Origin: an uncultured Acidobacteriia bacterium
Lineage (GTDB): Bacteria; Acidobacteriota; Terriglobia; Bryobacterales; Bryobacteraceae
Assembly (NCBI GenBank): GCA_903923395.1
Contig: CAIXXM010000085.1
Span: forward strand, 1 to 64,000
Length of the DNA: 64,000 nucleotides
Direction of reading: 5' to 3'
Below the pieces are notes generated by a model. The model did no database searches, was not told where the DNA came from, and worked only from the letters and a program-made list of their open reading frames with translations. Below, piece after piece: positions 1-64,000 of this stretch (position 1 is the stretch's first letter; every line of letters begins with the position of its first letter). Made by a program: the position numbers and the translations under genes.

Positions 1-89
1 AGGAACTCGCGCACAACGGACGACTTCTGGCCGGCAGAACGTAGCGGTTTCTCATCGGGATTGCGGGCGGCCCTCGCGCCTGTGCGGCT
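1..89 (-). repeat. Dispersed palindromic repeat, copy A (cut by window edge)
   Basis: On the minus strand this copy begins AGCCGCACAGGCGCGAGG and ends GTCGTCCGTTGTGCGCGAG plus TTCCT. The outer parts form inverted arms (CCGCACA / TGTGCGC). It is nearly identical at both ends to copy B (94-182) and to the copy at 36379-36469, with a variable middle of about 30 bp. It lies inside the sigma-factor frame. Confidence 0.8.
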
Positions 90-752
90 CATGAGGAACT
101 CGCGCACAACGGACGACTTCGGACCGCCAGCCGTCCCATTTCCAGTGGGGAATTGCGGCGCGGCCATCGCGCCTGTGCGGCTTTCTACGGAACGGGCAAT
201 CCGCGCCAGGGACCGGGCGATAGAACCGGAAACCGCTCCGAGTGACATATCGAGAATCTCCGCGATTTCGCGGTACCGCAAGCCCTCTGCTCTCAGAAAC
301 AGACACTGCCTGTCCTGCTCTGCGAGGGCATCCACCACGGCCATCACACGGCTTAGAGATTGCCGCGAAGCAATGCAGGTCTCCGGGCTGGGTGCGGGAT
401 CGGCGGTCTGGCCGGGGCCCGCAGCGTCCAGTTGCACTTCGCCGTCACGGCGGTTCTTCTGCCGGCGCCGAATGGCCATGTTGTGAGCCACGCGGTACAG
501 CCAACTGCGCACATTGTCGATCGACTTGCCACGGCTAAGGTAGCCGAAAAGCGACAGGAATGCATCCTGCAGAACTTCTTCCCCATCCTGCATCTCCAGA
601 CCAAACGTGGAGAGAAACCGCAACAGCGGTGCCCGGAGTTCATCGAACAAAACCGCGACTTCTTCGCGCAGTTTCGCTGAGGAGTCAGCGCTGTCTTCAT
701 CCGACAGCCGCAGCAGCGGAATTGCCAACGGTGTAAAGAACTCGCGGGACAT
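1..752 (-). CDS. ECF-family RNA polymerase sigma factor (3' end beyond window)
   Basis: Reading the minus strand from the ATG at 752 gives an open frame to the window edge. Residues of about 20-95 resemble sigma region 2 (VLFDELRAPLLRFL, EEVLQDAFLSLF, NVRSWLYRVAHNMAIRRRQK) and about 140-190 resemble region 4 with a helix-turn-helix (LRYREIAEILDMSLGAVSGS). It should direct core RNA polymerase to a small regulon. After residue 190 comes a tail made of two 31-residue repeats (SRTGA...SSVVREFL) encoded by dispersed-repeat DNA, which is not a normal sigma domain. The stop codon is not in the window. Sigma assignment is firm; the length and role of the tail are unknown. Confidence 0.85.
   Translation of the reverse strand, partial: MSREFFTPLAIPLLRLSDEDSADSSAKLREEVAVLFDELRAPLLRFLSTFGLEMQDGEEVLQDAFLSLFGYLSRGKSIDNVRSWLYRVAHNMAIRRRQKNRRDGEVQLDAAGPGQTADPAPSPETCIASRQSLSRVMAVVDALAEQDRQCLFLRAEGLRYREIAEILDMSLGAVSGSIARSLARIARSVESRTGAMAAPQFPTGNGTAGGPKSSVVREFLMSRTGARAARNPDEKPLRSAGQKSSVVREF
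94..182 (-). repeat. Dispersed palindromic repeat, copy B (in-frame tandem copy)
   Basis: Second 89-bp copy of the same repeat. Its start is offset by exactly 93 bp (31 codons) from copy A, so the sigma-factor reading frame is preserved through both. The conserved ends match copy A; the centre differs. Minus-strand ends are AGCCGCACAGGCGCGATGG and GTCGTCCGTTGTGCGCGAG. Confidence 0.8.
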
Positions 753-794
753 TGTCTTGATCCTATGCTAACTTCCGCCTCGTTTGTGATGAGG

Positions 795-868
795 CCCGGC
801 CTTTGCCGGCTCCTAAGTATTCGCCGGCAAAACGGACCTCGGGGCGGCGGCCCCGGCCTTTGCCGGCT
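795..868. terminator. Multi-hairpin intergenic block with 17-bp direct repeat
   Basis: Between the TonB receptor stop (minus strand, 867-869) and the sigma start lie two perfect 17-bp copies of CCCGGCCTTTGCCGGCT (795-811 and 852-868), each a small hairpin (CCGGC/GCCGG). TTTGCCGGC at 802-810 also pairs perfectly with GCCGGCAAA at 823-831, and GGGGC/GCCCC at 841-854 forms a further stem. It probably terminates or protects the receptor transcript. There is no U-run, so rho-independent termination is not certain. The second copy overlaps the receptor stop codon. Confidence 0.55.
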
Positions 869-3632
869 AGAAAGTGAACTTCAGCCCTCCAAAGATGTTG
901 AACGGCGCGCCCGGTGCGAAGAATGTGCTGGAACGAACCGGATAGTTGCCCGCTTGCGGTCCGCCGGAATACGCAGGAAAGGGACGGATGACCAACTGCC
1001 CGGCATTGTTGTAGGGGGAGGTGGCCAGTACCGCGCCAGTGTAGTAATGATGGTCGAAGATATTGTTGACCCGCACAAACAATTGGAGCCGGCGTTCCAA
1101 CTGGTAGCGGATGCCAGCATTGGTGACCCCATACCCTGGCGAGTATGGTTCCCCGAGATAGTAAGTCCCGTCCGGTTTGTCCAGATTGTTTTCGTTACCC
1201 CGTGCAAGAGAGCGTCCGGCGGCGTGGAAATCAACATTCACGGAAAGCTTCGCGTTGGGCGTGTAGTCGAGGTAGGCCTTGCCCAGGTTACGCGGGATCT
1301 GCGGAATTCTGTTGCCCGGTTTGATATGGATATCGTCGTCAACACCCGGGTAGCCCTGCGCCGCGCTGTCATTGGCGCTGTTGGCAACACCGTCAATGGT
1401 CTGCGGGCTTTGGTAGGTGGCATCGAGCAAGGTGTAGTTCGCACCCAGCACGAAGTGCCTGTAATGTCCGCTGATACTCAGTTCCGCGCCCTGCCGCCGC
1501 GTCTTACCGAAGTTGGTGAAATAGCCGAAGCCCGTGGTGGGTGAGGAGACGAAGAGAAGATCATCGGAGTTGACGCCACGAAACAAGCCGGCGCTCCAGC
1601 GAAGATTCCCGGCGGCAGCGCTCCGGATTCCGAGCTCAAGAGTACGCGTGGTTACCTGCTTCAGCGGTGGATCTGCCACCAGCGCATTCGGCAGGTTGCA
1701 GGGATTATTCGGGTCTGCGCAGCCCAGCTCGATAGTGGACGGGGCACGGCTGCTCTGCGTGAAGCTGAAGTAGGTGCTGATCTGTTTGGAGACCGCATAG
1801 GTCAGTCCGGCGGCGGGATTGAACTTGGTAAAGGATGAGAACCCGGTCAGGGATCCCCTGCCCCCATCGCTGCCAGCTTGCCCGGGAGCGCCGGGAGGCA
1901 GACGGTCCAGGTTATTGATGCTCGCATAATTGAAGCGGCCCGAAACAGTGAAGCTGAATCTGCCTTGGCTGTAGGTATCCGAAGCATATACGGCCGGGGT
2001 ATTCGTGATCCCGTGAAGATAGACACGTTGATCCACAGGCACGCCATTCGAATTACTTGTGCCATCCGCAAAGAACGGCAGCAGCGTCAATGTCACGCTA
2101 TCGGGATTGAGATAGGCAAACTGCACGCTTTGCTGGAAAGTGAGACTGCTGTGATCCCAGGCAGCACCGACGGTGAGCTGATTATGCGGACGGTGCCAGG
2201 CCGTTGCGCCGGAAACACCAAAGTTATTCTGCTTCGTCCACTCTTTGATCTCCAGAGCATCGCACTTCTCCACCGGCTCATTGGCGGCGAGGCCTTGCGC
2301 GATGCAGCGCCAGTAGGGGAAAGGTTCCGTGAGATAGGTGCCGGTCACTGGATATCCGGAATAACCGGCGGCCTTGAGGGCGGCCTGATCAGCCGAGCTC
2401 AGGTTGTAGAGTGACTCGTCGAAGGAGTTGGCATTCAGGTTGGCGTTGACCGTATCCGAGCGGACATAGCGGAAGTAGGCGGCTCCGGAAACGGTCAGAT
2501 TCGGCGTGGCATCATACCTGGCGTTCAGCGTCAAGCCCGGCGAGTGGTTCCATTGGATATCAGGGGTGGTATATACGCTCTGGTAATTCTTTTGGAGGAA
2601 GCGGAAGTCCTGTACGCCATTGCCCGTTAGATCGTTATCGCCATAGGAGAGGCTCAAGCCGAGATGCAGGCGTCCGCGCTGCCAGCCGAGCTTGCCGAAA
2701 ATCTGCCGCACGGTGGAGGGCGAAAGCTGCCTCCAGCCATCTTCCTTGTAGAGATTCCCCGCCATGTACCAGTTCCAGCCCTTCGCACTCGAGCCGCCGT
2801 ACTCCGCTTCCACGGCGCGCCTGCCAAACTTGCCGCCGGTTGCCGTAATGGAGGCCCCGGGGTGGGCCAAACCATCCTTGGTCTGCATGGCCACCGCCGC
2901 GCCCAGTGTGTTCAGGCCGTAGAGCGGGTTGGAGCCTGGAATCAACTGCATCTCATCGATCGCAATCTTTGGAATCAGGTCCCAGGAAACGATATCGCCG
3001 AACGGCTGATTCTGCCGGACACCATCGAGATAGACCGAAATTCCCTCCGGGGTCCCGAGCAGCGGGGAAGCTTCATAGCCGCGGTAATTGAGGTCCGGCT
3101 GGAAGGGATTCGACTGGTTCTCATTCACGTAGACGCCGTTAAAGCGCTTGTTCAGGAAATCTGAAGCGTCGAGCGCGCCACTGTCTGTAATGTCTTTGGA
3201 GTTTGCGGTCTGTACGGGAGCGGGAACCTGGTCGCGGGCCACGTCCATCCCAGGCAGTGGCAGCACGGAGATGACGTCGACGGCGGATCGCACAGCGCCT
3301 AACTCCAGCGTGACCGTTCGTGAAATGGACTTCCCTGCCGTAATTTCCACCGTAAGCCGCTGCGTGGTAAAGCCCTGGCGCGAAATCTCCACGCGGTAGG
3401 AACCCGGAGCCAGGCTAGTGATGTAGACACCCTTGGCATCCGTGATGAAGCTCTGCGTGCTGCCAGTGGCCACATTCCGCCAACGGCCGGAGGACTGCGC
3501 CCCCGCGCCTGAGGGGTCCTTCACTTCCAGACGGAGTTCGCCCATATTCAGTTGAGCGAATGCGCCACACGTGAAGCCCAGAAATACCAACAACAACCAC
3601 AAACCACACCAGCGGCGTCCAAACAGATCCAT
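867..3632 (-). CDS. TonB-dependent outer-membrane receptor
   Basis: The 921-residue product starts with a signal peptide (hydrophobic LWLLLVFLGF, cleavage near AFAQ). A carboxypeptidase-like regulatory domain follows at about 30-115 (GELRLEVKDPSG...GSYRVEISRQGF), then a plug domain (DFLNKRFNGVYVN, GISVYLDGVRQNQPFGD, SNPLYGLNTLGAAV) and a beta-barrel ending in aromatic FGGLKFTF. It should import a siderophore, vitamin or sugar chelate across the outer membrane with TonB energy. The substrate cannot be told from sequence. It lies 41 bp downstream of the VWA gene on the same strand and just upstream of the sigma gene, but it is not the classical anti-sigma-coupled arrangement because no FecR-like gene is seen. 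Confidence 0.88.
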   Translation of the reverse strand: MDLFGRRWCGLWLLLVFLGFTCGAFAQLNMGELRLEVKDPSGAGAQSSGRWRNVATGSTQSFITDAKGVYITSLAPGSYRVEISRQGFTTQRLTVEITAGKSISRTVTLELGAVRSAVDVISVLPLPGMDVARDQVPAPVQTANSKDITDSGALDASDFLNKRFNGVYVNENQSNPFQPDLNYRGYEASPLLGTPEGISVYLDGVRQNQPFGDIVSWDLIPKIAIDEMQLIPGSNPLYGLNTLGAAVAMQTKDGLAHPGASITATGGKFGRRAVEAEYGGSSAKGWNWYMAGNLYKEDGWRQLSPSTVRQIFGKLGWQRGRLHLGLSLSYGDNDLTGNGVQDFRFLQKNYQSVYTTPDIQWNHSPGLTLNARYDATPNLTVSGAAYFRYVRSDTVNANLNANSFDESLYNLSSADQAALKAAGYSGYPVTGTYLTEPFPYWRCIAQGLAANEPVEKCDALEIKEWTKQNNFGVSGATAWHRPHNQLTVGAAWDHSSLTFQQSVQFAYLNPDSVTLTLLPFFADGTSNSNGVPVDQRVYLHGITNTPAVYASDTYSQGRFSFTVSGRFNYASINNLDRLPPGAPGQAGSDGGRGSLTGFSSFTKFNPAAGLTYAVSKQISTYFSFTQSSRAPSTIELGCADPNNPCNLPNALVADPPLKQVTTRTLELGIRSAAAGNLRWSAGLFRGVNSDDLLFVSSPTTGFGYFTNFGKTRRQGAELSISGHYRHFVLGANYTLLDATYQSPQTIDGVANSANDSAAQGYPGVDDDIHIKPGNRIPQIPRNLGKAYLDYTPNAKLSVNVDFHAAGRSLARGNENNLDKPDGTYYLGEPYSPGYGVTNAGIRYQLERRLQLFVRVNNIFDHHYYTGAVLATSPYNNAGQLVIRPFPAYSGGPQAGNYPVRSSTFFAPGAPFNIFGGLKFTF

Positions 3633-3673
3633 ACTTCTTAGGTGGCGGAAGCTGGTATTCTGTTCAGTGTTTT

Positions 3674-4678
3674 TTAGTAGGCTTTCGGTCTATACCCCGG
3701 GCGCGACCGGACGCGATAACGTTTCCCAGTGTCCGTGACGATCTGCACATCGATCTTGCGGAAGCCTTCGTTGGGATTTGGCGCAGGGTAGTAAGTGACG
3801 GTGTAGGAGTTGCCCAAATCTTCGCGGATCGATTCGAAGGCCTCTACCTGCTTCTGCCACGTCTTGGCCCAGTAAGCTTTGCCGCCCGTGCGCGATGTGA
3901 TGCGGCGGAAGACGCTGCTGGAAATGGCATCTTTATTCACATCATTGGTGGAGATGACGTAGATGGGAATGCCCTCATCTTCCGCAACGGCGCGGACATC
4001 ATCCGGTGCCACCATGCTGGCATTATCCGGTCCATTGGAGAAAACGATAACGACTTTGCGGCCCGGCACTTTGGCGGCATCGCGAAGGGTCAGCAGCAAG
4101 CCGTTGTAAAGCGCGGTGTCATCGCCGGCGACGCTCTTGCGGAGCCCCAGAAGTGCTTCGTTGCGTTCGTGTGTGAGCGACGAAGCGCGGGATAGATTGC
4201 GGCTGAAGGTGTAGAGGGCGACGGAATCGGCGCGGTCCAGGCCGCGGATGAAGTCGGCGATGGCGTCTTCGGCGTAGACAAAGCCCTTATACATGAAGTT
4301 GCTGGTGTCAAACAGGACAAAGACGTTGGTTCCAACAAAGGCATCGGCAGCGGTGGAATCAGCCCCCTTTTCGCCAGCGGCCTCCGCCAATGCGCCAGTC
4401 AGGGGTTTCAGTGAGCCATCGGCCATGACCTGCATGGCGGGGCGGTTGCCCTCGGCGAAGGTGGCCATCTTTTCCTGAATGCCATCTTCCGTGATCTTGA
4501 AGTCAGCAGGTTTCAGGCCGTTGATGTATTTGCCCTTGCTGTCTGTAACGGTGAAGCTCAACACCACCAGATCGACTTTTGATTTGAAGACGGGTTCCTG
4601 CGCGGCAAGCCAGACGCCTCCGCTGACCACTGCCGCGGCACCGGCCGCCATTCCACAACGCACCAAACGTTTGAGCAT
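3674..4678 (-). CDS. Secreted VWA-domain protein (acidobacterial type)
   Basis: 334 residues with an N-terminal signal segment (AAGAAAVVSGGVWLAAQ). An early beta-rich part (VDLVVLSFTVTDSKGKYINGL, KITEDGIQEKMATF) is typical of acidobacterial VWFA proteins. A von Willebrand A domain follows from about residue 115 (VFVLFDTSNFM, RADSVALYTFS, KVVIVFSNGPDN). The metal-site motif reads DTSNF, so the last serine of the usual DxSxS is replaced. The C-terminus (YTVTYYPAPNPNEGFRKIDVQI) is the family's usual tail. Probably an extracytoplasmic binding or scaffold protein. It lies 20 bp downstream of the 1115-residue gene and may be co-transcribed with it. Confidence 0.85.
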   Translation of the reverse strand: MLKRLVRCGMAAGAAAVVSGGVWLAAQEPVFKSKVDLVVLSFTVTDSKGKYINGLKPADFKITEDGIQEKMATFAEGNRPAMQVMADGSLKPLTGALAEAAGEKGADSTAADAFVGTNVFVLFDTSNFMYKGFVYAEDAIADFIRGLDRADSVALYTFSRNLSRASSLTHERNEALLGLRKSVAGDDTALYNGLLLTLRDAAKVPGRKVVIVFSNGPDNASMVAPDDVRAVAEDEGIPIYVISTNDVNKDAISSSVFRRITSRTGGKAYWAKTWQKQVEAFESIREDLGNSYTVTYYPAPNPNEGFRKIDVQIVTDTGKRYRVRSRPGYRPKAY

Positions 4679-4698
4679 CCCTTATGCGTTCCTTCCTG

Positions 4699-7600
4699 TT
4701 ATTCCCTGCCTGCTTTTACAGCACCTGCCTGCGGCGACGCCAAGTCTGTCCCTACGGACCGCAGGCTCTTCAACAAGGCCGGCCAATCTTCCAGATGCGA
4801 GGCAAAAATCCGTTCCACTACTTTGTGGGTCCATTCTGGGACTAGAACATTCAACTGCGCCGGAGTGATGGAGTACTGATCGCCGACGTCGGCCCAGTAA
4901 AGCAGGTTCGATTCCCAGCTCTCCGCCATGATGCGGCTGGAGTAGCCCATCAATGTTGGAAACGTGCGCAGGTTGAGCAATTCCGGGCGGTACGAGTTCG
5001 CGAGGGTTGGCTTGGGCGTTCCCCAGGCGCGCGAGATGGCAACGTCGCTCATCGCTTCCTGCATCGATTCGCGGTAGTGGGTGATCTCACCGGAAATCGC
5101 ATCGCCGAAAGCCGTTGCAGTGAGCAGAGAAGCGACCCGGAAGGTCTCCGAGGGAGTCAACAATTCGCTGGCGAGGTGCGCATCACCCGATGCAATGGCC
5201 TGGTTCGCGAGCGCGGCGCGGTAAGGACTGGCCGCCTGATTGATTGCCGTTGTGACAGCATCTCTGGCGGCGGGGTTCAAACAAGCTTCGGCGATGCGGC
5301 TCTCAGCGAAGCGCATGTGCATGCCAACCCAGTGCATCTGCGGCGTGGTCACGCTCCAGAAGCGTGGAATGGTGGCCGTAAGAATCATTTGCGGGACCAA
5401 GTCCCCCCAGATGAGGGCCTGCGTTTGCGATGGCACCAGGAAATTCTGTTCCGCTTCCGCAAGCGCATAGGGCAGGCCGGCTAGAGAACCAACCAGACGT
5501 CCGCCCGCGTTGGAAGGCCAGCCGGAGCCAAAGAGTTCCGTTGTCTTCCAGCTGTGGTTCGCACCCTGCAAGCCAATGAAGTCATGCCCGCGGACAAACA
5601 ACGGATTCGTGATGAGGATTTGCGCTCCGGGCGGTGCGTAGTGAACGTAGTTGTACCCGACAATGGTGTCCCGCAGCAGAGGAGCCAGCTGGCCACGGAT
5701 GTCACGGATCTTCTCCGGGTCTTTCGCCGCCTTATCGATCACCGCCCGCAGGTTCAGCTTGCGCTGGTTATCGATATGCTTTTCGACGTAGAAACCGAAA
5801 GCCAGTGCATTCTTTTCCGCGCCGGTCAGTGCAGCGCGTGGCAACAGGATGTCATTCAGCTTCGCGCCAAGGCGCTGGGCGAGTTTGGGGTCCAGCTTCT
5901 CACCCTTGGAGACCGCTTCCAGATTGTCGGCGATTTCAAAGAGCAGGTCGGCGGAGAGCAGCTTCTGTGCATCGAAGATCCGCTGTTCCGAGGCCACCAG
6001 CTTCGCGCGGGATTCCGTGTCATCGAGCTTGGTGCCGCCGGCCAGAAGACCCATGATGCGGTCCTGATAGGTGCCCTCTTTTGCGCCCGCGGCCGAGAGC
6101 AACGTGCCAACTCCGGCCCGGCCCACATCGAAGAGGTCCTTATCCGTTTTGATGGAAACGATCGCGGTCAGCAGTGTGGTCAGTGACTCTTCGGCCTTCG
6201 CGGCGGGGATGCTGCCCTGCCTGACGAGAATCTGCCAGAGGCCGGTGAGACCCTGCATCATGCCGATGAGCTCCTGCCGCTGCATGGGGTCCCGCCGCTT
6301 ATCCAGCAACTGGGCGGCATCCATGTACTGCATGACCGTCTTGTCACTCAACATCGGCGCGTCATTGAAGATGGCGTACTGCGCGCCGTAATCTTTCCAG
6401 GCGCGGGCCAGACGATCCACGGTGGCTGCTTCGAGAGGCTTGGTGCGGAAGCGGTCCACATCAGAAAGCGTCATGAAGATCTTCAGCGGTTCGTTTTCCA
6501 CGGCCTTGCGGGAGAGCGCGAAGAGAGCTTCCAGCACGTCATCCGGTTCTTTCCACTGCTGGGCGAGCTTCGTCAGCTTGGCGTCGTACTTGCTTGGCGG
6601 ATGGTTGATGAAGAGTTGCCGCCAGATTTCCAGACTGCCGGGAATGTGCGGCTGGCCGTTCGGGTCCAGACGGAGCCGCGTGGTCAGCAGCATCATGTCG
6701 GCGTTCGAACGGAATACGGGGCGGGCGGGGCCTGGAGTGGTAATGCGGCCGCGGACTGCCGTATAAAAGCGCTTCATGCGAACAGGGTCGGTGAGGTAGT
6801 CCTGCACCGGGCCATGGATACGGGCCAGAGCGTCGTAGAGACTCGCGAGCCAGCCGTCATCCTTCGACATCAGCTTGTCGATGAACTCCGTGCCTTTGTC
6901 CGGCGAGACACCGGTGAGTTCGGTCCAGGCCGGGTACGAGCGCTGGCCGCCGGGAACAATCGCTTTTCCGTTGCGAATCTCAAAGTTGCCACCAAAGAAA
7001 TCGACGACATGCGAGTAGGCGCGCAGCCGGGCCACTGGAATACCAGCCTTCATCGCATCCGCAGTGGCGGGGTCCAGCTTGGAGAGGCCCAGGTAGAAGC
7101 GGCAGAGTTGAGGGTCAGAAAGGAAGGCATCAATGAACTCGCCCTTGTCTTTCGCGACGAGCCAGTAATCCGGGCCATAGAGCACCGGCACGTTGGAAGG
7201 ATGGAAGTCGTAAGTGAAGGGCTGATTGGTGCGCAGTGCCTGTTCGAGTTCGGCGATGGGGAAGCCGGAATCCGTGGAGAGGAAGGCGCGGGGGGCGTTG
7301 ACGGTTTCCAGCACCACTTCACTGCCGCAACCGCCGCGCATGCGGAAGCCCAAAATCCGGAGCAGATCTCCGGTTTCAGCCGATTCGCAGGCTGCGATCT
7401 TGATGATTTTGGATTCCCCGGCGAATTTCTCCAGTTCTCTTGCCTGCGCCAGGTAACGGTGCACCAGTTTCAAATATTCGGTCTGCTCCAGCGCGTCATT
7501 GCTGCGGGAGGCTTGAAAACCATTGGTCACAACGTTGCGGGCGAGAGCGGGAAGCACCTCATCCATGCGGCTGTCAGAAGCGATGGCAGCCATGCGCGCG

Positions 7601-8046
7601 AAGGAACGCAGCGGGCCGGGAATGCTGACCGTGGCCGCGGCGCTCGTGGCAGTTTTGAGTTCAGGCAATTCCAGTCCCGTGCCGCCGGCGGCACGGTAAT
7701 CGGCAAGGTCACTGGCTGCTGCGGCGCGGTCACCGGTGAGAAGATCCAGCAGGACAGCCTGCTTCAAGGCAGCGGCGGTTTTGGCCTTATTCCCCGCGGC
7801 TTTCCAGGCATTAGCGGCATTGCGATAAGCGTTGCGGGCGGCGGCATCGTGGTAGCGTTCCAGGAACTCCGCGTAACCGGTCAATAATTCAGAATCTTTG
7901 GGGGCGGCTTTCAGTGCTTTTGAAAATACTTCCCGAGCCGCGGCGGCATCTCCGGAATCTTCTAACTTATGGGTAAGGTCCAACACATCATGGGCGGAGA
8001 GAATGCCGATAAAGCCAGTGAATAGAATAAGTAAGCGCACGTTCAT
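4699..8046 (-). CDS. Large secreted helical protein of unknown function (TPR-like N-terminus)
   Basis: 1115 residues beginning with a short signal peptide (VRLLILFTGFIGILSA). Residues of about 20-100 look like TPR helices (EVFSKALKAAPKDSELLTGY, ARNAYRNAANAWKAAGNKAK). The rest is mainly alpha-helical with no motif I recognise, and no second membrane segment is evident. The translation is continuous with uniform codon use, so it is a real gene. It heads a likely operon with the VWA gene. Its product would be periplasmic or surface-exposed; I do not assign a function. Confidence 0.7.
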   Translation of the reverse strand: MNVRLLILFTGFIGILSAHDVLDLTHKLEDSGDAAAAREVFSKALKAAPKDSELLTGYAEFLERYHDAAARNAYRNAANAWKAAGNKAKTAAALKQAVLLDLLTGDRAAAASDLADYRAAGGTGLELPELKTATSAAATVSIPGPLRSFARMAAIASDSRMDEVLPALARNVVTNGFQASRSNDALEQTEYLKLVHRYLAQARELEKFAGESKIIKIAACESAETGDLLRILGFRMRGGCGSEVVLETVNAPRAFLSTDSGFPIAELEQALRTNQPFTYDFHPSNVPVLYGPDYWLVAKDKGEFIDAFLSDPQLCRFYLGLSKLDPATADAMKAGIPVARLRAYSHVVDFFGGNFEIRNGKAIVPGGQRSYPAWTELTGVSPDKGTEFIDKLMSKDDGWLASLYDALARIHGPVQDYLTDPVRMKRFYTAVRGRITTPGPARPVFRSNADMMLLTTRLRLDPNGQPHIPGSLEIWRQLFINHPPSKYDAKLTKLAQQWKEPDDVLEALFALSRKAVENEPLKIFMTLSDVDRFRTKPLEAATVDRLARAWKDYGAQYAIFNDAPMLSDKTVMQYMDAAQLLDKRRDPMQRQELIGMMQGLTGLWQILVRQGSIPAAKAEESLTTLLTAIVSIKTDKDLFDVGRAGVGTLLSAAGAKEGTYQDRIMGLLAGGTKLDDTESRAKLVASEQRIFDAQKLLSADLLFEIADNLEAVSKGEKLDPKLAQRLGAKLNDILLPRAALTGAEKNALAFGFYVEKHIDNQRKLNLRAVIDKAAKDPEKIRDIRGQLAPLLRDTIVGYNYVHYAPPGAQILITNPLFVRGHDFIGLQGANHSWKTTELFGSGWPSNAGGRLVGSLAGLPYALAEAEQNFLVPSQTQALIWGDLVPQMILTATIPRFWSVTTPQMHWVGMHMRFAESRIAEACLNPAARDAVTTAINQAASPYRAALANQAIASGDAHLASELLTPSETFRVASLLTATAFGDAISGEITHYRESMQEAMSDVAISRAWGTPKPTLANSYRPELLNLRTFPTLMGYSSRIMAESWESNLLYWADVGDQYSITPAQLNVLVPEWTHKVVERIFASHLEDWPALLKSLRSVGTDLASPQAGAVKAGRE

Positions 8047-8153
8047 GCTGCCGGGCCTCGCTTTGGTAGATCACTCTAGCACGTTCTGGAACTGGTTGTG
8101 TAACGAAGTTGTTTACGAGTTGGATTGTGCTTGGCGGGCCTTCGGGAGAAAGA

Positions 8154-9176
8154 ATGTTTGAGAGCCGCGCGCCATTGCTGAAGACCGACCCGAGCGGGCT
8201 GTTCTGCGAGGCCGGACAGTTTCATATCGACCCCTGGCTGCCCGTCGACAGAGCGCTCATCACGCATGGGCACTCCGACCACGCCCGCCGCGGCTCCAGC
8301 GCCTATTTGTGTACTGCAGCCTGTGCGCCCATCCTGCGAGCCCGGCTGGGGGAAGATATCGTCCTCCAAACACTGCCTTACGGGGAAAGGTTGAACCTGA
8401 ATGGCGTCACGGTCAGCTTTCATCCCGCGGGGCATGTCCTGGGTTCGGCGCAGATCCGGGTGGAATTCCAGGGCGAGGTCTGGGTGGTGTCCGGCGATTA
8501 CAAGACCGTTGCAGACCCCACAGCGACGGCCTTTGAACCTGTCCGTTGCCACACCTTCATCACGGAATCGACCTTTGGATTGCCCATTTACCGCTGGCCT
8601 TCGCAGGAAAGTGTCATGCAGTCGATCCATGACTGGTGGCGCGCCAATCAGGCCCATGGACGGGCGAGCGTTATCTTCTCGTATCCGCTGGGGAAATCGC
8701 AGAGGATTTTAGCGGCTCTCGACCCCGTGCTTGGCCCGATCTTCTGCCATGGTGCGGTCGAGAAGATGAACGGGATCTACCGCGAGGCCGGCATTTCCCT
8801 GCCCCAGACTCTGCATGCCGTGGAACAACCCCGCGGCTATGACTGGTCGAAGGCCCTGATCATCGCGCCGCCCTCCGCGCAGGGTTCCACGTGGATGAAG
8901 AAGTTCGGTCCGCATTCTGATGGCATGGCCTCCGGCTGGATGCGGATTCGCGGTACACGCCGGCGGCGTTCCATGGACCGGGGCTTCGTACTCTCCGACC
9001 ACGCCGACTGGCCCGGCCTGCTCCACGCGATCCGGGAAACCGGGGCCCAAACGGTACTGCCCACACATGGCTACCGGGCACCACTGGTCCGCTGGCTGAC
9101 GGAACGGAGCCTGGAGGCGAGACCGTTGGAAACCCGCTTCGAAGGGGAAGCCGGCGGAGAGGCGGAAAGCGAATGA
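8154..9176 (+). CDS. Ligase-associated MBL-fold DNA exonuclease
   Basis: 340 residues from the ATG at 8154, preceded by GGAGAAAGA; an upstream in-frame ATG at 8109 lacks a ribosome site. A metallo-beta-lactamase core carries the metal motif THGHSDHARRG (H38, H40, D42, H43) and the later motifs HPAGHVLGSAQI, VVSGDYK and VLSDHADW, as in beta-CASP/SNM1-like nucleases. Family members encoded beside ATP-dependent ligases are annotated as ligase-associated DNA exonucleases and thought to trim DNA ends before joining. It overlaps the ligase start by 4 bp (ATGA), indicating translational coupling. Confidence 0.88.
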   Translation: MFESRAPLLKTDPSGLFCEAGQFHIDPWLPVDRALITHGHSDHARRGSSAYLCTAACAPILRARLGEDIVLQTLPYGERLNLNGVTVSFHPAGHVLGSAQIRVEFQGEVWVVSGDYKTVADPTATAFEPVRCHTFITESTFGLPIYRWPSQESVMQSIHDWWRANQAHGRASVIFSYPLGKSQRILAALDPVLGPIFCHGAVEKMNGIYREAGISLPQTLHAVEQPRGYDWSKALIIAPPSAQGSTWMKKFGPHSDGMASGWMRIRGTRRRRSMDRGFVLSDHADWPGLLHAIRETGAQTVLPTHGYRAPLVRWLTERSLEARPLETRFEGEAGGEAESE

Positions 9177-10765
9177 AGGCCTTTGCGAATCTCTTCACGG
9201 CTCTGGATGAGACAACGAAAACCAACGCCAAAGTGGAAGCGCTGGTGGCGTATTTCCGCGCGGTGCCCCCGGAAGATGCGGTCTGGGCGATGCACTTTCT
9301 AATTGGGCGGCGTCCCAGGCGCTTGATTGAAACGCGCAAGCTGGTGGAGTGGGCCACGGCGGAAGCGCAGGTGCCGGATTGGATCTTTGCGGATAGTTAC
9401 GCGGCCGTGGGCGACCTTGCGGAAACCATCGCGCTGTTATTGCCCGCGCCCTCGGAATCGAGTTCCCTGCCGTTGCATTACTGGATTGAAGAGCGCTTGC
9501 TGCCGCTGCGGCACTGGCCCGATGATGTCCGGCAAGCGGCATTACTTTCGGCCTGGCGCGAGATGGATGAAGCACAGCGCTTCGTCTGGAACAAACTCAT
9601 CACCGGGGAGTTCCGCGTGGGGGTCTCACAAAGCCTGGTGGTGCGCGCCATTGCGGAGGTTTCGGGATTATCGACTGAAGTGATCGCCCACCGGCTGATG
9701 GGAGACTGGCAACCGAATCCTGCGTTCTACGAAACGCTGCTCTCGAAAGATACGGATGATACCGATTCGAGCCGGCCTTATCCGTTCTTCCTGGCCTATC
9801 CGATGGAGGAGGAAGTTACAGCCCTCGGCAAGCCGGAGGATTGGCTGGTTGAGTGGAAATGGGATGGCATCCGCAGTCAGGTGATCCGGCGGAAGTGGAA
9901 TACCTATATCTGGTCGCGGGGCGAAGAACTGGTTACCGAGCGCTTCCCGGAACTGCAGGCGCTGGGTGCCATGCTGCCGGAAGGCACGGTGATCGACGGG
10001 GAAATCCTGCCGTGGAAAGACGGCCTGCCGTTACCTTTTTCGCAAATGCAGCGGCGTATTGGACGGAAAGTGCTGGGACCCAAGATACTGGCGGACGTGC
10101 CGGTCATCCTGCTCGCGTACGACCTGATGGAGTGGCAGGGAGTAGATATCCGGGAAAGCCCCCTCGAAGAGCGGCGGGCTTTGTTGACGGACTTAGTGGC
10201 TTCGCTGCAACATACCGGCCGTATACGGCTCTCAGAACCCGTGGCGTTCTGCACCTGGGAAGAGTTGAGCGCCCTGCGCAGCTTGTCACGCGAGAGGCGC
10301 GTGGAAGGTTTCATGTTGAAGCGGATGGGCTCCCCGTATCGGACCGGGCGGCGGCGCGGGGATTGGTGGAAGTGGAAGATCGAACCCTATTCCGTGGATT
10401 GTGTTTTGACCTACGCGCAGCCGGGCCATGGCCGCCGCGCCAGCGTCTTTACGGACTATACCTTCGGGATCTGGAAAGACGGCGAACTGGTTACTTTCGC
10501 GAAAGCTTACTCCGGACTAACTGACGCCGAGATCAACCGTGTGGATGCCTGGATCAAACGGAATACGCTGGAGCGCTTTGGGCCGGTGCGGCGGGTGAAA
10601 CCGGAACTCGTCTTTGAGCTGGCCTTCGAGGGGATTCAGCAGAGTTCCCGGCATAAATCTGGCCTTGCCGTGCGGTTCCCGCGCATCGCCCGCTGGCGCG
10701 AGGATAAACCCGCTGCTGAAGCGGATTCAATAGAGACCATACTGGGGTTGCTATGTTCGAAATGA
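9173..10765 (+). CDS. ATP-dependent DNA ligase
   Basis: 530 residues. An N-terminal helical DNA-binding domain occupies about 1-200. The nucleotidyltransferase domain follows with motif I EWKWDGIR (AMP-accepting K229), motif III VIDGEILPW, motif IV EGFMLKR and motif V WWKWKIEP, then an OB-fold ending in VRFPRIARWREDKP. It seals nicks in duplex DNA using ATP and is distinct from the essential NAD ligase. The 4-bp overlap with the exonuclease gene marks a repair pair. The Lhr helicase and PdeM phosphoesterase genes often found with this pair are not here. The last 13 bp overlap the thioesterase start. Confidence 0.93.
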   Translation: MKAFANLFTALDETTKTNAKVEALVAYFRAVPPEDAVWAMHFLIGRRPRRLIETRKLVEWATAEAQVPDWIFADSYAAVGDLAETIALLLPAPSESSSLPLHYWIEERLLPLRHWPDDVRQAALLSAWREMDEAQRFVWNKLITGEFRVGVSQSLVVRAIAEVSGLSTEVIAHRLMGDWQPNPAFYETLLSKDTDDTDSSRPYPFFLAYPMEEEVTALGKPEDWLVEWKWDGIRSQVIRRKWNTYIWSRGEELVTERFPELQALGAMLPEGTVIDGEILPWKDGLPLPFSQMQRRIGRKVLGPKILADVPVILLAYDLMEWQGVDIRESPLEERRALLTDLVASLQHTGRIRLSEPVAFCTWEELSALRSLSRERRVEGFMLKRMGSPYRTGRRRGDWWKWKIEPYSVDCVLTYAQPGHGRRASVFTDYTFGIWKDGELVTFAKAYSGLTDAEINRVDAWIKRNTLERFGPVRRVKPELVFELAFEGIQQSSRHKSGLAVRFPRIARWREDKPAAEADSIETILGLLCSK

Positions 10766-11142
10766 CAATTACGGCGGCACAGGAAGATACAGATCAACTG
10801 GGGCACGTGAATAACATCACTTATCTCCGGTGGGTGCAGGAGATCGCGATTGCCCACTGGAATGCCCTGGCGCCCGCAGAAGATATTGAAAAGCTGCTCT
10901 GGGTGGTGCTTCGGCATGAGATTGACTACAAGGCGCAAGCCTTCGCGGGGGATGTACTTACTGTGCGGACATGGGTGGGTGCCGCAGGCCGGTTGAAATT
11001 CGAACGCAATACGGAGATCCTGCGCGGCGGGAAGCTGCTCGCAAAGGCTTTGACCGTATGGTGCCCCATCGACCGTGCGACGGGGCGCCCCACGGCTCCC
11101 GGTGAGATCGTCCGGGCGCTGTTTTCAAACGCTAACGGGTAA
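10753..11142 (+). CDS. Acyl-CoA thioesterase, 4HBT hotdog fold
   Basis: 129 residues of single hotdog-domain length. The family motif is DTDQLGHVNNITYLRWVQE, with the catalytic aspartate-type residue and GHVNN loop typical of YbgC/FadM-like thioesterases, followed by HEIDYKAQAFAGDVLTVRTWV. It hydrolyses an acyl-CoA; the chain type is not predictable. The start lies inside the end of the ligase gene, and its 3' end overlaps the convergent hisA 3' end by 18 bp, leaving no room for a dedicated terminator. Confidence 0.85.
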   Translation: MFEMTITAAQEDTDQLGHVNNITYLRWVQEIAIAHWNALAPAEDIEKLLWVVLRHEIDYKAQAFAGDVLTVRTWVGAAGRLKFERNTEILRGGKLLAKALTVWCPIDRATGRPTAPGEIVRALFSNANG

Positions 11143-11829
11143 CTGCGCGAGTTCCGCCAGATCCAGGCGTCCGGTATAGATGGCCATGCCGACGGCCGCG
11201 TGGATCTTCATTGCATCGAGAGCGCGGATATCTTCGATGGTCGTCACGCCGCCAGCCGCGGTAATTTCATGCTGCGTGGCATTGCGCAAACGCTGGAACC
11301 AGCCCAGATCCGTTCCTTGCATCATGCCTTCCTTATCCACATAAGTGCAAAGGAAGCCGCCGCAGTAAGGTTCCAACTGGCTGACAACCTCTTCGGCGGT
11401 GAAGTTCATCGCCTGCCGCCAGCCTTTGACAACGATACGTCCGTCTTTGGAATCGAGCGCGATGATAATCTGCTCCCTGCCGACGGCGTCCGCGAGGGAT
11501 TGCAGAAATTCGAAGTTCGGACCGGCTTCCCCAAATGCGGAAGTCCCCACAATTACTTTGTGTGCGCCCTGCCGGAGCAATGTGCGGGCGCGCTCGACCG
11601 TGCGGACACCACCGCCGATCCTTGTCTTCGCCTTCGCTGCCACCAGTTCGACTAGTTCATCATTGAAACCCTTGCCAATCGCGGCATCGAGATCAATCAC
11701 CTGGATCTCTGGAAAGGCGCTGAACTTCCGCAGCATCTCTTCCGGGCTGTCCGCCTCCAAAGCCTTTTCCCGGCCCTGGACCAGTTGGACGACCTTGCCC
11801 TCCATCAAATCAATACACGGAATAATCAA
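11125..11829 (-). CDS. hisA: HisA, ProFAR isomerase
   Basis: 234 residues. The TIM-barrel signature opens with [18 protein letters not shown] and continues [15 protein letters not shown] and ITAAGGVTT. It isomerises ProFAR to PRFAR in histidine synthesis. The start is TTG in a TTGA overlap with the hisF stop, with AGGAAA upstream. It is the last gene of the his operon and overlaps the convergent thioesterase gene. Confidence 0.95.
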
Positions 11830-12590
11830 AGCGTTTTCCTAACCGGAATCCCTTCTTTGTCGAGATACTCTTTGAGATCGTTGACGGTATAAGTGCCGAA
11901 GTGGAAGATAGACGCGGCAAGTGCGGCATCGGCCTCCCCTTCCGTAAGAACGCGGACGAAATGTTCGGGTTGACCGGCACCGCCGGAGGCAATCACGGGG
12001 ATGCGGGTCGCCCGGGAAACTGCGCTGGTGAGGGCGCAATCGAAACCCGTTTGCACGCCGTCAGTATCCATCGAAGTAAGCAGGATCTCACCGGCCCCGA
12101 GTTCTTCGCCTTTGCGGGCCCACTCCACCACGTCCAGACCTTCATCATCCCGGCCGCCCCTGGTGTAAACATGCCAGCCGCCGCCTGCATGACGGCGCGC
12201 ATCAATGGCCAGCACAACAGCCTGGGCACCAAATTCGAGACTAAGTTCCGAGATCAATTCCGGTCGCCGGACAGCGGCGGTATTGACCGACACCTTATCT
12301 GCGCCGGACATGAGAATCAACCTCGCATCCGCAATGGACCGGATGCCGCCGCCAACCGCGAGCGGAATAAACACCTTGCGCGCGGTCTTTGCAACCACAT
12401 CGGCCATGGTGGCGCGGGCATCACTGGAAGCAGTGATATCCAGAAAGACCACTTCATCGGCACCCTGCTGGTTATACCGGTCAGCGAGTTCCACGGGGTC
12501 ACCGGCATCCCGCAGGTTCACAAAATTGACGCCTTTGACGACGCGGCCCGCGGTGACATCCAGACAGGGAATAATTCGTTTCGCCAGCAT
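11826..12590 (-). CDS. hisF: HisF, cyclase subunit of imidazole glycerol phosphate synthase
   Basis: 254 residues with the HisF signature [22 protein letters not shown], and the catalytic aspartates fall in CLDV and [14 protein letters not shown]. It uses ammonia from HisH to convert PRFAR to imidazole glycerol phosphate plus AICAR. It starts with ATG one base after the hisH stop and overlaps hisA by 4 bp. Normal length for the family. Confidence 0.96.
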
Positions 12591-12591
12591 C

Positions 12592-13185
12592 TTATAACCT
12601 CACAAAGTTGCGGACGATACCAAGACCAATCGCGCCTGACTTTTCCGGATGGCATTGCACGCCGAAGATATTCCCCGCCTCCAACACAGCGGTGTATGGC
12701 ATGGAATAACTGCAGACTGCCGCTGCCTGATCCACCACCGGCACATAGTAACTGTGGGCAAAATAGACATAGGGGCTCTCCGGCAGATCCGCCAGGAGCT
12801 TTGATTCCCGCACGCGCTGCAAATTGTTCCAGCCCATATGCGGTACGCGGAGATCATTGGGGAAACGGGTGACCGTACCGGGGAAGATACCAAGACCCCG
12901 CTCGCCGGGCGCTTCTTCGCTCGCTTCAAACAGGCCTTGCAGGCCGAGGCAGATCCCGAGGAAAGGCACACCGGCATGCAACCGCGCCACCAGAGTCTGG
13001 CGGACATCCATGTCATCCAACGCACGCAGCATTTGCCCGAAATGGCCAACACCGGGGAGGATAATCTTCTCTGCCGTCTCCAGACCCGCGCGGTCACGCA
13101 CCAGCTCGTAACCCGACCCAATCTCCTCCAGCGTGTTCTGCACGCTGCGGAGATTACCTGCCCCGTAATCGAAGATAGAAACCAC
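12592..13185 (-). CDS. hisH: HisH, glutaminase subunit of imidazole glycerol phosphate synthase
   Basis: 197 residues. Class-I glutamine amidotransferase with [11 protein letters not shown] at the N-terminus, nucleophile Cys in [10 protein letters not shown], and the His/Glu pair in VQCHPEKSG. It supplies ammonia to HisF. The GTG start directly follows the TAA of hisB with no spacer, consistent with coupled translation. Confidence 0.95.
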
Positions 13186-13776
13186 TTAGAGCAACCCCTT
13201 CGTGGAAGGCAACTGATCTTTCAACCGCTCATCGGTGGAGCAGGCATAGCGCATCGCCCGCGCCCAGCACTTGAAGATAGCTTCCAGCTTGTGGTGATTC
13301 GAGCGGCCATACAGGACCTTGGCATGGAAATTCGCTCCGGCATGCACGGTGAAGCCGTCGAAGAAATCATGCATCAGTTCGGACTGCAGATCGCCCACCA
13401 GACGGGTCTTGACCAGATCTTTGTACACCAGCGCCGGACGTCCGCCGAGATCCACAGCTACCACGGCGAGTGTCTCATACATCGGCAGAACAAAGTAACC
13501 CGCGCGGTTGATGCCCTTGCGGTCACCCAGTGCTTTGGCGAATAACTGGCCGATGACGATACCGACATCTTCCACCGTGTGGTGCTGATCGACATCCAGA
13601 TCACCCGTGGCCTTCAACTGGAGATCAAAGCCGCCATGTTTGGTGAACAGTTCCAGCATGTGGTCAAAGAAGCGGATGCCGGTGGATATCTCATACTGGC
13701 CCAGGCCCTCCAGAGTCAGAGAGCCTGAGATCTGCGTCTCCTTTGTGTCGCGTTGAATCTGAGCGGTTCTAGCCAA
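13186..13776 (-). CDS. hisB: HisB, imidazoleglycerol-phosphate dehydratase (monofunctional)
   Basis: 196 residues from a TTG at 13776, which is preceded by GGAGG and overlaps the HAD gene by 8 bp. The longer frame reaching 13935 runs inside the HAD gene and is not credible. Manganese-site histidines are present in [19 protein letters not shown] and [14 protein letters not shown]. It dehydrates imidazole glycerol phosphate to imidazole acetol phosphate. It lacks the N-terminal phosphatase domain of the enterobacterial bifunctional HisB, so another protein must supply the phosphatase. Confidence 0.93.
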
Positions 13777-14440
13777 GCACGGCCTCCAGTGAATTAATAT
13801 CGTCCAGCACGGCGACGGCACCTTCCGCGCGCAGTAACTCCACCACCTCGGCATGACGGGGATTCGAGGGCGCGGCGATCCCGATGAAAGGAACACCCGC
13901 AGCTTTGCCAGCCCTGGCATCATCCACCGTGTCACCGATGTACCAGCACTTCTGATGCTCCACTGCCTGACGGATTTTGAAGATACCTTCGGGATGCGGT
14001 TTGGTTTGGGCCACCATATCCGCGCCGATGACGTGGGGAAAAAGACCAGGAGCGAAGCGGTTCGCGGTCAGCATGGCTTCGTCGTAGTAACGTCCCGTGA
14101 AGACGGCGAGATGATAGCTTTCCCGCAACCGTTCAAAGAGGCCGGGTTCCGCGACCCACTCTTCCTTCAGGATTAAGCCATTCGTACCATCGCCGAGAAA
14201 CAGCTCTTGGAAAGTATCCACAACCGCAGGAAAGGTGACACATATGCCGCGCTCCCGGATCATCTCATGAGAGAGCTTCCAGTCATCGTTATAACCACCG
14301 CGGTTCTTCCAGGTCTGTATCTCATCATTTCCCGGAGCATATCCGGTGTAATGTTGCACAGTGGCTTGAATCGCGGCGCGATAGGAAGCAGTCACTTCCA
14401 CCAGCACGCCATCCATGTCAAAGATAAGTAGATCTTTCAC
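13769..14440 (-). CDS. HAD-family phosphatase in his operon; candidate histidinol-phosphate phosphatase
   Basis: 223 residues of the HAD superfamily: motif [10 protein letters not shown] (D8, D10), a cap domain with [11 protein letters not shown], motif II VFTGRY, motif III lysine in QTKPHPEG and motif [14 protein letters not shown]. It sits between hisC and hisB, overlapping both (GTG start in GTGA with the hisC stop; its 3' end overlaps hisB). HisB here lacks a phosphatase domain and no PHP-type or IMPase-type HisN is present, so histidinol-phosphate dephosphorylation is the natural role by context. A related HAD substrate cannot be excluded from sequence alone. Confidence 0.8.
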
Positions 14441-15492
14441 CAGATACGCTCCAGTTCCTGCAGCACCGTTTGTGCCTGTTCGCGGGTCCCGACCGTGATC
14501 CGGACACCGCCCGGGATCTCATAACTGCGGTCGCGGACAAGGATGCCCTTGGCACGCAGCGCATCGCGAACTTCCAGAGCACGGTGTCCAAAATAGCCGA
14601 GTACGAAGTTTGCCGAACTATTGGCTGATTCTATGCCTTTGACCTGCAGGCCGGCTTTCAAGCAGCGCCTGGCTTCCAGGGCTTCCGCAACATAGTTAGC
14701 AACGTACCCTGTATCTGACACAGCGGCTTCGGCAGCCAGTGCGGCCAGGGCATTGACGCTGTAAGGCGATTGCGCCTTGTGCATCATACTCACGTTGCCG
14801 GACTGTGAGAAGAGACAGCCGAAGCGCATCGCGGCCATGCCGTAAACCTTGGAGAAAGTGCGGCTGACGAAGAGATTCGGATATTTCGCAAGCAAGGGCA
14901 AAGCCGTGATGCCGCAGAACTCGAAGTACGCCTCATCCACCAGAACCACGGCATGCTCTGCCTTCTTGAGGATCAACTCGATAGCATCCAGCCCGACCGA
15001 AGAGCCGGTTGGATTATTCGGATTCGAAATAAAGACAGCGCGGGTTGCCGGTTGGATCGCTTCAAGATACTGTTCGAGTGGAAAGTCACACTCGGGCGGA
15101 AGATAACTGACTTCCCTCACCTTCGCCCCGGCCAGTTCGGAATAGAACCGGTACATGGCATAGGAAGGCTTGGCGATCAAGACTTCCGTGCCGGCATCCA
15201 CATAGGTATTGACCAGAACCTGGATCGCCTCGTCTGTGCCATTCGTCAGCAGCATCTCCGCGGAATCGACGCCGAAGAACTGACTTAGCGTCTCTCTCAC
15301 GCGCGCATAGTCAGGATATACAGCCAGTGCTTCTGCCGAAAGCTGCTCACGCAGGAAGGCAATTACTTTGGGGGAAGCGCCGACCGTGTTCTCATTGAAG
15401 TCAAAGCGGGCCTTGCCCAAACGCCCACCAGTTGGCGGATGATAAGGCGCCATGTCGAGCACCGCTTTTCTTGGTTTGACCGGATCAGGCAA
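14437..15492 (-). CDS. hisC: HisC, histidinol-phosphate aminotransferase
   Basis: 351 residues from a TTG at 15492 that has GGAGG six bases upstream and overlaps the hisD stop by 8 bp. An upstream ATG at 15516 would extend it into hisD without a better ribosome site. Fold-type I PLP enzyme: RFDFNENTVGASP, TNGTDEAIQVLV, SNPNNPTGSSVG, DEAYFEFCG and the PLP lysine in SRTFSKVYGMAAMRFG. It transaminates imidazole acetol phosphate with glutamate. Confidence 0.93.
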   Translation of the reverse strand: MPDPVKPRKAVLDMAPYHPPTGGRLGKARFDFNENTVGASPKVIAFLREQLSAEALAVYPDYARVRETLSQFFGVDSAEMLLTNGTDEAIQVLVNTYVDAGTEVLIAKPSYAMYRFYSELAGAKVREVSYLPPECDFPLEQYLEAIQPATRAVFISNPNNPTGSSVGLDAIELILKKAEHAVVLVDEAYFEFCGITALPLLAKYPNLFVSRTFSKVYGMAAMRFGCLFSQSGNVSMMHKAQSPYSVNALAALAAEAAVSDTGYVANYVAEALEARRCLKAGLQVKGIESANSSANFVLGYFGHRALEVRDALRAKGILVRDRSYEIPGGVRITVGTREQAQTVLQELERIW

Positions 15493-16726
15493 GCCGCACC
15501 TCCACGGACCGCGCATGGGCTTCCAGACCTTCGGCCCGCGCCAGAGTTGTCACGGCCGGTGCGATTGCAGCCAAAGCATCGCGATCCAAATGCTGCACGG
15601 AGATCACCTTCACATAATCCGCCGCATTCAAACCGCCGCGAAGGCGGGCCACGCCGCTGGTGGGGAGTACGTGATTTGGACCGGAAGCGTAATCGCCGGC
15701 AGCTTCCGGGCTGTAGGGGCCAACAAAGATACTGCCTGCATGAATGATCTTCGGGATCAATTCTTCATGATGGATCGAGAGGTGTTCCGGTGCGAAGCGA
15801 TTGGAAATCTCTACGGCCTCATCGAGGCTCTTCACCAACACAATCGCGCTGTTCTTATCGATTGCCCTGCGCGCCACGGCTGCGGTCGTCAGGGTGGCTA
15901 ACTGCTTCTCGATTTCCTTTGCCACCTTGTTAGCGAGCCGCTTTGACGTTGTCAGCAGAATGGCACTGGCATCCGTATCATGTTCCGCCTGGGCCAACAT
16001 ATCGGCGGCAAGATAGGCAGGGTCACCATCGGCGGCGATGATCAGGATCTCTGTGGGCCCGGCGACGAAGTCGATACCGGTCTCTCCGGCAATCAGCTTC
16101 TTGGCAGCGGCAACATAGATATTTCCCGGGCCGACAATCCGGTCCGCCCGCGGCACAGTCTTGGTTCCATAAGCAAATGCGGCGACCGCTTGCGCCCCGC
16201 CCATGAGGAAAACATGATCCACGCCGAGGATATACGCCGTGCCGAAGACCTCATCCACCGGCTTGGGGCAGGCGACGCAGACATTCGGAACACCGGCCAC
16301 TTTCGCCGGCACCGTGGTCATAATCACGGTGGAAGGCAAAGGATATCTGCCCGCCGGGATATAACATCCCACCGTATCGAGAGGCCGCACCACCTGGCCT
16401 AACTTGCGCCCGGGACCGAACGGTGCTGTGTATTCTCTGGGTAACTGGCGTTCCGCATAGGCCCGCACGTTCGCGGCGGCCTGTTCTACTGCTGCGCGGA
16501 ACTGTGGCGTGAGACGTCCGGCCGCGGCGGCCAGTTCTTCATTGGGAACCCTGACGGTTTTGCGCTCCAGCCCGTCAAACTTTTTAGCGTATTCAAGCAG
16601 CCCCTTGTCCCCGCGCTTGCGCACGGCTTCCAGAATCGGACGCACCACCTCTTCCGCGTCAGATAACTTCGCGGCCCGCCGGGAAAGCACCTTTCCCATG
16701 TCCTTGGATTCCAGTATCCGGATCAT
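15485..16726 (-). CDS. hisD: HisD, histidinol dehydrogenase
   Basis: 413 residues from the ATG at 16726, 10 bp after the hisG stop; the in-frame ATG at 16783 lies within hisG and adds residues absent from the family. Typical motifs are GCYIPAGRYPLPSTV, VGPGNIYVAAAKK, GPTEILIIAADGDP, the zinc/catalytic stretch LAQAEHDTDASAILL, and FAPEHLSIHHEE. It performs the two NAD-dependent oxidations from histidinol to histidine. The C-terminal part GLNAADYVKVISVQ is intact. Confidence 0.94.
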   Translation of the reverse strand: MIRILESKDMGKVLSRRAAKLSDAEEVVRPILEAVRKRGDKGLLEYAKKFDGLERKTVRVPNEELAAAAGRLTPQFRAAVEQAAANVRAYAERQLPREYTAPFGPGRKLGQVVRPLDTVGCYIPAGRYPLPSTVIMTTVPAKVAGVPNVCVACPKPVDEVFGTAYILGVDHVFLMGGAQAVAAFAYGTKTVPRADRIVGPGNIYVAAAKKLIAGETGIDFVAGPTEILIIAADGDPAYLAADMLAQAEHDTDASAILLTTSKRLANKVAKEIEKQLATLTTAAVARRAIDKNSAIVLVKSLDEAVEISNRFAPEHLSIHHEELIPKIIHAGSIFVGPYSPEAAGDYASGPNHVLPTSGVARLRGGLNAADYVKVISVQHLDRDALAAIAPAVTTLARAEGLEAHARSVEVRLA

Positions 16727-16736
16727 AGCGGTGCCC

Positions 16737-17606
16737 TTAGAACACGATCTTATTGAGCGGATATTCCACAATGCCCTCGGCACCGGCTGCTTTCAGCCGC
16801 GGAATAATCATCCGGACTGTCGATTCATCAAGAATCGTATTTACAGCGAACCATTCCGGGTCACTCAGGGCAGATACCGTGGGCCCCTTCAACGAAGGCA
16901 GGACACCGATCACGTTCTGCAGCGAATCCCTGTGCACGTTCAGCATCAGGCCGACTTTGCCCAGCGCATTAATCGCGCCTTCGAGCAGCATCTTCAGGTC
17001 ATCGAGCTTCTGGCGCTTCCAGGGGTCCAACATCGACTGGTTATTGACGATCAACTGCGTGTTGGATTCGAGCACCGTCTCCACAATGCGCAACTTATTG
17101 GCGCGCAGCGAAGAACCGGTTTCCGTCACTTCCACGATGGCATCGGCCAGCACGGGCGGTTTCACTTCCGTGGCACCCCAGCTGAATTCCACCTTCGCAT
17201 TCACGCCGTTGCGTTCCAGATAGCGCTTGGTGGTGGCGACCAGTTCGGTTGCGATGATCTTGCCTTCCAGATCTTTCACAGACTGGATCGGGCCGCTCTC
17301 CGGCACGGCGAGCACCCAGCGGACCTTGCCGAAGCTTTGCTTGGCGTAGATCAGATCGGCGAAGGGGTGTACGTTCGCGCCCACCTCCTCCACCCAGTCG
17401 CGTCCGGTCAGGCCGGCATCGAGAATGCCATCTTCGACATAGCGGGCCATTTCCTGCGCGCGGATGAGCATGCACTCCATTTCCGGGTCATCGATCGCCG
17501 GAAAGTAAGATCGCGAGCTCGTGGTGATATTGAAACCTGCGCGGCGGAAGAGATCCACCGTGGCGTTTTCCAGACTGCCTTTGGGAATACCGAGTTTGAG
17601 CTTCAC
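16737..17606 (-). CDS. hisG: HisG, ATP phosphoribosyltransferase (long form)
   Basis: 289 residues. This is the long form with a C-terminal regulatory domain, so no HisZ partner is needed and histidine feedback inhibition is expected. Motifs include [42 protein letters not shown] and [16 protein letters not shown]. It condenses ATP and PRPP in the first committed step. It starts with GTG in a GTGA overlap with the hisI stop, with GGAGG upstream. Confidence 0.95.
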
Positions 17607-17992
17607 TTTGCGCCTCCATAGACCGCTGCGGGGTCATACACACGTTCTTCGGAAACAGACCAGGTATCGCCTTCCAGACGGCGGAAGAAGCAACTCTGGT
17701 AGCCTTCGTGACAAACGCCGGGGCCCAGGGCTTCCACCTGAATCAGGACCGTATCGAGATCGCAGTCCGTTGAGATCTCTTTTACGACCAGCGTGTGACC
17801 GGAGGTTTCCCCTTTGGTCCACAGCTTGTTGCGCGTGCGGCTGTAAAAAGTCACATTGCCGGTGTCGCGGGTCTTTCGCCAGGCTTCTTCATTCATGAAG
17901 CCCACCATCAATACGCGGCCCGTCGCCGCATCCTGCACTACCGCCGGCAGCAGGCCGTCCAGTTTTTGAAAATCGAGTTCCATTGCTCCCAT
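17603..17992 (-). CDS. hisI: HisI, phosphoribosyl-AMP cyclohydrolase (monofunctional)
   Basis: 129 residues. Metal-site and signature residues lie in [39 protein letters not shown] and [12 protein letters not shown]. It opens the purine ring of PR-AMP. There is no C-terminal HisE (pyrophosphohydrolase) domain, and no hisE gene exists in the window, so that step must be encoded elsewhere. It is the first structural gene after the attenuator. The ATG at 17992 was kept; an ATG at 17983 is possible. Confidence 0.93.
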
Positions 17993-18022
17993 CGCTACAC
18001 AGCTCGCCGCGAACCTGGCGGT

Positions 18023-18063
18023 TTTTCTAAAAGAAACGCCCGCCGTTCTGCGCGGCGGGCGTC
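18023..18063 (-). terminator. his operon attenuator terminator
   Basis: On the minus strand a perfect 10-bp stem ACGCCCGCCG / CGGCGGGCGT (18063-18054 and 18046-18037) with a 7-nt loop is followed by TTTCTTTTAG and more. It sits between the His-rich leader peptide and hisI, exactly where transcription attenuation terminators lie. Confidence 0.82.
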
Positions 18064-18157
18064 CTTTCGTTCTGGCTTATTGATTTCGGATTACGCCAGG
18101 ACCGCCCGCACACAATTCGCCCGGTGGTGGTGATGATGCAGATGCAACGGGCTGGCG
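18056..18157 (-). promoter_or_regulatory. his leader alternative structures (pause hairpin and antiterminator)
   Basis: Three mutually exclusive pairings are visible in the leader RNA. CGCCAG (18157-18152, before the His codons) pairs with CUGGCG (18099-18094, at the end of the leader peptide), a pause-type hairpin. GCGGGCGGUCC (18109-18099) pairs with GGACGCCCGC (18065-18056) over 10 bp with one bulged G, an antiterminator using the 5' arm of the terminator. The terminator stem itself is described separately. A ribosome stalled on the His codons would free the second segment and permit read-through. Confidence 0.7.
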
Positions 18158-18171
18158 GCGATCACTGCCAT
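18091..18171 (-). CDS. hisL: HisL, histidine operon leader peptide
   Basis: 26-codon open frame with ATG at 18171 and TAA at 18093-18091, preceded by TTGAGG. Codons 10-16 read His-Leu-His-His-His-His-His (18144-18124), i.e. six His codons in seven. It lies directly upstream of an attenuator terminator and hisI. Its translation should sense charged tRNA-His. It starts only 22 bp after the stop of the HtrA-like gene, so the promoter must lie within the end of that gene or transcription must enter from it. Confidence 0.87.
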   Translation of the reverse strand: MAVIAASPLHLHHHHHRANCVRAVLA

Positions 18172-18193
18172 AAACCTCAAGTTTACCAAGAGC

Positions 18194-19591
18194 CTATTCT
18201 TCGCTGAGCACCAGATAGATGAGATGCCCGCCGCGCTCAATCTGCACCACCAGCGGATCTCCGGTTTTCAGCTGATCGAGCGCCCCCCGCAGCGCCTCCA
18301 AAGTAGTCACTGGACGGCTGTTAACGGTGTAGATAATATCGCCCGGATTCAACCCGCCCTGTCCGTTGTATTCGGCGATCCCGGCCTTGGCAGCCACGAT
18401 CACACCGTACTTGAAGCGGGTATCCGAAACAATCGCGGCCACATCCTGCGTAATCGCAATGCCCACAATGCCAAGGCGCTTCACCGTGTTGGTCTCCGGC
18501 TTCACCAAGTCCGCGAAACGGAAAGGATCATCCTCCGTTTCCTTCACTTTGACCGATATTTCGAGATCAGAACCGCTGCGCTTGACCTTCAGCGTTGCCG
18601 TATCCCCAATGCGCAGTTTGAACAGGCCCACCTCAAATTGACGGGCATTCTCCACCGGCTTGCCATTCAGCGAAACGACGAGATCACCTGTCGCCAGACC
18701 GGCAGCTTCGGCAGGGCCGTCGGGGTCCACATCACTCAGAATGGCACCCCAATCCTGCGGCAGACCCAGGCCAGCCGCCAGTTCGGGTGTCACCGTCTGA
18801 ACCCGGACGCCGATTTCGCCCCGGTGCACGTGACCGTCCTTCACGATCTGTTTGTAAACGTAATCCACCACGTTGCTGGGAATGGCGAACCCAATGCCTT
18901 CACTGCCGCCCGATTGCGACAGGATAAAGGTATTGATCCCCACCACCCTGCCTTCGGAATCCAGCAGCGGACCACCGCTGTTGCCCGGATTGATCGGCGC
19001 GTCGGTCTGTATGTAGCTCATGGGATCGTCCGGCTTGATCTGGCGCGCCACGGAGCTGACCACACCGAGGCTCACCGAGTTTTCCAACCCCAGCGGATTG
19101 CCGAATGCCAGCACGATTTGCCCCTGCTTCAGCGCATCGGAATCAGCCAGTTGCAGGGCGGGCAGCGGTGCCTTTGGTTTGATCTTCAAAACGGCGAGGT
19201 CAATAGTGCGGTCCGTGCCGACGACCTCGGCATCGAGCAAACGGCTCGCGCGGCGCATGTCTGAGGAATCACCCGGGGCCTCGGCCAGCAGTACTTTTAC
19301 TGAGCGCGCCCCCTGCACAACATGGTTGTTGGTGACAATGTAGCCATCCGGCCCAAGGATTACGCCGGACCCCGTGCTCTTCTGTTTCGTCACCAGGCCA
19401 GTGGAGTGGCTGTTTTCTTCGCTGTCACTGCCAATGGAATAGCCGGTGGAGAAGACCTGGACCACCGAGGCATGGACCTTCTTCGAAAGGACCTGAATAG
19501 AGTCACTGAGGTCATGCAGGGCATCGCGCTTCGTCTGCGCCTGCGCCAGAACTGGCAGGAACAGGAATCCGAGAGAAATCCAACGCTTCAT
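18194..19591 (-). CDS. HtrA/Deg-type periplasmic serine protease with two PDZ domains
   Basis: 465 residues with a signal peptide (LGFLFLPVLAQAQ). Trypsin-like domain with triad His90 (VTNNHVV), Asp131 (RTIDLAVLK) and Ser205 (NPGNSGGPLL). The first PDZ follows at about 260-350 (IGVRVQTVTPELAAGLGL, AAGLATGDLVVSLNGKPV), and a second, more divergent PDZ at about 370-460 (GGLNPGDIIYTVNSRPV). It degrades or refolds damaged envelope proteins. It is on the same strand as the his operon and ends 22 bp before hisL. Family call is secure; DegP/DegQ/DegS subtype is not. Confidence 0.92.
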   Translation of the reverse strand: MKRWISLGFLFLPVLAQAQTKRDALHDLSDSIQVLSKKVHASVVQVFSTGYSIGSDSEENSHSTGLVTKQKSTGSGVILGPDGYIVTNNHVVQGARSVKVLLAEAPGDSSDMRRASRLLDAEVVGTDRTIDLAVLKIKPKAPLPALQLADSDALKQGQIVLAFGNPLGLENSVSLGVVSSVARQIKPDDPMSYIQTDAPINPGNSGGPLLDSEGRVVGINTFILSQSGGSEGIGFAIPSNVVDYVYKQIVKDGHVHRGEIGVRVQTVTPELAAGLGLPQDWGAILSDVDPDGPAEAAGLATGDLVVSLNGKPVENARQFEVGLFKLRIGDTATLKVKRSGSDLEISVKVKETEDDPFRFADLVKPETNTVKRLGIVGIAITQDVAAIVSDTRFKYGVIVAAKAGIAEYNGQGGLNPGDIIYTVNSRPVTTLEALRGALDQLKTGDPLVVQIERGGHLIYLVLSEE

Positions 19592-19709
19592 GGCACCTTG
19601 GATGTCCCAGGCAGCAGCGAAGTTGCCGTTCTGCCCTGCGAAACCAGGGACTTAACACTTCATTACCGAAGCTGAAGGCGGGCAAACACTGGTAAACTAC
19701 CGCTTTCCC

Positions 19710-22040
19710 GTGCGAAGCTCAGCTCTTATTCTCGTCCTGGCGGCCTCACTCCATGCCGCCACTTCCCAGAGGTTCGATTCCAACTGGCGGTTCCTCCAGT
19801 CCGATGCTCCCGGTGCCGAAGCGCCAGGCTTCCATGACTCCACCTGGCGGACGCTCGACGTGCCTCACGACTGGTCAATTGAAGGGGACTTCAGCAAGCA
19901 GGCACCGGCCGGTCAAGGCGGAGCGTTCCTGCCCGCCGGAACGGGCTGGTACCGGAAGAGTTTCACATTGCCACAGGCAGACGCCGCGAAGAAGGTGTTT
20001 ATCGATTTTGATGGAGTTATGGCCAATAGCGATGTCTGGATCAACGGCTTCCATCTGGGCAAACGGCCATATGGTTATGTGAGCTTCCGGTATGACCTGA
20101 CCGGGCATCTGAATTTCGGTGCGAAACCAAACATCATTGCTGTTCGCGCGGATAACTCCAGGCAACCGGCTTCTAGATATTACTCCGGTGCCGGCATCAA
20201 CCGCCATGTGTGGCTGGTGGTTTCCAATCCAGTGCATCTGGCGCACTGGTCAACATTTGTGACCACTCCGAAAGTCTCGGCAGCGGCAGCAACCGTGCAC
20301 GTGAAAACGGACCTCGTCAATGACTCCAGCATTCCCCACACGGTGTCTGTAAGTATTCAGATTGCCGGACAAACAGTGACCGCGCAGCAACGCGTGGAGG
20401 CGGGCAAACAGGTCACTTTGGAGCGCGACCTTGAAATCAAGTCACCGCAGCTTTGGAATCTGGAGAGCCCGAAGCTTTACGCCGCGGAAATCAAGACGGC
20501 GGAAGCGGGCAAAGTGCTCGACAGCGAACGGGTTTCCTTTGGCATCCGCGAATATCACTTTGATGCGGAGACGGGCTTCTGGCTCAACGGCAAAAACTTC
20601 AAGATCAAAGGTGTCTGCCTGCATGCGGACGCCAGCGCGCTTGGCACCGCTGTTCCCCTCAGTGCCTGGGAGCGGCGCTTGAACGCGCTGCGTGAGCTGG
20701 GGGTCAATGCCATCCGCACTGCGCATAACCCGGTATCGCCGGACTTTCTCGATCTCGCCGACCGCATGGGCTTCCTCGTGATGGACGAGATGTTCGATGT
20801 CTGGACTGTCGCAAAGAATCCCTACGATTATCACCTCGACTTCCGCGACTGGTCCGTCATCGATACCCGCGACACCGTGATGCGGGACAGAAACCACCCC
20901 AGCATCATCCTTTACAGCGCGGGCAATGAGATTCACGATACGCCCAAGGCAGATCTGGCCAAGGAGATTCTGGCCAGTTTGGTGAAGACCTTCCATGAGG
21001 CGGACCCCACGCGGCCCGTCACGCAGGCACTTTTCCGCCCGAACGTCAGCCATGACTATGACAACGGCCTGGCGGATATGCTCGATGTCATTGGGCAGAA
21101 CTACCGGGAGAATGAGATCCTGGCCGCGCATAGTGCCAAGCCCTCGCGCCGGATCATTGGCACGGAGAATGGACATCTGCGCAATGCCTGGCTGCCCATG
21201 CGGGATAACCCGGCTTATGCGGGGCAGTTTCTTTGGTCGGGGATTGATTATCTGGGCGAAGGGCGTATCTGGCCGCTCATCGCGGGGTCCTTCGGATTGC
21301 TGGACCGGACCGGCGCACTGAAGCCAGTTGGAATGGAGCGCCAGAGCTGGTGGGCAGAGAAGCCCGTCGTGCATATTGTGCGGCGCGTGGGACAGGGCGA
21401 ACGGCAGGCTACAGACCCTGGTTATGAACCTGACCCCGCGAGTGGACGCCTGAGTTATCCGCTGCGGAATGACTGGACGCCGGCCAACTTAGCGCCGCAT
21501 GAGGAGAATGTGGAGGTTTACAGTAACTGCCCTTCGGTGGAGTTATTGTTGAACGGGAAGTCGCTGGGTTCGAAAACACTGCCGGCGGATGCAAGTCCAA
21601 GAAATTGGCGGGTGCCTTTTGAAGCCGGTACGCTTCGTGCCTCCTGCGGCAATATCTTTCAAGAATTGAGGACAGCCGGAAAGCCGGCGAAGATCCTTCT
21701 GCGCACGGAGCCTTCGCCTCTGACCAACACATGGGACAGCGTGGCCTATGTGACGGCCGTGGTCACGGATGCCGATGGAGTTACCGTGCCGGGTGCCAGG
21801 GAGAAGATCACCTTCAACGTGTCCGCGGAAGGCAAACTGCTCGGCACGGACAGTGGCGATAATGCCAGCCTGGAAGCTTTTCACAGCGCCGTCCGCTCTC
21901 CGTTTTTTGGCACCTGTACGGCGATTCTCCGTGCAGCGCGGAACACGGGGACCGTAACGCTGCAGGCAACCGCCCCCGGCTTGCCCGCGGGAACGGCAAG
22001 TATCAAAATTTCGTCCCCTTTCCTCCCGGTTTCCCGCTGA
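19710..22040 (+). CDS. Secreted glycoside hydrolase family 2 (beta-galactosidase-like)
   Basis: 776 residues from a GTG start with a signal peptide (ALILVLAASLHAA). Sugar-binding jelly-roll domain at about 20-175 (WRTLDVPHDWSIEGDF, DVWINGFHLGKRPYGY), Ig-like domain at about 180-285, then the TIM barrel with RTAHNPVSPDFLDLADRMG and acid/base E407 in SAGNEIHD. The nucleophile glutamate is probably in GTENGH. C-terminal beta domains follow (VEVYSNCPSVELLLNGKSLG). It would release terminal beta-linked sugars from plant or microbial polysaccharides outside the cytoplasm. The lipase gene follows after 17 bp. Confidence 0.9.
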   Translation: MRSSALILVLAASLHAATSQRFDSNWRFLQSDAPGAEAPGFHDSTWRTLDVPHDWSIEGDFSKQAPAGQGGAFLPAGTGWYRKSFTLPQADAAKKVFIDFDGVMANSDVWINGFHLGKRPYGYVSFRYDLTGHLNFGAKPNIIAVRADNSRQPASRYYSGAGINRHVWLVVSNPVHLAHWSTFVTTPKVSAAAATVHVKTDLVNDSSIPHTVSVSIQIAGQTVTAQQRVEAGKQVTLERDLEIKSPQLWNLESPKLYAAEIKTAEAGKVLDSERVSFGIREYHFDAETGFWLNGKNFKIKGVCLHADASALGTAVPLSAWERRLNALRELGVNAIRTAHNPVSPDFLDLADRMGFLVMDEMFDVWTVAKNPYDYHLDFRDWSVIDTRDTVMRDRNHPSIILYSAGNEIHDTPKADLAKEILASLVKTFHEADPTRPVTQALFRPNVSHDYDNGLADMLDVIGQNYRENEILAAHSAKPSRRIIGTENGHLRNAWLPMRDNPAYAGQFLWSGIDYLGEGRIWPLIAGSFGLLDRTGALKPVGMERQSWWAEKPVVHIVRRVGQGERQATDPGYEPDPASGRLSYPLRNDWTPANLAPHEENVEVYSNCPSVELLLNGKSLGSKTLPADASPRNWRVPFEAGTLRASCGNIFQELRTAGKPAKILLRTEPSPLTNTWDSVAYVTAVVTDADGVTVPGAREKITFNVSAEGKLLGTDSGDNASLEAFHSAVRSPFFGTCTAILRAARNTGTVTLQATAPGLPAGTASIKISSPFLPVSR

Positions 22041-22057
22041 TAGAGTAGGAGGCCAAC

Positions 22058-22909
22058 ATGGCAAACATCGATTGGAACGAAGCACTAAAATACGCGCAAC
22101 TTGTGCAGGTCGCGTACTCGGCGGCACCGCAGGGGGAACTGGATCAGGCGGCGAAAGATGCGATGGCAGCGCTGGGTTATACCTACATCCAGTCAGTCTA
22201 TGCAAACGATCTGGCGACGGATATCAATCCGAACGGCGGCCATGACTGGGTTTCGTTTGGTTTTATTGCCGGCTCCGCAGCTGAGCTTGTGATATCGATA
22301 CGCGGTACCGAAGGCATCAACGAATGGCTTCATGATGCCGAATTCTGGCTGGTGTCCTGCCCTGTGTTTGGAGCCAAGGGCTGGACCGAAGACGGCTTCT
22401 CCGCCATCTATAAATCCTTCCGCCCCACCCGCGACCCCGCCGGCGCACCGCACCTGATGCAAACCATACGTGGCTTGATTGATGCCGGAGCATACACCAA
22501 AGTTACCGTCTGTGGACACAGCCTCGGCGGTGCGTTGACCAGCTTCCTTGGTCTGGATATCGCGCTCAACACTTCCTGCAAGAATCCGGTTGTGTACAGT
22601 TATGCGAGCCCGCGGGTTGGCGACCCCACGTTCGCGCATCACTACAATCAGACGGTTACAACAAACTACCGGATTGAGAACCGTTCTGATCTAGTCCCGA
22701 AACTTCCGCCCATTCTGCCCGTGCCATATGAGCACGTCAATACGGACGAAGCCCTGATCCCGGTCCCCGGAGAGATCAAGGCAGAGATTGCGTGCATGCA
22801 CGTGATCGAAACGTATCTCCACTTAGTTGCCGCGAAAGCTGGTGCTGCCGGTTTCCCTGTGGGAGCCAACTGCATACCGCCTAACGCGACTGCGGAAAAC
22901 CAAGGTTGA
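22058..22909 (+). CDS. Class-3 lipase-family alpha/beta hydrolase
   Basis: 283 residues preceded by a strong AGGAGG. The nucleophile elbow is CGHSLGGALT (S155), with SYASPRVGDPTF and RIENRSDLVPKLPP typical of fungal-type class-3 lipases, where the Asp of the triad lies. The likely catalytic His falls in YEHVN or CMHVIE. No signal peptide is visible, which is unusual for a secreted lipase. The substrate is unknown. Its 3' end overlaps the convergent dehydrogenase gene by 29 bp. Confidence 0.85.
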   Translation: MANIDWNEALKYAQLVQVAYSAAPQGELDQAAKDAMAALGYTYIQSVYANDLATDINPNGGHDWVSFGFIAGSAAELVISIRGTEGINEWLHDAEFWLVSCPVFGAKGWTEDGFSAIYKSFRPTRDPAGAPHLMQTIRGLIDAGAYTKVTVCGHSLGGALTSFLGLDIALNTSCKNPVVYSYASPRVGDPTFAHHYNQTVTTNYRIENRSDLVPKLPPILPVPYEHVNTDEALIPVPGEIKAEIACMHVIETYLHLVAAKAGAAGFPVGANCIPPNATAENQG

Positions 22910-24377
22910 CCGAACTGGTGGCCGGATCAGGCCAGCGGCTGGTCACCACTTTGCCGCGTGTATAGAACTGAACCCCTTCAGGCCCATACATATGCAGGTC
23001 TCCGAACAGGGAGCCCTTCCAGCCGCCAAAACTGTAGTAAGAAACCGGCACGGGGATCGGAACATTGATCCCCACCATGCCGACCTCCACATCGAACTGG
23101 AACTGCCGGGCCACGCCTCCGTCGCGCGTGAAGATCGCAGTGCCGTTGGCATAGGGATTGGCATTGATGATAGCCAGCGCTCCCTGATAAGTCTGCACAC
23201 GGACGATGCCGAGCACGGGTCCGAAGATTTCGTCGTCATAACAGCGCATGCCGGGCTTTACGTGATCCATGAGTGAGGTGCCAAGAAAGAAACCCTCGCC
23301 CTGTGCGGCAGGATGTTCCCGGCCATCCACCACCACTGTTGCGCCCTCTGGGTCAGCCAGATACGAAGCAACCTTATCGCGGTGCACTTTGGTAATCAGT
23401 GGTCCCATGTCCATGCCTGGTGTCTGGCCGGGGCCGATCTGGATCGCCGCCATGCGTTCTTGAATCGCGGCAATCAGTGGGTCCGCCACGCTGTCTATGG
23501 CCACAACAATCGAGATCGCCATGCAGCGTTCGCCGGCAGAACCGAACGCCGCAGATACGGCAGCATCGGCGGCCATATTCAAGTCGGCATCAGGCAACAC
23601 CAGCATGTGATTCTTCGCTCCACCCAGCGCCTGAACGCGCTTGCCATTTCGCGTTCCCGCTTCATAGATCGAACGGGCAATCGGTGTGGAGCCTACAAAG
23701 CTGATGGCCTTGATGTCGGGATGTTCCAGCAGCCGCTCCACGGCAACACGGTCGCCCTGAATTACATTGAACACGCCATCCGGCAGACCGGCCTTCTTCA
23801 GCAATTCGGCCAGCAACAGACTTACGGAAGGATCTTTCTCCGAGGGCTTCAGGACAAATGTATTCCCGCAGCCGATGGCATTCGGAAACATCCACATTGG
23901 CACCATGGCCGGAAAGTTAAAAGGAGTAATTCCCGCGACCACACCCAGGGGCTGGCGGATCTGATAGACATCCACACCCCGGCTGGCCTGCTCAGAGTAA
24001 CCACCTTTGAGTAAGTTGGGAATCCCGCAGGCGAACTCAATATTCTCCAGTCCGCGGGCTACTTCGCCCATGGCATCGGCAACAGTCTTGCCGTGTTCCA
24101 GAGATACTAACTGGGCAATTGCCTGCCGGTTGGCATCCACCAGTTCCCGGAAACGGAAGAGGATCTCGGCACGGCGGGAAAGTGCCGTCGCGCGCCACTC
24201 TGGATAGGCAGCCTTGGCCGCAGCAACAGCGGCATCCACATCCGCGGTGCTGGCGAAATCCACCTGGCCCTGCCCTTCGCCGGTCGCGGGATTCCAGATG
24301 GTGCCAAACTGGCCGCTGGCGGATGCAACAATCTGCCCGCCGATCCAATGCGATGTTCTCTTGATTGCTGCGCTCAC
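22881..24377 (-). CDS. mmsA: CoA-acylating (methyl)malonate-semialdehyde dehydrogenase
   Basis: 498 residues from a GTG at 24377 (GTGA overlap with the upstream stop, GAGGAACAG upstream); an ATG at 24398 is an alternative. Aldehyde dehydrogenase fold: FNFPAMVPMWMFPNAI, LKPSEKDPSVSL, FVGSTPIARSIYE, GGAKNHMLVLPDAD and catalytic Cys in GSAGERCMAIS. This subgroup makes acetyl-CoA or propionyl-CoA from malonate or methylmalonate semialdehyde, the end of uracil or thymine breakdown, which fits its place as the last gene of the pyrimidine cluster. Confidence 0.92.
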   Translation of the reverse strand: MSAAIKRTSHWIGGQIVASASGQFGTIWNPATGEGQGQVDFASTADVDAAVAAAKAAYPEWRATALSRRAEILFRFRELVDANRQAIAQLVSLEHGKTVADAMGEVARGLENIEFACGIPNLLKGGYSEQASRGVDVYQIRQPLGVVAGITPFNFPAMVPMWMFPNAIGCGNTFVLKPSEKDPSVSLLLAELLKKAGLPDGVFNVIQGDRVAVERLLEHPDIKAISFVGSTPIARSIYEAGTRNGKRVQALGGAKNHMLVLPDADLNMAADAAVSAAFGSAGERCMAISIVVAIDSVADPLIAAIQERMAAIQIGPGQTPGMDMGPLITKVHRDKVASYLADPEGATVVVDGREHPAAQGEGFFLGTSLMDHVKPGMRCYDDEIFGPVLGIVRVQTYQGALAIINANPYANGTAIFTRDGGVARQFQFDVEVGMVGINVPIPVPVSYYSFGGWKGSLFGDLHMYGPEGVQFYTRGKVVTSRWPDPATSSVNLGFPQSR

Positions 24378-25618
24378 TGGCTGTTCCTCAGAATCCACTC
24401 TACCGTGCTGTCCGCCAGGCGATCGAGCGCCGCTACAGCCAGTTCAAGGTGATCTTCTCTTGTATCTTCAATCTTGTTGTGGCTGATGCCGCGCAGTGAT
24501 TGCACGAACATCATAACCACGGGGATTCCGCCACGGACGATTTCCGCGGCATCATGGAGAGGGCCGGAAGGCAAACGGTGCGCGGTGCCGCAGGTCTCAG
24601 AAACCGCCTTTGCACAGAGTTCAACCAGTTCCGGGTGAAACGGCAGCGGTTCAATACTCCAGATGCGGGACCATTCCACACTGCACTTCTCTTCCGCCGC
24701 GAAGCGCTCCGCCGCAAGCTTTGCTTCACACCACATGCGGGCCAGCACTTCAGCACTTAGATCGCGCTGGTCCAGAGTTGTTTCACAGCGGCCCACAACA
24801 GCAGTAACAATCCCGGGGAAGGTCTTGACGCTGCCAATGGTACAAACTGCGTCAGGATGCGCACCCGCTATGTTACGAATCTCCAAGGCTAACTTCGCAG
24901 CGGCGGCAAGGGCATCATGGCGCTGGTGCATTGGCGTGGAACCAGAGTGCGCCTCCTGGCCATGGAAAGTAATAGCATGACGCTCCACGCCCTTCGTGCC
25001 CAGCACAACGCCCAGGGGAAGATCGAGACTTTCGAGCACAGGGCCTTGCTCGATGTGGAGTTCCAGATATGCGGCCATATTCCTGCGCTCTTGTTGAGCT
25101 TCCGGGAACCGGTCTATCTCCACACCACAGCGCCGAAGCGCATTTTCCAACAGGATGCCATCTTTGTCTTTCCGAACCCGGTCCGCGGCGATAGAATCCG
25201 TACCAGCGACGGCAGAGGAACCCAGCAAACTGCGCCCAAACCGCGCACCTTCCTCATCGGCGAAATCCACCAGCCGGATTGTCACCGGCGGACGGCCTCC
25301 ATACTGTTCGGCAAAGCGCCGCATGACCTCCAGACCGGCCATCACTCCGAGGGCACCGTCCAGCCAGCCGCCATTCGGCACAGAATCCAGATGACTGCCA
25401 AGCACAAGTGCCTTCTCTGAATCGCCTGGCAAAGTTACCCAACGGTTGCCCGCGGCATCCAGATGATGCTCCACGGGAAGGCTGCTGAGCTTCTGCGCAA
25501 ACCATTCGCGGGCCCGGAGCCAGGTATCTGTCCAGGCGACGCGCTGAGCACCGTGTTCATCAGCGGTGAGCGCCCGTAACTCCTTCAACTCCGCGATGGT
25601 GCGTTTGGGATCAAGCAT
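24374..25618 (-). CDS. N-carbamoyl-beta-alanine amidohydrolase (M20 family)
   Basis: 414 residues from the ATG at 25618, which has GAGG six bases upstream and overlaps the dihydropyrimidinase stop by 8 bp. The metallohydrolase motifs are LGSHLDSVPNGGWLDGALGV and FADEEGARFGRSLLGS, with a lid domain around HIEQGPVLE and GQEAHSGSTPMHQR. The family also includes allantoate and L-carbamoylase enzymes. Context favours hydrolysis of N-carbamoyl-beta-alanine to beta-alanine, CO2 and ammonia. Confidence 0.88.
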   Translation of the reverse strand: MLDPKRTIAELKELRALTADEHGAQRVAWTDTWLRAREWFAQKLSSLPVEHHLDAAGNRWVTLPGDSEKALVLGSHLDSVPNGGWLDGALGVMAGLEVMRRFAEQYGGRPPVTIRLVDFADEEGARFGRSLLGSSAVAGTDSIAADRVRKDKDGILLENALRRCGVEIDRFPEAQQERRNMAAYLELHIEQGPVLESLDLPLGVVLGTKGVERHAITFHGQEAHSGSTPMHQRHDALAAAAKLALEIRNIAGAHPDAVCTIGSVKTFPGIVTAVVGRCETTLDQRDLSAEVLARMWCEAKLAAERFAAEEKCSVEWSRIWSIEPLPFHPELVELCAKAVSETCGTAHRLPSGPLHDAAEIVRGGIPVVMMFVQSLRGISHNKIEDTREDHLELAVAALDRLADSTVEWILRNSQ

Positions 25619-26990
25619 GAATCGCCTCACGCCGCAGTAACTTGCCGGTTCCCCGTGTACCGGTGAATTTCGCTTCTTTGACCTGTACAGCGCCGCGAAC
25701 CGTCACGGCCCACGGCCTGCCTTCGATGGCGAAGCCTTCAAAACCGTTGTAGTCGAAGTTACCGTGATGAGTTGCCGCGGAGATTGTGCCCCGGTACGCA
25801 GGATCATAGATGACCAGATCCGCGTCACTGCCCACGGCAATCGTACCCTTGCGCGGGAACAATCCGAATAACTTCGCTGCCCTCGTACTCGCCGCATCCA
25901 CAAAACGGTGGATGTCCAAACTTCCGCGCTTTACACCGTAGGCGTACAGCAGGTTCACACGCTCTTCGAGCCCCGGAATCCCATTGGGAATTTGCGTGAA
26001 GTTCCCTTCTCCCATGCGCTTTTGATCCACATCGAAAGGACAATGGTCCGTGCCGACCGTATCGATCAATCCAGCCGCCAGAGCATCCCATAGCGGTTTC
26101 TGATTGCGCCGGTCACGCAGGGGTGGCGACATCACATGCTTCATGCCTTCCACACCCGCGCGCTCCGTATAGGTCTTATCGAGCAGGAAATGCGGAATCA
26201 CGGATTCCACACTTAGTCTGACGCCGCGCTGTTTGGCAAGCACTGCCGCGCGCAGAGCCGGTTCGCAGGACAAGTGAACCACATATCCCGCCGCGCCCGT
26301 ATTTTCCAGAAACGTTGCAAAGCGCTGCGTGCCCTCGGCCTCCACGGATTCCGGGCGACTGGGTTCATGCCATTCCGGACCAGTCTTGCCCTCCGCCAGC
26401 AGGCCTTGCTGCAGGCGGCCCACCAGTTCTGCATTCTCACAATGCGCCGTCACGATCACACCCAGCTTCTTCGCCAGCTTCATGGTTTGGTACATCTCGC
26501 CATCATCCACACCAAAGAAGTTCTTATATGCGAGAAAGATTTTGAAGGAGCTCATACCATCGGCAACAATCTCCCGAAGCTGCGATTCGGTCTTGTCATC
26601 GAACCTGGTTACGGACATATGGAAGGTGTAGTCGCAGGCACTGTGGCCCGCAGCCTTCTGCTTCCACAATTCATAAGCTTCCAACGCATCATCGTTGCGC
26701 GAGGGGCAGCACATCTCGATTAACGTTGTCGTTCCGCCCAGCAACGCCGCGATGCTGGCCGTTTCATGCGTATCCTTCGCGAAGGTAGACATGAAAGGCA
26801 GATAGATATGAACATGCGGATCAATAAAGCCAGGAAAGACCAGCTTCCCCGTGGCATCAATCACCTCTGTGCCGGGTGGCACGGGCAGGTTATGCCCGAT
26901 GGCTGTAATGGTCTCACCGGCCGCATAGATATCCGCGTGAAAGCGGGAATCCGCAGTAACAATTTCACCGTTCTGAATTAGAAGTGGCAT
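25611..26990 (-). CDS. hydA: Dihydropyrimidinase
   Basis: 459 residues, the usual length. Cyclic amidohydrolase motifs: metal ligands in DPHVHIYLPF, carbamylated Lys in MSSFKIFLAYK, then TAHCENAELV, VVHLSCEPAL and VGTDHCPFDVDQK. It opens dihydrouracil or dihydrothymine to the N-carbamoyl acid. It lies 6 bp downstream of preA and overlaps the amidohydrolase gene. D-hydantoinase activity is common in this family but the neighbours point to pyrimidine catabolism. Confidence 0.93.
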   Translation of the reverse strand: MPLLIQNGEIVTADSRFHADIYAAGETITAIGHNLPVPPGTEVIDATGKLVFPGFIDPHVHIYLPFMSTFAKDTHETASIAALLGGTTTLIEMCCPSRNDDALEAYELWKQKAAGHSACDYTFHMSVTRFDDKTESQLREIVADGMSSFKIFLAYKNFFGVDDGEMYQTMKLAKKLGVIVTAHCENAELVGRLQQGLLAEGKTGPEWHEPSRPESVEAEGTQRFATFLENTGAAGYVVHLSCEPALRAAVLAKQRGVRLSVESVIPHFLLDKTYTERAGVEGMKHVMSPPLRDRRNQKPLWDALAAGLIDTVGTDHCPFDVDQKRMGEGNFTQIPNGIPGLEERVNLLYAYGVKRGSLDIHRFVDAASTRAAKLFGLFPRKGTIAVGSDADLVIYDPAYRGTISAATHHGNFDYNGFEGFAIEGRPWAVTVRGAVQVKEAKFTGTRGTGKLLRREAIHA

Positions 26991-26996
26991 ATATCC

Positions 26997-28382
26997 TCAA
27001 TGGATCTCAATTCCATGGGCATCACGGTAGGTCTTCATCGCCTCCCAGTCCTCTGTCACCGCACAGTGATCGCGAACCACCTCAGACCACGTAACGGACT
27101 CACGGCCGGAGGGTACTTCCACCATCTCAATGCACTTCTCCACGGGGCAAACGTTGTAACAGAGGCGGCAACCCACACAATCATGCTCCCGCACCACGGG
27201 TTGCGGCCGCGAAGATATGGCCTCCTGTTTCCCGTTCAGCGTTACAGCCCATGCATAAGGAGCCACCACTTTCCCGCCGCTATCGAGTAAATCAATACAT
27301 TGGTGCGCCGTATCATTACAGGCGACGTAACACAGGTTGCACTTGATACAGCGCTCCTGATCAATACGGGCAACAGCCTTGAAAGACAGGTCGAAGTGTT
27401 GGAATTCAGATACACGCTGCAAGCTCTTGCCGCGGATATCATATATCGAGGCAAAGCCTTTCGAATCCATCCAGTTGGATAGACCGTCGATCATATCTTC
27501 GACAATGCGATAGCCATAGTGCATCGCAGCCGTACAGACCTGCAAGCTCGAAGCACCCAGCAAGAGAAACTCCGCCGCATCCTGCCATGTGGAGATGCCG
27601 CCCATACCGGAGATCGGTTTCCCCGACGAGCCCACCACAGAATCACTACCCAGAGCAGCCAGCATGTTCAAGGCTATCGGCTTCACCGCAGGACCCGCAT
27701 AGCCGCCATGCCCACCCTTGCCACCGATACTCGGCACCAGTTCGAGAGTATCTAAGTCCACCGCAACAATCGAATTAATGGTGTTGATCAAGGACAGCGC
27801 GTCCGCCCCCGCACGCAACGCCGCCTGCGCCGGGACAACGATGTTCGTGATATTCGGCGTCAGCTTCACGATCACCGGAATCTTTGCGACGGCCTTCACC
27901 CAACTGGTGATCTGCTCGCAATACTCAGGCACCTGGCCAACCGCACTGCCCATGCCGCGCTCACTCATGCCGTGCGGGCAGCCGTAATTCAATTCGATCC
28001 CATCCGCACCGGTATCTTCAATTTGCCGCACGATAGTGTGCCACGCTTCCGGCTTTGATTCCACCATGGCAGAGACAATGACTGCACGGTCCGGCCACGC
28101 CCGCTTGAGATCGCGAATCTCCCGCAAATTCTTTTCCAGTGGACGGTCAGATATCAACTCCACATTGTTGATGGCCAGCATCTTCTGACCACCGTAATGC
28201 CAGGCCCCGTAGCGGTTCGACACGTTCAGCACGGGCGGGCCGATCGTCTTCCACACTGCCCCGCCCCAACCCGCTTCGAAGGCCTTGTGGATTTGGGCGC
28301 CGGAATTCGTTGGCGGCGCGGACGCCAGCCAAAAGGGATTCGGGGATTCGATCCCTGCGAACTTGATACGAAGATCAGCCAT
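26997..28382 (-). CDS. preA: PreA, catalytic subunit of NAD-dependent dihydropyrimidine dehydrogenase
   Basis: 461 residues. A dihydroorotate-dehydrogenase-like FMN barrel (FAGIESPNPFWLASAPPTN, LNYGCPHGMSERGMG, GMGGISTWQDAAEF) is followed by a C-terminal ferredoxin domain with two 4Fe-4S motifs, CIKCNLCYVAC and CVGCRLCYNVCPVEKC. It reduces uracil or thymine with electrons from PreT. It overlaps preT by 8 bp. Confidence 0.94.
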   Translation of the reverse strand: MADLRIKFAGIESPNPFWLASAPPTNSGAQIHKAFEAGWGGAVWKTIGPPVLNVSNRYGAWHYGGQKMLAINNVELISDRPLEKNLREIRDLKRAWPDRAVIVSAMVESKPEAWHTIVRQIEDTGADGIELNYGCPHGMSERGMGSAVGQVPEYCEQITSWVKAVAKIPVIVKLTPNITNIVVPAQAALRAGADALSLINTINSIVAVDLDTLELVPSIGGKGGHGGYAGPAVKPIALNMLAALGSDSVVGSSGKPISGMGGISTWQDAAEFLLLGASSLQVCTAAMHYGYRIVEDMIDGLSNWMDSKGFASIYDIRGKSLQRVSEFQHFDLSFKAVARIDQERCIKCNLCYVACNDTAHQCIDLLDSGGKVVAPYAWAVTLNGKQEAISSRPQPVVREHDCVGCRLCYNVCPVEKCIEMVEVPSGRESVTWSEVVRDHCAVTEDWEAMKTYRDAHGIEIH

Positions 28383-29634
28383 GTGCCGTCACCTTTTCAT
28401 GAATCGCTGCCGCTGCAAGTTTACCGTCCTGTACGGCCATGACGGTTGAGGCCGCCCCCTTGATCCGGATGCAATCACCACCCGCGAAAACTCCGGGGAT
28501 GTTGGTTTCCAAGTTCTTATCCACTGCAATCAAACCCCGTTCTGTACTTAGTCCCAGAACAGATGCAAGGGATGGACGCTCCTGCCCGACAGCCTTGATA
28601 ATCTGATCCGCTGGCAACAGAAATTCACTGCCGGGAACAGGCACGGGATGCGGAGTAAGCTCCGTCCGGAGACACTCGAGCGCGGTAACTTCGCCAGCCG
28701 CAACAATGACCCGCACAGGCTGCGCAAGAAACTCAAACCCTACGCCCTCGTTCTTCACGAAACTGTACTCGTGTTCGTAGGCAGTCATCTCTTTCTCAGT
28801 GCGGCGGTAAACCATGGTGACGCGCTCCGAACCAAGCCGTTTGGCGATGGTGGCGCAATCGATTGCTGTATTTCCGGCACCGATCACCAACACGTTTCTG
28901 CCGGGCTCTAACTCATCAGGATGTAACTTGCTCCGGCTGATGTAATCGAGGCCATCCGCAATCCATTCTTCGCCCGGGATGCCAAGCAATGGCGTCGCAC
29001 CAAGGCCCGTGCTCACAAAGATGGCATCGAAGCCGGCGGTAAGGATCTCCCGCCCCACTTCAACACCGGTCTTAACCTCCACGCCAAGCCGCTCAATCAT
29101 CCTGACTTCCGCGAGCGCCACTTCGACCGGCTCACGCAAAGCAATGATGCCGTACGTGGAAAGTCCTCCGCCCAGTGCACGCTTTTCAAAAACAGTGACA
29201 GCATGCCCCCGCCGCGCCAGTTCTCCCGCGCAGGATAAGCCCGCCGGACCAGCACCTATCACCGCAACTCTGCTGCCGCGCGCCGGGCCCGGTCGAAACG
29301 GCAACATAGCCTTTGCCGCCGCGTAATCCATGGCATATCGCTGCAGACGGCCAATGGCGATTGGCTTGTGTTCGGCACCAAGCACACAGGCACCTTCACA
29401 CAACTCCTGTACGGGACAAACCCTGGCACAGGTGGCACCTAACAGATTCGAATCAAAGATCGTCCGCGCGGAACCCGTGAGGTTGGCGGTTGAAATCTTC
29501 TTGATGAAGCGGGGGATGTCAATGTGCGTTGGACATGCCTGCGCACAGGGCGCGTCATAACAGAACAGGCATCGGTTGGCCTCAACTACAGCTTCATGGG
29601 AACTCAATGGGGGCAGTTCTTCCGCTATTTTCAT
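28375..29634 (-). CDS. preT: PreT, NADH-oxidising subunit of dihydropyrimidine dehydrogenase
   Basis: 419 residues from the ATG at 29634, which forms an ATGA overlap with the transporter stop; the frame extends further upstream but inside the transporter gene. N-terminal Fe-S cysteines CLFCYDAPCAQACPTHIDIP, FAD site VIGAGPAGLSCAGELARRGH and NAD site VLVIGAGNTAIDCATIAKRL, ending with FAGGDCIRIKGAAST. It passes electrons from NADH to PreA. Confidence 0.93.
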   Translation of the reverse strand: MKIAEELPPLSSHEAVVEANRCLFCYDAPCAQACPTHIDIPRFIKKISTANLTGSARTIFDSNLLGATCARVCPVQELCEGACVLGAEHKPIAIGRLQRYAMDYAAAKAMLPFRPGPARGSRVAVIGAGPAGLSCAGELARRGHAVTVFEKRALGGGLSTYGIIALREPVEVALAEVRMIERLGVEVKTGVEVGREILTAGFDAIFVSTGLGATPLLGIPGEEWIADGLDYISRSKLHPDELEPGRNVLVIGAGNTAIDCATIAKRLGSERVTMVYRRTEKEMTAYEHEYSFVKNEGVGFEFLAQPVRVIVAAGEVTALECLRTELTPHPVPVPGSEFLLPADQIIKAVGQERPSLASVLGLSTERGLIAVDKNLETNIPGVFAGGDCIRIKGAASTVMAVQDGKLAAAAIHEKVTAHG

Positions 29635-31010
29635 GACTTCTTCCTCATCAGCAGCACGTAACAACCTCCGGAAACCGCAAAGCCGACAAACCAGGCATAA
29701 CTATACAGGGGATGAAGAGCGTCCACCACCAGCCCGACCAATGCGACGGCGATACCAGCGAAAAGGCTAAACACGGCCTGCCAGTTGATTCCACCGCTGT
29801 ATTCATAGGCACCACCGCGGCGGTAGAGGTCGTCCACTCTCAGTACGCTCTTCCGCACAACAAAGTAATCCGCGATCATGATGCCCGCGATGGGACCCAG
29901 CAGTCCGGAGTAACCGACCAGCCAGCCAAAGACATACGAACCATAATCTGACATCAGCTTCCAGGGCATGATCACAATCCCGGCGACGCCGGTAATCATG
30001 CCGCCTGTGCGGAATGAGATCAGCTTCGGGTTGAGATTGGAAAAGTCATTCGAAGGCGAGACCACATTCGCCGCGACATTGGTATTCAACGTCGCGATAA
30101 GTATCGCAATCAGCGCAATCAGCGCCAGCAAAGGTTCATGAAAACGGCCGATCAACGCTACTGGATCCCAAATCGCTTCTCCGAATAACACCACCGATGC
30201 GGAGGTCACCGCAACGCCGATGAAGGAGTAAAGCGTCATCGCCAGAGGCAGCCCGATCGCCTGCCCCACAGCCTGCGCCTTCTGCGATTTTGCATAGCGC
30301 GTAAAGTCGGGAATGTTCAATGCGACAGTGGACCAGAAACCCACCATGCCCGTAAGTGACGGAATGAAGACGGGGAAAAATGCGCCAAAGGTATTGAGCT
30401 TGCCTGGGGAATGTAATACCGGTCCGAAGCCGCCGGCTTTCCCTGTGATCCAGAACAACAGAGCAATGCCGACCAGTAACATCAGCGGTGCACCTACACC
30501 TTCCAGGAACCGGATGGTCTCAATGCCCCGCCAGATCACGAACATGTTCAGCAACCAGAAGGCAAAGAAGCAAATCCAGATGGAACCGGGCAGCGCCGCC
30601 CATGCAGGCAGTGCCACCACCAGCATGGACTGTATTGCCTGCCCGCCAATCCACGTCTGGATACCGAACCAGCCACAGGCCACCAGCGCGCGCAACACCG
30701 CGGGAAGGTTCGCGCCCTTCACCCCGAAGGAAGCGCGCACAAATACCGGAAAAGGAATGCCGTACTTCGTGCCCGCATGCGCATTCAACAGCATCGGGAT
30801 CAAGACGATCAGATTGCCCAGCGAAATAGTCCCAATCGCCTGCCACCAGTTCATGCCACTGGCGATCAAAGCGGAGGCCAGCATGTACGTGGGAATACAA
30901 ACGCTCATCGCGACCCACAGGGAGGCGTAGCTGTAAATCCCCCAGGTTCTGCGGCCCAAGGGAACAGGCGCAAGGTCTTCGTTGAAAAGACTTGGGTCGG
31001 GTTGCTGCAA
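29631..31010 (-). CDS. NCS1-family nucleobase permease
   Basis: About 459 residues with roughly 12 membrane segments. NCS1 landmarks are PVPLGRRTWGIYSYASLWVA, FPVFVRASFGVKGANLPA, NIPDFTRYAKSQ and SPSNDFSNLNPKLISF. It would import uracil, thymine, hydantoin or a related base with a cation. A TTG at 31010 has GGAGG eight bases upstream and is preferred; TTG at 31034 is an alternative lying beside a TCCCC-ATTT-GGGGA hairpin. It is the first gene of the pyrimidine cluster, so the cluster promoter should lie in 31035-31099, where no clear sigma-70 site was recognised. Confidence 0.9.
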   Translation of the reverse strand: MQQPDPSLFNEDLAPVPLGRRTWGIYSYASLWVAMSVCIPTYMLASALIASGMNWWQAIGTISLGNLIVLIPMLLNAHAGTKYGIPFPVFVRASFGVKGANLPAVLRALVACGWFGIQTWIGGQAIQSMLVVALPAWAALPGSIWICFFAFWLLNMFVIWRGIETIRFLEGVGAPLMLLVGIALLFWITGKAGGFGPVLHSPGKLNTFGAFFPVFIPSLTGMVGFWSTVALNIPDFTRYAKSQKAQAVGQAIGLPLAMTLYSFIGVAVTSASVVLFGEAIWDPVALIGRFHEPLLALIALIAILIATLNTNVAANVVSPSNDFSNLNPKLISFRTGGMITGVAGIVIMPWKLMSDYGSYVFGWLVGYSGLLGPIAGIMIADYFVVRKSVLRVDDLYRRGGAYEYSGGINWQAVFSLFAGIAVALVGLVVDALHPLYSYAWFVGFAVSGGCYVLLMRKKS

Positions 31011-31099
31011 CGCGAGAGCCTCCTTGGTCCCCAAATGGGGAATCTTGGAGTTTACCGCAAAAATGCAACTGTTACGATTCCATGAAAAGCGCGGCGAAT

Positions 31100-32950
31100 T
31101 TAGCGCTTCGCCGCGGAGTCTCCCCTGCGCGGCACACGGCCTTTCTCAAACTCAAATCTGTCTCTCCGGCCCGAAGGAGTTTCGATCCAGACCGCCTTGT
31201 TCCCATCCGCAGTAGCTTTGCAACCCGGGGGCGAAATCAGGACCGCGGAAGTGACGGATTGGTTCAGCACAGACGGATAACTGAATTGCACGTAAGGCGC
31301 AGGGGCCGGATCTTTCCCCGCAAAACCAATCCAACCCCGCGGCGGGGTCTTCTGGCCTTCAAAGCATTCCACTACAGTTCCCTTGGGAGCCACCACCAAC
31401 CGGACTTCCATATCTGCCGCCGACCATCGCAACGCATTCTTGTCCACAGACCATGGACCCGGACACAATTGATACCCGTTCTGGATCCTGTGCCCCGCAT
31501 CCGCTGACACATGGTCCACAATGAGCAGGTATTCGCCCTTCACCCAAAACAGAGTGCGTTCCTGTTCCCCCCAGATCCCCTCGCCGTGTCCCTCCGTAAA
31601 ACCCCAGCCATAGGTACCCTTCCACCAGCCTCCCTGATACACGGCCTGCATCACCGCTGTATCTTTCGTGAGTTGCGTGTAAAGCAACCTGGCATCTGCT
31701 GACGATTGGTTCCAGCCATCCAATGAGACCGTGGAATGTGCTGCGGTGGACTTCCCATACGGCCCCAGCGGATCACTCATTTCATAGCTCAGAATGCCGG
31801 GGTCCGCCACTATCACGCGTCCATTCTTCCGGAAGGTAAAGGAAAGACGCGATAAGTGGCAATGGGTACTTCCCCAGGAACCGGCATCGAAGGCAAGATA
31901 GTCCGCCTTCTTCTCCCAGCTGGTCCTGCTGAATACATGTCCGGCCGCGCGAAATACTTGATCCAAGGGTGCACTTTCATCCTGCAGGCCCAGCACACTC
32001 CGGGATCTTGACCTGACGCTGAGATACTTTTCCTGTGCATTGCTGCCGGGTAATGCGGTGTCGTTCAAACCGGAGAGTTCGCTTTGCGCGCTGTAATCCA
32101 GTGACTTCGCCACTCTTGCAGGATTGACGCCTGCATCAGCCTCTGGAAACTTACGCGCCAGATCAAAGTAATTGACTGCGACGGTAGTCATCCAGTTGTG
32201 ATAAGCGGGGGTTCTTTCTATGTGGACGCCATCATCGAGAAACTGCCGAGACATTTCCTCGCGCAACCTGGATACGCCAGTCTGCAGCCATTCCGATGCA
32301 CCATCCAGAAACGGCAGCCGGAGACTGACAAAGACCAATGCATCCAATTGCGAGATATACCAATTCGGACCCACCGCCAGATGACCCGCCGCGAAGCTGG
32401 CCTGCCCCCGGATAGATTGCAGCAAATGGTCCAGAAACTGATCATCGAACGCCGGACTATCGAGAAACGCCGTGAGATTTCCCGTCCAGCCGGGGCTTTC
32501 GCTGTTCCCCAGACGGATGCTCATGGTCAACGCGCTGTCACCCGCTCTGCGCTTGCTGGTGTTGGGATAGGGGTCGCCCTGCATCCAGTCTTCCAGGTAA
32601 GCCTTCGCAGCCTGCGCGTAGAGTTCCTCCTTCGTTGCTGCGTAAGCCGAAGCAAGAGGCGCCAAGTGGAAGAAGCGGTTCAATTGCGCAGGCCATTCTT
32701 GATGCTTGAGATGCCCGCCGCTCCAATCGATATTACGAAGTCCGGTCTTCACGGGAATCCGCTTATTGAAGAAGACTGTGCCTTCCGCGATCTGCCTGGC
32801 CAGCGCCAGATCCACCTTCGGCAATTGCTGGCCCGGATAACCCGACAGCAGGCTGGCCCGTTCCCGGATCACCTGCCTGCGGTCTGCTGCCCGAACCTGG
32901 CCCGGTAGAAGCAGCGCCCCTGCCAACAGCTCTCTACGATTCAGTTTCAA
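31100..32950 (-). CDS. Heparinase II/III-family protein (polysaccharide lyase-like)
   Basis: 616 residues with a Tat-like signal (KLNRRELLAGALLLPG). The N-terminal alpha/alpha barrel occupies about 30-340 (GPNWYISQLDALVFVSLRLP, DGVHIERTPAYHNWMTTVAV). The C-terminal beta-sandwich includes GSWGSTHCHLSRLSFTFRKN and AAHSTVSLDGWNQSS. Catalytic His/Tyr of the family probably lie in ERTPAYHNW. It would cleave an acidic polysaccharide by beta-elimination in the periplasm or outside. It overlaps the TonB receptor stop by 4 bp, suggesting that receptor and lyase handle the same polymer. Confidence 0.85.
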   Translation of the reverse strand: MKLNRRELLAGALLLPGQVRAADRRQVIRERASLLSGYPGQQLPKVDLALARQIAEGTVFFNKRIPVKTGLRNIDWSGGHLKHQEWPAQLNRFFHLAPLASAYAATKEELYAQAAKAYLEDWMQGDPYPNTSKRRAGDSALTMSIRLGNSESPGWTGNLTAFLDSPAFDDQFLDHLLQSIRGQASFAAGHLAVGPNWYISQLDALVFVSLRLPFLDGASEWLQTGVSRLREEMSRQFLDDGVHIERTPAYHNWMTTVAVNYFDLARKFPEADAGVNPARVAKSLDYSAQSELSGLNDTALPGSNAQEKYLSVRSRSRSVLGLQDESAPLDQVFRAAGHVFSRTSWEKKADYLAFDAGSWGSTHCHLSRLSFTFRKNGRVIVADPGILSYEMSDPLGPYGKSTAAHSTVSLDGWNQSSADARLLYTQLTKDTAVMQAVYQGGWWKGTYGWGFTEGHGEGIWGEQERTLFWVKGEYLLIVDHVSADAGHRIQNGYQLCPGPWSVDKNALRWSAADMEVRLVVAPKGTVVECFEGQKTPPRGWIGFAGKDPAPAPYVQFSYPSVLNQSVTSAVLISPPGCKATADGNKAVWIETPSGRRDRFEFEKGRVPRRGDSAAKR

Positions 32951-35900
32951 AAGTCAATCCTTGCCGAAAGTTGCATAAAGCGCGCCGACTTCGCTGTAGT
33001 TATCAAACCATAGCCAGGCGAACTGAAGATCGCGGTCTGGGACTTCGAATCCGCAGTCACCAGAAGTGAGGTGTTCGGAATGGAAAGGTTTGTATGATTC
33101 AACGCGTTGAAGGCATCCATCCTGATCTGCATCGACATCCTCTCTTTCAAGCGGAAACGACGGTTGATGGAGAAATTCACGTTGGCATCTCCGTGGTTCC
33201 GGATCACGTCACGTCCCAGTGTCCCCACTGATGCGGGTAATAACATCTTGTTCACACTGCCCACGGTAAGGAACAGCGGTCCGGTGGGCGATAGCGGAAA
33301 CTGCGGATCACTGGGCGGGCGGAGATATTGTATGCCAGTGCCGTTGGTAACTGCCGCGGACGCGTAGAGCAGACGGCCGTCTCCAGTAAGATCAGGCCGC
33401 TGCTGGATCACATCCGGATACAGGTTCGATTGATAAATCGTGGAAGGCAACCCCGTCCGCGCAGTGAAGATCGCACTGATGGCGATGCCGCGTAAATACT
33501 TCGGACCCAGCGAGGTAGTGTATTGCGGTGCCAACACCAAAGTATGCTTCCGGTCAAAGACACTCACGGCATGATCCAGATTGCGCGCAATCTGCGGGAA
33601 CTGACTGTCCAGAGTCCCGTTTGGCTGCGTGTTGGCAAAGGTTCCGCTGCCATCATCAGTGGATTTCGCAAAGGTGTAATTCATCTGGAATGAGACCGAG
33701 TTGGAGATCTCCCTTGTGGCCCTTACCTGCAGGGAATGATACTTCGAACTACCCACATTGGTTACGGCATTCCAACCGGAAGAAATGGTGGGAAATGGCC
33801 GGTATTGCTGTGTGGAAACATTGTTCCCGGTGGCATTGACCAATTCACCGATCGCAAACGATGGCAGCGCATTGAACCGCAACGCCAGCGGAAGATGTAC
33901 GTCGTGATTTCCAACGTAGCTAAGATCCAGCACCGTGCCGCGGGCCAGTTGCCTCTGGATGCCGAAGTTCCACTGCATGATCGTGGGCAGATGGTTCGTC
34001 TCCGCATACTGCGAATTCGAAGGCACCAGAGGGTTGGAGACCGTCGCTGCCGCCTGTGCATCCAGGGGATTCTGATAAGCCACCGCACTCAACGGCATGC
34101 CCTGCGCCAGAGTAAACGGCTGCGCAATTCCCTTGCCGGCGCTGTTGAATGTGGCTGTGGCGTTGAACCCCGGCATCACAACATTCCCGCCCAGATTGGA
34201 GAACAACTGGTAGAAGAACATACCGAATGCAGAACGAACCACCGTTTTGGAATCCAGCGCATATGCAAACCCCGCCCGGGGGCCGAAATTGAACAAGGGC
34301 GGATGCAGCCCCAGACTCGCATCGGAATTTCTGCCCGCAACCAGCAGCTTGCCGGTAAAGGGATCCACCCGGGAGTACACGCCGTTCGCCGTTGTCTGCG
34401 GCGCTTCATAGTCCTGGCGCAAACCAAGGTTCAAGGTGAGTTTACGGCTGACCTTCCAATCATCCTGCAGGAAGAACGCCAGGTTATAGTTGCGCCTTGC
34501 AATCTCAGGCTGCGGCACAGCATAAGCAGCATTGGTAATGGCGCCGAATAACAGATCAGCCAGGCTGTTGATGGGGCTGCCGCTGGTGGACGACGGCGAT
34601 TTCAGATTTCCGTTGAAGTTATAAAGACCCGCGTAATTGCTGTTGCCGTTGAAGTTATTGTACTGATTCTTCCGTAACTCCATCCCGGCCTTGAGGGAGT
34701 GTGTCCCGCGAATCCAGGTCAGGGCGGGTGCGAACTGGAAGATGTTATCCACCGGCGTCTGCCAGACATTGTTCTGCGATCCCAGTGCGGCCCATCCGGT
34801 CATGGTGATCATGGGTGTTGCCGCCAGCGGAGACCTCTGGATACCAAGCGTTTGAGCAACATCCACGCCAAACGATGGGGGCAGCGCCGCCACCGTGCTT
34901 CTGAGATAGCTGAAGCGAGCCTCGGCAAACAGCGTTGGTGTCAACGGCTTCGTCAGGCCCGCCGCGCCGATCCACTGTGTCGTCTGGGATTCCGGTGAAC
35001 CGGGGTTCAGCGGACCGGGAATCGTCTCAGGCCGCGGGGTATCTGCCCAGTCATGCGTGAAGCGCAGCCACAGGGAAGTGGATTTGCCCGCGGTATGATC
35101 CAACCGCGTCGTCAGGTTATTGGTATACGGCTGTTTCGACACATTATTGATGTAGTTATTCGCCGCGATACCGGTGCTTGGGTCCAGGGTGCCAGGGGAA
35201 TCCGGTGCGGGCAGCAGGTTCATAATTTTCACCGCCGCCGGGTCCAGTCTGCTGACTGGAATCCGATTGCCGGGCAAAGGTACGTGAGTCGATGGATCTG
35301 CCACCACCACGCTGGAAGAAGAGAAGTCTCCACTCCGGAAGGCCAGCCCGGGAATCGTCGAGATAGGTGCCCCCGGAACTGTCTGGCGTGTGGTCTCATA
35401 GTTCGCGAAGAAGAAGGTACGGTCCTTGCCACGATACACCTTGGGCAGCCAGACCGGACCGGAGAAAGATCCGCCGATTTGATTTTGCCGGTTGGGAGGC
35501 CGCGGTGTTCCCCGCAAGTTATTGAAGAAGTTATTCGCGTTCAGATCCTCATTCCGAAAGTATTCGTATACCGCGCCGTGATAAGTATTAGTGCCGGAGT
35601 TTACAACCATGCTGATTGTGGCCCCTGCAGTCCGCCCATACTCCGCTGAATAGGCGGATGTCAGCACCTTCACTTCGCGCACGGCATCGGGCGAAGGCAG
35701 ATGGCTGATGGCCCCTGTTGCGCCTCCGAACACAGAGACCCCGTCGATGGTGATTTCGCTCGATTGCGACCGGCTGCCGTTGATCGAGTACTGCGAAGAA
35801 TCGACCACCGTCGGGTCATCCCCTGTGGATACCCCCGCCGAGAGCGTGATCAGGCTGAAAACAGCGCGGTTGGCCATCGGCAGGTCCCGCACTTGCGCCG

Positions 35901-36315
35901 GATTGATCACCAGCGCCATGGAGGAAGTCTCGGTCTCCAGTTGCACCACGTTCTCGCCCGTGACCGTCACGCTGTCTTTGATTTCTCCGGGTTGCAGCAC
36001 GGCATCAATCCTGGCGCGCTGGTCAACCTTCAGGTCAAAGTCTTTGATCTCCGTCTTGCGGAAACCCTGCAATTGAATCCGGATATCGTACTGCCCCACA
36101 GGCAGCAGCGGAGCCAGATACTGACCGCTCGAAGCCGTCTTTCCTTCCCAAACCGGGGTCTCCGTTCCAAGCCGCAGTATCGTGACGGAAGCACCGGGAA
36201 CCACGGCACCGGAACTGTCCGTAACGGTGCCGGTGATCACGCCGGTGAGGTCCTGACAAACTGCATGACTGGCCGGCAGACCGGCCAAAACCAAAAGCAA
36301 CAGGGCTCTCTTCAT
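32947..36315 (-). CDS. Oar-like TonB-dependent receptor
   Basis: 1122 residues from the ATG at 36315, which starts a clear signal peptide (KRALLLLVLAGLPASHAVCQ). The frame also opens at 36345 but that codon lies in the dispersed repeat. A carboxypeptidase-regulatory domain at about 20-110 (GTVTDSSGAVVPGASVTI, GQYDIRIQLQGFRKTEIKDF) is followed by a plug (SITIDGVSVFGG-like, EYGRTAGATISMVVNSGTN) and a barrel ending MQLSARIDF. Typical of the large acidobacterial receptors for oligosaccharides or peptides. Upstream of the heparinase-like gene with 4-bp overlap. Confidence 0.9.
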   Translation of the reverse strand: MKRALLLLVLAGLPASHAVCQDLTGVITGTVTDSSGAVVPGASVTILRLGTETPVWEGKTASSGQYLAPLLPVGQYDIRIQLQGFRKTEIKDFDLKVDQRARIDAVLQPGEIKDSVTVTGENVVQLETETSSMALVINPAQVRDLPMANRAVFSLITLSAGVSTGDDPTVVDSSQYSINGSRSQSSEITIDGVSVFGGATGAISHLPSPDAVREVKVLTSAYSAEYGRTAGATISMVVNSGTNTYHGAVYEYFRNEDLNANNFFNNLRGTPRPPNRQNQIGGSFSGPVWLPKVYRGKDRTFFFANYETTRQTVPGAPISTIPGLAFRSGDFSSSSVVVADPSTHVPLPGNRIPVSRLDPAAVKIMNLLPAPDSPGTLDPSTGIAANNYINNVSKQPYTNNLTTRLDHTAGKSTSLWLRFTHDWADTPRPETIPGPLNPGSPESQTTQWIGAAGLTKPLTPTLFAEARFSYLRSTVAALPPSFGVDVAQTLGIQRSPLAATPMITMTGWAALGSQNNVWQTPVDNIFQFAPALTWIRGTHSLKAGMELRKNQYNNFNGNSNYAGLYNFNGNLKSPSSTSGSPINSLADLLFGAITNAAYAVPQPEIARRNYNLAFFLQDDWKVSRKLTLNLGLRQDYEAPQTTANGVYSRVDPFTGKLLVAGRNSDASLGLHPPLFNFGPRAGFAYALDSKTVVRSAFGMFFYQLFSNLGGNVVMPGFNATATFNSAGKGIAQPFTLAQGMPLSAVAYQNPLDAQAAATVSNPLVPSNSQYAETNHLPTIMQWNFGIQRQLARGTVLDLSYVGNHDVHLPLALRFNALPSFAIGELVNATGNNVSTQQYRPFPTISSGWNAVTNVGSSKYHSLQVRATREISNSVSFQMNYTFAKSTDDGSGTFANTQPNGTLDSQFPQIARNLDHAVSVFDRKHTLVLAPQYTTSLGPKYLRGIAISAIFTARTGLPSTIYQSNLYPDVIQQRPDLTGDGRLLYASAAVTNGTGIQYLRPPSDPQFPLSPTGPLFLTVGSVNKMLLPASVGTLGRDVIRNHGDANVNFSINRRFRLKERMSMQIRMDAFNALNHTNLSIPNTSLLVTADSKSQTAIFSSPGYGLITTAKSARFMQLSARIDF

Positions 36316-36339
36316 AAGGGGGACTCTCTTCTTCGAAAA

Positions 36340-36374
36340 GCGCACAGGCCGCCGTCCGTTGTGCGCGAGTTCCT
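36340..36374 (+). repeat. Dispersed repeat, short deletion copy
   Basis: GCGCACAGG at the left and GTCCGTTGTGCGCGAG plus TTCCT at the right keep both conserved ends but lack the central ~55 bp of the full copies. The ends pair as GCGCAC / GTGCGC around a 15-nt loop. It lies just upstream of the TonB receptor start, orientation opposite to that gene. Confidence 0.7.
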
Positions 36375-36378
36375 GAAA

Positions 36379-36469
36379 AGCCGCACAGGCGCGAGGGCCG
36401 CGCCCGCAATATCAATCAGTAACGCAGCGTTCTGCCGGCCCGAAGTCGTCCGTTGTGCGGCGGTTCCTG
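36379..36469 (+). repeat. Dispersed palindromic repeat, copy C
   Basis: Intergenic copy between the VOC gene and the TonB receptor. The left end AGCCGCACAGGCGCGAGGG and the right part TTCTGCCGGCCCGAAGTCGT plus CCGTTGTGCGG match the copies at 1-182 closely. CCGCACA and TGTGCGG form 7-bp terminal inverted arms. TCCTGAAAAG occurs immediately before and at the end of the unit, suggesting tandem growth with the short copy. No transposase is nearby. Confidence 0.8.
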
Positions 36470-36491
36470 AAAAGTGAAACAGTCTGGCAAG

Positions 36492-37412
36492 TCAGCGGGG
36501 CGGCAGCGCGGTGGAGGAAGGCACCGGCTTCCCGTCGATGGTCTTCGGCTCCATCAATTCTGTGCGCGTGCCGTCGGCGTCAAACAGGTTTAGTTGGCGC
36601 TTATGGTTGGTCCCCGTCTTGATCTCAAGCGGGCGCTTGTAATTCTTGACGGCAGTCCGCTTCTCCAGATCAGCCTTCGCTTGATCCATATCCGTCACCT
36701 CAAGGCAGATGTGGTTGAACGAGCCCATGCGGGCCAGCGACGGCGTTTCGTCGTAGAGCATGAATTCGATGTAGTCATTGCCTTCCGGAACGCGCATGTT
36801 CACCCATTCGAGAACTTTGCCTTCCTTGCTGCCGCGCCAAAACTCTTTGAACCCCAGCAGATCGCCATAGAACTTCATGGAAGCGTCGAGTTTCGCCACG
36901 GTGATTCCCACATGCGCAATGCGGGTGGAGATCCGGGGCCCATCCAGAAACTTCCCCTTCTCCCGGCGGGTGAACCCATCGGGCTCATACTGCACAATCT
37001 CCACCAGATGGCCATCGGGGTCTTTCACCATGAAATTGGAGTTCAGCGTACGGCCCTTCGGTGTCGTCGCCGGCACCTTGATCCCGTTCGCCGCCAGATA
37101 CAGCCGCATGGCTTCCGCGCTTTCCACTTGAATCGCGATGTGCGCCAGACGGTCCGTCTTCGGCTGCTTTTCGGGGAAGAGTTCGATGTACTGGTCCTCA
37201 TTCACCTTGATGAAGGTGAGCGAGAGGCTGCCGTCCGGATTATCCAGCTTGAAGGGCTCGCCAAACCCGAGCAGCCCTTTATAAAACGCTCTGGCCTCTT
37301 CAATGTCGTGGACGTAAAGTCCCATGTGGGCAATCCCCAGGATTTTGGGGCGTTCCTGGGAAGCACCCGATAACGTGGCACAGGCCAGCAGCAGAAGCAG
37401 AAAATGTCTCAT
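36492..37412 (-). CDS. Secreted two-domain VOC (glyoxalase/dioxygenase-fold) protein
   Basis: 306 residues from the ATG at 37412 with AGGAG five bases upstream. A signal peptide (RHFLLLLLACATLSGAS) is followed by two VOC modules: about 25-150 (ILGIAHMGLYVHDIEEARAF, GHLVEIVQYEPDG) and about 165-295 (RIAHVGITVAKLDASMKFYG, FNHICLEVTDMDQAKADLEK). Putative metal His/Glu positions are present in each. Two-module VOC proteins include extradiol dioxygenases and isomerases, but export is unusual and the substrate is unknown. Its promoter region holds a perfect 17-bp palindrome. Confidence 0.8.
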   Translation of the reverse strand: MRHFLLLLLACATLSGASQERPKILGIAHMGLYVHDIEEARAFYKGLLGFGEPFKLDNPDGSLSLTFIKVNEDQYIELFPEKQPKTDRLAHIAIQVESAEAMRLYLAANGIKVPATTPKGRTLNSNFMVKDPDGHLVEIVQYEPDGFTRREKGKFLDGPRISTRIAHVGITVAKLDASMKFYGDLLGFKEFWRGSKEGKVLEWVNMRVPEGNDYIEFMLYDETPSLARMGSFNHICLEVTDMDQAKADLEKRTAVKNYKRPLEIKTGTNHKRQLNLFDADGTRTELMEPKTIDGKPVPSSTALPPR

Positions 37413-37470
37413 CACGCTCCTGACTTTATGCCCAATGCCCCCGCTGCCGGAAGTACAAAACTGGCTGTAT

Positions 37471-37487
37471 AACGTTCACTGAACGTT
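37471..37487. promoter_or_regulatory. 17-bp perfect palindrome, candidate operator
   Basis: AACGTTCACTGAACGTT is a perfect palindrome with 8-bp arms around one central base. It lies 58 bp upstream of the VOC start codon and is followed on the minus strand by TATACA, a plausible -10 element. Symmetry and position fit a dimeric repressor or activator site; the regulator is unknown. Confidence 0.5.
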
Positions 37488-37510
37488 CAGCGCACTATGT
37501 AAGTGATTGA

Positions 37511-38791
37511 TTATTCGATCACTGGGACCCGGCTCATCGCCTTGTGCGTCTCATACACCGCGTTCATGGCAGTCTCTGCATCCACACCGCAACGGACCAC
37601 AATCTGGTAGGCACCGGGAAAACGTGTATACCCCTCCTTGCGGAAGCGCTCCTGCATCTCATGCAGACCTGCCGTGGAGCGGAAGAACTCCAGCGCTGCC
37701 TGCGCCCCCGGGCTCCCCATGATCCCGGAAAAGATCACCGTCCGCTCCGGTCTGGGCCGTCCCGGCTGGCTCGGCAGCACCGTGATCAATCCATAGACCG
37801 TGCTGTAACGGGCCGTCTGCGGGTCACGCCTGGCACGATACACCGGACTGCCCGGCACCAGCCGCTGCCCCAGAACTTCTTCATTCGCCTGCGTGTCGAA
37901 CCAGATCGAATAAGGCGTGACCCGCAAGACGCGTGAGGCATACGCCGTATAGCCGGGCGCACCAATCACCAGCAGGCCATTCTCATGGATCGCCATGGGC
38001 CGCACGGAAGGCTCCGGCACCGTATGATACGTTGCGCCCGCGCTGCCGATCAAAGTACCGGCCGCCAGCGCCGCCAGCGAATCACAAAACACCGCATAGC
38101 CACGCGTCGGGAACATGTAGACCGGGCCGCCACGCTCATCGAGCTTCAGCCCCCGGTACCACTGCTCCACCCAGTTCGGTGCCGGTTCCAAAACGTTGCC
38201 AAGCGGCTTCACGCCTTGTTGGGAGGGAATCGCCCGGAGCACAGGAGGCGCTCCAATGAGGATCAAACTGTCGTTCCCCCGCTCCAGCAAAGGTCCCCAG
38301 GCTTCCCGCACCACGGGATCAATCGCGTCCGTCCGGAACTGACCGTACAACAGAAACAACACCGAAGCCAACAAGGCACCCGCAGCAGCGGCCGCGCACA
38401 ACCAACGCCATTGCAACCGGGGCGCAACGGCCGGCGGGACAGGAGAATGCTCCGCGACAACCGCACCGGGCACGAACACCGGCCGGTAACTGCCCTTGGG
38501 CAAGTCAATCCGCAGCTCGGCGCGTGGCGCTTCCTCGTCGTAGTATTCTTTCAGCTTCCGCCGCAGAGCATGCGCGCGGCTCCGGACACTGGAATCCTCA
38601 CCCGGAGCATAATCGGCGGGCCGGTTCAGCGCGTTGGTTGCGATGGAATACTCCGTAATCTCCGCACCGCGCCCGTCCAGTTCCAATTCGCACAAGTAGC
38701 GGAGGAATTGAACCAACTGTTCCGAGCGGGAAAAGGTCCGGCTCTTGAGTATTTCCTCACAAGCCCGCTGCTTCGCCGCACGGTCTGTCAT
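37511..38791 (-). CDS. Membrane-anchored putative regulator (Solibacter-type N-terminal module)
   Basis: About 426 residues from the ATG at 38791, which has GGGGA upstream and lies 25 bp after a perfect TATAAT; ATG 38809 would be leaderless. Residues of about 1-108 form the module frequent in Solibacter-like genomes (VQFLRYLCELELDGRG, ITEYSIATNALNR, VRSRAHALRRKLKEYY, LRIDLPKGSYRPVF), which resembles a winged-helix DNA-binding region. A single membrane span follows (LCAAAAAGALLASVLFLLYG), then about 280 extracytoplasmic residues of unknown fold. Divergent from a TonB receptor, it could be a one-component transmembrane regulator of it. Function is inferred, not shown. Confidence 0.65.
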   Translation of the reverse strand: MTDRAAKQRACEEILKSRTFSRSEQLVQFLRYLCELELDGRGAEITEYSIATNALNRPADYAPGEDSSVRSRAHALRRKLKEYYDEEAPRAELRIDLPKGSYRPVFVPGAVVAEHSPVPPAVAPRLQWRWLCAAAAAGALLASVLFLLYGQFRTDAIDPVVREAWGPLLERGNDSLILIGAPPVLRAIPSQQGVKPLGNVLEPAPNWVEQWYRGLKLDERGGPVYMFPTRGYAVFCDSLAALAAGTLIGSAGATYHTVPEPSVRPMAIHENGLLVIGAPGYTAYASRVLRVTPYSIWFDTQANEEVLGQRLVPGSPVYRARRDPQTARYSTVYGLITVLPSQPGRPRPERTVIFSGIMGSPGAQAALEFFRSTAGLHEMQERFRKEGYTRFPGAYQIVVRCGVDAETAMNAVYETHKAMSRVPVIE

Positions 38792-38815
38792 GAGGTTCCC
38801 CACAGTCATCCGCCG

Positions 38816-38821
38816 ATTATA
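38816..38821 (-). promoter_or_regulatory. Candidate -10 box of the membrane regulator gene
   Basis: Minus-strand TATAAT is a perfect match to the sigma-70 -10 consensus. A TAACAG at 38846-38841 is a weak -35 with 19-bp spacing. Transcription would start near 38809, leaving an 18-nt leader before the ATG at 38791. Confidence 0.45.
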
Positions 38822-38844
38822 TCGTTTGCAATTCCACATCCTGT

Positions 38845-38850
38845 TAGAAT
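38845..38850 (+). promoter_or_regulatory. Candidate extended -10 box of the divergent TonB receptor
   Basis: TGTTAGAAT reads as an extended -10 (TG, one base, TAGAAT, five of six consensus matches). It ends only 8 bp before the receptor ATG at 38859, so the mRNA would be almost leaderless. The two divergent -10 boxes are 23 bp apart. Confidence 0.35.
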
Positions 38851-38858
38851 CTGGGGCT

Positions 38859-41800
38859 ATGCGAAGTATTTGGATGAAAGTCTCCGCGGCGCTCCTGGGG
38901 CTCTGCTTCTCCTGCCTGTGCCAGACAGTAACGGGCACTCTGGAATGCCGCGTGACCGACGCTTCCGGCGGCGTGCTCAGCGGAGCCGATGTGTCCGTGA
39001 AGAGCGACGATACCGGACTCACCCGCGCGGCCAGAACCAATCAGGAAGGTTACGCCCAGATCACCTTTCTGCCGGTCGGTTCCTATCAACTGACTGTTGC
39101 CGCCAAGGGCTTTGGCACGCAGGTGCGCAACGCGCAAGTCGACCTCAACAGCGCCCGCACATTTCACGTTCAACTCACGCCGGCATCGGTGGAATCAACA
39201 GTGACCGTCACCGCTGAATCGCCGTTGATCGACACCAGCCGCGGCGAGATCGTGAATAATATTGACTCGAAGACCATTGAAGACCGGCCACTCTCGTCCC
39301 GCAATATCCTGTCGCTGGCGGAAATGATTCCGGGCTTCCAATCGAGCGGCGGCTACAGCGGCGTGAATAACCCCACGCTGTCCAGCGGAAGCTATGTCTC
39401 CTTCAATGGAACAGGCACGCGGTCGGCTTCCTTCCAGATCGATGGCGTGAATAACGATGATTCCTCCGAAGGCCAGAACCGGCAGAACGTCAACATCAGC
39501 GCCATCAAAGAAGTGCAGATGCTGACGAATACTTATGCAGCCGAGTTCGGGCGCGGAGCGGCGGTCATGCTGGTACAAACGAAGTCGGGCACCAACCAGA
39601 TTCACGGCGATGCCTATGAGTTCCTTCAAAATGAGAAACTCGATGCCAATACTTTCTTTGGCAACGCAGCCGGCACCAAGCCCGATGGAACACTGGTCTC
39701 ACCCCGCGCACCCATGCGCCGCAACCAGTTCGGTTATACCGTGGGTGGCCCCATTCTCAAGAACAAGCTCTTTCTGTTCCACTCCTTTGAAAACACCAAG
39801 CTGATTCAGTACTCCACCATCACCCGTTATCTCTTCTATGACAAATACCCGCTGCAGGCCGGCACCTGCACTCTGTGCGTCAACCCCGCGGACCATCCGA
39901 ATATGCAGGCCGACATGGCCTTCCTGCAAAGCATTCTTGCCAGGTTCCCGAAAGTCCAGCCCAACGCCCCAGCCGTTTGTGATCTCTGCTACATCGAAGA
40001 GAAGAACTCCAAGTTCCCGGATTCCGACTACAGCGGGCGCCTCGATTACATCCTCTCCACCCGCGACAGTGCCACCGTGCGCTATCAATACAGCCGGAAC
40101 ATCCGGCTGCCCGCGCAGATCATCGACGGCGAAGCAGCCAACCAGAATCACAAGCAACAAAACGTTGGTTTCACTGAGACCCATATGTTCACGCCAACCA
40201 CCATTGGCGAGTTCCGTCTCGGCATCGGACTGCGCACCACACTGGTGGATATCGCCGGCGGAGACCAGACGCCCATCGTGAGAATCAATAACCCGACCGC
40301 CTACACCATCACGACGCTCGGCAGTGCGGGATCTTATCCCATTCACCGCTATCAAACCGACTATCAATACGTCTACAACCTCTCCCGCGTCCAGGGCCGG
40401 CAGACTTTCAAAGCCGGTATCGATGTTCGCCGCCAGCATCTGGATGATCTGGCGGACAATTACTCGCGCGGCTACTGGACTTTCGCAGCCACCTCCGGCT
40501 ACCAGGGTTATGAGAACTTCCTGCGCGGCTATGAGACGGATTTCCAGAAAGGCTACGGCAACTTCACCACTTATAACCGGCTGGGAGAAGTGAATTCCTA
40601 TCTGATGGATGATATCCGGCTGTCTTCCACGCTGACACTGAACCTCGGCGTACGCTGGGAACGCGTCTTTACGCCCTATGAAGTCAGCGGCAAGGTGCAA
40701 TACAACTATTCCGATTTCAACGGCATCCAGCCACGTTTCGGCCTTGCCTGGGCACCCAAGCCCGCAGGTCACCTTCTGCAGATACTGACCGGTGGACAGG
40801 GCAAGACAGTAGTGCGCGCCGGCTTTGGCACGTTCAACACACGCATCTTCCAGTCCGTCTTCTCACAATCCAATATCAGCCTGCGTTCGCTGCCGCCTTA
40901 TGGAGCATACCGGGATTTCGGTGCCACCTTTAACGTTGCTGACCCGTCGGGTGGTTTTACTTACAACCCCAACACTTACAATCCCGGGCAGATCACTTAC
41001 ACCGAGGTGGATCCCGGCCTGAAAATGCCCACCATTCAGCAGTACCATTTCACCGTCGACCGGCAACTTCCCGGCCAAGTGGCACTGAGCATCGGCTATG
41101 TCCGCACCAGAGGCATTGGTCTGCTGCAGAACCAGATCTTGAACCGCGCGGAGTTCCCCTTCTACGGTTCGAACGGAGTTGTCTATAACAAGATCGACCC
41201 AAACCCGGCAGATACCAATCCTCCCACTGGTTACATCTCTGAAACACAACCCCGCATTAACCAGCGGCGTCCGGATTCCCGCTACACCAACGTCTACTAT
41301 ATCTCCAACAACTCCTGGAGTTACTACAACGCCCTGCGCGTCACGCTGGTGAAGCGGCTCTCGAATAACTTCTCCGCCAATGTGGCTTATTCCTTCAGCA
41401 AGTCGATTGACACAGGGTCGGATGTATCGGCGGGTTCGGCGAGCACGCCACTCACGGAAACAGCCTCCGCGGCCACCAACCGCGCGTTGAGCGATTTCGA
41501 CCAGCGGCACCGCATCAACATCAACCTGACCTATCAGACGCCCTGGTTCCGTCACTCCCGGCAATTCCTGCGGCAGGCGCTCTGGGGCTGGAACCTCAGC
41601 ACAAACCAGACCTTCGCCAGCGGCAACCCCTTCACCGTGACCGCGGGCTATGATTACAACGCGGATGGTGTCAGCAATGACCGGCCGATCTTGTTGAATT
41701 CGTCCTATTACGGCGTCTCGGTCGATAATGCCCGCACCAATCCACAGACCGGTGTGCAGCGTTCGGTCGAACAACTCCCGCTCTCTGTCTTCTATCCCAT

Positions 41801-42131
41801 GGTGACCACAACGGCCGCGTCGCGTCCCTTTGACCCGGGCGGTTCCGGTGCAGGTTCCATCGGGCGGAATACTTTCTTCGGACAGGGCCTGCTCAACGTG
41901 GATATGGCACTGATCAAGTCCTTTCCCCTGCGCGAACGGCAGAACCTGACCTTCCGCGCCGAGGTCTACGGACTAACTAATACGCCACACTTCGCACTGC
42001 CCACGGCAAGCGTACTTAGTTCTGCATTTGGACACATCACCGCGACTTACAGCCCGCTGAACTATGTGGGCGCTTCGCGCAGTGACGCTTCCGCCCGGAT
42101 CATCCAACTGGCGCTGCGGTACGTGTTTTGA
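38859..42131 (+). CDS. Oar-like TonB-dependent receptor
   Basis: 1090 residues from the ATG at 38859, which begins a signal peptide (MKVSAALLGLCFSCLCQ); the frame extends upstream to 38745 but into the divergent regulator gene. Carboxypeptidase-regulatory domain at about 25-105 (LECRVTDASGGVLSGADVSV, GSYQLTVAAKGFGTQVRN), plug (SFQIDGVNNDDSSEGQNRQN, TYAAEFGRGAAVMLVQTKSG) and barrel with NVAYSFSKSIDTGSDVSAGS, ending IIQLALRYVF. Ligand unknown; large Oar-like receptors often take up oligosaccharides or peptides. It is divergent from the membrane regulator. Confidence 0.9.
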   Translation: MRSIWMKVSAALLGLCFSCLCQTVTGTLECRVTDASGGVLSGADVSVKSDDTGLTRAARTNQEGYAQITFLPVGSYQLTVAAKGFGTQVRNAQVDLNSARTFHVQLTPASVESTVTVTAESPLIDTSRGEIVNNIDSKTIEDRPLSSRNILSLAEMIPGFQSSGGYSGVNNPTLSSGSYVSFNGTGTRSASFQIDGVNNDDSSEGQNRQNVNISAIKEVQMLTNTYAAEFGRGAAVMLVQTKSGTNQIHGDAYEFLQNEKLDANTFFGNAAGTKPDGTLVSPRAPMRRNQFGYTVGGPILKNKLFLFHSFENTKLIQYSTITRYLFYDKYPLQAGTCTLCVNPADHPNMQADMAFLQSILARFPKVQPNAPAVCDLCYIEEKNSKFPDSDYSGRLDYILSTRDSATVRYQYSRNIRLPAQIIDGEAANQNHKQQNVGFTETHMFTPTTIGEFRLGIGLRTTLVDIAGGDQTPIVRINNPTAYTITTLGSAGSYPIHRYQTDYQYVYNLSRVQGRQTFKAGIDVRRQHLDDLADNYSRGYWTFAATSGYQGYENFLRGYETDFQKGYGNFTTYNRLGEVNSYLMDDIRLSSTLTLNLGVRWERVFTPYEVSGKVQYNYSDFNGIQPRFGLAWAPKPAGHLLQILTGGQGKTVVRAGFGTFNTRIFQSVFSQSNISLRSLPPYGAYRDFGATFNVADPSGGFTYNPNTYNPGQITYTEVDPGLKMPTIQQYHFTVDRQLPGQVALSIGYVRTRGIGLLQNQILNRAEFPFYGSNGVVYNKIDPNPADTNPPTGYISETQPRINQRRPDSRYTNVYYISNNSWSYYNALRVTLVKRLSNNFSANVAYSFSKSIDTGSDVSAGSASTPLTETASAATNRALSDFDQRHRININLTYQTPWFRHSRQFLRQALWGWNLSTNQTFASGNPFTVTAGYDYNADGVSNDRPILLNSSYYGVSVDNARTNPQTGVQRSVEQLPLSVFYPMVTTTAASRPFDPGGSGAGSIGRNTFFGQGLLNVDMALIKSFPLRERQNLTFRAEVYGLTNTPHFALPTASVLSSAFGHITATYSPLNYVGASRSDASARIIQLALRYVF

Positions 42132-42139
42132 GCCAGGGG

Positions 42140-42158
42140 GCCGGAAGAAGGTTCCGGC
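42140..42158. terminator. Hairpin between convergent genes
   Basis: GCCGGAA-GAAGG-TTCCGGC gives a perfect 7-bp stem and 5-nt loop directly after the TonB receptor stop and against the 3' end of the convergent small gene. It probably serves as a bidirectional transcript end, though no U-run follows. Confidence 0.5.
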
Positions 42159-42481
42159 TACCCTGCGCGCTTCTTCATCATGGCGTCAAACGTCGCGATT
42201 AATTCCTCCTGCGCCGCTTTCTTGGCCTTGCGCAGGCTTTCTTCGAGCAGTTCCCAATTGTCATTGATGAAGGCCTTGTCCTCCTCTGTCTTTTCGGACA
42301 TGGCCTTCTCATAGCGGTCCAGATTGAGCCGCCCGGTCAAACGCGGCCAGTATTCCTCGCGGAAGTATTTGGCCCCCAACTCAACCAGGCCCTCCTGCAC
42401 AGGCTGCGGCAGCGACGCGAAGTTCGGGACTCCCTTGGCAATAGATTGCATCACACCCTGCAGTAACTGTTCATGCGTCAT
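42158..42481 (-). CDS. Small helical protein downstream of ABC-F gene
   Basis: 107 residues, mostly charged helix (SEKTEEDKAFINDNWELLEE, LRKAKKAAQEELIATFDAMM), no signal peptide or membrane span. The start ATG overlaps the stop of the ABC-F gene by one base, so it is translationally coupled with it. I do not recognise the family; a ribosome-related or accessory role is possible only by context. Confidence 0.65.
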   Translation of the reverse strand: MTHEQLLQGVMQSIAKGVPNFASLPQPVQEGLVELGAKYFREEYWPRLTGRLNLDRYEKAMSEKTEEDKAFINDNWELLEESLRKAKKAAQEELIATFDAMMKKRAG

Positions 42482-44118
42482 TAGCTGTGTATCCCCGGCG
42501 CTTCCTGCCCCAGACTCTCCACATACTCGGTGTAAGATCCCAGATAGAGGCGAGGCTGTTTCTCCCGGCCGGTTTCGCCACCCAGTTCCAGCACCCGCGA
42601 CCCCAAGCCCTTCAGGAACATGCGGTCATGCGAGACGAAAATCATGGTACCTTCGAAATCCTTCAACTTCTCCACCAGCATTTCCTTGGTCGCAAGGTCA
42701 AGGTGGTTCGTCGGCTCATCCAGGACCAGAAAATTCGGCGGATAGAACAACATCCGCGCCATCGCCAGCCGTGACTTTTCGCCGCCCGAAAGCGCGCGGA
42801 TCTTCTTATCCACGTCATCGCCGGAGAACTGGAAGGCACCCGCCAGCGACCGGATCGCCCCCACACTCTCCGCCGGAAAATCCTTCTGCAACTGCTCAAA
42901 CACCGTCAAGTCAGAATCCAGCACATCCAGCGACTGCTGCGCGAAGTACCCCATGGTCAAACTCGCGCCCAGCCGGACCGAACCTGCATCCGGTTGCGTC
43001 GCACCCGCAATCATCTTCAGCAGCGTTGACTTCCCCGCCCCGTTCCGGCCCATCACCGCCCAGCGTTCACCGCGCCGCACCGTCATGCTGAAACCGTCAT
43101 AGATCGTCCGCGGACCATAACTCTTCTTCAAGTCCTCACAAACTGCCACCAAATCGCCCGACCGCGGCGGCACCTTGAAATCGAACCGGACCACAGTGCG
43201 CTTCTTCGGCAGCTCAATCTTTTCGATCTTGTCCAGCGCCTTGATGCGGCTTTGCACCTGCGCGGCCTTCGCGGCATGGGTCTTGAAGCGTTCAATGAAG
43301 CGCTGTTCCTTGGCAAGCATCGCCTGCTGCCGCGCAAAAGCGGCCTGCTGATTCGATTCCCGAATCGCGCGCTCCCGCTCGTAGAAGTCATAATTGCCGG
43401 AGTAGCTGATGATTTCGCCCGCATCAATCTCCGCGATCTTGTTGACGATCCGGTTCATGAACTCACGGTCATGCGACGTCATGAGCAGGCTGCCCTTGTA
43501 ATCTTTCAGGAACTGCTCCAGCCAAAGAATCGACTCGATATCGAGGTGGTTCGTCGGTTCGTCCATCAGCAGGACGTCAGGCTTGCCGAGCAGCACGCGC
43601 GCCAGCGCCACACGCATTTTCCAACCGCCCGAAAGCGCGCCAACATCGCCGTCAATCTGGTCATCCGGGAAGCCCAACCCCGCCAGCACTTCCCGCGCCT
43701 GGGCTTCGAGTGTGTAACCGCCCAGGTGTTCGTACTCTTCCTGCACCTCGCCGAAACGCTCCAGGATCTTGTCCATCTCATCGAGCCGTTCGGGGTCCTC
43801 CATCGCGTTCTGGAGTTCGTTCAGCTCATGGTGCAGTTCGCCTGCGCGCCCGCTGCCCGCAATGGCTTCATCGAGCACGGAACGGCCCTGCATTTCCTCC
43901 ACGTCCTGGCGGAAATAGCCGACCGAGACCTTCTTCGGAACCGAAACGTTGCCGTCGTCCGGAAGCTCCTCGCCAATGGCCATGCGGAAAAGAGTAGTCT
44001 TGCCCGCGCCGTTCGGCCCCACGAGGCCAACTTTTTCGCCGGGATTGATCTGGAAGGAGGCGTCGACAAAAACGAGTTGCTTGCCGTACTGCTTGTTGAT
44101 GTTGGAAAAGGAAATCAC
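42481..44118 (-). CDS. ABC-F family ATPase
   Basis: 545 residues from a GTG at 44118, where homology begins (ISFSNINKQYGKQLVF); the upstream ATG at 44157 would overlap the divergent small gene. Two ATP-binding domains: Walker A GPNGAGKTT with signature ALSGGWKMRVALAR and DEPTNHLD, then GRNGAGKST with ALSGGEKSRLAMAR and DEPTNHLD. A charged linker between them (RERAIRESNQQAAFARQQ) is the ribosome-reaching P-site tRNA-interacting region. No membrane domain. ABC-F proteins act on ribosomes as translation factors or antibiotic protection proteins; the subtype is not certain. Confidence 0.9.
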   Translation of the reverse strand: MISFSNINKQYGKQLVFVDASFQINPGEKVGLVGPNGAGKTTLFRMAIGEELPDDGNVSVPKKVSVGYFRQDVEEMQGRSVLDEAIAGSGRAGELHHELNELQNAMEDPERLDEMDKILERFGEVQEEYEHLGGYTLEAQAREVLAGLGFPDDQIDGDVGALSGGWKMRVALARVLLGKPDVLLMDEPTNHLDIESILWLEQFLKDYKGSLLMTSHDREFMNRIVNKIAEIDAGEIISYSGNYDFYERERAIRESNQQAAFARQQAMLAKEQRFIERFKTHAAKAAQVQSRIKALDKIEKIELPKKRTVVRFDFKVPPRSGDLVAVCEDLKKSYGPRTIYDGFSMTVRRGERWAVMGRNGAGKSTLLKMIAGATQPDAGSVRLGASLTMGYFAQQSLDVLDSDLTVFEQLQKDFPAESVGAIRSLAGAFQFSGDDVDKKIRALSGGEKSRLAMARMLFYPPNFLVLDEPTNHLDLATKEMLVEKLKDFEGTMIFVSHDRMFLKGLGSRVLELGGETGREKQPRLYLGSYTEYVESLGQEAPGIHS

Positions 44119-44150
44119 GCTATTACCATCAAACCATTTAGACTCGGATT

Positions 44151-44405
44151 GTGGCACGCGGGTGGGAAAGCAAGTCGGTGGAAGAGCAGCAGCAGGCGGC
44201 TGAAGAGCGCAAAGCCGCCGCCGGCAGGGTCGTGCGCACGGAGGCCGAAATCGAACGGCAGAAGAAGCGGGAAGCGCTCGAATTGACGAAAGTTCGTGTG
44301 CAACGGGACCTCGCCGCGGCGGTGAATGAACGCTACAAAGCGCAGCTGCGGGCGGCGCTGGCGCATTTGGAGCGGCAGTTGGGGGAGTTGGGTGTCACGG
44401 AGTAG
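44151..44405 (+). CDS. Small coiled-coil protein of unknown function
   Basis: 84 residues starting MARGWESKSVEEQQQAAEE, rich in Glu, Arg and Lys with heptad-like spacing (EIERQKKREALELTKVRVQR), predicted as one long coiled coil. I recall similar short proteins in acidobacterial genomes, but no function is known to me. It is divergent from the ABC-F gene, with only 32 bp between the two likely starts. Confidence 0.6.
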   Translation: MARGWESKSVEEQQQAAEERKAAAGRVVRTEAEIERQKKREALELTKVRVQRDLAAAVNERYKAQLRAALAHLERQLGELGVTE

Positions 44406-44455
44406 GGTTGCCTATCGCAAGCAGACTGATTGCCGTGTTAGAGTTTCGATAGTCG

Positions 44456-45268
44456 ATGTTGACATTCCTGTTTTGGAATCTGCACGGCAAGCCACTGGTT
44501 GATTTGGTAGCCGATGCCGTCGAGGAACACGACGCCGATATAGTCATTCTTGCTGAGTGGGGTCGCGACAAATACCAGTTCGTCGACGCCATGAACCGCA
44601 CTGGCCACCCGGGATTTTTACCCGCCCCGATCCTCGCCAAGAACCTGTTCATAGCCGCCCGTTTCGATCCGGACTTCTGCATGCCAAGGCATGATTCGAG
44701 CCGATTCTCAATTCACTCGTGGAATCTGCCGGCAAGGCAGGAAATCACAGTTGTAGCAACGCACCTTCCCGGCAAGATGTACTGGAGTGACAACGACCAG
44801 ATGTTGGAGTGCACGCATTTGGCAAAAACCATCAGGCATTGGGAGGAAAGGGCGGGCCACACACGGACAATCATGATCGGTGACTTCAATATGAATCCCT
44901 TTGAACCAGGAATGGTGGGGGCCATCGGCTTGAATGCGACGATGGCGCGACGGGTCGCCGAACGAGGTCATCGCACTGTCCAGGCAGAGAGGTATCCTTT
45001 TTTCTACAACCCGATGTGGAACCTTTTCGGAGATGCGGCGGGCGATACATGCGGAACTTACTATTACGATTCCCCAGGCCATGTCAGCTACTTTTGGAAC
45101 GTTTTTGATCAGGTGCTTCTGCGACCGGAACTTCTACCGTTTTTCCATCCTGGTCATGCGCGGGTGCTGACGGAGATCAAACAGACTAAACTAATTAAGG
45201 GCGATGGAAGGCCAGATGAGACCACTGGCTCAGATCATCTCCCTCTGATTGCCAGACTTTCGTTGTAA
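44456..45268 (+). CDS. Endonuclease/exonuclease/phosphatase (EEP) family protein
   Basis: 270 residues. EEP catalytic residues are visible: N8 (FLFWNLHGK), E34 (ILAEWG), H103 (VVATHLPG), D143 and N145 (IGDFNMNPFE), and D260-H261 (GSDHLPLIARL). It is a cytoplasmic Mg-dependent phosphodiesterase or nuclease; the family also covers DNases, inositol phosphatases and deadenylases, so the substrate is open. Base composition is more AT-rich than neighbouring genes, hinting at acquisition by transfer. The next gene starts 10 bp later with a good ribosome site. Confidence 0.82.
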   Translation: MLTFLFWNLHGKPLVDLVADAVEEHDADIVILAEWGRDKYQFVDAMNRTGHPGFLPAPILAKNLFIAARFDPDFCMPRHDSSRFSIHSWNLPARQEITVVATHLPGKMYWSDNDQMLECTHLAKTIRHWEERAGHTRTIMIGDFNMNPFEPGMVGAIGLNATMARRVAERGHRTVQAERYPFFYNPMWNLFGDAAGDTCGTYYYDSPGHVSYFWNVFDQVLLRPELLPFFHPGHARVLTEIKQTKLIKGDGRPDETTGSDHLPLIARLSL

Positions 45269-45278
45269 GGAGAGAGCG

Positions 45279-45671
45279 ATGCCCATTGATTTCGACAGCA
45301 CAGAAACCCCTGATTTGTGGCCTGCAACGCTTGATCCAGTCCCGGAAAAAGCCCCGGCAACGATCCTCAAAGAGCAGGCATCGGCACTTGCCCGCAAAAC
45401 ACAGTGGAAGTTACGCGGCTCAGTCGAAACTGCGGTAGGCAGGCACGGGTTTACGCACACGTTTCAAATTATCGTCCCGGCGCTACAGGACTATACTTAC
45501 GACCTGTTCGTTGTATCCCATGGGCTCGAGTTCTATCCAGTGAAGGTTGCTGATGGAGGGAGCACAAAAGAATTGAAAACTGAAGCTGAGTTCCTCGACT
45601 GGCTTGGGGGCCAATTCAGGTCACAGCAAACGCTGCACGTGATCGGTTCGCTTTTGAGACAAGTGGCCTGA
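45279..45671 (+). CDS. Unknown protein paired with EEP nuclease
   Basis: 130 residues from the ATG at 45279 preceded by AAGGAGAGAGCG; the upstream ATG at 45249 lies inside the nuclease gene. No signal peptide, no membrane segment, no motif I know. The centre (GFTHTFQIIVPALQDYTYDL, LFVVSHGLEFYPVKV) looks like a small alpha/beta fold. It is 10 bp downstream of the nuclease gene and shares its base composition, so the two form a unit. It could be an inhibitor, specificity subunit or unrelated protein; nothing decides. Confidence 0.65.
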   Translation: MPIDFDSTETPDLWPATLDPVPEKAPATILKEQASALARKTQWKLRGSVETAVGRHGFTHTFQIIVPALQDYTYDLFVVSHGLEFYPVKVADGGSTKELKTEAEFLDWLGGQFRSQQTLHVIGSLLRQVA

Positions 45672-45681
45672 GAACTGCAAA

Positions 45682-47112
45682 TCACCCCAGCAACTTCTTC
45701 ACCACTTTTCCCTCAACATCCGTCAACCGGAAATCGCGCCCCATGTAGTTATAAGTCAACCGTGTATGATCAAACCCCAGGCAATGCAGCAGCGTCGCCT
45801 GCAGATCATGCACGTGGATCGGGTCTTCCTCAATATGGAAGCACAAATCATCCGTCTTCCCAATTACCGCACCCTTCTTCAAACCGCCGCCAGCCATCCA
45901 CATACTGTAGGCCACGGGATGATGGTCGCGCCCCGCGCTGTAGATATCTGACGGGTTCCGGACCTCACACATCGGTGTCCGTCCAAACTCCCCGCCCCAC
46001 ACGACTAACGTATCCTCCAGCAAGCCCCGCTGCTTCAGGTCTTTCACCAGCGCCGCAGCACCCTGATCCGTCGCATCGCAGTTCTTCTTCAGCTTGCGGT
46101 TGATATCACTGTGGTCATCCCAGCTGGCGTGCATCAACATCACGCAGCGCACCCCACGCTCCACCAGACGGCGGGCGAGCAGACAGTTTGTACCGAAGGT
46201 CTTGGTCGTATCGTTCGTAATCCCGTAACTGTCGAGCGTCTCCTTCGACTCCTTCGAGAAATCCAGCAATTCCGGCGATGACATCTGCATCCGGAAAGCC
46301 AGCTCATAAGAGTTAATCCGGCTGGCGATTTCCAGATCGCCGGTCTTCGCCTCATGCTCCTCATTGAGGTCTTTCAACACATCAAGAGTCGCCCGTTGTG
46401 TATCTTTCGAAACCCCTTGCGGATTCGATAAGTACAGAATCGGATCTCCACTGCTGCGGAACGTCGTCCCGGAGTAACTGGAAGGCAGAAAGCCGCTGCC
46501 ATAATTCGACGCGCCGCCGCTGGTCCCGGCACCAGAACTCAGCACAACGAAGCCAGGCAGGTTCTGCGATTCACTGCCCAAACCATACACCACCCACGAA
46601 CCAAGACTCGGCCGGCCCACCTGCGTGGAACCGCTGAACAGCAGTAACTGCCCCGGGTGATGGTTGAACGCATCGGTGTGCATGGAACGGACCAGCGTAA
46701 TATCATCCGCAACCGTGGCCAGATGCGGCAGATAGTCACTGATCTCCATGCCGGACTGGCCCCTCGGCTTGAATTCGCGGCGGCTCGCCAGCACCGCGGC
46801 CGTCGGCTTGATAAACGCCAGTTGTAAATTCTTGGTAAGTGACTCCGGCAGTGGCTTCCCATCCCACTTCGATAACTCCGGCTTTGGATCAAAGAGATCC
46901 AACTGGCTGGGTCCACCTTCCATGAACAGGAAGATGATGTTCTTCGCCTTGGGAGCAAAGTGGGGCTTGCGCGGTGCCAGCGGATTGCCCAACTGCCCTG
47001 CCCGGCCCTCCTGCTGCAACAAATTTGCCAGCGCCATGGTGCCAATGCCACCCGCCGTGGACCGGAAGAACTCTCTGCGCGATTGGATAGCTCTGAAGAT
47101 TCTCTCGTCCAT
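45682..47112 (-). CDS. DUF1501-family secreted protein
   Basis: 476 residues. The N-terminus has a twin-arginine-like region (IQSRREFFRSTAGGIGTMALANLL). The alkaline-phosphatase-like sulfatase-related fold shows NIIFLFMEGGPSQLDLFDPKPELS, GNPLAPRKPHF, VWGGEFGRTPMCEVRNP and GRDHHPVAYSMWMAGGGLK, the hallmarks of DUF1501. Almost always encoded beside a PSD1/DUF1553 protein, as here (6 bp downstream of it). Function unproven; the pair is abundant in Planctomycetes and Acidobacteria, probably in degradation of complex substrates. Confidence 0.9.
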   Translation of the reverse strand: MDERIFRAIQSRREFFRSTAGGIGTMALANLLQQEGRAGQLGNPLAPRKPHFAPKAKNIIFLFMEGGPSQLDLFDPKPELSKWDGKPLPESLTKNLQLAFIKPTAAVLASRREFKPRGQSGMEISDYLPHLATVADDITLVRSMHTDAFNHHPGQLLLFSGSTQVGRPSLGSWVVYGLGSESQNLPGFVVLSSGAGTSGGASNYGSGFLPSSYSGTTFRSSGDPILYLSNPQGVSKDTQRATLDVLKDLNEEHEAKTGDLEIASRINSYELAFRMQMSSPELLDFSKESKETLDSYGITNDTTKTFGTNCLLARRLVERGVRCVMLMHASWDDHSDINRKLKKNCDATDQGAAALVKDLKQRGLLEDTLVVWGGEFGRTPMCEVRNPSDIYSAGRDHHPVAYSMWMAGGGLKKGAVIGKTDDLCFHIEEDPIHVHDLQATLLHCLGFDHTRLTYNYMGRDFRLTDVEGKVVKKLLG

Positions 47113-47118
47113 GTTCCG

Positions 47119-49554
47119 CTACTCCCTGGTAATGAATTCGTCGAGGTTCAGGATCACGCGGCAAACCGCAACCCAGGCAGGTACACCGCCCGGTTCCCTG
47201 GCCGAAATGCCCGCCTGCTGGTCGTAATATTTCGCGAGCCGCGCCGTCTCTTTCTCCGTCGGCACCCGGTTCAAAGCCAGTGTGAAAGCCGCCTGCAGCC
47301 GGTCCGCAAACAAAGGCGCAGCTTCCGTGCGGTAAGCCAATGCCTGCGCCGCCTCAAAGAAGACCGGATCATTCAGCAGATTCATCGCCTGCAATGGCGT
47401 ATTGGAAACCCGCCGCCGCGTACAGGCCAGCGTGGAATCGGAAACATCAAAATTCACCAGAAACGGATACGGCGTGGTCCGCTGGTAATGAATGTAGAGC
47501 CCTCTGCGGTACTTATCCCGGCCCGGGCTTTCCACCCATTTCTTCACCGAATAACCCAGTTCCGCCACACCTGCGGGCTGGAACGGCTTGATACTGCGCC
47601 CGCCGATATCTTCATCGAGCAGCCCACTTACAGTAAGTGCCTCATCCCGCAGTAACTCCGCGGGCAGACGCAGACGGCCCTGCCTCGCGAGCAGGATATT
47701 CTCCGGGTCTTTCGTTTCCAAATCTTTACGGGTTGCCGAAGACTGCCGGTAAGTGCGGCTCATCACAATTTCCTTCAGCATGGCCTTCTGACTCCAACCC
47801 ACACGGCGATACTCGGTGGCCAGCCAATCCAGCAATTCGGGATGCGAGGGCTTGTCACCCTGTGTGCCGAAATCCTCAGAGGTACTTACGATGCCGCGCC
47901 CGAACAGTTCCTGCCATAAACGGTTCACCGCAACGCGCGCCGTGAGCGGATTGTCTTCCCGCAGCAGCCACTTCGCGAAATCCAAACGCCTTGGCATCGG
48001 CACATTCGCGGCAGGCAGAAATGATGGCGCACCCGGTTCCACACTGGCACCGACGGCCTTGTAATCCCCACGCAAAGCAATATACGCCGGACCGTTCTCC
48101 GGACGGTCTTCCATCACTGGCGCCTCAGCGACGGGCACTTGCAGCTTTTCCACCTCAGCCAGCTTGGTTTGGAATTCCTTGAACTTATCCGCCGCCGGTT
48201 TATCCCCCTTGAACAGAGGCCCCGCGTTCCGCAGGAAGCGGTTCTGGATCCGCAGCGCATCTTTCGGCAACCGTTTGGCAGGTTCCGTGAAGAGCACACG
48301 CTCGGCATGGTCTACACCCGCACGTATCTCCGTAACCTGGAAATCCCAGTCCAAATCCACACCAGGCTTCGTCATCGCACCCCGGATGATGTCTTCCCAC
48401 TTCGCCTGCAAGGCCGCGATGTTGTACTCCGCCAGCAGCGCCGCGCGCTTCTTCTCATACTCCGGCTTGCTGCGCAGATACGGACCCAGCTCACCCGGCA
48501 GCGGCGCATCGATATTCACCTCATCGGAGCCATGAAAGTAAGCTTCGATGCGATAGAAATCCTTCTGCGAGATGGGGTCGTACTTGTGGTCATGGCACTG
48601 TGCACACCGGACCGTGAGTCCCAGAAATACTGTGCCTGTCGTGGCCGTGCGGTCGATCAATTGCTCGAAACGCGCTTCTTTGCGGTCCACGCCAGCTTCC
48701 CGGTTGGTCAGGGTGTTGCGGTAAAAACCTGTCGCGATCCGCTGGTCCACCGTGGCGTTGGGCAACTCGTCCCCGGCAATCTGTTCGGTGATGAACTGGT
48801 CATACGGCAGGTCGCGGTTGTAGGCGCTGATCACCCAGTCCCGGTAGCGCCAGGCCCAATCCCGAACCAGATCCTTCTCGTAGCCATCGCTGTCCGCATA
48901 ATGTGCCAGATCCAGCCAGTAACGTGCCCACTTTTCCCCATAGTGCTGGCTGCCGAGCAGCCGGTCCACCACTTTCTCGTAAGCCGATGAGGAGGTATCC
49001 GCCAGAAACGCGGCAGTCTCCGCCGGAGTCGGCGGCAGACCGGTCAAATCCAGACTGACGCGCCGCAGCAGCGTGCGCTTGTCTGCATCCGGGGAAGGTA
49101 CAACTTTCTCTTTTTCGAGCCGGGCCAGCACAAAACGGTCGATCTCGTTCGCGGGCCAATCCGTCTTCGAAATCACCGGTGGAGCGGTACGCTTGGCAGC
49201 CTCCCAAGCCCAATGGCGCGGCCTTGACGCCGAAGAGGGCCACACCGCACCTTCCTCGATCCATTTCGTCAACTTCGCAATCTGGTCCGCCGTCAGTTTC
49301 GGACCCGCCGGCGGCATCACACCACCGCTCTCGCCCTTGACCTTCGCGAGAATTTTGCTCTCCGCCGGCTTGCCCGGCACGATGACGCGGGCGGCGGAAT
49401 CCTTGTCGTCGAAGCGAAGTCCAGAGAGGTGGATCTTTTCCCCGTGGCAAGCGATACAGCGCTGGTCGAGCAGCGGCTTGATCTCGGTGGCAAAATCCAC
49501 CGACGCAGCCATTCGGCCAGCCAGACAGAAGAAGAGGGCGATGCGCAGCCGCAT
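47119..49554 (-). CDS. PSD1 and planctomycete cytochrome C domain protein (DUF1549/DUF1553)
   Basis: 811 residues with a signal peptide (IALFFCLAGRMAAS). Heme-binding cytochrome-like domain at about 20-100 with CIACHGEK and GVMPPAG. DUF1549 follows at about 135-330 (LTGLPPTPAETAAFLADTSS, DLAHYADSDGYEKDLVRDWA, VRCAQCHDHKYDPISQKDFY), then C-terminal DUF1553 (LLREDNPLTARVAVNRLWQE, FGTQGDKPSHPELLDWLATE). The second CxxCH (CAQCH) suggests another heme. Partner of the DUF1501 gene; possibly an extracytoplasmic redox enzyme. Confidence 0.92.
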   Translation of the reverse strand: MRLRIALFFCLAGRMAASVDFATEIKPLLDQRCIACHGEKIHLSGLRFDDKDSAARVIVPGKPAESKILAKVKGESGGVMPPAGPKLTADQIAKLTKWIEEGAVWPSSASRPRHWAWEAAKRTAPPVISKTDWPANEIDRFVLARLEKEKVVPSPDADKRTLLRRVSLDLTGLPPTPAETAAFLADTSSSAYEKVVDRLLGSQHYGEKWARYWLDLAHYADSDGYEKDLVRDWAWRYRDWVISAYNRDLPYDQFITEQIAGDELPNATVDQRIATGFYRNTLTNREAGVDRKEARFEQLIDRTATTGTVFLGLTVRCAQCHDHKYDPISQKDFYRIEAYFHGSDEVNIDAPLPGELGPYLRSKPEYEKKRAALLAEYNIAALQAKWEDIIRGAMTKPGVDLDWDFQVTEIRAGVDHAERVLFTEPAKRLPKDALRIQNRFLRNAGPLFKGDKPAADKFKEFQTKLAEVEKLQVPVAEAPVMEDRPENGPAYIALRGDYKAVGASVEPGAPSFLPAANVPMPRRLDFAKWLLREDNPLTARVAVNRLWQELFGRGIVSTSEDFGTQGDKPSHPELLDWLATEYRRVGWSQKAMLKEIVMSRTYRQSSATRKDLETKDPENILLARQGRLRLPAELLRDEALTVSGLLDEDIGGRSIKPFQPAGVAELGYSVKKWVESPGRDKYRRGLYIHYQRTTPYPFLVNFDVSDSTLACTRRRVSNTPLQAMNLLNDPVFFEAAQALAYRTEAAPLFADRLQAAFTLALNRVPTEKETARLAKYYDQQAGISAREPGGVPAWVAVCRVILNLDEFITRE

Positions 49555-49579
49555 AAGCCCTCTATTCTATGCCTTTTGC

Positions 49580-50749
49580 TTACTTCTCAGTGAGTGCGGC
49601 CACACCGGGCAGCGTCATGCCGGAGAGGAACTCGAGCGAAGCGCCGCCTCCCGTGGAAACGTGCGTGATCTTGCCCGTGACGCCAGCGCTCTTGATCGCC
49701 TTCTCGGAATCACCGCCGCCGACCACCGAAACCGCTCCAGAGTTCGCCACGGCAATCGCCAGGGCCACCGTGCCTTTATCGAACGGAGGCATTTCGAAAA
49801 CCCCCATTGGGCCGTTCCAGATGATGGTCTTCGCCGAACCGATCACCGCCGCATACGCTTCAATCGTTTTTTCGCCGATATCCAGCGCCATCGTGCCTTC
49901 GGGAATCTCCGTGACGTTCTGATACTCCGCGCCAGCCTTGAATTCCGTGGACACCGCATGGTCCACCGGCAGCATCAGCTTGTCGCCATACTTCGCTTCC
50001 AGGGAACGCGCCAGCTCCAGCTTGTCGTTTTCCACCAGAGACTTGCCTGTGGGCAGCCCCTGCGCCTTCAGGAACGTGTAAGCCATCGCGCCACCGATGA
50101 GAACCTTGTCCACCACCTTGGCCATGTTCTCAATCAGTTCGATCTTGTCAGAAACCTTCGCCCCGCCAATCAGTGCCACGCAAGGCCGTTCCGGACTGGT
50201 CACAGCCATGCCCAGATACTTCAATTCCTGATTCATCAGCAACCCGGCCGCAGCCTGCGGCACGAACTGAATCATGCCCACCGTGGAAGCATGCGCGCGG
50301 TGCGCCGTACCAAACGCGTCATTGACGTAAACATCACACAGCTTGGCCAGCTTCTCTGAGAATGCTGGATCATTCGCCTCTTCCTCTGCATGGAAACGAA
50401 GATTCTCCAGCAGCAGCACGCCACCGGGAGCAGGCAGCATCGCTTCCACCTCCGCACCCACGCAATCGGGCGCCAGTGCGACGGGCTTGCCCAGCAGTTC
50501 CTGCAGCTTCGCCGCAACGGGCTTCATGCTCATCTCCGCATTGAACTTGCCTTTGGGGCGGCCCAGGTGCGACGCGAGAATCACCGCGGCACCATGTTCC
50601 AGCGCGTACTGAATCGTGGGCAAAGACGCGCGGATTCGCTTGTCACTGGTGATTTCCTGCCCGCCTTCCGCGAGAGGAACATTGAAGTCAACACGGATGA
50701 AGACACGCTTCCCGTTCAGATCGAGGTCTTGGATCGACAGTTTTGCCAT
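49580..50749 (-). CDS. pgk: Phosphoglycerate kinase
   Basis: 389 residues, normal length. Signature [15 protein letters not shown], basic-patch helices with [38 protein letters not shown] and [14 protein letters not shown] plus [15 protein letters not shown]. It makes ATP from 1,3-bisphosphoglycerate in glycolysis. No gap gene is adjacent, unlike many bacteria; here it follows a small VOC gene. Confidence 0.97.
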
Positions 50750-50774
50750 GGGTGAATTCCCAGCCTAGCAAAAG

Positions 50775-51140
50775 CTACCGGACTTCACTCATCAGGCCAC
50801 AGAGATTGCCCTCGGAATCCTTGAAGAACGCCATCCAGAGTTCGTGATCCGGCATCTTCGCAATCATCCGCGCATCCTGCTCGAACACCACGCCTTTGTC
50901 CCGCAAGTTTTCGACAGCAGCGTAAATATCGGGCGTCTTGTAGTACAGAATCGACGAATACGCCGTACCCGTGTTGCTGGTGCTCAGCATCAGCCGCACG
51001 CCGCCACAGTTGAAGAACGCCATCCCCCCCGCTTCAAAGAGGAATGGAAGTCCTACTTTGTCCCGGTAGAAAGCCGTCGCGCGAGCCACGTCAGTCACAG
51101 TCAATGCAATCTGACCGATTGTCAGAGATGCCCCAAGCAT
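50775..51140 (-). CDS. Single-domain VOC family protein
   Basis: 121 residues. Glyoxalase-like fold with IGQIALTVTDVARATAFYRD, LPFLFEAGGMAFFNCGGVRL and a C-terminal glutamate-type position in FKDSEGNLCGLMSEV. Cytoplasmic, substrate unknown. It is 20 bp downstream of the sugar kinase gene and 25 bp upstream of pgk. Confidence 0.83.
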   Translation of the reverse strand: MLGASLTIGQIALTVTDVARATAFYRDKVGLPFLFEAGGMAFFNCGGVRLMLSTSNTGTAYSSILYYKTPDIYAAVENLRDKGVVFEQDARMIAKMPDHELWMAFFKDSEGNLCGLMSEVR

Positions 51141-51160
51141 GGCAGAAGAATAACACTAGT

Positions 51161-52114
51161 TCAGGACTTCAGACCAGTTGGATTTTTCAAGACCGGCTGC
51201 AGATGGCAAGCACGGTACGCACGGTACAAAGCACCGAGCGAAGGGCTGTGCGCGGGAGCGATGCAGTTCGTCCTGCCATCCAGTTCCACCAGATCCTGAA
51301 ATCTGTCCAGCAGAATCGCGCTGCCGAAAACCCCGCCGACATACGCCACCTGCAAGTGGTCCGCAGGCTTCCACAACTGGTGCTTCACCGCCCCCGCCAA
51401 CAGAGCCAGTTCGTGGGCAGCGCGTTGGAGAATCTCCAGCGCCACCGGGTCACCCTCTTCGGCAACGCTGCTCACCAGCCGCGCCAGAGTAGCCACACGC
51501 GCACGGGGCCAGTCCGTGGTGTAAAAGCGGTGCAGCAGTTCATTGGCATCCCGCGCTTCGCCCGCCTCCAGCAGAACCGGAGTCAGTGCCGTGCGCGCCC
51601 CCCAGCCTTCATGCTCCCGCAGTATGGCCCGCAAGGCTTGCCGTGCCACATCGAAGCCACCGCCTTCATCGCCAAACGCGAAGCCCCAACCGCCCGCGCG
51701 CGCCGTTTCTCCCGCGGCATTCGCACCAAACGCAATCGACCCCGTACCGGCAATCACAATGACACCCGCTCCGCCGGACATCGCACCGGAAAGTGCGATG
51801 GCGGCATCGGTTGTCACCTCCAGCCATTCCGCATCGATCAACTCCCGCAGCAACCCCTGCTTGTCGTCGGGGCCGCCGCTCATCCCGAGACATGCGGCGC
51901 GAAACTTTGGCTTGCCGCCGCCCAACCCCGCACGGTGCGCCGCCTGCGCCAGACATTCCCCCATCACACGCCGGAACTTTGCCGGACCTTCCGCAGCCCC
52001 CACGTGGTTACACGGCCCGGACGCCGCCCAGCCGATGATGTTCCCCGCCGCATCCCCGATCACCGCAGTCGTGCTCGACTGCCCGCCATCCACGCCTAGA
52101 AAATATTCGCTCAT
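51161..52114 (-). CDS. BadF/BcrA-type ATPase, probable N-acetylglucosamine kinase
   Basis: 317 residues. ASKHA fold: phosphate-1 loop FLGVDGGQSSTTAVIGDAAG, GWAASGPCNHVG, phosphate-2 region VIVIAGTGSIAFGANAAGE and adenosine motif YVGGVFGSAILLDRFQ. Family members phosphorylate amino sugars such as GlcNAc or act as reductase activators; the absence of Fe-S cysteines favours a kinase. The start overlaps the glycosyltransferase-like stop by 4 bp (ATGA). Confidence 0.82.
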   Translation of the reverse strand: MSEYFLGVDGGQSSTTAVIGDAAGNIIGWAASGPCNHVGAAEGPAKFRRVMGECLAQAAHRAGLGGGKPKFRAACLGMSGGPDDKQGLLRELIDAEWLEVTTDAAIALSGAMSGGAGVIVIAGTGSIAFGANAAGETARAGGWGFAFGDEGGGFDVARQALRAILREHEGWGARTALTPVLLEAGEARDANELLHRFYTTDWPRARVATLARLVSSVAEEGDPVALEILQRAAHELALLAGAVKHQLWKPADHLQVAYVGGVFGSAILLDRFQDLVELDGRTNCIAPAHSPSLGALYRAYRACHLQPVLKNPTGLKS

Positions 52115-54297
52115 TGGATTTCGTATAACCGCGTTCTATTCCGGTCCGCCAGTTGCCTGAGTCCCCAGGCTTCCGGATGCGGATAAATATCCTTCGCCAA
52201 AGGATGATCGTATTCCACCAGCAGATACCCGACGCCGCGCGCCTGCACTGCTCTTGTGGCATCGCGCCGCAAATCCGCCGCATCCGGGGCTTCCAGCTTC
52301 TGTATCTCGCCTGGAAGAGCAATGCACCCCGAAGCCCAGCACCGTTGCGCCTGCAGGGTCACCTTCCATTGGTCATGCGAACAGTGGACTTCCATGCGGT
52401 CCACTTCCACCTCATACCCCAAATCCAGTTCCCAGTACATCCCGGGCCGGATCGTTTCCCAGGTCCTCCAGCGGGTGGCTGCATTCCGGTCGATGGCGAG
52501 CCCGGCATCCCAGCGGTTCGGCTTCGACGTGGCGTGCCAGACCGGAGTCCGCTCCAGTTCTTTATCTCCCAGGAAGAGCCGGACTTCCCCAATACTCCAG
52601 GTATCGTCCTTGCTTTCCGCCGTCTGCACCAGGCGCAACCGGCTGATCTTCTGCTTGGGAAACGCCGCGCGGAGATTCCAGCTGGGATGCAGCCCTTTAT
52701 CCATGGCCGTCATGAGAATATCCTCAATCAACTGCCCTTCCGCGGAGTTCTGATTCACAATGACGTCACGCTTCGTGTAAGCATCCGCGGTGACTGAGGT
52801 ACTCCAAACCCGGCCGCCATCCCGGACTTTTTCATCCATTTCGCGGGCAATCAGGATATGTGGAATGCGGAAGAAGAGAAACGCATCGGAATCCTTTAGC
52901 CGCAGCGCCTCTTTCCATGGCACGCTGTGGATCTGCCAGCTGCCTGCGGGGTCGCGGTAACTATCGATCACGCGCGGCCAGGCAAGCACCGCAGCCAGCA
53001 TGATGGCCACAACCGGCACCACGGGCAACGACTCCAAGGCCATGGCAATTCCCAGCGCCGCGAATGGCAGCGCCGGCAACAGAAAGCGGGCACCAATGTT
53101 GCCCGGGTACGCCAGCATCATGCAAACCATCGCCACCAGACACCAGCGCCCGGGTTTGGATTTCCAGTTCAAAAACACAACCGGAGTCAGCAGGAACAAT
53201 GGACCCAACAGCCCCCCGAGATCACCTCCCACAGTCACCAGCCACGGAAGCGACCGGAAGCTGGTCAATCCGTAATTCCGGAAATACGCCAGGTATTCCT
53301 TCTCAAAGGAAAGATGAATGTAAGGATTCGGGAAATAGGCGTTGAAGAAAGGAGAAACAGGATTTCCCAGCCACATCCAGTTCTTGATCAGCCAGGGCAG
53401 TCCCAGCAGTCCGGCCAAACCGGCAACGGGAAACACGGCCTTCCACCGGCCACGGAAGAGGATCACCAGCATGGCGTAAAGACCCGCGCCAAACCCTGTG
53501 AACTTGATGGCGAAACAGAACCCCGCCAGCAAGCCGACCGGCAACAGGAGCCGGTCATCCTGCTCTTCCCGCCAGATTTCCAGCAGATAGAACATGGCAA
53601 AGGCACTCACCGCAAGCGCCACATCGTTATAGGCACTTACCCCGTCAATGCCTGCCATGGGAGAGAGGTAGAACAGCATGCCCGCGCACATTCCCGCCAC
53701 CGGCCGCCCAATCCGCTCCCCGTACGAGCGCAGCAGCCAGGGGCTCGCCAGCAGGAAACTGCAATGCACTGTGGCCGCCGCCGAATGACGTCCAACAGCG
53801 AAGGCATATAGGAATAACATCTCCGCCCCCTGCGAGAGCGCCGAGTACATATTCGTCGTAATCCGGTGAAACCCGTGTTCCCGGAAGTAACGCGCGACCA
53901 AGCCGAGGTGGTACGCCACGCCATCCGGTCTGATCTCCGGTGCCAGTGAGTTGGAAAGATAAATGACCGCATACCCGGCGAACGCAACCCCAAATGCAAT
54001 ACGCAACGCCCGTGGACCCGCAGCAGGACCGTGCTCCCCCTGCGCCTTCCGGTCCCGCCAGGCTAATCCCGGCGCAGCCAGACCCAGGACGAGAAACACT
54101 TCCGTCCGCGCCATGCCAGCCGCGCAGAGCAGGAAGACAAGAAGACTCAGCAGTGCTGCGCCAGTGAAGGCTTCAAGCAGCCATTGCTCATTTCTGCGAA
54201 GCCGGATTCCCAGACGTGCAAACAGAACGCGGCCCAGCGCCCAACTCGCCCCAACCGTGAGCGCGGCACCCGCAACAACTGAAAGTACGTGTCGCAA
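52111..54297 (-). CDS. Polytopic glycosyltransferase-like membrane protein with discoidin-like domain
   Basis: 728 residues. About ten membrane segments fill residues 1-440 (VLSVVAGAALTVGASWALGR, ALRIAFGVAFAGYAVIYLSN) with an early acidic motif LAPEIRPDGVAYHLGL, as in GT39/GT83-like transferases that use polyprenyl-linked sugars. Residues of about 560-640 resemble an F5/8 type C (discoidin) domain: WSIGEVRLFLG, AIDRNAATRWRTWE, MYWELDLGYEVEVDRMEVH. The C-terminus (VGYLLVEYDHPLAKD, NRTRLYEIQ) is the usual tail of this protein type. Acceptor unknown. Confidence 0.72.
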   Translation of the reverse strand: MRHVLSVVAGAALTVGASWALGRVLFARLGIRLRRNEQWLLEAFTGAALLSLLVFLLCAAGMARTEVFLVLGLAAPGLAWRDRKAQGEHGPAAGPRALRIAFGVAFAGYAVIYLSNSLAPEIRPDGVAYHLGLVARYFREHGFHRITTNMYSALSQGAEMLFLYAFAVGRHSAAATVHCSFLLASPWLLRSYGERIGRPVAGMCAGMLFYLSPMAGIDGVSAYNDVALAVSAFAMFYLLEIWREEQDDRLLLPVGLLAGFCFAIKFTGFGAGLYAMLVILFRGRWKAVFPVAGLAGLLGLPWLIKNWMWLGNPVSPFFNAYFPNPYIHLSFEKEYLAYFRNYGLTSFRSLPWLVTVGGDLGGLLGPLFLLTPVVFLNWKSKPGRWCLVAMVCMMLAYPGNIGARFLLPALPFAALGIAMALESLPVVPVVAIMLAAVLAWPRVIDSYRDPAGSWQIHSVPWKEALRLKDSDAFLFFRIPHILIAREMDEKVRDGGRVWSTSVTADAYTKRDVIVNQNSAEGQLIEDILMTAMDKGLHPSWNLRAAFPKQKISRLRLVQTAESKDDTWSIGEVRLFLGDKELERTPVWHATSKPNRWDAGLAIDRNAATRWRTWETIRPGMYWELDLGYEVEVDRMEVHCSHDQWKVTLQAQRCWASGCIALPGEIQKLEAPDAADLRRDATRAVQARGVGYLLVEYDHPLAKDIYPHPEAWGLRQLADRNRTRLYEIQ

Positions 54298-54302
54298 GAG
54301 AC

Positions 54303-54878
54303 CTACTTGGCGTCAGTCCGAACGAACCCGGCGCGGCTCATGATGAAAGACAGCGGGTGGCCCAGAGGATCCGTGGCGGATTTATCGGTCTCCACGCGGA
54401 TGTAATTCATCCCCGCGGGGGCCAGCCACTCCTCCGGAACCGGCTTCTTCCAGACGTAATTCCCGTCGTGGTCATAATGAAGCTCGTCGGCTTTGTTGTT
54501 ATTGACGAAGACCGTCAGTGTCTGCGGTCCTGTCTGATCCAGAATCGACTTCGCGATCGCAAATTCCATCTTCGCCGACCAGCCGGACTTCGAAGGCAGG
54601 TAAAAACGGACCTCGACTTTCGGAAATGCCCAGCGCCAGGCCCCGCTCATGATGTCCCCGCTCAAGCCCGATGCAATGTGAATCGATGAACCCGGCTGGC
54701 CGAAAAACGCATATGGCCCCATCAGATCTGCACCGAACACGTCCATCGGTTTCCGCTCCACGGGAGGCGCGTACACGTCAGGTGGACCGCCGCAGGCAGT
54801 GAGCAGGAGAGCCGCGAATACCGGCAATAAGAGCAGTCTTGGCACGAAATAGCGAGTATGCCACACGCCGCCATCCAT
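54303..54878 (-). CDS. Lipoprotein of unknown function
   Basis: About 191 residues from the ATG at 54878, giving a signal with lipobox (LLLPVFAALLLTACGG); upstream in-frame starts reach 55007 but add an implausible N-terminus. The mature part is beta-rich (SIHIASGLSGDIMSGAWRWA, QTLTVFVNNNKADELHY, AGMNYIRVETDKS) and resembles an extracytoplasmic beta-sandwich. Its stop lies 6 bp before the glycosyltransferase-like gene, so they likely work together at the envelope. Not assigned to a family. Confidence 0.6.
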   Translation of the reverse strand: MDGGVWHTRYFVPRLLLLPVFAALLLTACGGPPDVYAPPVERKPMDVFGADLMGPYAFFGQPGSSIHIASGLSGDIMSGAWRWAFPKVEVRFYLPSKSGWSAKMEFAIAKSILDQTGPQTLTVFVNNNKADELHYDHDGNYVWKKPVPEEWLAPAGMNYIRVETDKSATDPLGHPLSFIMSRAGFVRTDAK

Positions 54879-55033
54879 CCACACCACCGGCCGCACAGGA
54901 CGAAAGAAGCCCCAATCCCGCATTTTCCCTGTACGGAATAAGCAGTGAATCACGAGTATTTTTTGTGCATTCACGGAATTGCCGGTGCGTCTGGTGCTAT
55001 CCAGCACAGTGAGTATGCCATACTGCTCAACAA

Positions 55034-55693
55034 ATGTCTTTCCTGCTGGAAGTAATTGCTTCGTCTTGCGAGGACGCTCTGGAGGCCGAACAGGGCGGCG
55101 CCGGCCGGGTGGAACTTTGTATTTCCCTGCAGCAGGGCGGACTCACACCGCCGCTGGCGATGGTGGAAGAAGTTGTTGCCCGCCTAACCATTCCCTGCCG
55201 CGCAATGATCTGTGAAAATCCCTCTTATCTCACGCCTGATTCCGCGGAATTGAACAAACTGATCACACTAACCAAGGAAATCAGCGCACTGCCTATCGAC
55301 GGGATCGTCATCGGATTCGCCACCCCGGAAGGCCAGTTGGACCTGAAAACGCTCGAAACGCTCGCCGATGCAGCCCCCGCCACCCGAATCACCTTCCACC
55401 GCATCTTTGAAACCTTTACCGACCCGTTCTCTGTCTTGAAACAGCTAAAATCATTCCAGCAAATTGACCGGATTCTCCTTTGCCGGGCCATCTGGAACCG
55501 CCTCGCCATCGCCGCATCTCCGGTCCGGCTCATTGCCGGTGGCGGACTTCGCGAAGAAGATTTCCGCTACCTCTTGCAAAACACCACCATCCGGGAATTC
55601 CACACCGGCCGCGCGGTGCGTGACGACGGCAAGGCGGACGGCAAGGTGCAAGCCCTGCTCGTCCGCCGGTTGATTGAAGCGATCCAGGCCTAA
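55034..55693 (+). CDS. cutC: CutC-family protein (copper homeostasis)
   Basis: 219 residues, TIM-barrel CutC family: LLEVIASSCEDALEAEQGGA, RVELCISLQQGGLTPPL, VIGFATPEGQLD, ITFHRIFETFTDP and LIAGGGLREEDFRYLL. The family was linked genetically to copper tolerance, but its biochemical role is unsettled. The upstream spacing from the divergent lipoprotein gene is about 155 bp and no riboswitch or strong promoter was recognised there. Confidence 0.9.
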   Translation: MSFLLEVIASSCEDALEAEQGGAGRVELCISLQQGGLTPPLAMVEEVVARLTIPCRAMICENPSYLTPDSAELNKLITLTKEISALPIDGIVIGFATPEGQLDLKTLETLADAAPATRITFHRIFETFTDPFSVLKQLKSFQQIDRILLCRAIWNRLAIAASPVRLIAGGGLREEDFRYLLQNTTIREFHTGRAVRDDGKADGKVQALLVRRLIEAIQA

Positions 55694-55699
55694 GAAGCA

Positions 55700-55724
55700 A
55701 CCCGCGCACAACGGACCCGCCGTG
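55700..55724. repeat. Short relative of the dispersed repeat / convergent-gene hairpin
   Basis: GCGCACAACGGAC on the plus strand matches the conserved end of the dispersed repeat, and GCGCAC / GTGCGC form a 6-bp stem around 12 bases. It lies between the convergent cutC and BON genes, where it may act as a transcript end. The match is short, so common origin is likely rather than proven. Confidence 0.45.
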
Positions 55725-55737
55725 CGCTGAGCAAGGC

Positions 55738-56292
55738 TTACTTCTTCACCTTGGGCTGCGCTTTCTCTACTTGCAGATTATTCGTGACTTCCCCGAAACT
55801 CAGATTACCGGAGGCACGAATACCCGCAATATTCTTTGCCATTTCATTGTCCACCACACCTTCCAGCGTCACGCGGCCGTTGTCCACCAGAATGTGGATG
55901 GAAGGCAGCGTCCCCGCGCCGTAGCGGGACAACACCGGATCCCGGTAGATCGCCGTGGCAATCTGCCGGCGCAGGCGGTCATCGAAATCCGAAAGCGGCG
56001 CAACCTTCAACTCGTTGTCGACCGCTGTCACACCATCCACATTCGCCAGAATCCGGCCGAGTTCGGCCTTCTTGTAGGGCTGGCTCACCTCGCCCAGCAA
56101 AGAAACACTGCCGCCCTGCACGCGGAACTTCACGTCATCGAAGATCGAATACCGGGGATACATCCGGATCTCATGCTGGATCTTCTTCGTGATCTCGTCG
56201 TCAGAAACCGGAACTCCGGACGTCTTGGCGGCGGCGCACCCGGCAATCGCCACGGCGGCCAGCACTGTGTTGCGAATCCATTTTGCGTTCAT
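55738..56292 (-). CDS. BON-domain lipoprotein
   Basis: 184 residues from the ATG at 56292, preceded by TTGGAGG; the ATG at 56340 has no good ribosome site. Signal ends with lipobox-like VAIAGC. Two BON modules: about 35-95 (ITKKIQHEIRMYPRYSIFDD, VQGGSVSLLGEVSQPYKKAE) and about 105-175 (LRRQIATAIYRDPVLSRYG, ILVDNGRVTLEGVVDNEMAK). BON domains bind membranes or phospholipids, as in OsmY and DolP, so an envelope-stress role is plausible. Confidence 0.85.
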   Translation of the reverse strand: MNAKWIRNTVLAAVAIAGCAAAKTSGVPVSDDEITKKIQHEIRMYPRYSIFDDVKFRVQGGSVSLLGEVSQPYKKAELGRILANVDGVTAVDNELKVAPLSDFDDRLRRQIATAIYRDPVLSRYGAGTLPSIHILVDNGRVTLEGVVDNEMAKNIAGIRASGNLSFGEVTNNLQVEKAQPKVKK

Positions 56293-56356
56293 TTGTTGGC
56301 ACCTCCAACCTTTCACTACGTTGGATGGGCCGTAGAACATTCAGGTGACAGGTGCA

Positions 56357-56378
56357 AACGTAAAATTCTTTTTACGTT
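56357..56378. promoter_or_regulatory. AT-rich palindrome upstream of BON gene
   Basis: AACGTAAAA-TTCT-TTTTACGTT is a perfect inverted repeat with 9-bp arms. It overlaps the NUDIX stop codon and lies about 65 bp upstream of the BON gene start on the same strand. It may be an operator or a weak transcript end; the AT-rich stem makes a terminator less likely. Confidence 0.4.
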
Positions 56379-56937
56379 ATTGCTGCGAACGCGCGCGGGT
56401 TATCGCGCGTCTAATGCTTTTTGCGATTCCCAGGGCATCCCATTCCTCATCGCCCGCCCACATCACATCAGGAGCTTCTTTGCTCTTGGCAATCCTCGGC
56501 GTAGTTGCCCGGAAACACCAGATCAAATCATGGTGCAGGTGAAACGGCTCCTTCTTGCGGCCGGGAATCCCATGCACATCCAGCCCGGCAAGGAACGGCG
56601 TGAACGTCACGTCGAGTTCCACGGCGGTCTCTTCCGCGGCTTCCCGCCCCGCCGCCGCTTCCAGCGAGATATCGTTCTTCTCCACATGCCCGCCCGGCAG
56701 CAGCCACCGCTTCAACTTGTGATGGTGCATGAAAAGCACCTTCGGCTCATCGGGGTGCAACACCAGTCCGGTGCACGTGATATGACCGGGCTTGAACTGG
56801 TCCCGGGAAAATGGCGACTCGGTTTCATCGAGAAGCATCAGGGTCAGTTCCCTGCTCTTCTCCGCCAGTCCGTCGTCACCTGGATCGAACTCCAGCACCG
56901 TGCGGACCGCATCGCCAATGGTAAAAAAATCCTTCAT
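56377..56937 (-). CDS. NUDIX hydrolase
   Basis: 186 residues. The NUDIX box is GGHVEKNDISLEAAAGREAA followed by EETAVEL, close to the consensus GX5EX7REUXEEXGU with one or two extra residues and Thr in place of the conserved Gly. It would hydrolyse a nucleoside diphosphate linked to another group. It is the last gene of a coupled series; its start overlaps the preceding stop by 4 bp. Confidence 0.83.
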   Translation of the reverse strand: MKDFFTIGDAVRTVLEFDPGDDGLAEKSRELTLMLLDETESPFSRDQFKPGHITCTGLVLHPDEPKVLFMHHHKLKRWLLPGGHVEKNDISLEAAAGREAAEETAVELDVTFTPFLAGLDVHGIPGRKKEPFHLHHDLIWCFRATTPRIAKSKEAPDVMWAGDEEWDALGIAKSIRRAITRARSQQ

Positions 56938-58478
56938 TTCGCTTTGTACACCCAGTAGCGGGAGTTTTCGTAGACCTTGCCCGCCGCCGGCACTTCATGC
57001 CCGGCACTTGTCACAATGTAGTCTACCCCGAGCGCTGCGTAGTGTGGACCATCCGTCTGGCGCATCGCTTGCCAGCGGCGGTGCCACTCCTCCGCGAACG
57101 CCGGAAGGTAGTTGACCTGCCCGCCGCCCTTCCAATCCACGTAAACAGCCCGCAGAGCCTCCGCGCGGAAGATTCCAGGCGCGTTCGCTTTGCCGTTGTC
57201 AGCAAACAGAAAGACTGCATCCCGCGGGGTATTTTTCGCAGCCCAACCGGCCAGGTCATCGATTACCGCAGCATGCATCTGCGGATACAACACCACCGTT
57301 GCGGCCATCACCCAATACGCACCAGCCGCAGCGGGGATCAACCACAAGTGTCTCACAGCAAGCACCAAAACGCCGGTAAGGCTCAACCAAACCAGAGCAT
57401 GGATTGCCGTCGGGGGGCGGAAGAGATTGGTGTGCATCGGCAGCAGCACCGGCACTAACATCCACAGAAATGCTTCCGCGTACTTGCGTTCCCGCACCGC
57501 GACGCAGCCCGCGGCCGCCAGCAGCACGCTACCAAGTGCCGTGATGAACAGCAGAGCCCGCATGGGTTGGAGTTGCGGCAGCAGCGCCCACTTGCCAACG
57601 TTCAGCGTCAGAAACGTCGACGGCACACTGAGCAGCGCCAGCACCGGCAGTCCATAGGCGAAGGCACGCAACTCCTGCCGCACGGGCAAACGCCGCACCG
57701 CCAGCCAGATCAGAAATGACAGAAACACATACTGCGGCAGAAACTCCAGCCACCAGGTGTCGATCCAGTTGTAAGCAGCGCGCATTCTCTGCAAGGCTTC
57801 GAGCGCGGGGGGCAGAACAGCGAAGAAGTGCTGCGACTCCGAGCCGCCGGTTTCGAACTTTGCCACGGCAGCCAGCACAACAACCGCACCAGCTACAGGG
57901 GCCAGCGCCTGCCAGCGCCGGTGGCCAAGGTAAATCAGCAACACAGGCCAGACCGTGGGTGGATGGATCAAGACCGCAGCAGCTGTTGCGAAACCGGAGA
58001 GACGCCAGTTTGCCCGCGACGCGAACCCTACAGCCAGCATGAGCAGTGGAAATGCAAACCCGCGCGGCACGGCTTCGTATTCTACCGTGAGCACTTCCGG
58101 CCCCTTCGCCGTCGCGCCCAGTGACCAGAGCAGCACCAGCAACAGAGCGGGGCCTGTCTCCAACCCCAGCGACTCCGCAATCAGAAATACGCCCCAAAGC
58201 CCAACGGCACGGAAGACGATCTGCAACCCGTCCAGCACCGGTTCCAAGCCCAGCCCGGTCAGCTTCACCAGTCCCAGCGTCAGTTCATCGTAGAGGGTGA
58301 AAGAAACATGCGGGTGCTCGACCAGAATATCCCTGGACAGCACCTGAGGATCGCGCAGATGCTCCAGAATCGGGGCGTAAATTTGGGTATCCTGCTGGAG
58401 CCACGTGTGCCCTGGAAAAACCTTCCAGGAAAGGAAGCTCATCAGCAGCAAAGCCGCCGCGATTGCGGCCCGCCTCAT
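56934..58478 (-). CDS. Polytopic membrane protein, glycosyltransferase-like
   Basis: 514 residues with roughly ten membrane segments (AAIAAALLLMSFLSWKVF, ALLLVLLWSLGATAKG, AVAGAVVVLAAV-like stretches). The N-terminus holds an acidic loop (WLQQDTQIYAPILEHL), and a soluble C-terminus (DAVFLFADNGKANAPGIFR, VDYIVTSAGHEVPAAGKVYE) matches the layout of lipid-linked sugar transferases or related uncharacterised proteins. No family is certain. Overlaps of 4 bp with the genes on both sides. Confidence 0.6.
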   Translation of the reverse strand: MRRAAIAAALLLMSFLSWKVFPGHTWLQQDTQIYAPILEHLRDPQVLSRDILVEHPHVSFTLYDELTLGLVKLTGLGLEPVLDGLQIVFRAVGLWGVFLIAESLGLETGPALLLVLLWSLGATAKGPEVLTVEYEAVPRGFAFPLLMLAVGFASRANWRLSGFATAAAVLIHPPTVWPVLLIYLGHRRWQALAPVAGAVVVLAAVAKFETGGSESQHFFAVLPPALEALQRMRAAYNWIDTWWLEFLPQYVFLSFLIWLAVRRLPVRQELRAFAYGLPVLALLSVPSTFLTLNVGKWALLPQLQPMRALLFITALGSVLLAAAGCVAVRERKYAEAFLWMLVPVLLPMHTNLFRPPTAIHALVWLSLTGVLVLAVRHLWLIPAAAGAYWVMAATVVLYPQMHAAVIDDLAGWAAKNTPRDAVFLFADNGKANAPGIFRAEALRAVYVDWKGGGQVNYLPAFAEEWHRRWQAMRQTDGPHYAALGVDYIVTSAGHEVPAAGKVYENSRYWVYKAK

Positions 58479-59158
58479 TGCGCCGGAGTCTTCTCCAGTT
58501 GCTGTTTCGTCCAGATCCGTTCCGGTGCCAGTTGCAGTGCCTTCTGCAGTTCTTCGCGCGCCTGGGCGTTCTGCTGCTTCTTCTTGAGCGTCATGCCCAT
58601 CCAGAGATGCGCGTCGGCATTTCTGGGGTCCAGGCGGATCGCTTCCTGCAGATCTTTGATCGCCACGTCCGGCCCGCCGCCGAAGTTGGCCGGCAGGTAG
58701 TAATTGCCTACACCGCGCGCCAGAAAGGCCTTGGACGACTTCGGGTCCATCGCAATCGCTTTATCCAGCGCTTCCTTGGCCTTCTTGCCGTAAGTGAGAA
58801 CGCCCATGATGGGATTCGCTGGAATCACCTGCCCGCAAAGTGTACCCAGCAGACGGTAGTAATCGGCCTTCTTCGGATCGAGTTGGATGGCCTTTTCGAT
58901 GTGCTTAATACCGGCTTCAGCAAACCGCTGGGAACCCTGCTTATCCCGCAGTTCCATCGCCACTTCCGCCGCATAACTCTCCGCGGCAGCAGCCCTGTAC
59001 CAGGCTTCCGGACCATCCGGCGCGCGCTCGGCCTGCGTTTGCAGCGCCAGCGCCGCCTTTTCCAGACCCGGGCGGTCCTGCTTGTCCCGCAGCCGCTCCA
59101 GATCATCCGCCGCCAGCAGTGCCAGCGGAAGGGCACAAATCAAAATCAATTTCTTCAA
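58475..59158 (-). CDS. TPR-repeat periplasmic protein
   Basis: 227 residues with a signal peptide (KLILICALPLALLAADD). Tetratricopeptide helices are clear at about 90-115 (IKHIEKAIQLDPKKADYYRL), 130-160 (KEALDKAIAMDPKSSKAFLA), 170-190 (IKDLQEAIRLDPRNADAHLW) and at the end (REELQKALQLAPERIWTKQQ). It is probably a scaffold for the envelope. Start overlaps the MFS stop and its own stop overlaps the membrane-protein start. Confidence 0.83.
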   Translation of the reverse strand: MKKLILICALPLALLAADDLERLRDKQDRPGLEKAALALQTQAERAPDGPEAWYRAAAAESYAAEVAMELRDKQGSQRFAEAGIKHIEKAIQLDPKKADYYRLLGTLCGQVIPANPIMGVLTYGKKAKEALDKAIAMDPKSSKAFLARGVGNYYLPANFGGGPDVAIKDLQEAIRLDPRNADAHLWMGMTLKKKQQNAQAREELQKALQLAPERIWTKQQLEKTPAQ

Positions 59159-60357
59159 AGCTGAGCCACCTTTCGCTGGATCGTCAGATAGTAGACGCCC
59201 ATCAGGACCAAAAGGATGCCATTGACTGCAAGCACGGATGGCGCCGAAAAAATTGGAATCAGGCGCCCGGTGAGCAGATTGCCCATCGGCATGCCCCCGC
59301 GGAACGCGACATTGTACACGCTCATCACGCGTCCCCGCATGTCATTGGACGTGATCAACTGCACCAGCGAACTGATCATCGCGAACGCACCAATCAACAC
59401 CGCGCCGGACATAAACAAAAGCGCACAGGTCAGAATCACGCTCTTGGACAGCGCCACGCCCATGATCCCGATGCCCAGCAAAATCAACATACCCAGTGCG
59501 ATGCGTCCCTTGCGCTGTACGTTCCCTAAAGCTGCCACAATCAGCGCCCCGGCGATCGACCCCAGGCCGGAACAGGCCAGCAGCCACGTGTAGGTCATCT
59601 CATTGCCGTGGAAAATATTCTTCGCAAACACCGGCAGGAAGGTAATCATCGGCACGCCGAGTGCCGTCATGCAGAAAGCAATCAGGATCAGCTTTTCCAT
59701 ATGGCGCGACCGGATGAATGAAACACCCTGCTTCATCCCCGTGAGAATCGATTCCCCCGTACGCGGCGGATTGAAATCAATCTTCAGCCGCAACAGCGAA
59801 AAGATCACGGCGACGAACGAGAGCGCATTGAGTCCGAAGCACCACGAAGCCCCCACGTAACGCAAGGCAATGCCGCCGATCACAGGCCCGATCACCCGCG
59901 CCACGTTGAACTGTATGGAGTTCAGCGCGATGGCGTTCTGCAGATCCTCCTGCTTCACCAGACTCGGCACCAGCGCCGAGTACGCCGGGCCGCCAAAAGC
60001 CTGCGCCGTACCCACCACAAACGACAGGGACATGATGTGCCAGACCTTCACGGTTCCGGTGGCAATCAGAATCGTCAGAATGATCGCCGACGTCATCTGG
60101 ATGAACTGCGAGACCAGCAGCAGCTTCCGCCGGTCCATACGGTCGGCGATTACGCCGCCAATCATCGAAAACAGGAAGATCGGGATATCTGCCAGAAAGG
60201 CATTCAGGCCAAGAAGAAACGCGGAATCGGTGAGTTGCAGCACCAGCCAACTCTGCGCCAGGTTTTGCATCCACGTGCCAATGCTGGACGTGCACGCTCC
60301 AAACCAGAGCAGACGGAATCCGGGATATTCAAAGGCCTTGAAAACTTTCTTGAACAA
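59155..60357 (-). CDS. MFS transporter, EntS/MFS_3-like exporter
   Basis: 400 residues with about 12 membrane segments. Motifs YPGFRLLWFGACTSSIGTWM, WLVLQLTDSAFLLGLNAF, GGVIADRMDRRKLLLVSQF and GGPAYSALVPSLVKQEDLQN are typical of the EntS-like subfamily that exports siderophores or drugs. Substrate unknown. Second gene of a five-gene series with 4-bp overlaps downstream. Confidence 0.87.
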   Translation of the reverse strand: MFKKVFKAFEYPGFRLLWFGACTSSIGTWMQNLAQSWLVLQLTDSAFLLGLNAFLADIPIFLFSMIGGVIADRMDRRKLLLVSQFIQMTSAIILTILIATGTVKVWHIMSLSFVVGTAQAFGGPAYSALVPSLVKQEDLQNAIALNSIQFNVARVIGPVIGGIALRYVGASWCFGLNALSFVAVIFSLLRLKIDFNPPRTGESILTGMKQGVSFIRSRHMEKLILIAFCMTALGVPMITFLPVFAKNIFHGNEMTYTWLLACSGLGSIAGALIVAALGNVQRKGRIALGMLILLGIGIMGVALSKSVILTCALLFMSGAVLIGAFAMISSLVQLITSNDMRGRVMSVYNVAFRGGMPMGNLLTGRLIPIFSAPSVLAVNGILLVLMGVYYLTIQRKVAQL

Positions 60358-60372
60358 TGTCTTCAGGCCGCT

Positions 60373-60756
60373 CTACGGCAGTGGCTTTTCCCGCTGGATC
60401 AGATGAAGAATATTGCCGTCCGCGTCATTGAAGAAGACCAGGCGGTTGCCCTGGGTAGTAAACGGCTCTCCCAGGAACACCACGCTCTTCGCTTTCAAGT
60501 GCGCATGGGCAACGTCGAAATCGTCAATCGCGATCGCAAGGTGCCGGATGCCCGGATCCTTGAAGTTCGCTGACGTTTCAGCCGTCTTCGGGCCCGATGC
60601 CGGAATGATCTCCAGCATGGAGCCGTTAGGCGCCTTCACGAAATAATTGCCTGCGTAGGAAAAGTTGATGTGGAAGCCGAGATGTTCCACGTACCAATTC
60701 GCAAGCTGCTCGGGGTTGGGCGATGCAATCGCGGTGTGCTCCAGACCTTGGAACAT
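60373..60756 (-). CDS. Small VOC-family protein
   Basis: 127 residues from the ATG at 60756; the frame continues upstream to 61119 but that part lies opposite thiE. Glyoxalase fold: GLEHTAIASPNPEQLANWYV, ISFAGNYF-like strand FSYAGNYFVKAPNGSMLEII, RHLAIAIDDFDVAHAHLKAK and DADGNILHLIQRE. His and Glu in HTAI and MLEII are candidate metal ligands. First gene of the coupled series and divergent from thiE with 24 bp between starts. Confidence 0.8.
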   Translation of the reverse strand: MFQGLEHTAIASPNPEQLANWYVEHLGFHINFSYAGNYFVKAPNGSMLEIIPASGPKTAETSANFKDPGIRHLAIAIDDFDVAHAHLKAKSVVFLGEPFTTQGNRLVFFNDADGNILHLIQREKPLP

Positions 60757-60780
60757 AAGCTCCGATTGTAGCCTAAGAGA

Positions 60781-61419
60781 TTGACCGTCCCGCGCGTATA
60801 CCCGATTCTCGATACTGCAACCCTCTCGAAAGCAGGAGTCGGCGCACTTGCCGCCGCCCGCGCCATGCTCGAAGGAGGCACGCAAATCCTGCAATTCCGG
60901 CACAAAACCTTCTGGTCGCAGGAGATTGTGGATCTTGCCGGAGAAACCGCCGAACTCTGCCGCCAGTCCGGTGCGACATTTGTCATCAATGACCGCGCGG
61001 ATTACGCAGCCCTGCTCGGGGCGGGCCTCCACGTCGGCCAGGACGATCTTCCGCCCGCCAGTGCCCGCAAACTCATCGGCACCGCCCCCCTCGGCTTTTC
61101 GACCCACAACCCGAAGCAATTCGCCGCCGCACTGGCCGAACCCGCCGATTACCTCGCCTTCGGCCCCGTCTTCCCCACGCGCTCCAAAGAGAACCCGGAC
61201 CCCGTCACGGGCATCGAAATCGTGCGACAGCTGCGCCGGATGACCGAAAAACCCCTCGTCGCCATCGGCGGCATCACACTCGAACGCGCTCCGGAAGTCT
61301 GGCAGGCGGGGGCCGATGCCGTCGCGGTGATCTCAGATCTGCTGGGCGAACCCTGCTCACCCGCGTCGATTGAAGCCCGCACCAAAAGCTGGATCGCCGC
61401 CGCCCGCAACCGCGCCTAA
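60781..61419 (+). CDS. thiE: ThiE, thiamine phosphate synthase
   Basis: 212 residues from a TTG start. Motifs QFRHKTFWSQEIVDLAGETA, TFVINDRADYAALLGAGLHV, GQDDLPPASARKLIG, YLAFGPVFPTRSKENPDP and VAIGGITLERAPEVWQAGAD. It joins HMP-PP and thiazole phosphate to thiamine phosphate. It stands alone here without other thi genes and no TPP riboswitch was recognised upstream. Confidence 0.92.
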   Translation: MTVPRVYPILDTATLSKAGVGALAAARAMLEGGTQILQFRHKTFWSQEIVDLAGETAELCRQSGATFVINDRADYAALLGAGLHVGQDDLPPASARKLIGTAPLGFSTHNPKQFAAALAEPADYLAFGPVFPTRSKENPDPVTGIEIVRQLRRMTEKPLVAIGGITLERAPEVWQAGADAVAVISDLLGEPCSPASIEARTKSWIAAARNRA

Positions 61420-61440
61420 GCCGTCTCTATTCACACACCT

Positions 61441-61469
61441 GCGACAATTCGCCCCTTTTGTGTTATCTT
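61441..61469 (+). promoter_or_regulatory. Candidate sigma-70 promoter of the permease gene
   Basis: GCGACA (61441-61446) and TATCTT (61464-61469) are separated by exactly 17 bp, four of six matches each. They lie about 70 bp upstream of the permease start, downstream of thiE. Confidence 0.35.
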
Positions 61470-61538
61470 TCCCCTTTGCTGTTTCCGCATGCCCTCCCAG
61501 CCGCGGGCCGTCATTTCCATTGAAAAGAAAGAAGGTCA

Positions 61539-62978
61539 TTGCACTTGAACCTTTTTGCAACCAAGCCGCTGTCAAGAATTCTCGCCGAGAGTGAAGCCGG
61601 CGAACACCAATTGAAACGAACACTGGGGCCATTGAACCTGATCGCCCTTGGCATCGGTGCCATCATCGGCGCCGGTCTGTTCGCGCTCACCCCGACCGCG
61701 GCGCATGACCATGCCGGACCAGCGGTCGTCTACTCGTTCATCGTCGCCGCGCTCGGTTGCTGTTTCGCCGGCATGTGCTACAGCGAGTTTGCGACCATGA
61801 TCCCCATCGCGGGTTCCGCCTACACCTATGCCTACGCCACCATGGGCGAACTCATGGCCTGGATCATCGGCTGGGACCTTGTTCTGGAATACGCCGTCGG
61901 TGCTGCCACAGTCTCGGTCAGTTGGTCGAAATACCTCGTTCGTCTACTCGGCACTTTCAATATCGTCATTCCCCCGCAGTTCACGCATTCGCCTTTTGAA
62001 ACAGTGGATGGCGTCACCGGCATCGTCAATCTCCCGGCCATCTTCGTCATCTGCGTCATCTCGCTGATCTTGATCCGCGGCATTTCGGAATCGGCCACAG
62101 TCAACGGTCTCATTGTGATCCTGAAGGTCACCATCGTCGCGATCGTCATCGGCATTGGCTTCTCGCATGTGATGCCGGTCAACCACACACCCTTCATCCC
62201 TGAGAACACGGGAACGTTCGGCGAATTCGGCTACAGCGGCATCATGCGCGCCGCCGGCGTCATCTTCTTCGCCTATATCGGCTTTGACGCGGTCTCCACT
62301 GCCGCCCAGGAAGCGAAGAACCCCAAGCGCGACATGCCCATCGGCATCATCGGCTCGCTGGTCGTCTGCACCGTTCTCTACGTGCTCTTCGCCTACGTCC
62401 TCACCGGCATCGTCAACTACAAGGAAATGAACGCCACGGCCATCTACGAAGCTCTTCACCGCATCGGGTATGACTCCATGGCGACCGGCGTTGTCATCGG
62501 CATCCTCGGCGGCTACACGTCGGTGATCCTGGTCATGCTCCTCGGTCAGAGCCGCGTGTTCTACTCCATGTCCCGCGACGGCCTGCTTCCCAAGATGTTT
62601 TGCGAAGTGCATCCCAAGTTCCAGACGCCCTGGCGGTCGAACCTGCTCTTCATGGTCTTCGTCAGCTGCTTCTCCGGCTTTGTGCCGCTCTCCAGCCTGG
62701 GCGACATGACCAGCATCGGCACGCTGCTCGCCTTCGTGCTGGTCTGCATCGGCATCATGGTGATGCGCAAAACGAACCCGAATCTGCCCCGCCCCTACCG
62801 GACCCCCTTCGTTCCTGTCGTTCCCATCCTCGGCATCGTGGTCTGCTTTGCCATGATGGCGTCACTCGACAAAATGACGTGGATCCGGCTCGTTGTGTGG
62901 CTCGCCATCGGCATGGTGATCTACTTCGGCTACAGCGCGAAGAACAGCCGCCTCGTCACGCATCCGGAGAAGAAGTAA
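61539..62978 (+). CDS. APC-superfamily cationic/neutral amino acid permease
   Basis: 479 residues from a TTG at 61539 (a TTG at 61545 with GAAGG upstream is equally possible). About 12 membrane segments with [60 protein letters not shown] and [20 protein letters not shown], all typical of the CAT/APC family. It imports amino acids in symport or exchange. Monocistronic-looking; the soluble N-terminus is short. Confidence 0.9.
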
Positions 62979-62988
62979 GCTCGTAAGA

Positions 62989-63870
62989 GTGCCCCAAGTC
63001 ATCACTGCAACCAGCCTCGCCGGTCTCAAACTCGTCGCAAGCGGAAAAGTTCGCGACGTCTATGAGACCGGCGATTCTCTTTTGATCGTCGCCACAGACC
63101 GCATCTCCGCCTTCGATTGCATCCTGCCCCAGGGCATCCCTGGCAAAGGCCGCGTCCTCACGCAGATGTCTCTCTTCTGGTTCGACTACCTGCAGGTGCC
63201 GAACCACCTCATCAGCGCCAGCGTCGACGACTACCCCACCGAATTGCAACCCCACCGCGACATCCTGGAAGGCCGCTCCATGCTCGTGAAGCGCTGCCGC
63301 ATGGAACCCGTGGAATGCGTCGCCCGCGGCTACGTCTCCGGCTCCGGCTGGAAAGACTACAAAGCGACCGGTACCATCTGTGGCATTCCCCTGCCCGCCG
63401 GATTGCAGGACAGCAGCCGTCTGCCCGAACCCATCTTCACCCCGGCCACCAAAGCAGAAACCGGCCATGACGAAAATATCCCCTTCGCCACCGCCGCCCG
63501 CATCATCGGTGAAGAAACCGCCGCCCGGCTCCGCCAACTGACCCTGGATATCTACAGCCGCGCCGCAGCCCACGCCGAGACCTGCGGCATCATTCTCGCC
63601 GACACCAAGTTTGAGTTCGGCTGGCACGACGGCCAGTTACTCCTCGCCGACGAAGCACTTACCCCTGATTCTTCCCGCTACTGGCCCCGGGACACTTACT
63701 CCCCCGGCGGACCCCAAAAATCTTTCGATAAACAGTTCGTCCGCGACTATCTCGAAACCCTGACCTGGGATAAGACGCCGCCCGCCCCGGACCTTCCCGC
63801 CGAAGTAATTGAGAAAACCGCCGAGAAATACCACGAAGCTTACCGCCTCATTACCGGAAAGATACTCTAA
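62989..63870 (+). CDS. purC: PurC, SAICAR synthase
   Basis: 293 residues from a GTG start. Motifs [76 protein letters not shown] and [19 protein letters not shown] with [10 protein letters not shown]. It couples CAIR with aspartate using ATP in purine synthesis. Long eukaryote/yeast-like form with the C-terminal extension common in Acidobacteria. 10 bp after the permease stop. Confidence 0.96.
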
Positions 63871-63876
63871 ACTTTC

Positions 63877-64000
63877 ATGCCTGATTTCAATTGGCTGGAC
63901 TGGCTGTTATTACTGATCCTGGCGGTATCTTCCCTCAGTGCGCTGCGAAAAGGTTTCTCACGCGTCATCATCGGGATCGTAACAAGTATTGCCGCCATTG
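63877..64000 (+). CDS. CvpA-family membrane protein (N-terminal part)
   Basis: The ATG at 63877 opens a frame beginning MPDFNWLDWLLLLILAVS, then LSALRKGFSRVIIGIVTSIA to the window edge, matching the first membrane helix and the arginine-rich loop of CvpA-like proteins. CvpA is linked to colicin V production and, in several genomes, to purine loci. It starts 6 bp after purC. Partial; family call rests on 41 residues. Confidence 0.7.
   Translation, partial: MPDFNWLDWLLLLILAVSSLSALRKGFSRVIIGIVTSIAAI

Follow-up and report, generated by a model that had tools for sequence, protein, structure and literature searches.

Leader-peptide attenuation is a classical mode of regulation, and the question raised by the present locus is whether the histidine operon of an acidobacterium is controlled in this manner. 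The window, by which we mean the whole stretch of 64,000 nucleotides of DNA that was analysed, comes from a soil bacterium with a genome of 6.15 Mb in 169 contigs, and its HisD protein is closest to those of metagenome-assembled genomes labelled Acidobacteriia, Solibacter or Bryobacterales; an earlier reading made from the sequence alone (the sequence-only reading) had supposed an acidobacterial host, and the nearest relatives are indeed acidobacterial records. On the minus strand of the window the first gene of the operon is hisI (17603..17992), which matched the NCBIfam model for phosphoribosyl-AMP cyclohydrolase above its cut-off and whose start codon is at 17992 or, more likely, at 17983. 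The remaining genes (11125..17606, minus strand), identified from open reading frames and NCBIfam models, give the order hisI-hisG-hisD-hisC-HAD-hisB-hisH-hisF-hisA, where HAD denotes a HAD phosphatase-like gene; the suggestion that the operon is differently ordered is borne out by its beginning with hisI. The E. coli his operon begins with hisG. For both hisA and the HAD protein the best NCBIfam models were matched below the curated cut-off. The HAD-family hydrolase (13769-14440, minus strand; TIGR01548 below cut-off) lies between hisC and hisB and is a candidate histidinol-phosphate phosphatase. On the other side of the leader region, an htrA-like gene on the same (minus) strand stops at 18194, with a gap of 5 nt to the extended -10 element of the his promoter described below.

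Upstream of hisI, an open reading frame (18171-18091, minus strand) with an ATG start and a TAA stop codon at 18093-18091 encodes the peptide MAVIAASPLHLHHHHHRANCVRAVLA, and such a frame is kept in relatives. Residues 10 and 12-16 of this peptide are His, and the run of six His codons in seven that had been noticed in the sequence-only reading is present at this place in both the sequence and its translation. Between the leader and hisI is located an intrinsic terminator (18029..18062, minus strand), recognised by sequence, by folding and by its presence in relatives, the GC-rich 10-bp stem of which is formed by ACGCCCGCCG (18062-18053) and CGGCGGGCGT (18045-18036) with a 7-nt loop, CGCAGAA, and is followed by the tail TTTCTTTT; the 10-bp terminator with a T-rich tract reported earlier is thereby confirmed. 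A simple terminator scan of the window listed this element solely as a plus-strand site.

The final codons of the leader contain a stretch (segment 2, GCGGGC-G-GTCC, 18109-18099) that forms the 5' side of an antiterminator. Its partner (segment 3, GGACGCCCGC, 18064-18055) can pair either with segment 2, GCGGGC (18109-18104) with GCCCGC (18060-18055) and GTCC (18102-18099) with GGAC (18064-18061), or, over most of its length, with segment 4, and the antiterminator (2:3) and terminator pairings are mutually exclusive. The antiterminator of the sequence-only reading was correct as regards 18109-18099, but the partner that it gave, 18065-18056, was off by one position. Segment 1 (CGCCAG, 18157-18152) is a perfect 6-bp match to CTGGCG at 18099-18094, with which it can form a pause or anti-antiterminator hairpin, and this pairing appears when the whole leader is folded without constraints. 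The minimum free energy of the leader has a z score of -2.34 (2 of 200 shuffles were equally good), and the 2:3 duplex of the window has an energy of -30.6 kcal/mol, whereas its dinucleotide shuffles average -20.4 and its synonymous recodings -18.6. With a ribosome halted at the final His codon, the RNA that it leaves free is predicted to fold into the antiterminator (-24.1) as long as segment 4 has yet to be made, whereas RNA with segment 4 included prefers the terminator even with the ribosome at this codon. In the completed transcript of the leader the antiterminator helix (-16.3) is weaker than that of the terminator (-21.4), and the switch must therefore be kinetic. Kinetic decisions are also found in known attenuators.

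The distribution of these elements was examined in 110 loci first collected and 30 further stretches, 124 of which contained hisI and its upstream sequence; 108 of these were distinct, including three loci labelled as other phyla (L096, L101 and L110). A short open reading frame with at least three His in seven codons and, 15-60 nt past its stop codon, a terminator were found upstream of hisI in 85 of the 108. A stricter combination, consisting of an ATG start, at least four His in seven codons, a terminator, and TAnnnT 7-10 nt upstream, was present in 73 of the 108 compared with 4 of 6000 controls, which were 350-nt windows without a known leader drawn at random from loci L031-L097. The design is thus far commoner before hisI than in the control windows, and a chance match is excluded. 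Within the 85 leaders, His was encoded by 268 CAT and 206 CAC codons; the free use of both codons indicates that the amino acid is kept and not the RNA sequence. Outside the His run the peptide sequence varies widely among relatives.

The leader is lacking under the looser criteria in 23 of the 108 distinct upstream regions, the three loci labelled as other phyla being among them; two others of these 23 (L025 and L038) contain a His-rich open reading frame and look like scan misses. It is present in 14 of 16 genus relatives having hisI (absent in L005/G017 and L009/G014), and in one family (f3) 12 of 18 genomes are without it, duplicate loci having been paired by the length of their contigs. 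In L005, L009 and L024/G019 a terminator and a promoter-like site are retained upstream of hisI and the His run is missing; these may possibly be decayed or rewired attenuators.

The sequence-only reading had hinged upon whether the His run and the pairing segments recur in related genomes. A comparison of the hisI upstream regions shows that relatives, both near and far, conserve the His run together with the 2:3 and 3:4 segments and that co-variation is present. Across the 85 leaders, the 2:3 duplex has a mean energy of -19.0 kcal/mol in comparison to -15.2 when segment 2 is dinucleotide-shuffled and -15.3 when it is synonymously recoded (Wilcoxon p about 2e-13 and 4e-14, respectively, with related sequences treated as independent); 42 of the 85 individual leaders fall in the lowest 10% against shuffles and 38 against recodings. 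Exchange of segment 2 between species weakened the duplex from -19.1 to -17.4, and none of 20000 permutations was as good as the natural combination, with the same outcome (0/20000) for 54 non-redundant leaders. The same test on 38 leaders of a second set, most of which come from other orders and one of which (L158) is common to the first set, gave -22.7 and -19.0, and again 0 of 20000 permutations were as good; all of these permutation tests treat related sequences as independent. Examples of the co-variation are segment 3 GCUGAC with segment 2 GUCAGC (L194) and GCCACC with GGUGGC (L195). Segment 2 is out of register in the MAFFT alignment A1. Counts of 2:3 pairs per position, made on 121 of 122 segment pairs and fitted to the duplex, reveal several standard types of pair in addition to a CCCG core. 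The antiterminator, which is mutually exclusive with the terminator, is therefore backed by co-variation in duplex and swap tests on two sets of leaders. The pause hairpin of the sequence-only reading fared less uniformly: it is strong in the window, with an exact 6-bp match, but across relatives the 1:2 pairing (mean -16.8 compared with -15.1; paired test p 4e-5, with related sequences again treated as independent) lies at or below the 10% level of shuffles in 25 of 85 leaders, which supports such a hairpin weakly.

The median distance from the cluster's last His codon to the start of segment 2 is 12 nt (10-90% range, 3-17). The end of segment 2 falls short of the stop codon by a median of 1 nt (-8 to +8), and the terminator starts at a median of 28 nt past this codon. 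The usual footprint of a ribosome extends about 12 nt downstream of its A site. With this median geometry, a ribosome within the His run would typically leave segment 2 free, whereas one at the stop codon would cover it.

In regard to the start of the transcript, an extended -10 element (TGG-TAAACT, 18180..18188, minus strand), which recurs in relatives, is located 8 nt before the leader ATG with no recognisable -35 element. Transcript starts downstream of the leader would, according to the sequence-only reading, have told against attenuation; the predicted promoter lies directly upstream of it instead. A scored -10 element was found 7-13 nt before the start codon in 79 of the 85 leaders, in 65 of them at 8 nt (41) or 9 nt (24), with 14 having it at some other distance and six having no scored -10. 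A TG-extended -10 at 8 or 9 nt precedes 56 of the 85 leaders, compared with 0.46% of 13273 control ATGs in the loci. In the second set, TAnnnT is present 7-10 nt before the ATG in 36 of 40 leaders compared with 3.1% of 16887 control ATGs; in this set, the start had been picked from the in-frame ATGs with a preference for one preceded by a TAnnnT site. When the 79 promoters were anchored on the -10 element, strong information was present only at T..TG-n-TATACT and just before or at the ATG (T-T-C/T), and no conservation of a -35 element or of a Shine-Dalgarno site was observed. An extended -10 element at 8-9 nt from the ATG leaves no room for a Shine-Dalgarno site. One published criterion for leaderless genes, which in the available part of that study average 13.3% in three acidobacterial genomes, is a TA-like -10 signal some 10 bp upstream of the start codon (PMC3160421), and by this criterion the his leader reading frames are apparently leaderless. 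This architecture, like the sister attenuators described below, had escaped the sequence-only reading.

These observations bear upon a more conventional arrangement, in which the same cis elements would operate and the leader would be translated from a longer transcript that starts upstream and carries a Shine-Dalgarno site. Read-through from htrA is possible in the window, the start of transcription is a predicted one, and 20 of the 85 leaders do not have a -10 element at 8-9 nt, all of which are in accord with such an arrangement. However, the 79 aligned promoters are informative only around TTGnTATACT and before the ATG, with neither a -35 element nor a Shine-Dalgarno site conserved, and other families of the phylum show similar spacing, so we regard the longer transcript as unlikely.

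It may also be asked whether the terminator merely ends the htrA-like gene and the His-rich reading frame is fortuitous. The end of that gene at 18194, on the same strand and 5 nt from the proposed extended -10, could suggest this, but an HtrA gene is upstream of just 2 of the 66 leaders for which at least 600 nt of flanking sequence are available, whereas the short reading frame, the promoter and the terminator stay with hisI. This reading, which the co-variation of the 2:3 pairing in two sets of leaders also contradicts, has been rejected on account of the rarity of HtrA before the leaders and is very improbable. Runs of His are able to bind Ni, Zn or Cu, and the peptide could thus be a small functional metal-binding protein and not a sensor; the rest of the peptide is, however, highly variable, peptides before other operons carry Phe, Tyr and Trp or Ile and Val, and the pairing of segment 2 in the RNA is kept beyond the level of synonymous recoding, making a metal-binding function highly unlikely. 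Control by a T-box or another tRNA- or His-sensing riboswitch, for which the His T-boxes of Firmicutes his genes (PMC9413887, in the part of it available) provide a precedent, is exceedingly improbable in view of the absence of any Rfam match at the gathering score in the window and 10 further loci, the absence of a T-box in 17950-18250 at E values up to 10, and the mostly coding nature of the sequence ahead of the terminator.

The his operon is in our view very probably under ribosome-mediated transcription attenuation, with the leader predicted to be translated from a leaderless transcript having a 5' untranslated region of 0-2 nt. From the elements described above we infer the site of transcript initiation, the translation of the leader and its response to histidine, as follows. 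The polymerase would begin at the first base of the leader ATG or right beside it, and a ribosome would load upon the 5'-terminal AUG and trail the polymerase. With an ample supply of charged tRNA-His, the ribosome would reach the stop codon and cover segment 2, allowing segments 3 and 4 to pair and transcription to terminate before hisI; with tRNA-His scarce, it would stall in the His run before segment 2, segments 2 and 3 would pair and the polymerase would read through. If the leaderless reading is correct, the operon would provide a natural case in which to study how a ribosome can load on a 5'-terminal AUG in time to be coupled to the polymerase over about 140 nt.

To examine the spread of the leader within Acidobacteriota, a covariance model (R1) was built from 38 leaders; of 396 genomes taken from across the phylum, 99 had a match to it at E <= 0.01. 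With the window's own locus set aside, a His-rich, ATG-started leader directly precedes hisI in 26 of the 29 best R1 loci (L158-L186), and a terminator was found by scan in 25 of these; R1 matches below the 30 best were not counted as leaders. No leader was found by scan in L178 and L186, the genome of L178 having a GTG-started leader (L188), and L185 has no hisI in the locus. The leaders at these loci belong to family f1, to family f8 of the same class, and to f21, f30, f34, f52 and others outside this class. A further sample, overlapping that used for R1, was based upon HisI, for which 72 of its 119 genomes gave a match; here a leader is present in 18 of 70 hisI upstream regions (own genome included; G106 and G124 left out). 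All 18 are among the 20 best-scoring HisI matches, the other two of which (L193 and L197) have no leader; the scan found none in the remaining 50 regions, mostly with more distant HisI. With the leader confined to 18 of the 70 upstream regions sampled, it can be said to occur in two or more classes of the phylum but not throughout it.

A search of the same genome for the combination of a -10 element and ATG gave nine matches compared with six for the reversed pattern, and the pattern is thus not enriched by itself. One of the nine (L143/L150; contig C40 near 9995-10150) stood out by its reading frame, which encodes the aromatic leader peptide MTNGTAYYWFWFSTSP, is leaderless-looking and is followed by a terminator and then by a gene for DAHP synthase. 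Likewise a Val/Ile-rich leader, MPLLLTGRITTVSLPVPVTVGIVVVPSPA, with a terminator precedes ilvB (L153; contig C91 upstream of 5337). A short reading frame rich in Phe, Trp and Tyr (at least four in 10 codons) together with a -10 element and a terminator is present in 25 of 30 DAHP-synthase upstream regions, and a candidate rich in Ile, Leu and Val (at least five in 10) with a terminator in 24 of 30 ilvB upstream regions, the window's own genome being included in both; these counts are for the best-scoring candidate per upstream region and stand without a control. In 12 of the 30 ilvB regions the -10 element is 12-13 nt before the ATG, giving a predicted 5' untranslated region of about 5-6 nt, which is too short for a Shine-Dalgarno site. 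Scans near leuA, a trpE-like gene and two homoserine dehydrogenase genes (L151, L317-L319) revealed no leader of this kind. The residues in which the two sister leaders are rich correspond to the pathways of the genes that they precede. We consider it fairly likely that Acidobacteriota possess their own set of leaderless attenuators, probably independently evolved, which respond to His before hisI (in two or more classes), to aromatic amino acids before DAHP synthase and to Val/Ile before ilvB. In such a set, the sensing of the amino acid would start as the polymerase leaves an extended -10 promoter, with no step involving the 30S subunit and a Shine-Dalgarno site.

Attenuators have been predicted earlier in phyla such as Acidobacteria, almost none of them with an associated function according to the available text of Naville and Gautheret (PMC2965389), and no report of a function-assigned leader-peptide attenuator in Acidobacteriota was found in the open-licence literature; our results would allow a function to be proposed for a widely distributed acidobacterial attenuator and for two sister systems. 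The his leader of E. coli and Salmonella (RF00514) likewise consists of a peptide with a His run and of alternative antiterminator and terminator structures before the his operon. The acidobacterial operon differs from it in starting with hisI and in having a leader reading frame that is without a Shine-Dalgarno site and apparently leaderless. No RF00514 match was obtained at the gathering score, either in the window or in a further 10 loci, nor at E values up to 10 in 17950-18250. Thr_leader scored 21 bits against a cut-off of 55 and Trp_leader 15 bits against one of 41; these matches, the alignments of which begin at segment 2 or at the stop codon and run to the terminator, were far too weak and were rejected.

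In the parts of the literature available, his attenuators are described for Proteobacteria and, as predictions, for Firmicutes (PMC9413887, PMC2965389), the latter in the B. cereus group, Peptostreptococcaceae and Erysipelotrichales (PMC9413887), and a His leader of hisS/hisZ is known in bacilli (PMC2965389). The Firmicutes attenuators resemble the present one in having a His-rich leader with a terminator and antiterminator outside Proteobacteria (PMC9413887), as does the hisS/hisZ leader in its His-rich peptide (PMC2965389), but they belong to another phylum, the available text does not mention leaderless initiation for them (PMC9413887, PMC2965389), and the word Acidobacteria is absent from PMC9413887. 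If the proposed mechanism holds, attenuation of his by a leader peptide is thus extended to another phylum. Leaderless leader peptides are reported, in the available portions of these papers, for leuL, trpL and ilvL of Streptomyces lividans (PMC8079986) and trpL of Sinorhizobium meliloti (PMC7298713), and the ilvBNC leader of C. glutamicum is discussed as leaderless (PMC11857589). As far as these portions show, such leaders include no histidine leader and none from Acidobacteriota, but they share with the acidobacterial his leader a reading frame at or near the 5' end of the transcript and a role in the attenuation of amino-acid genes.
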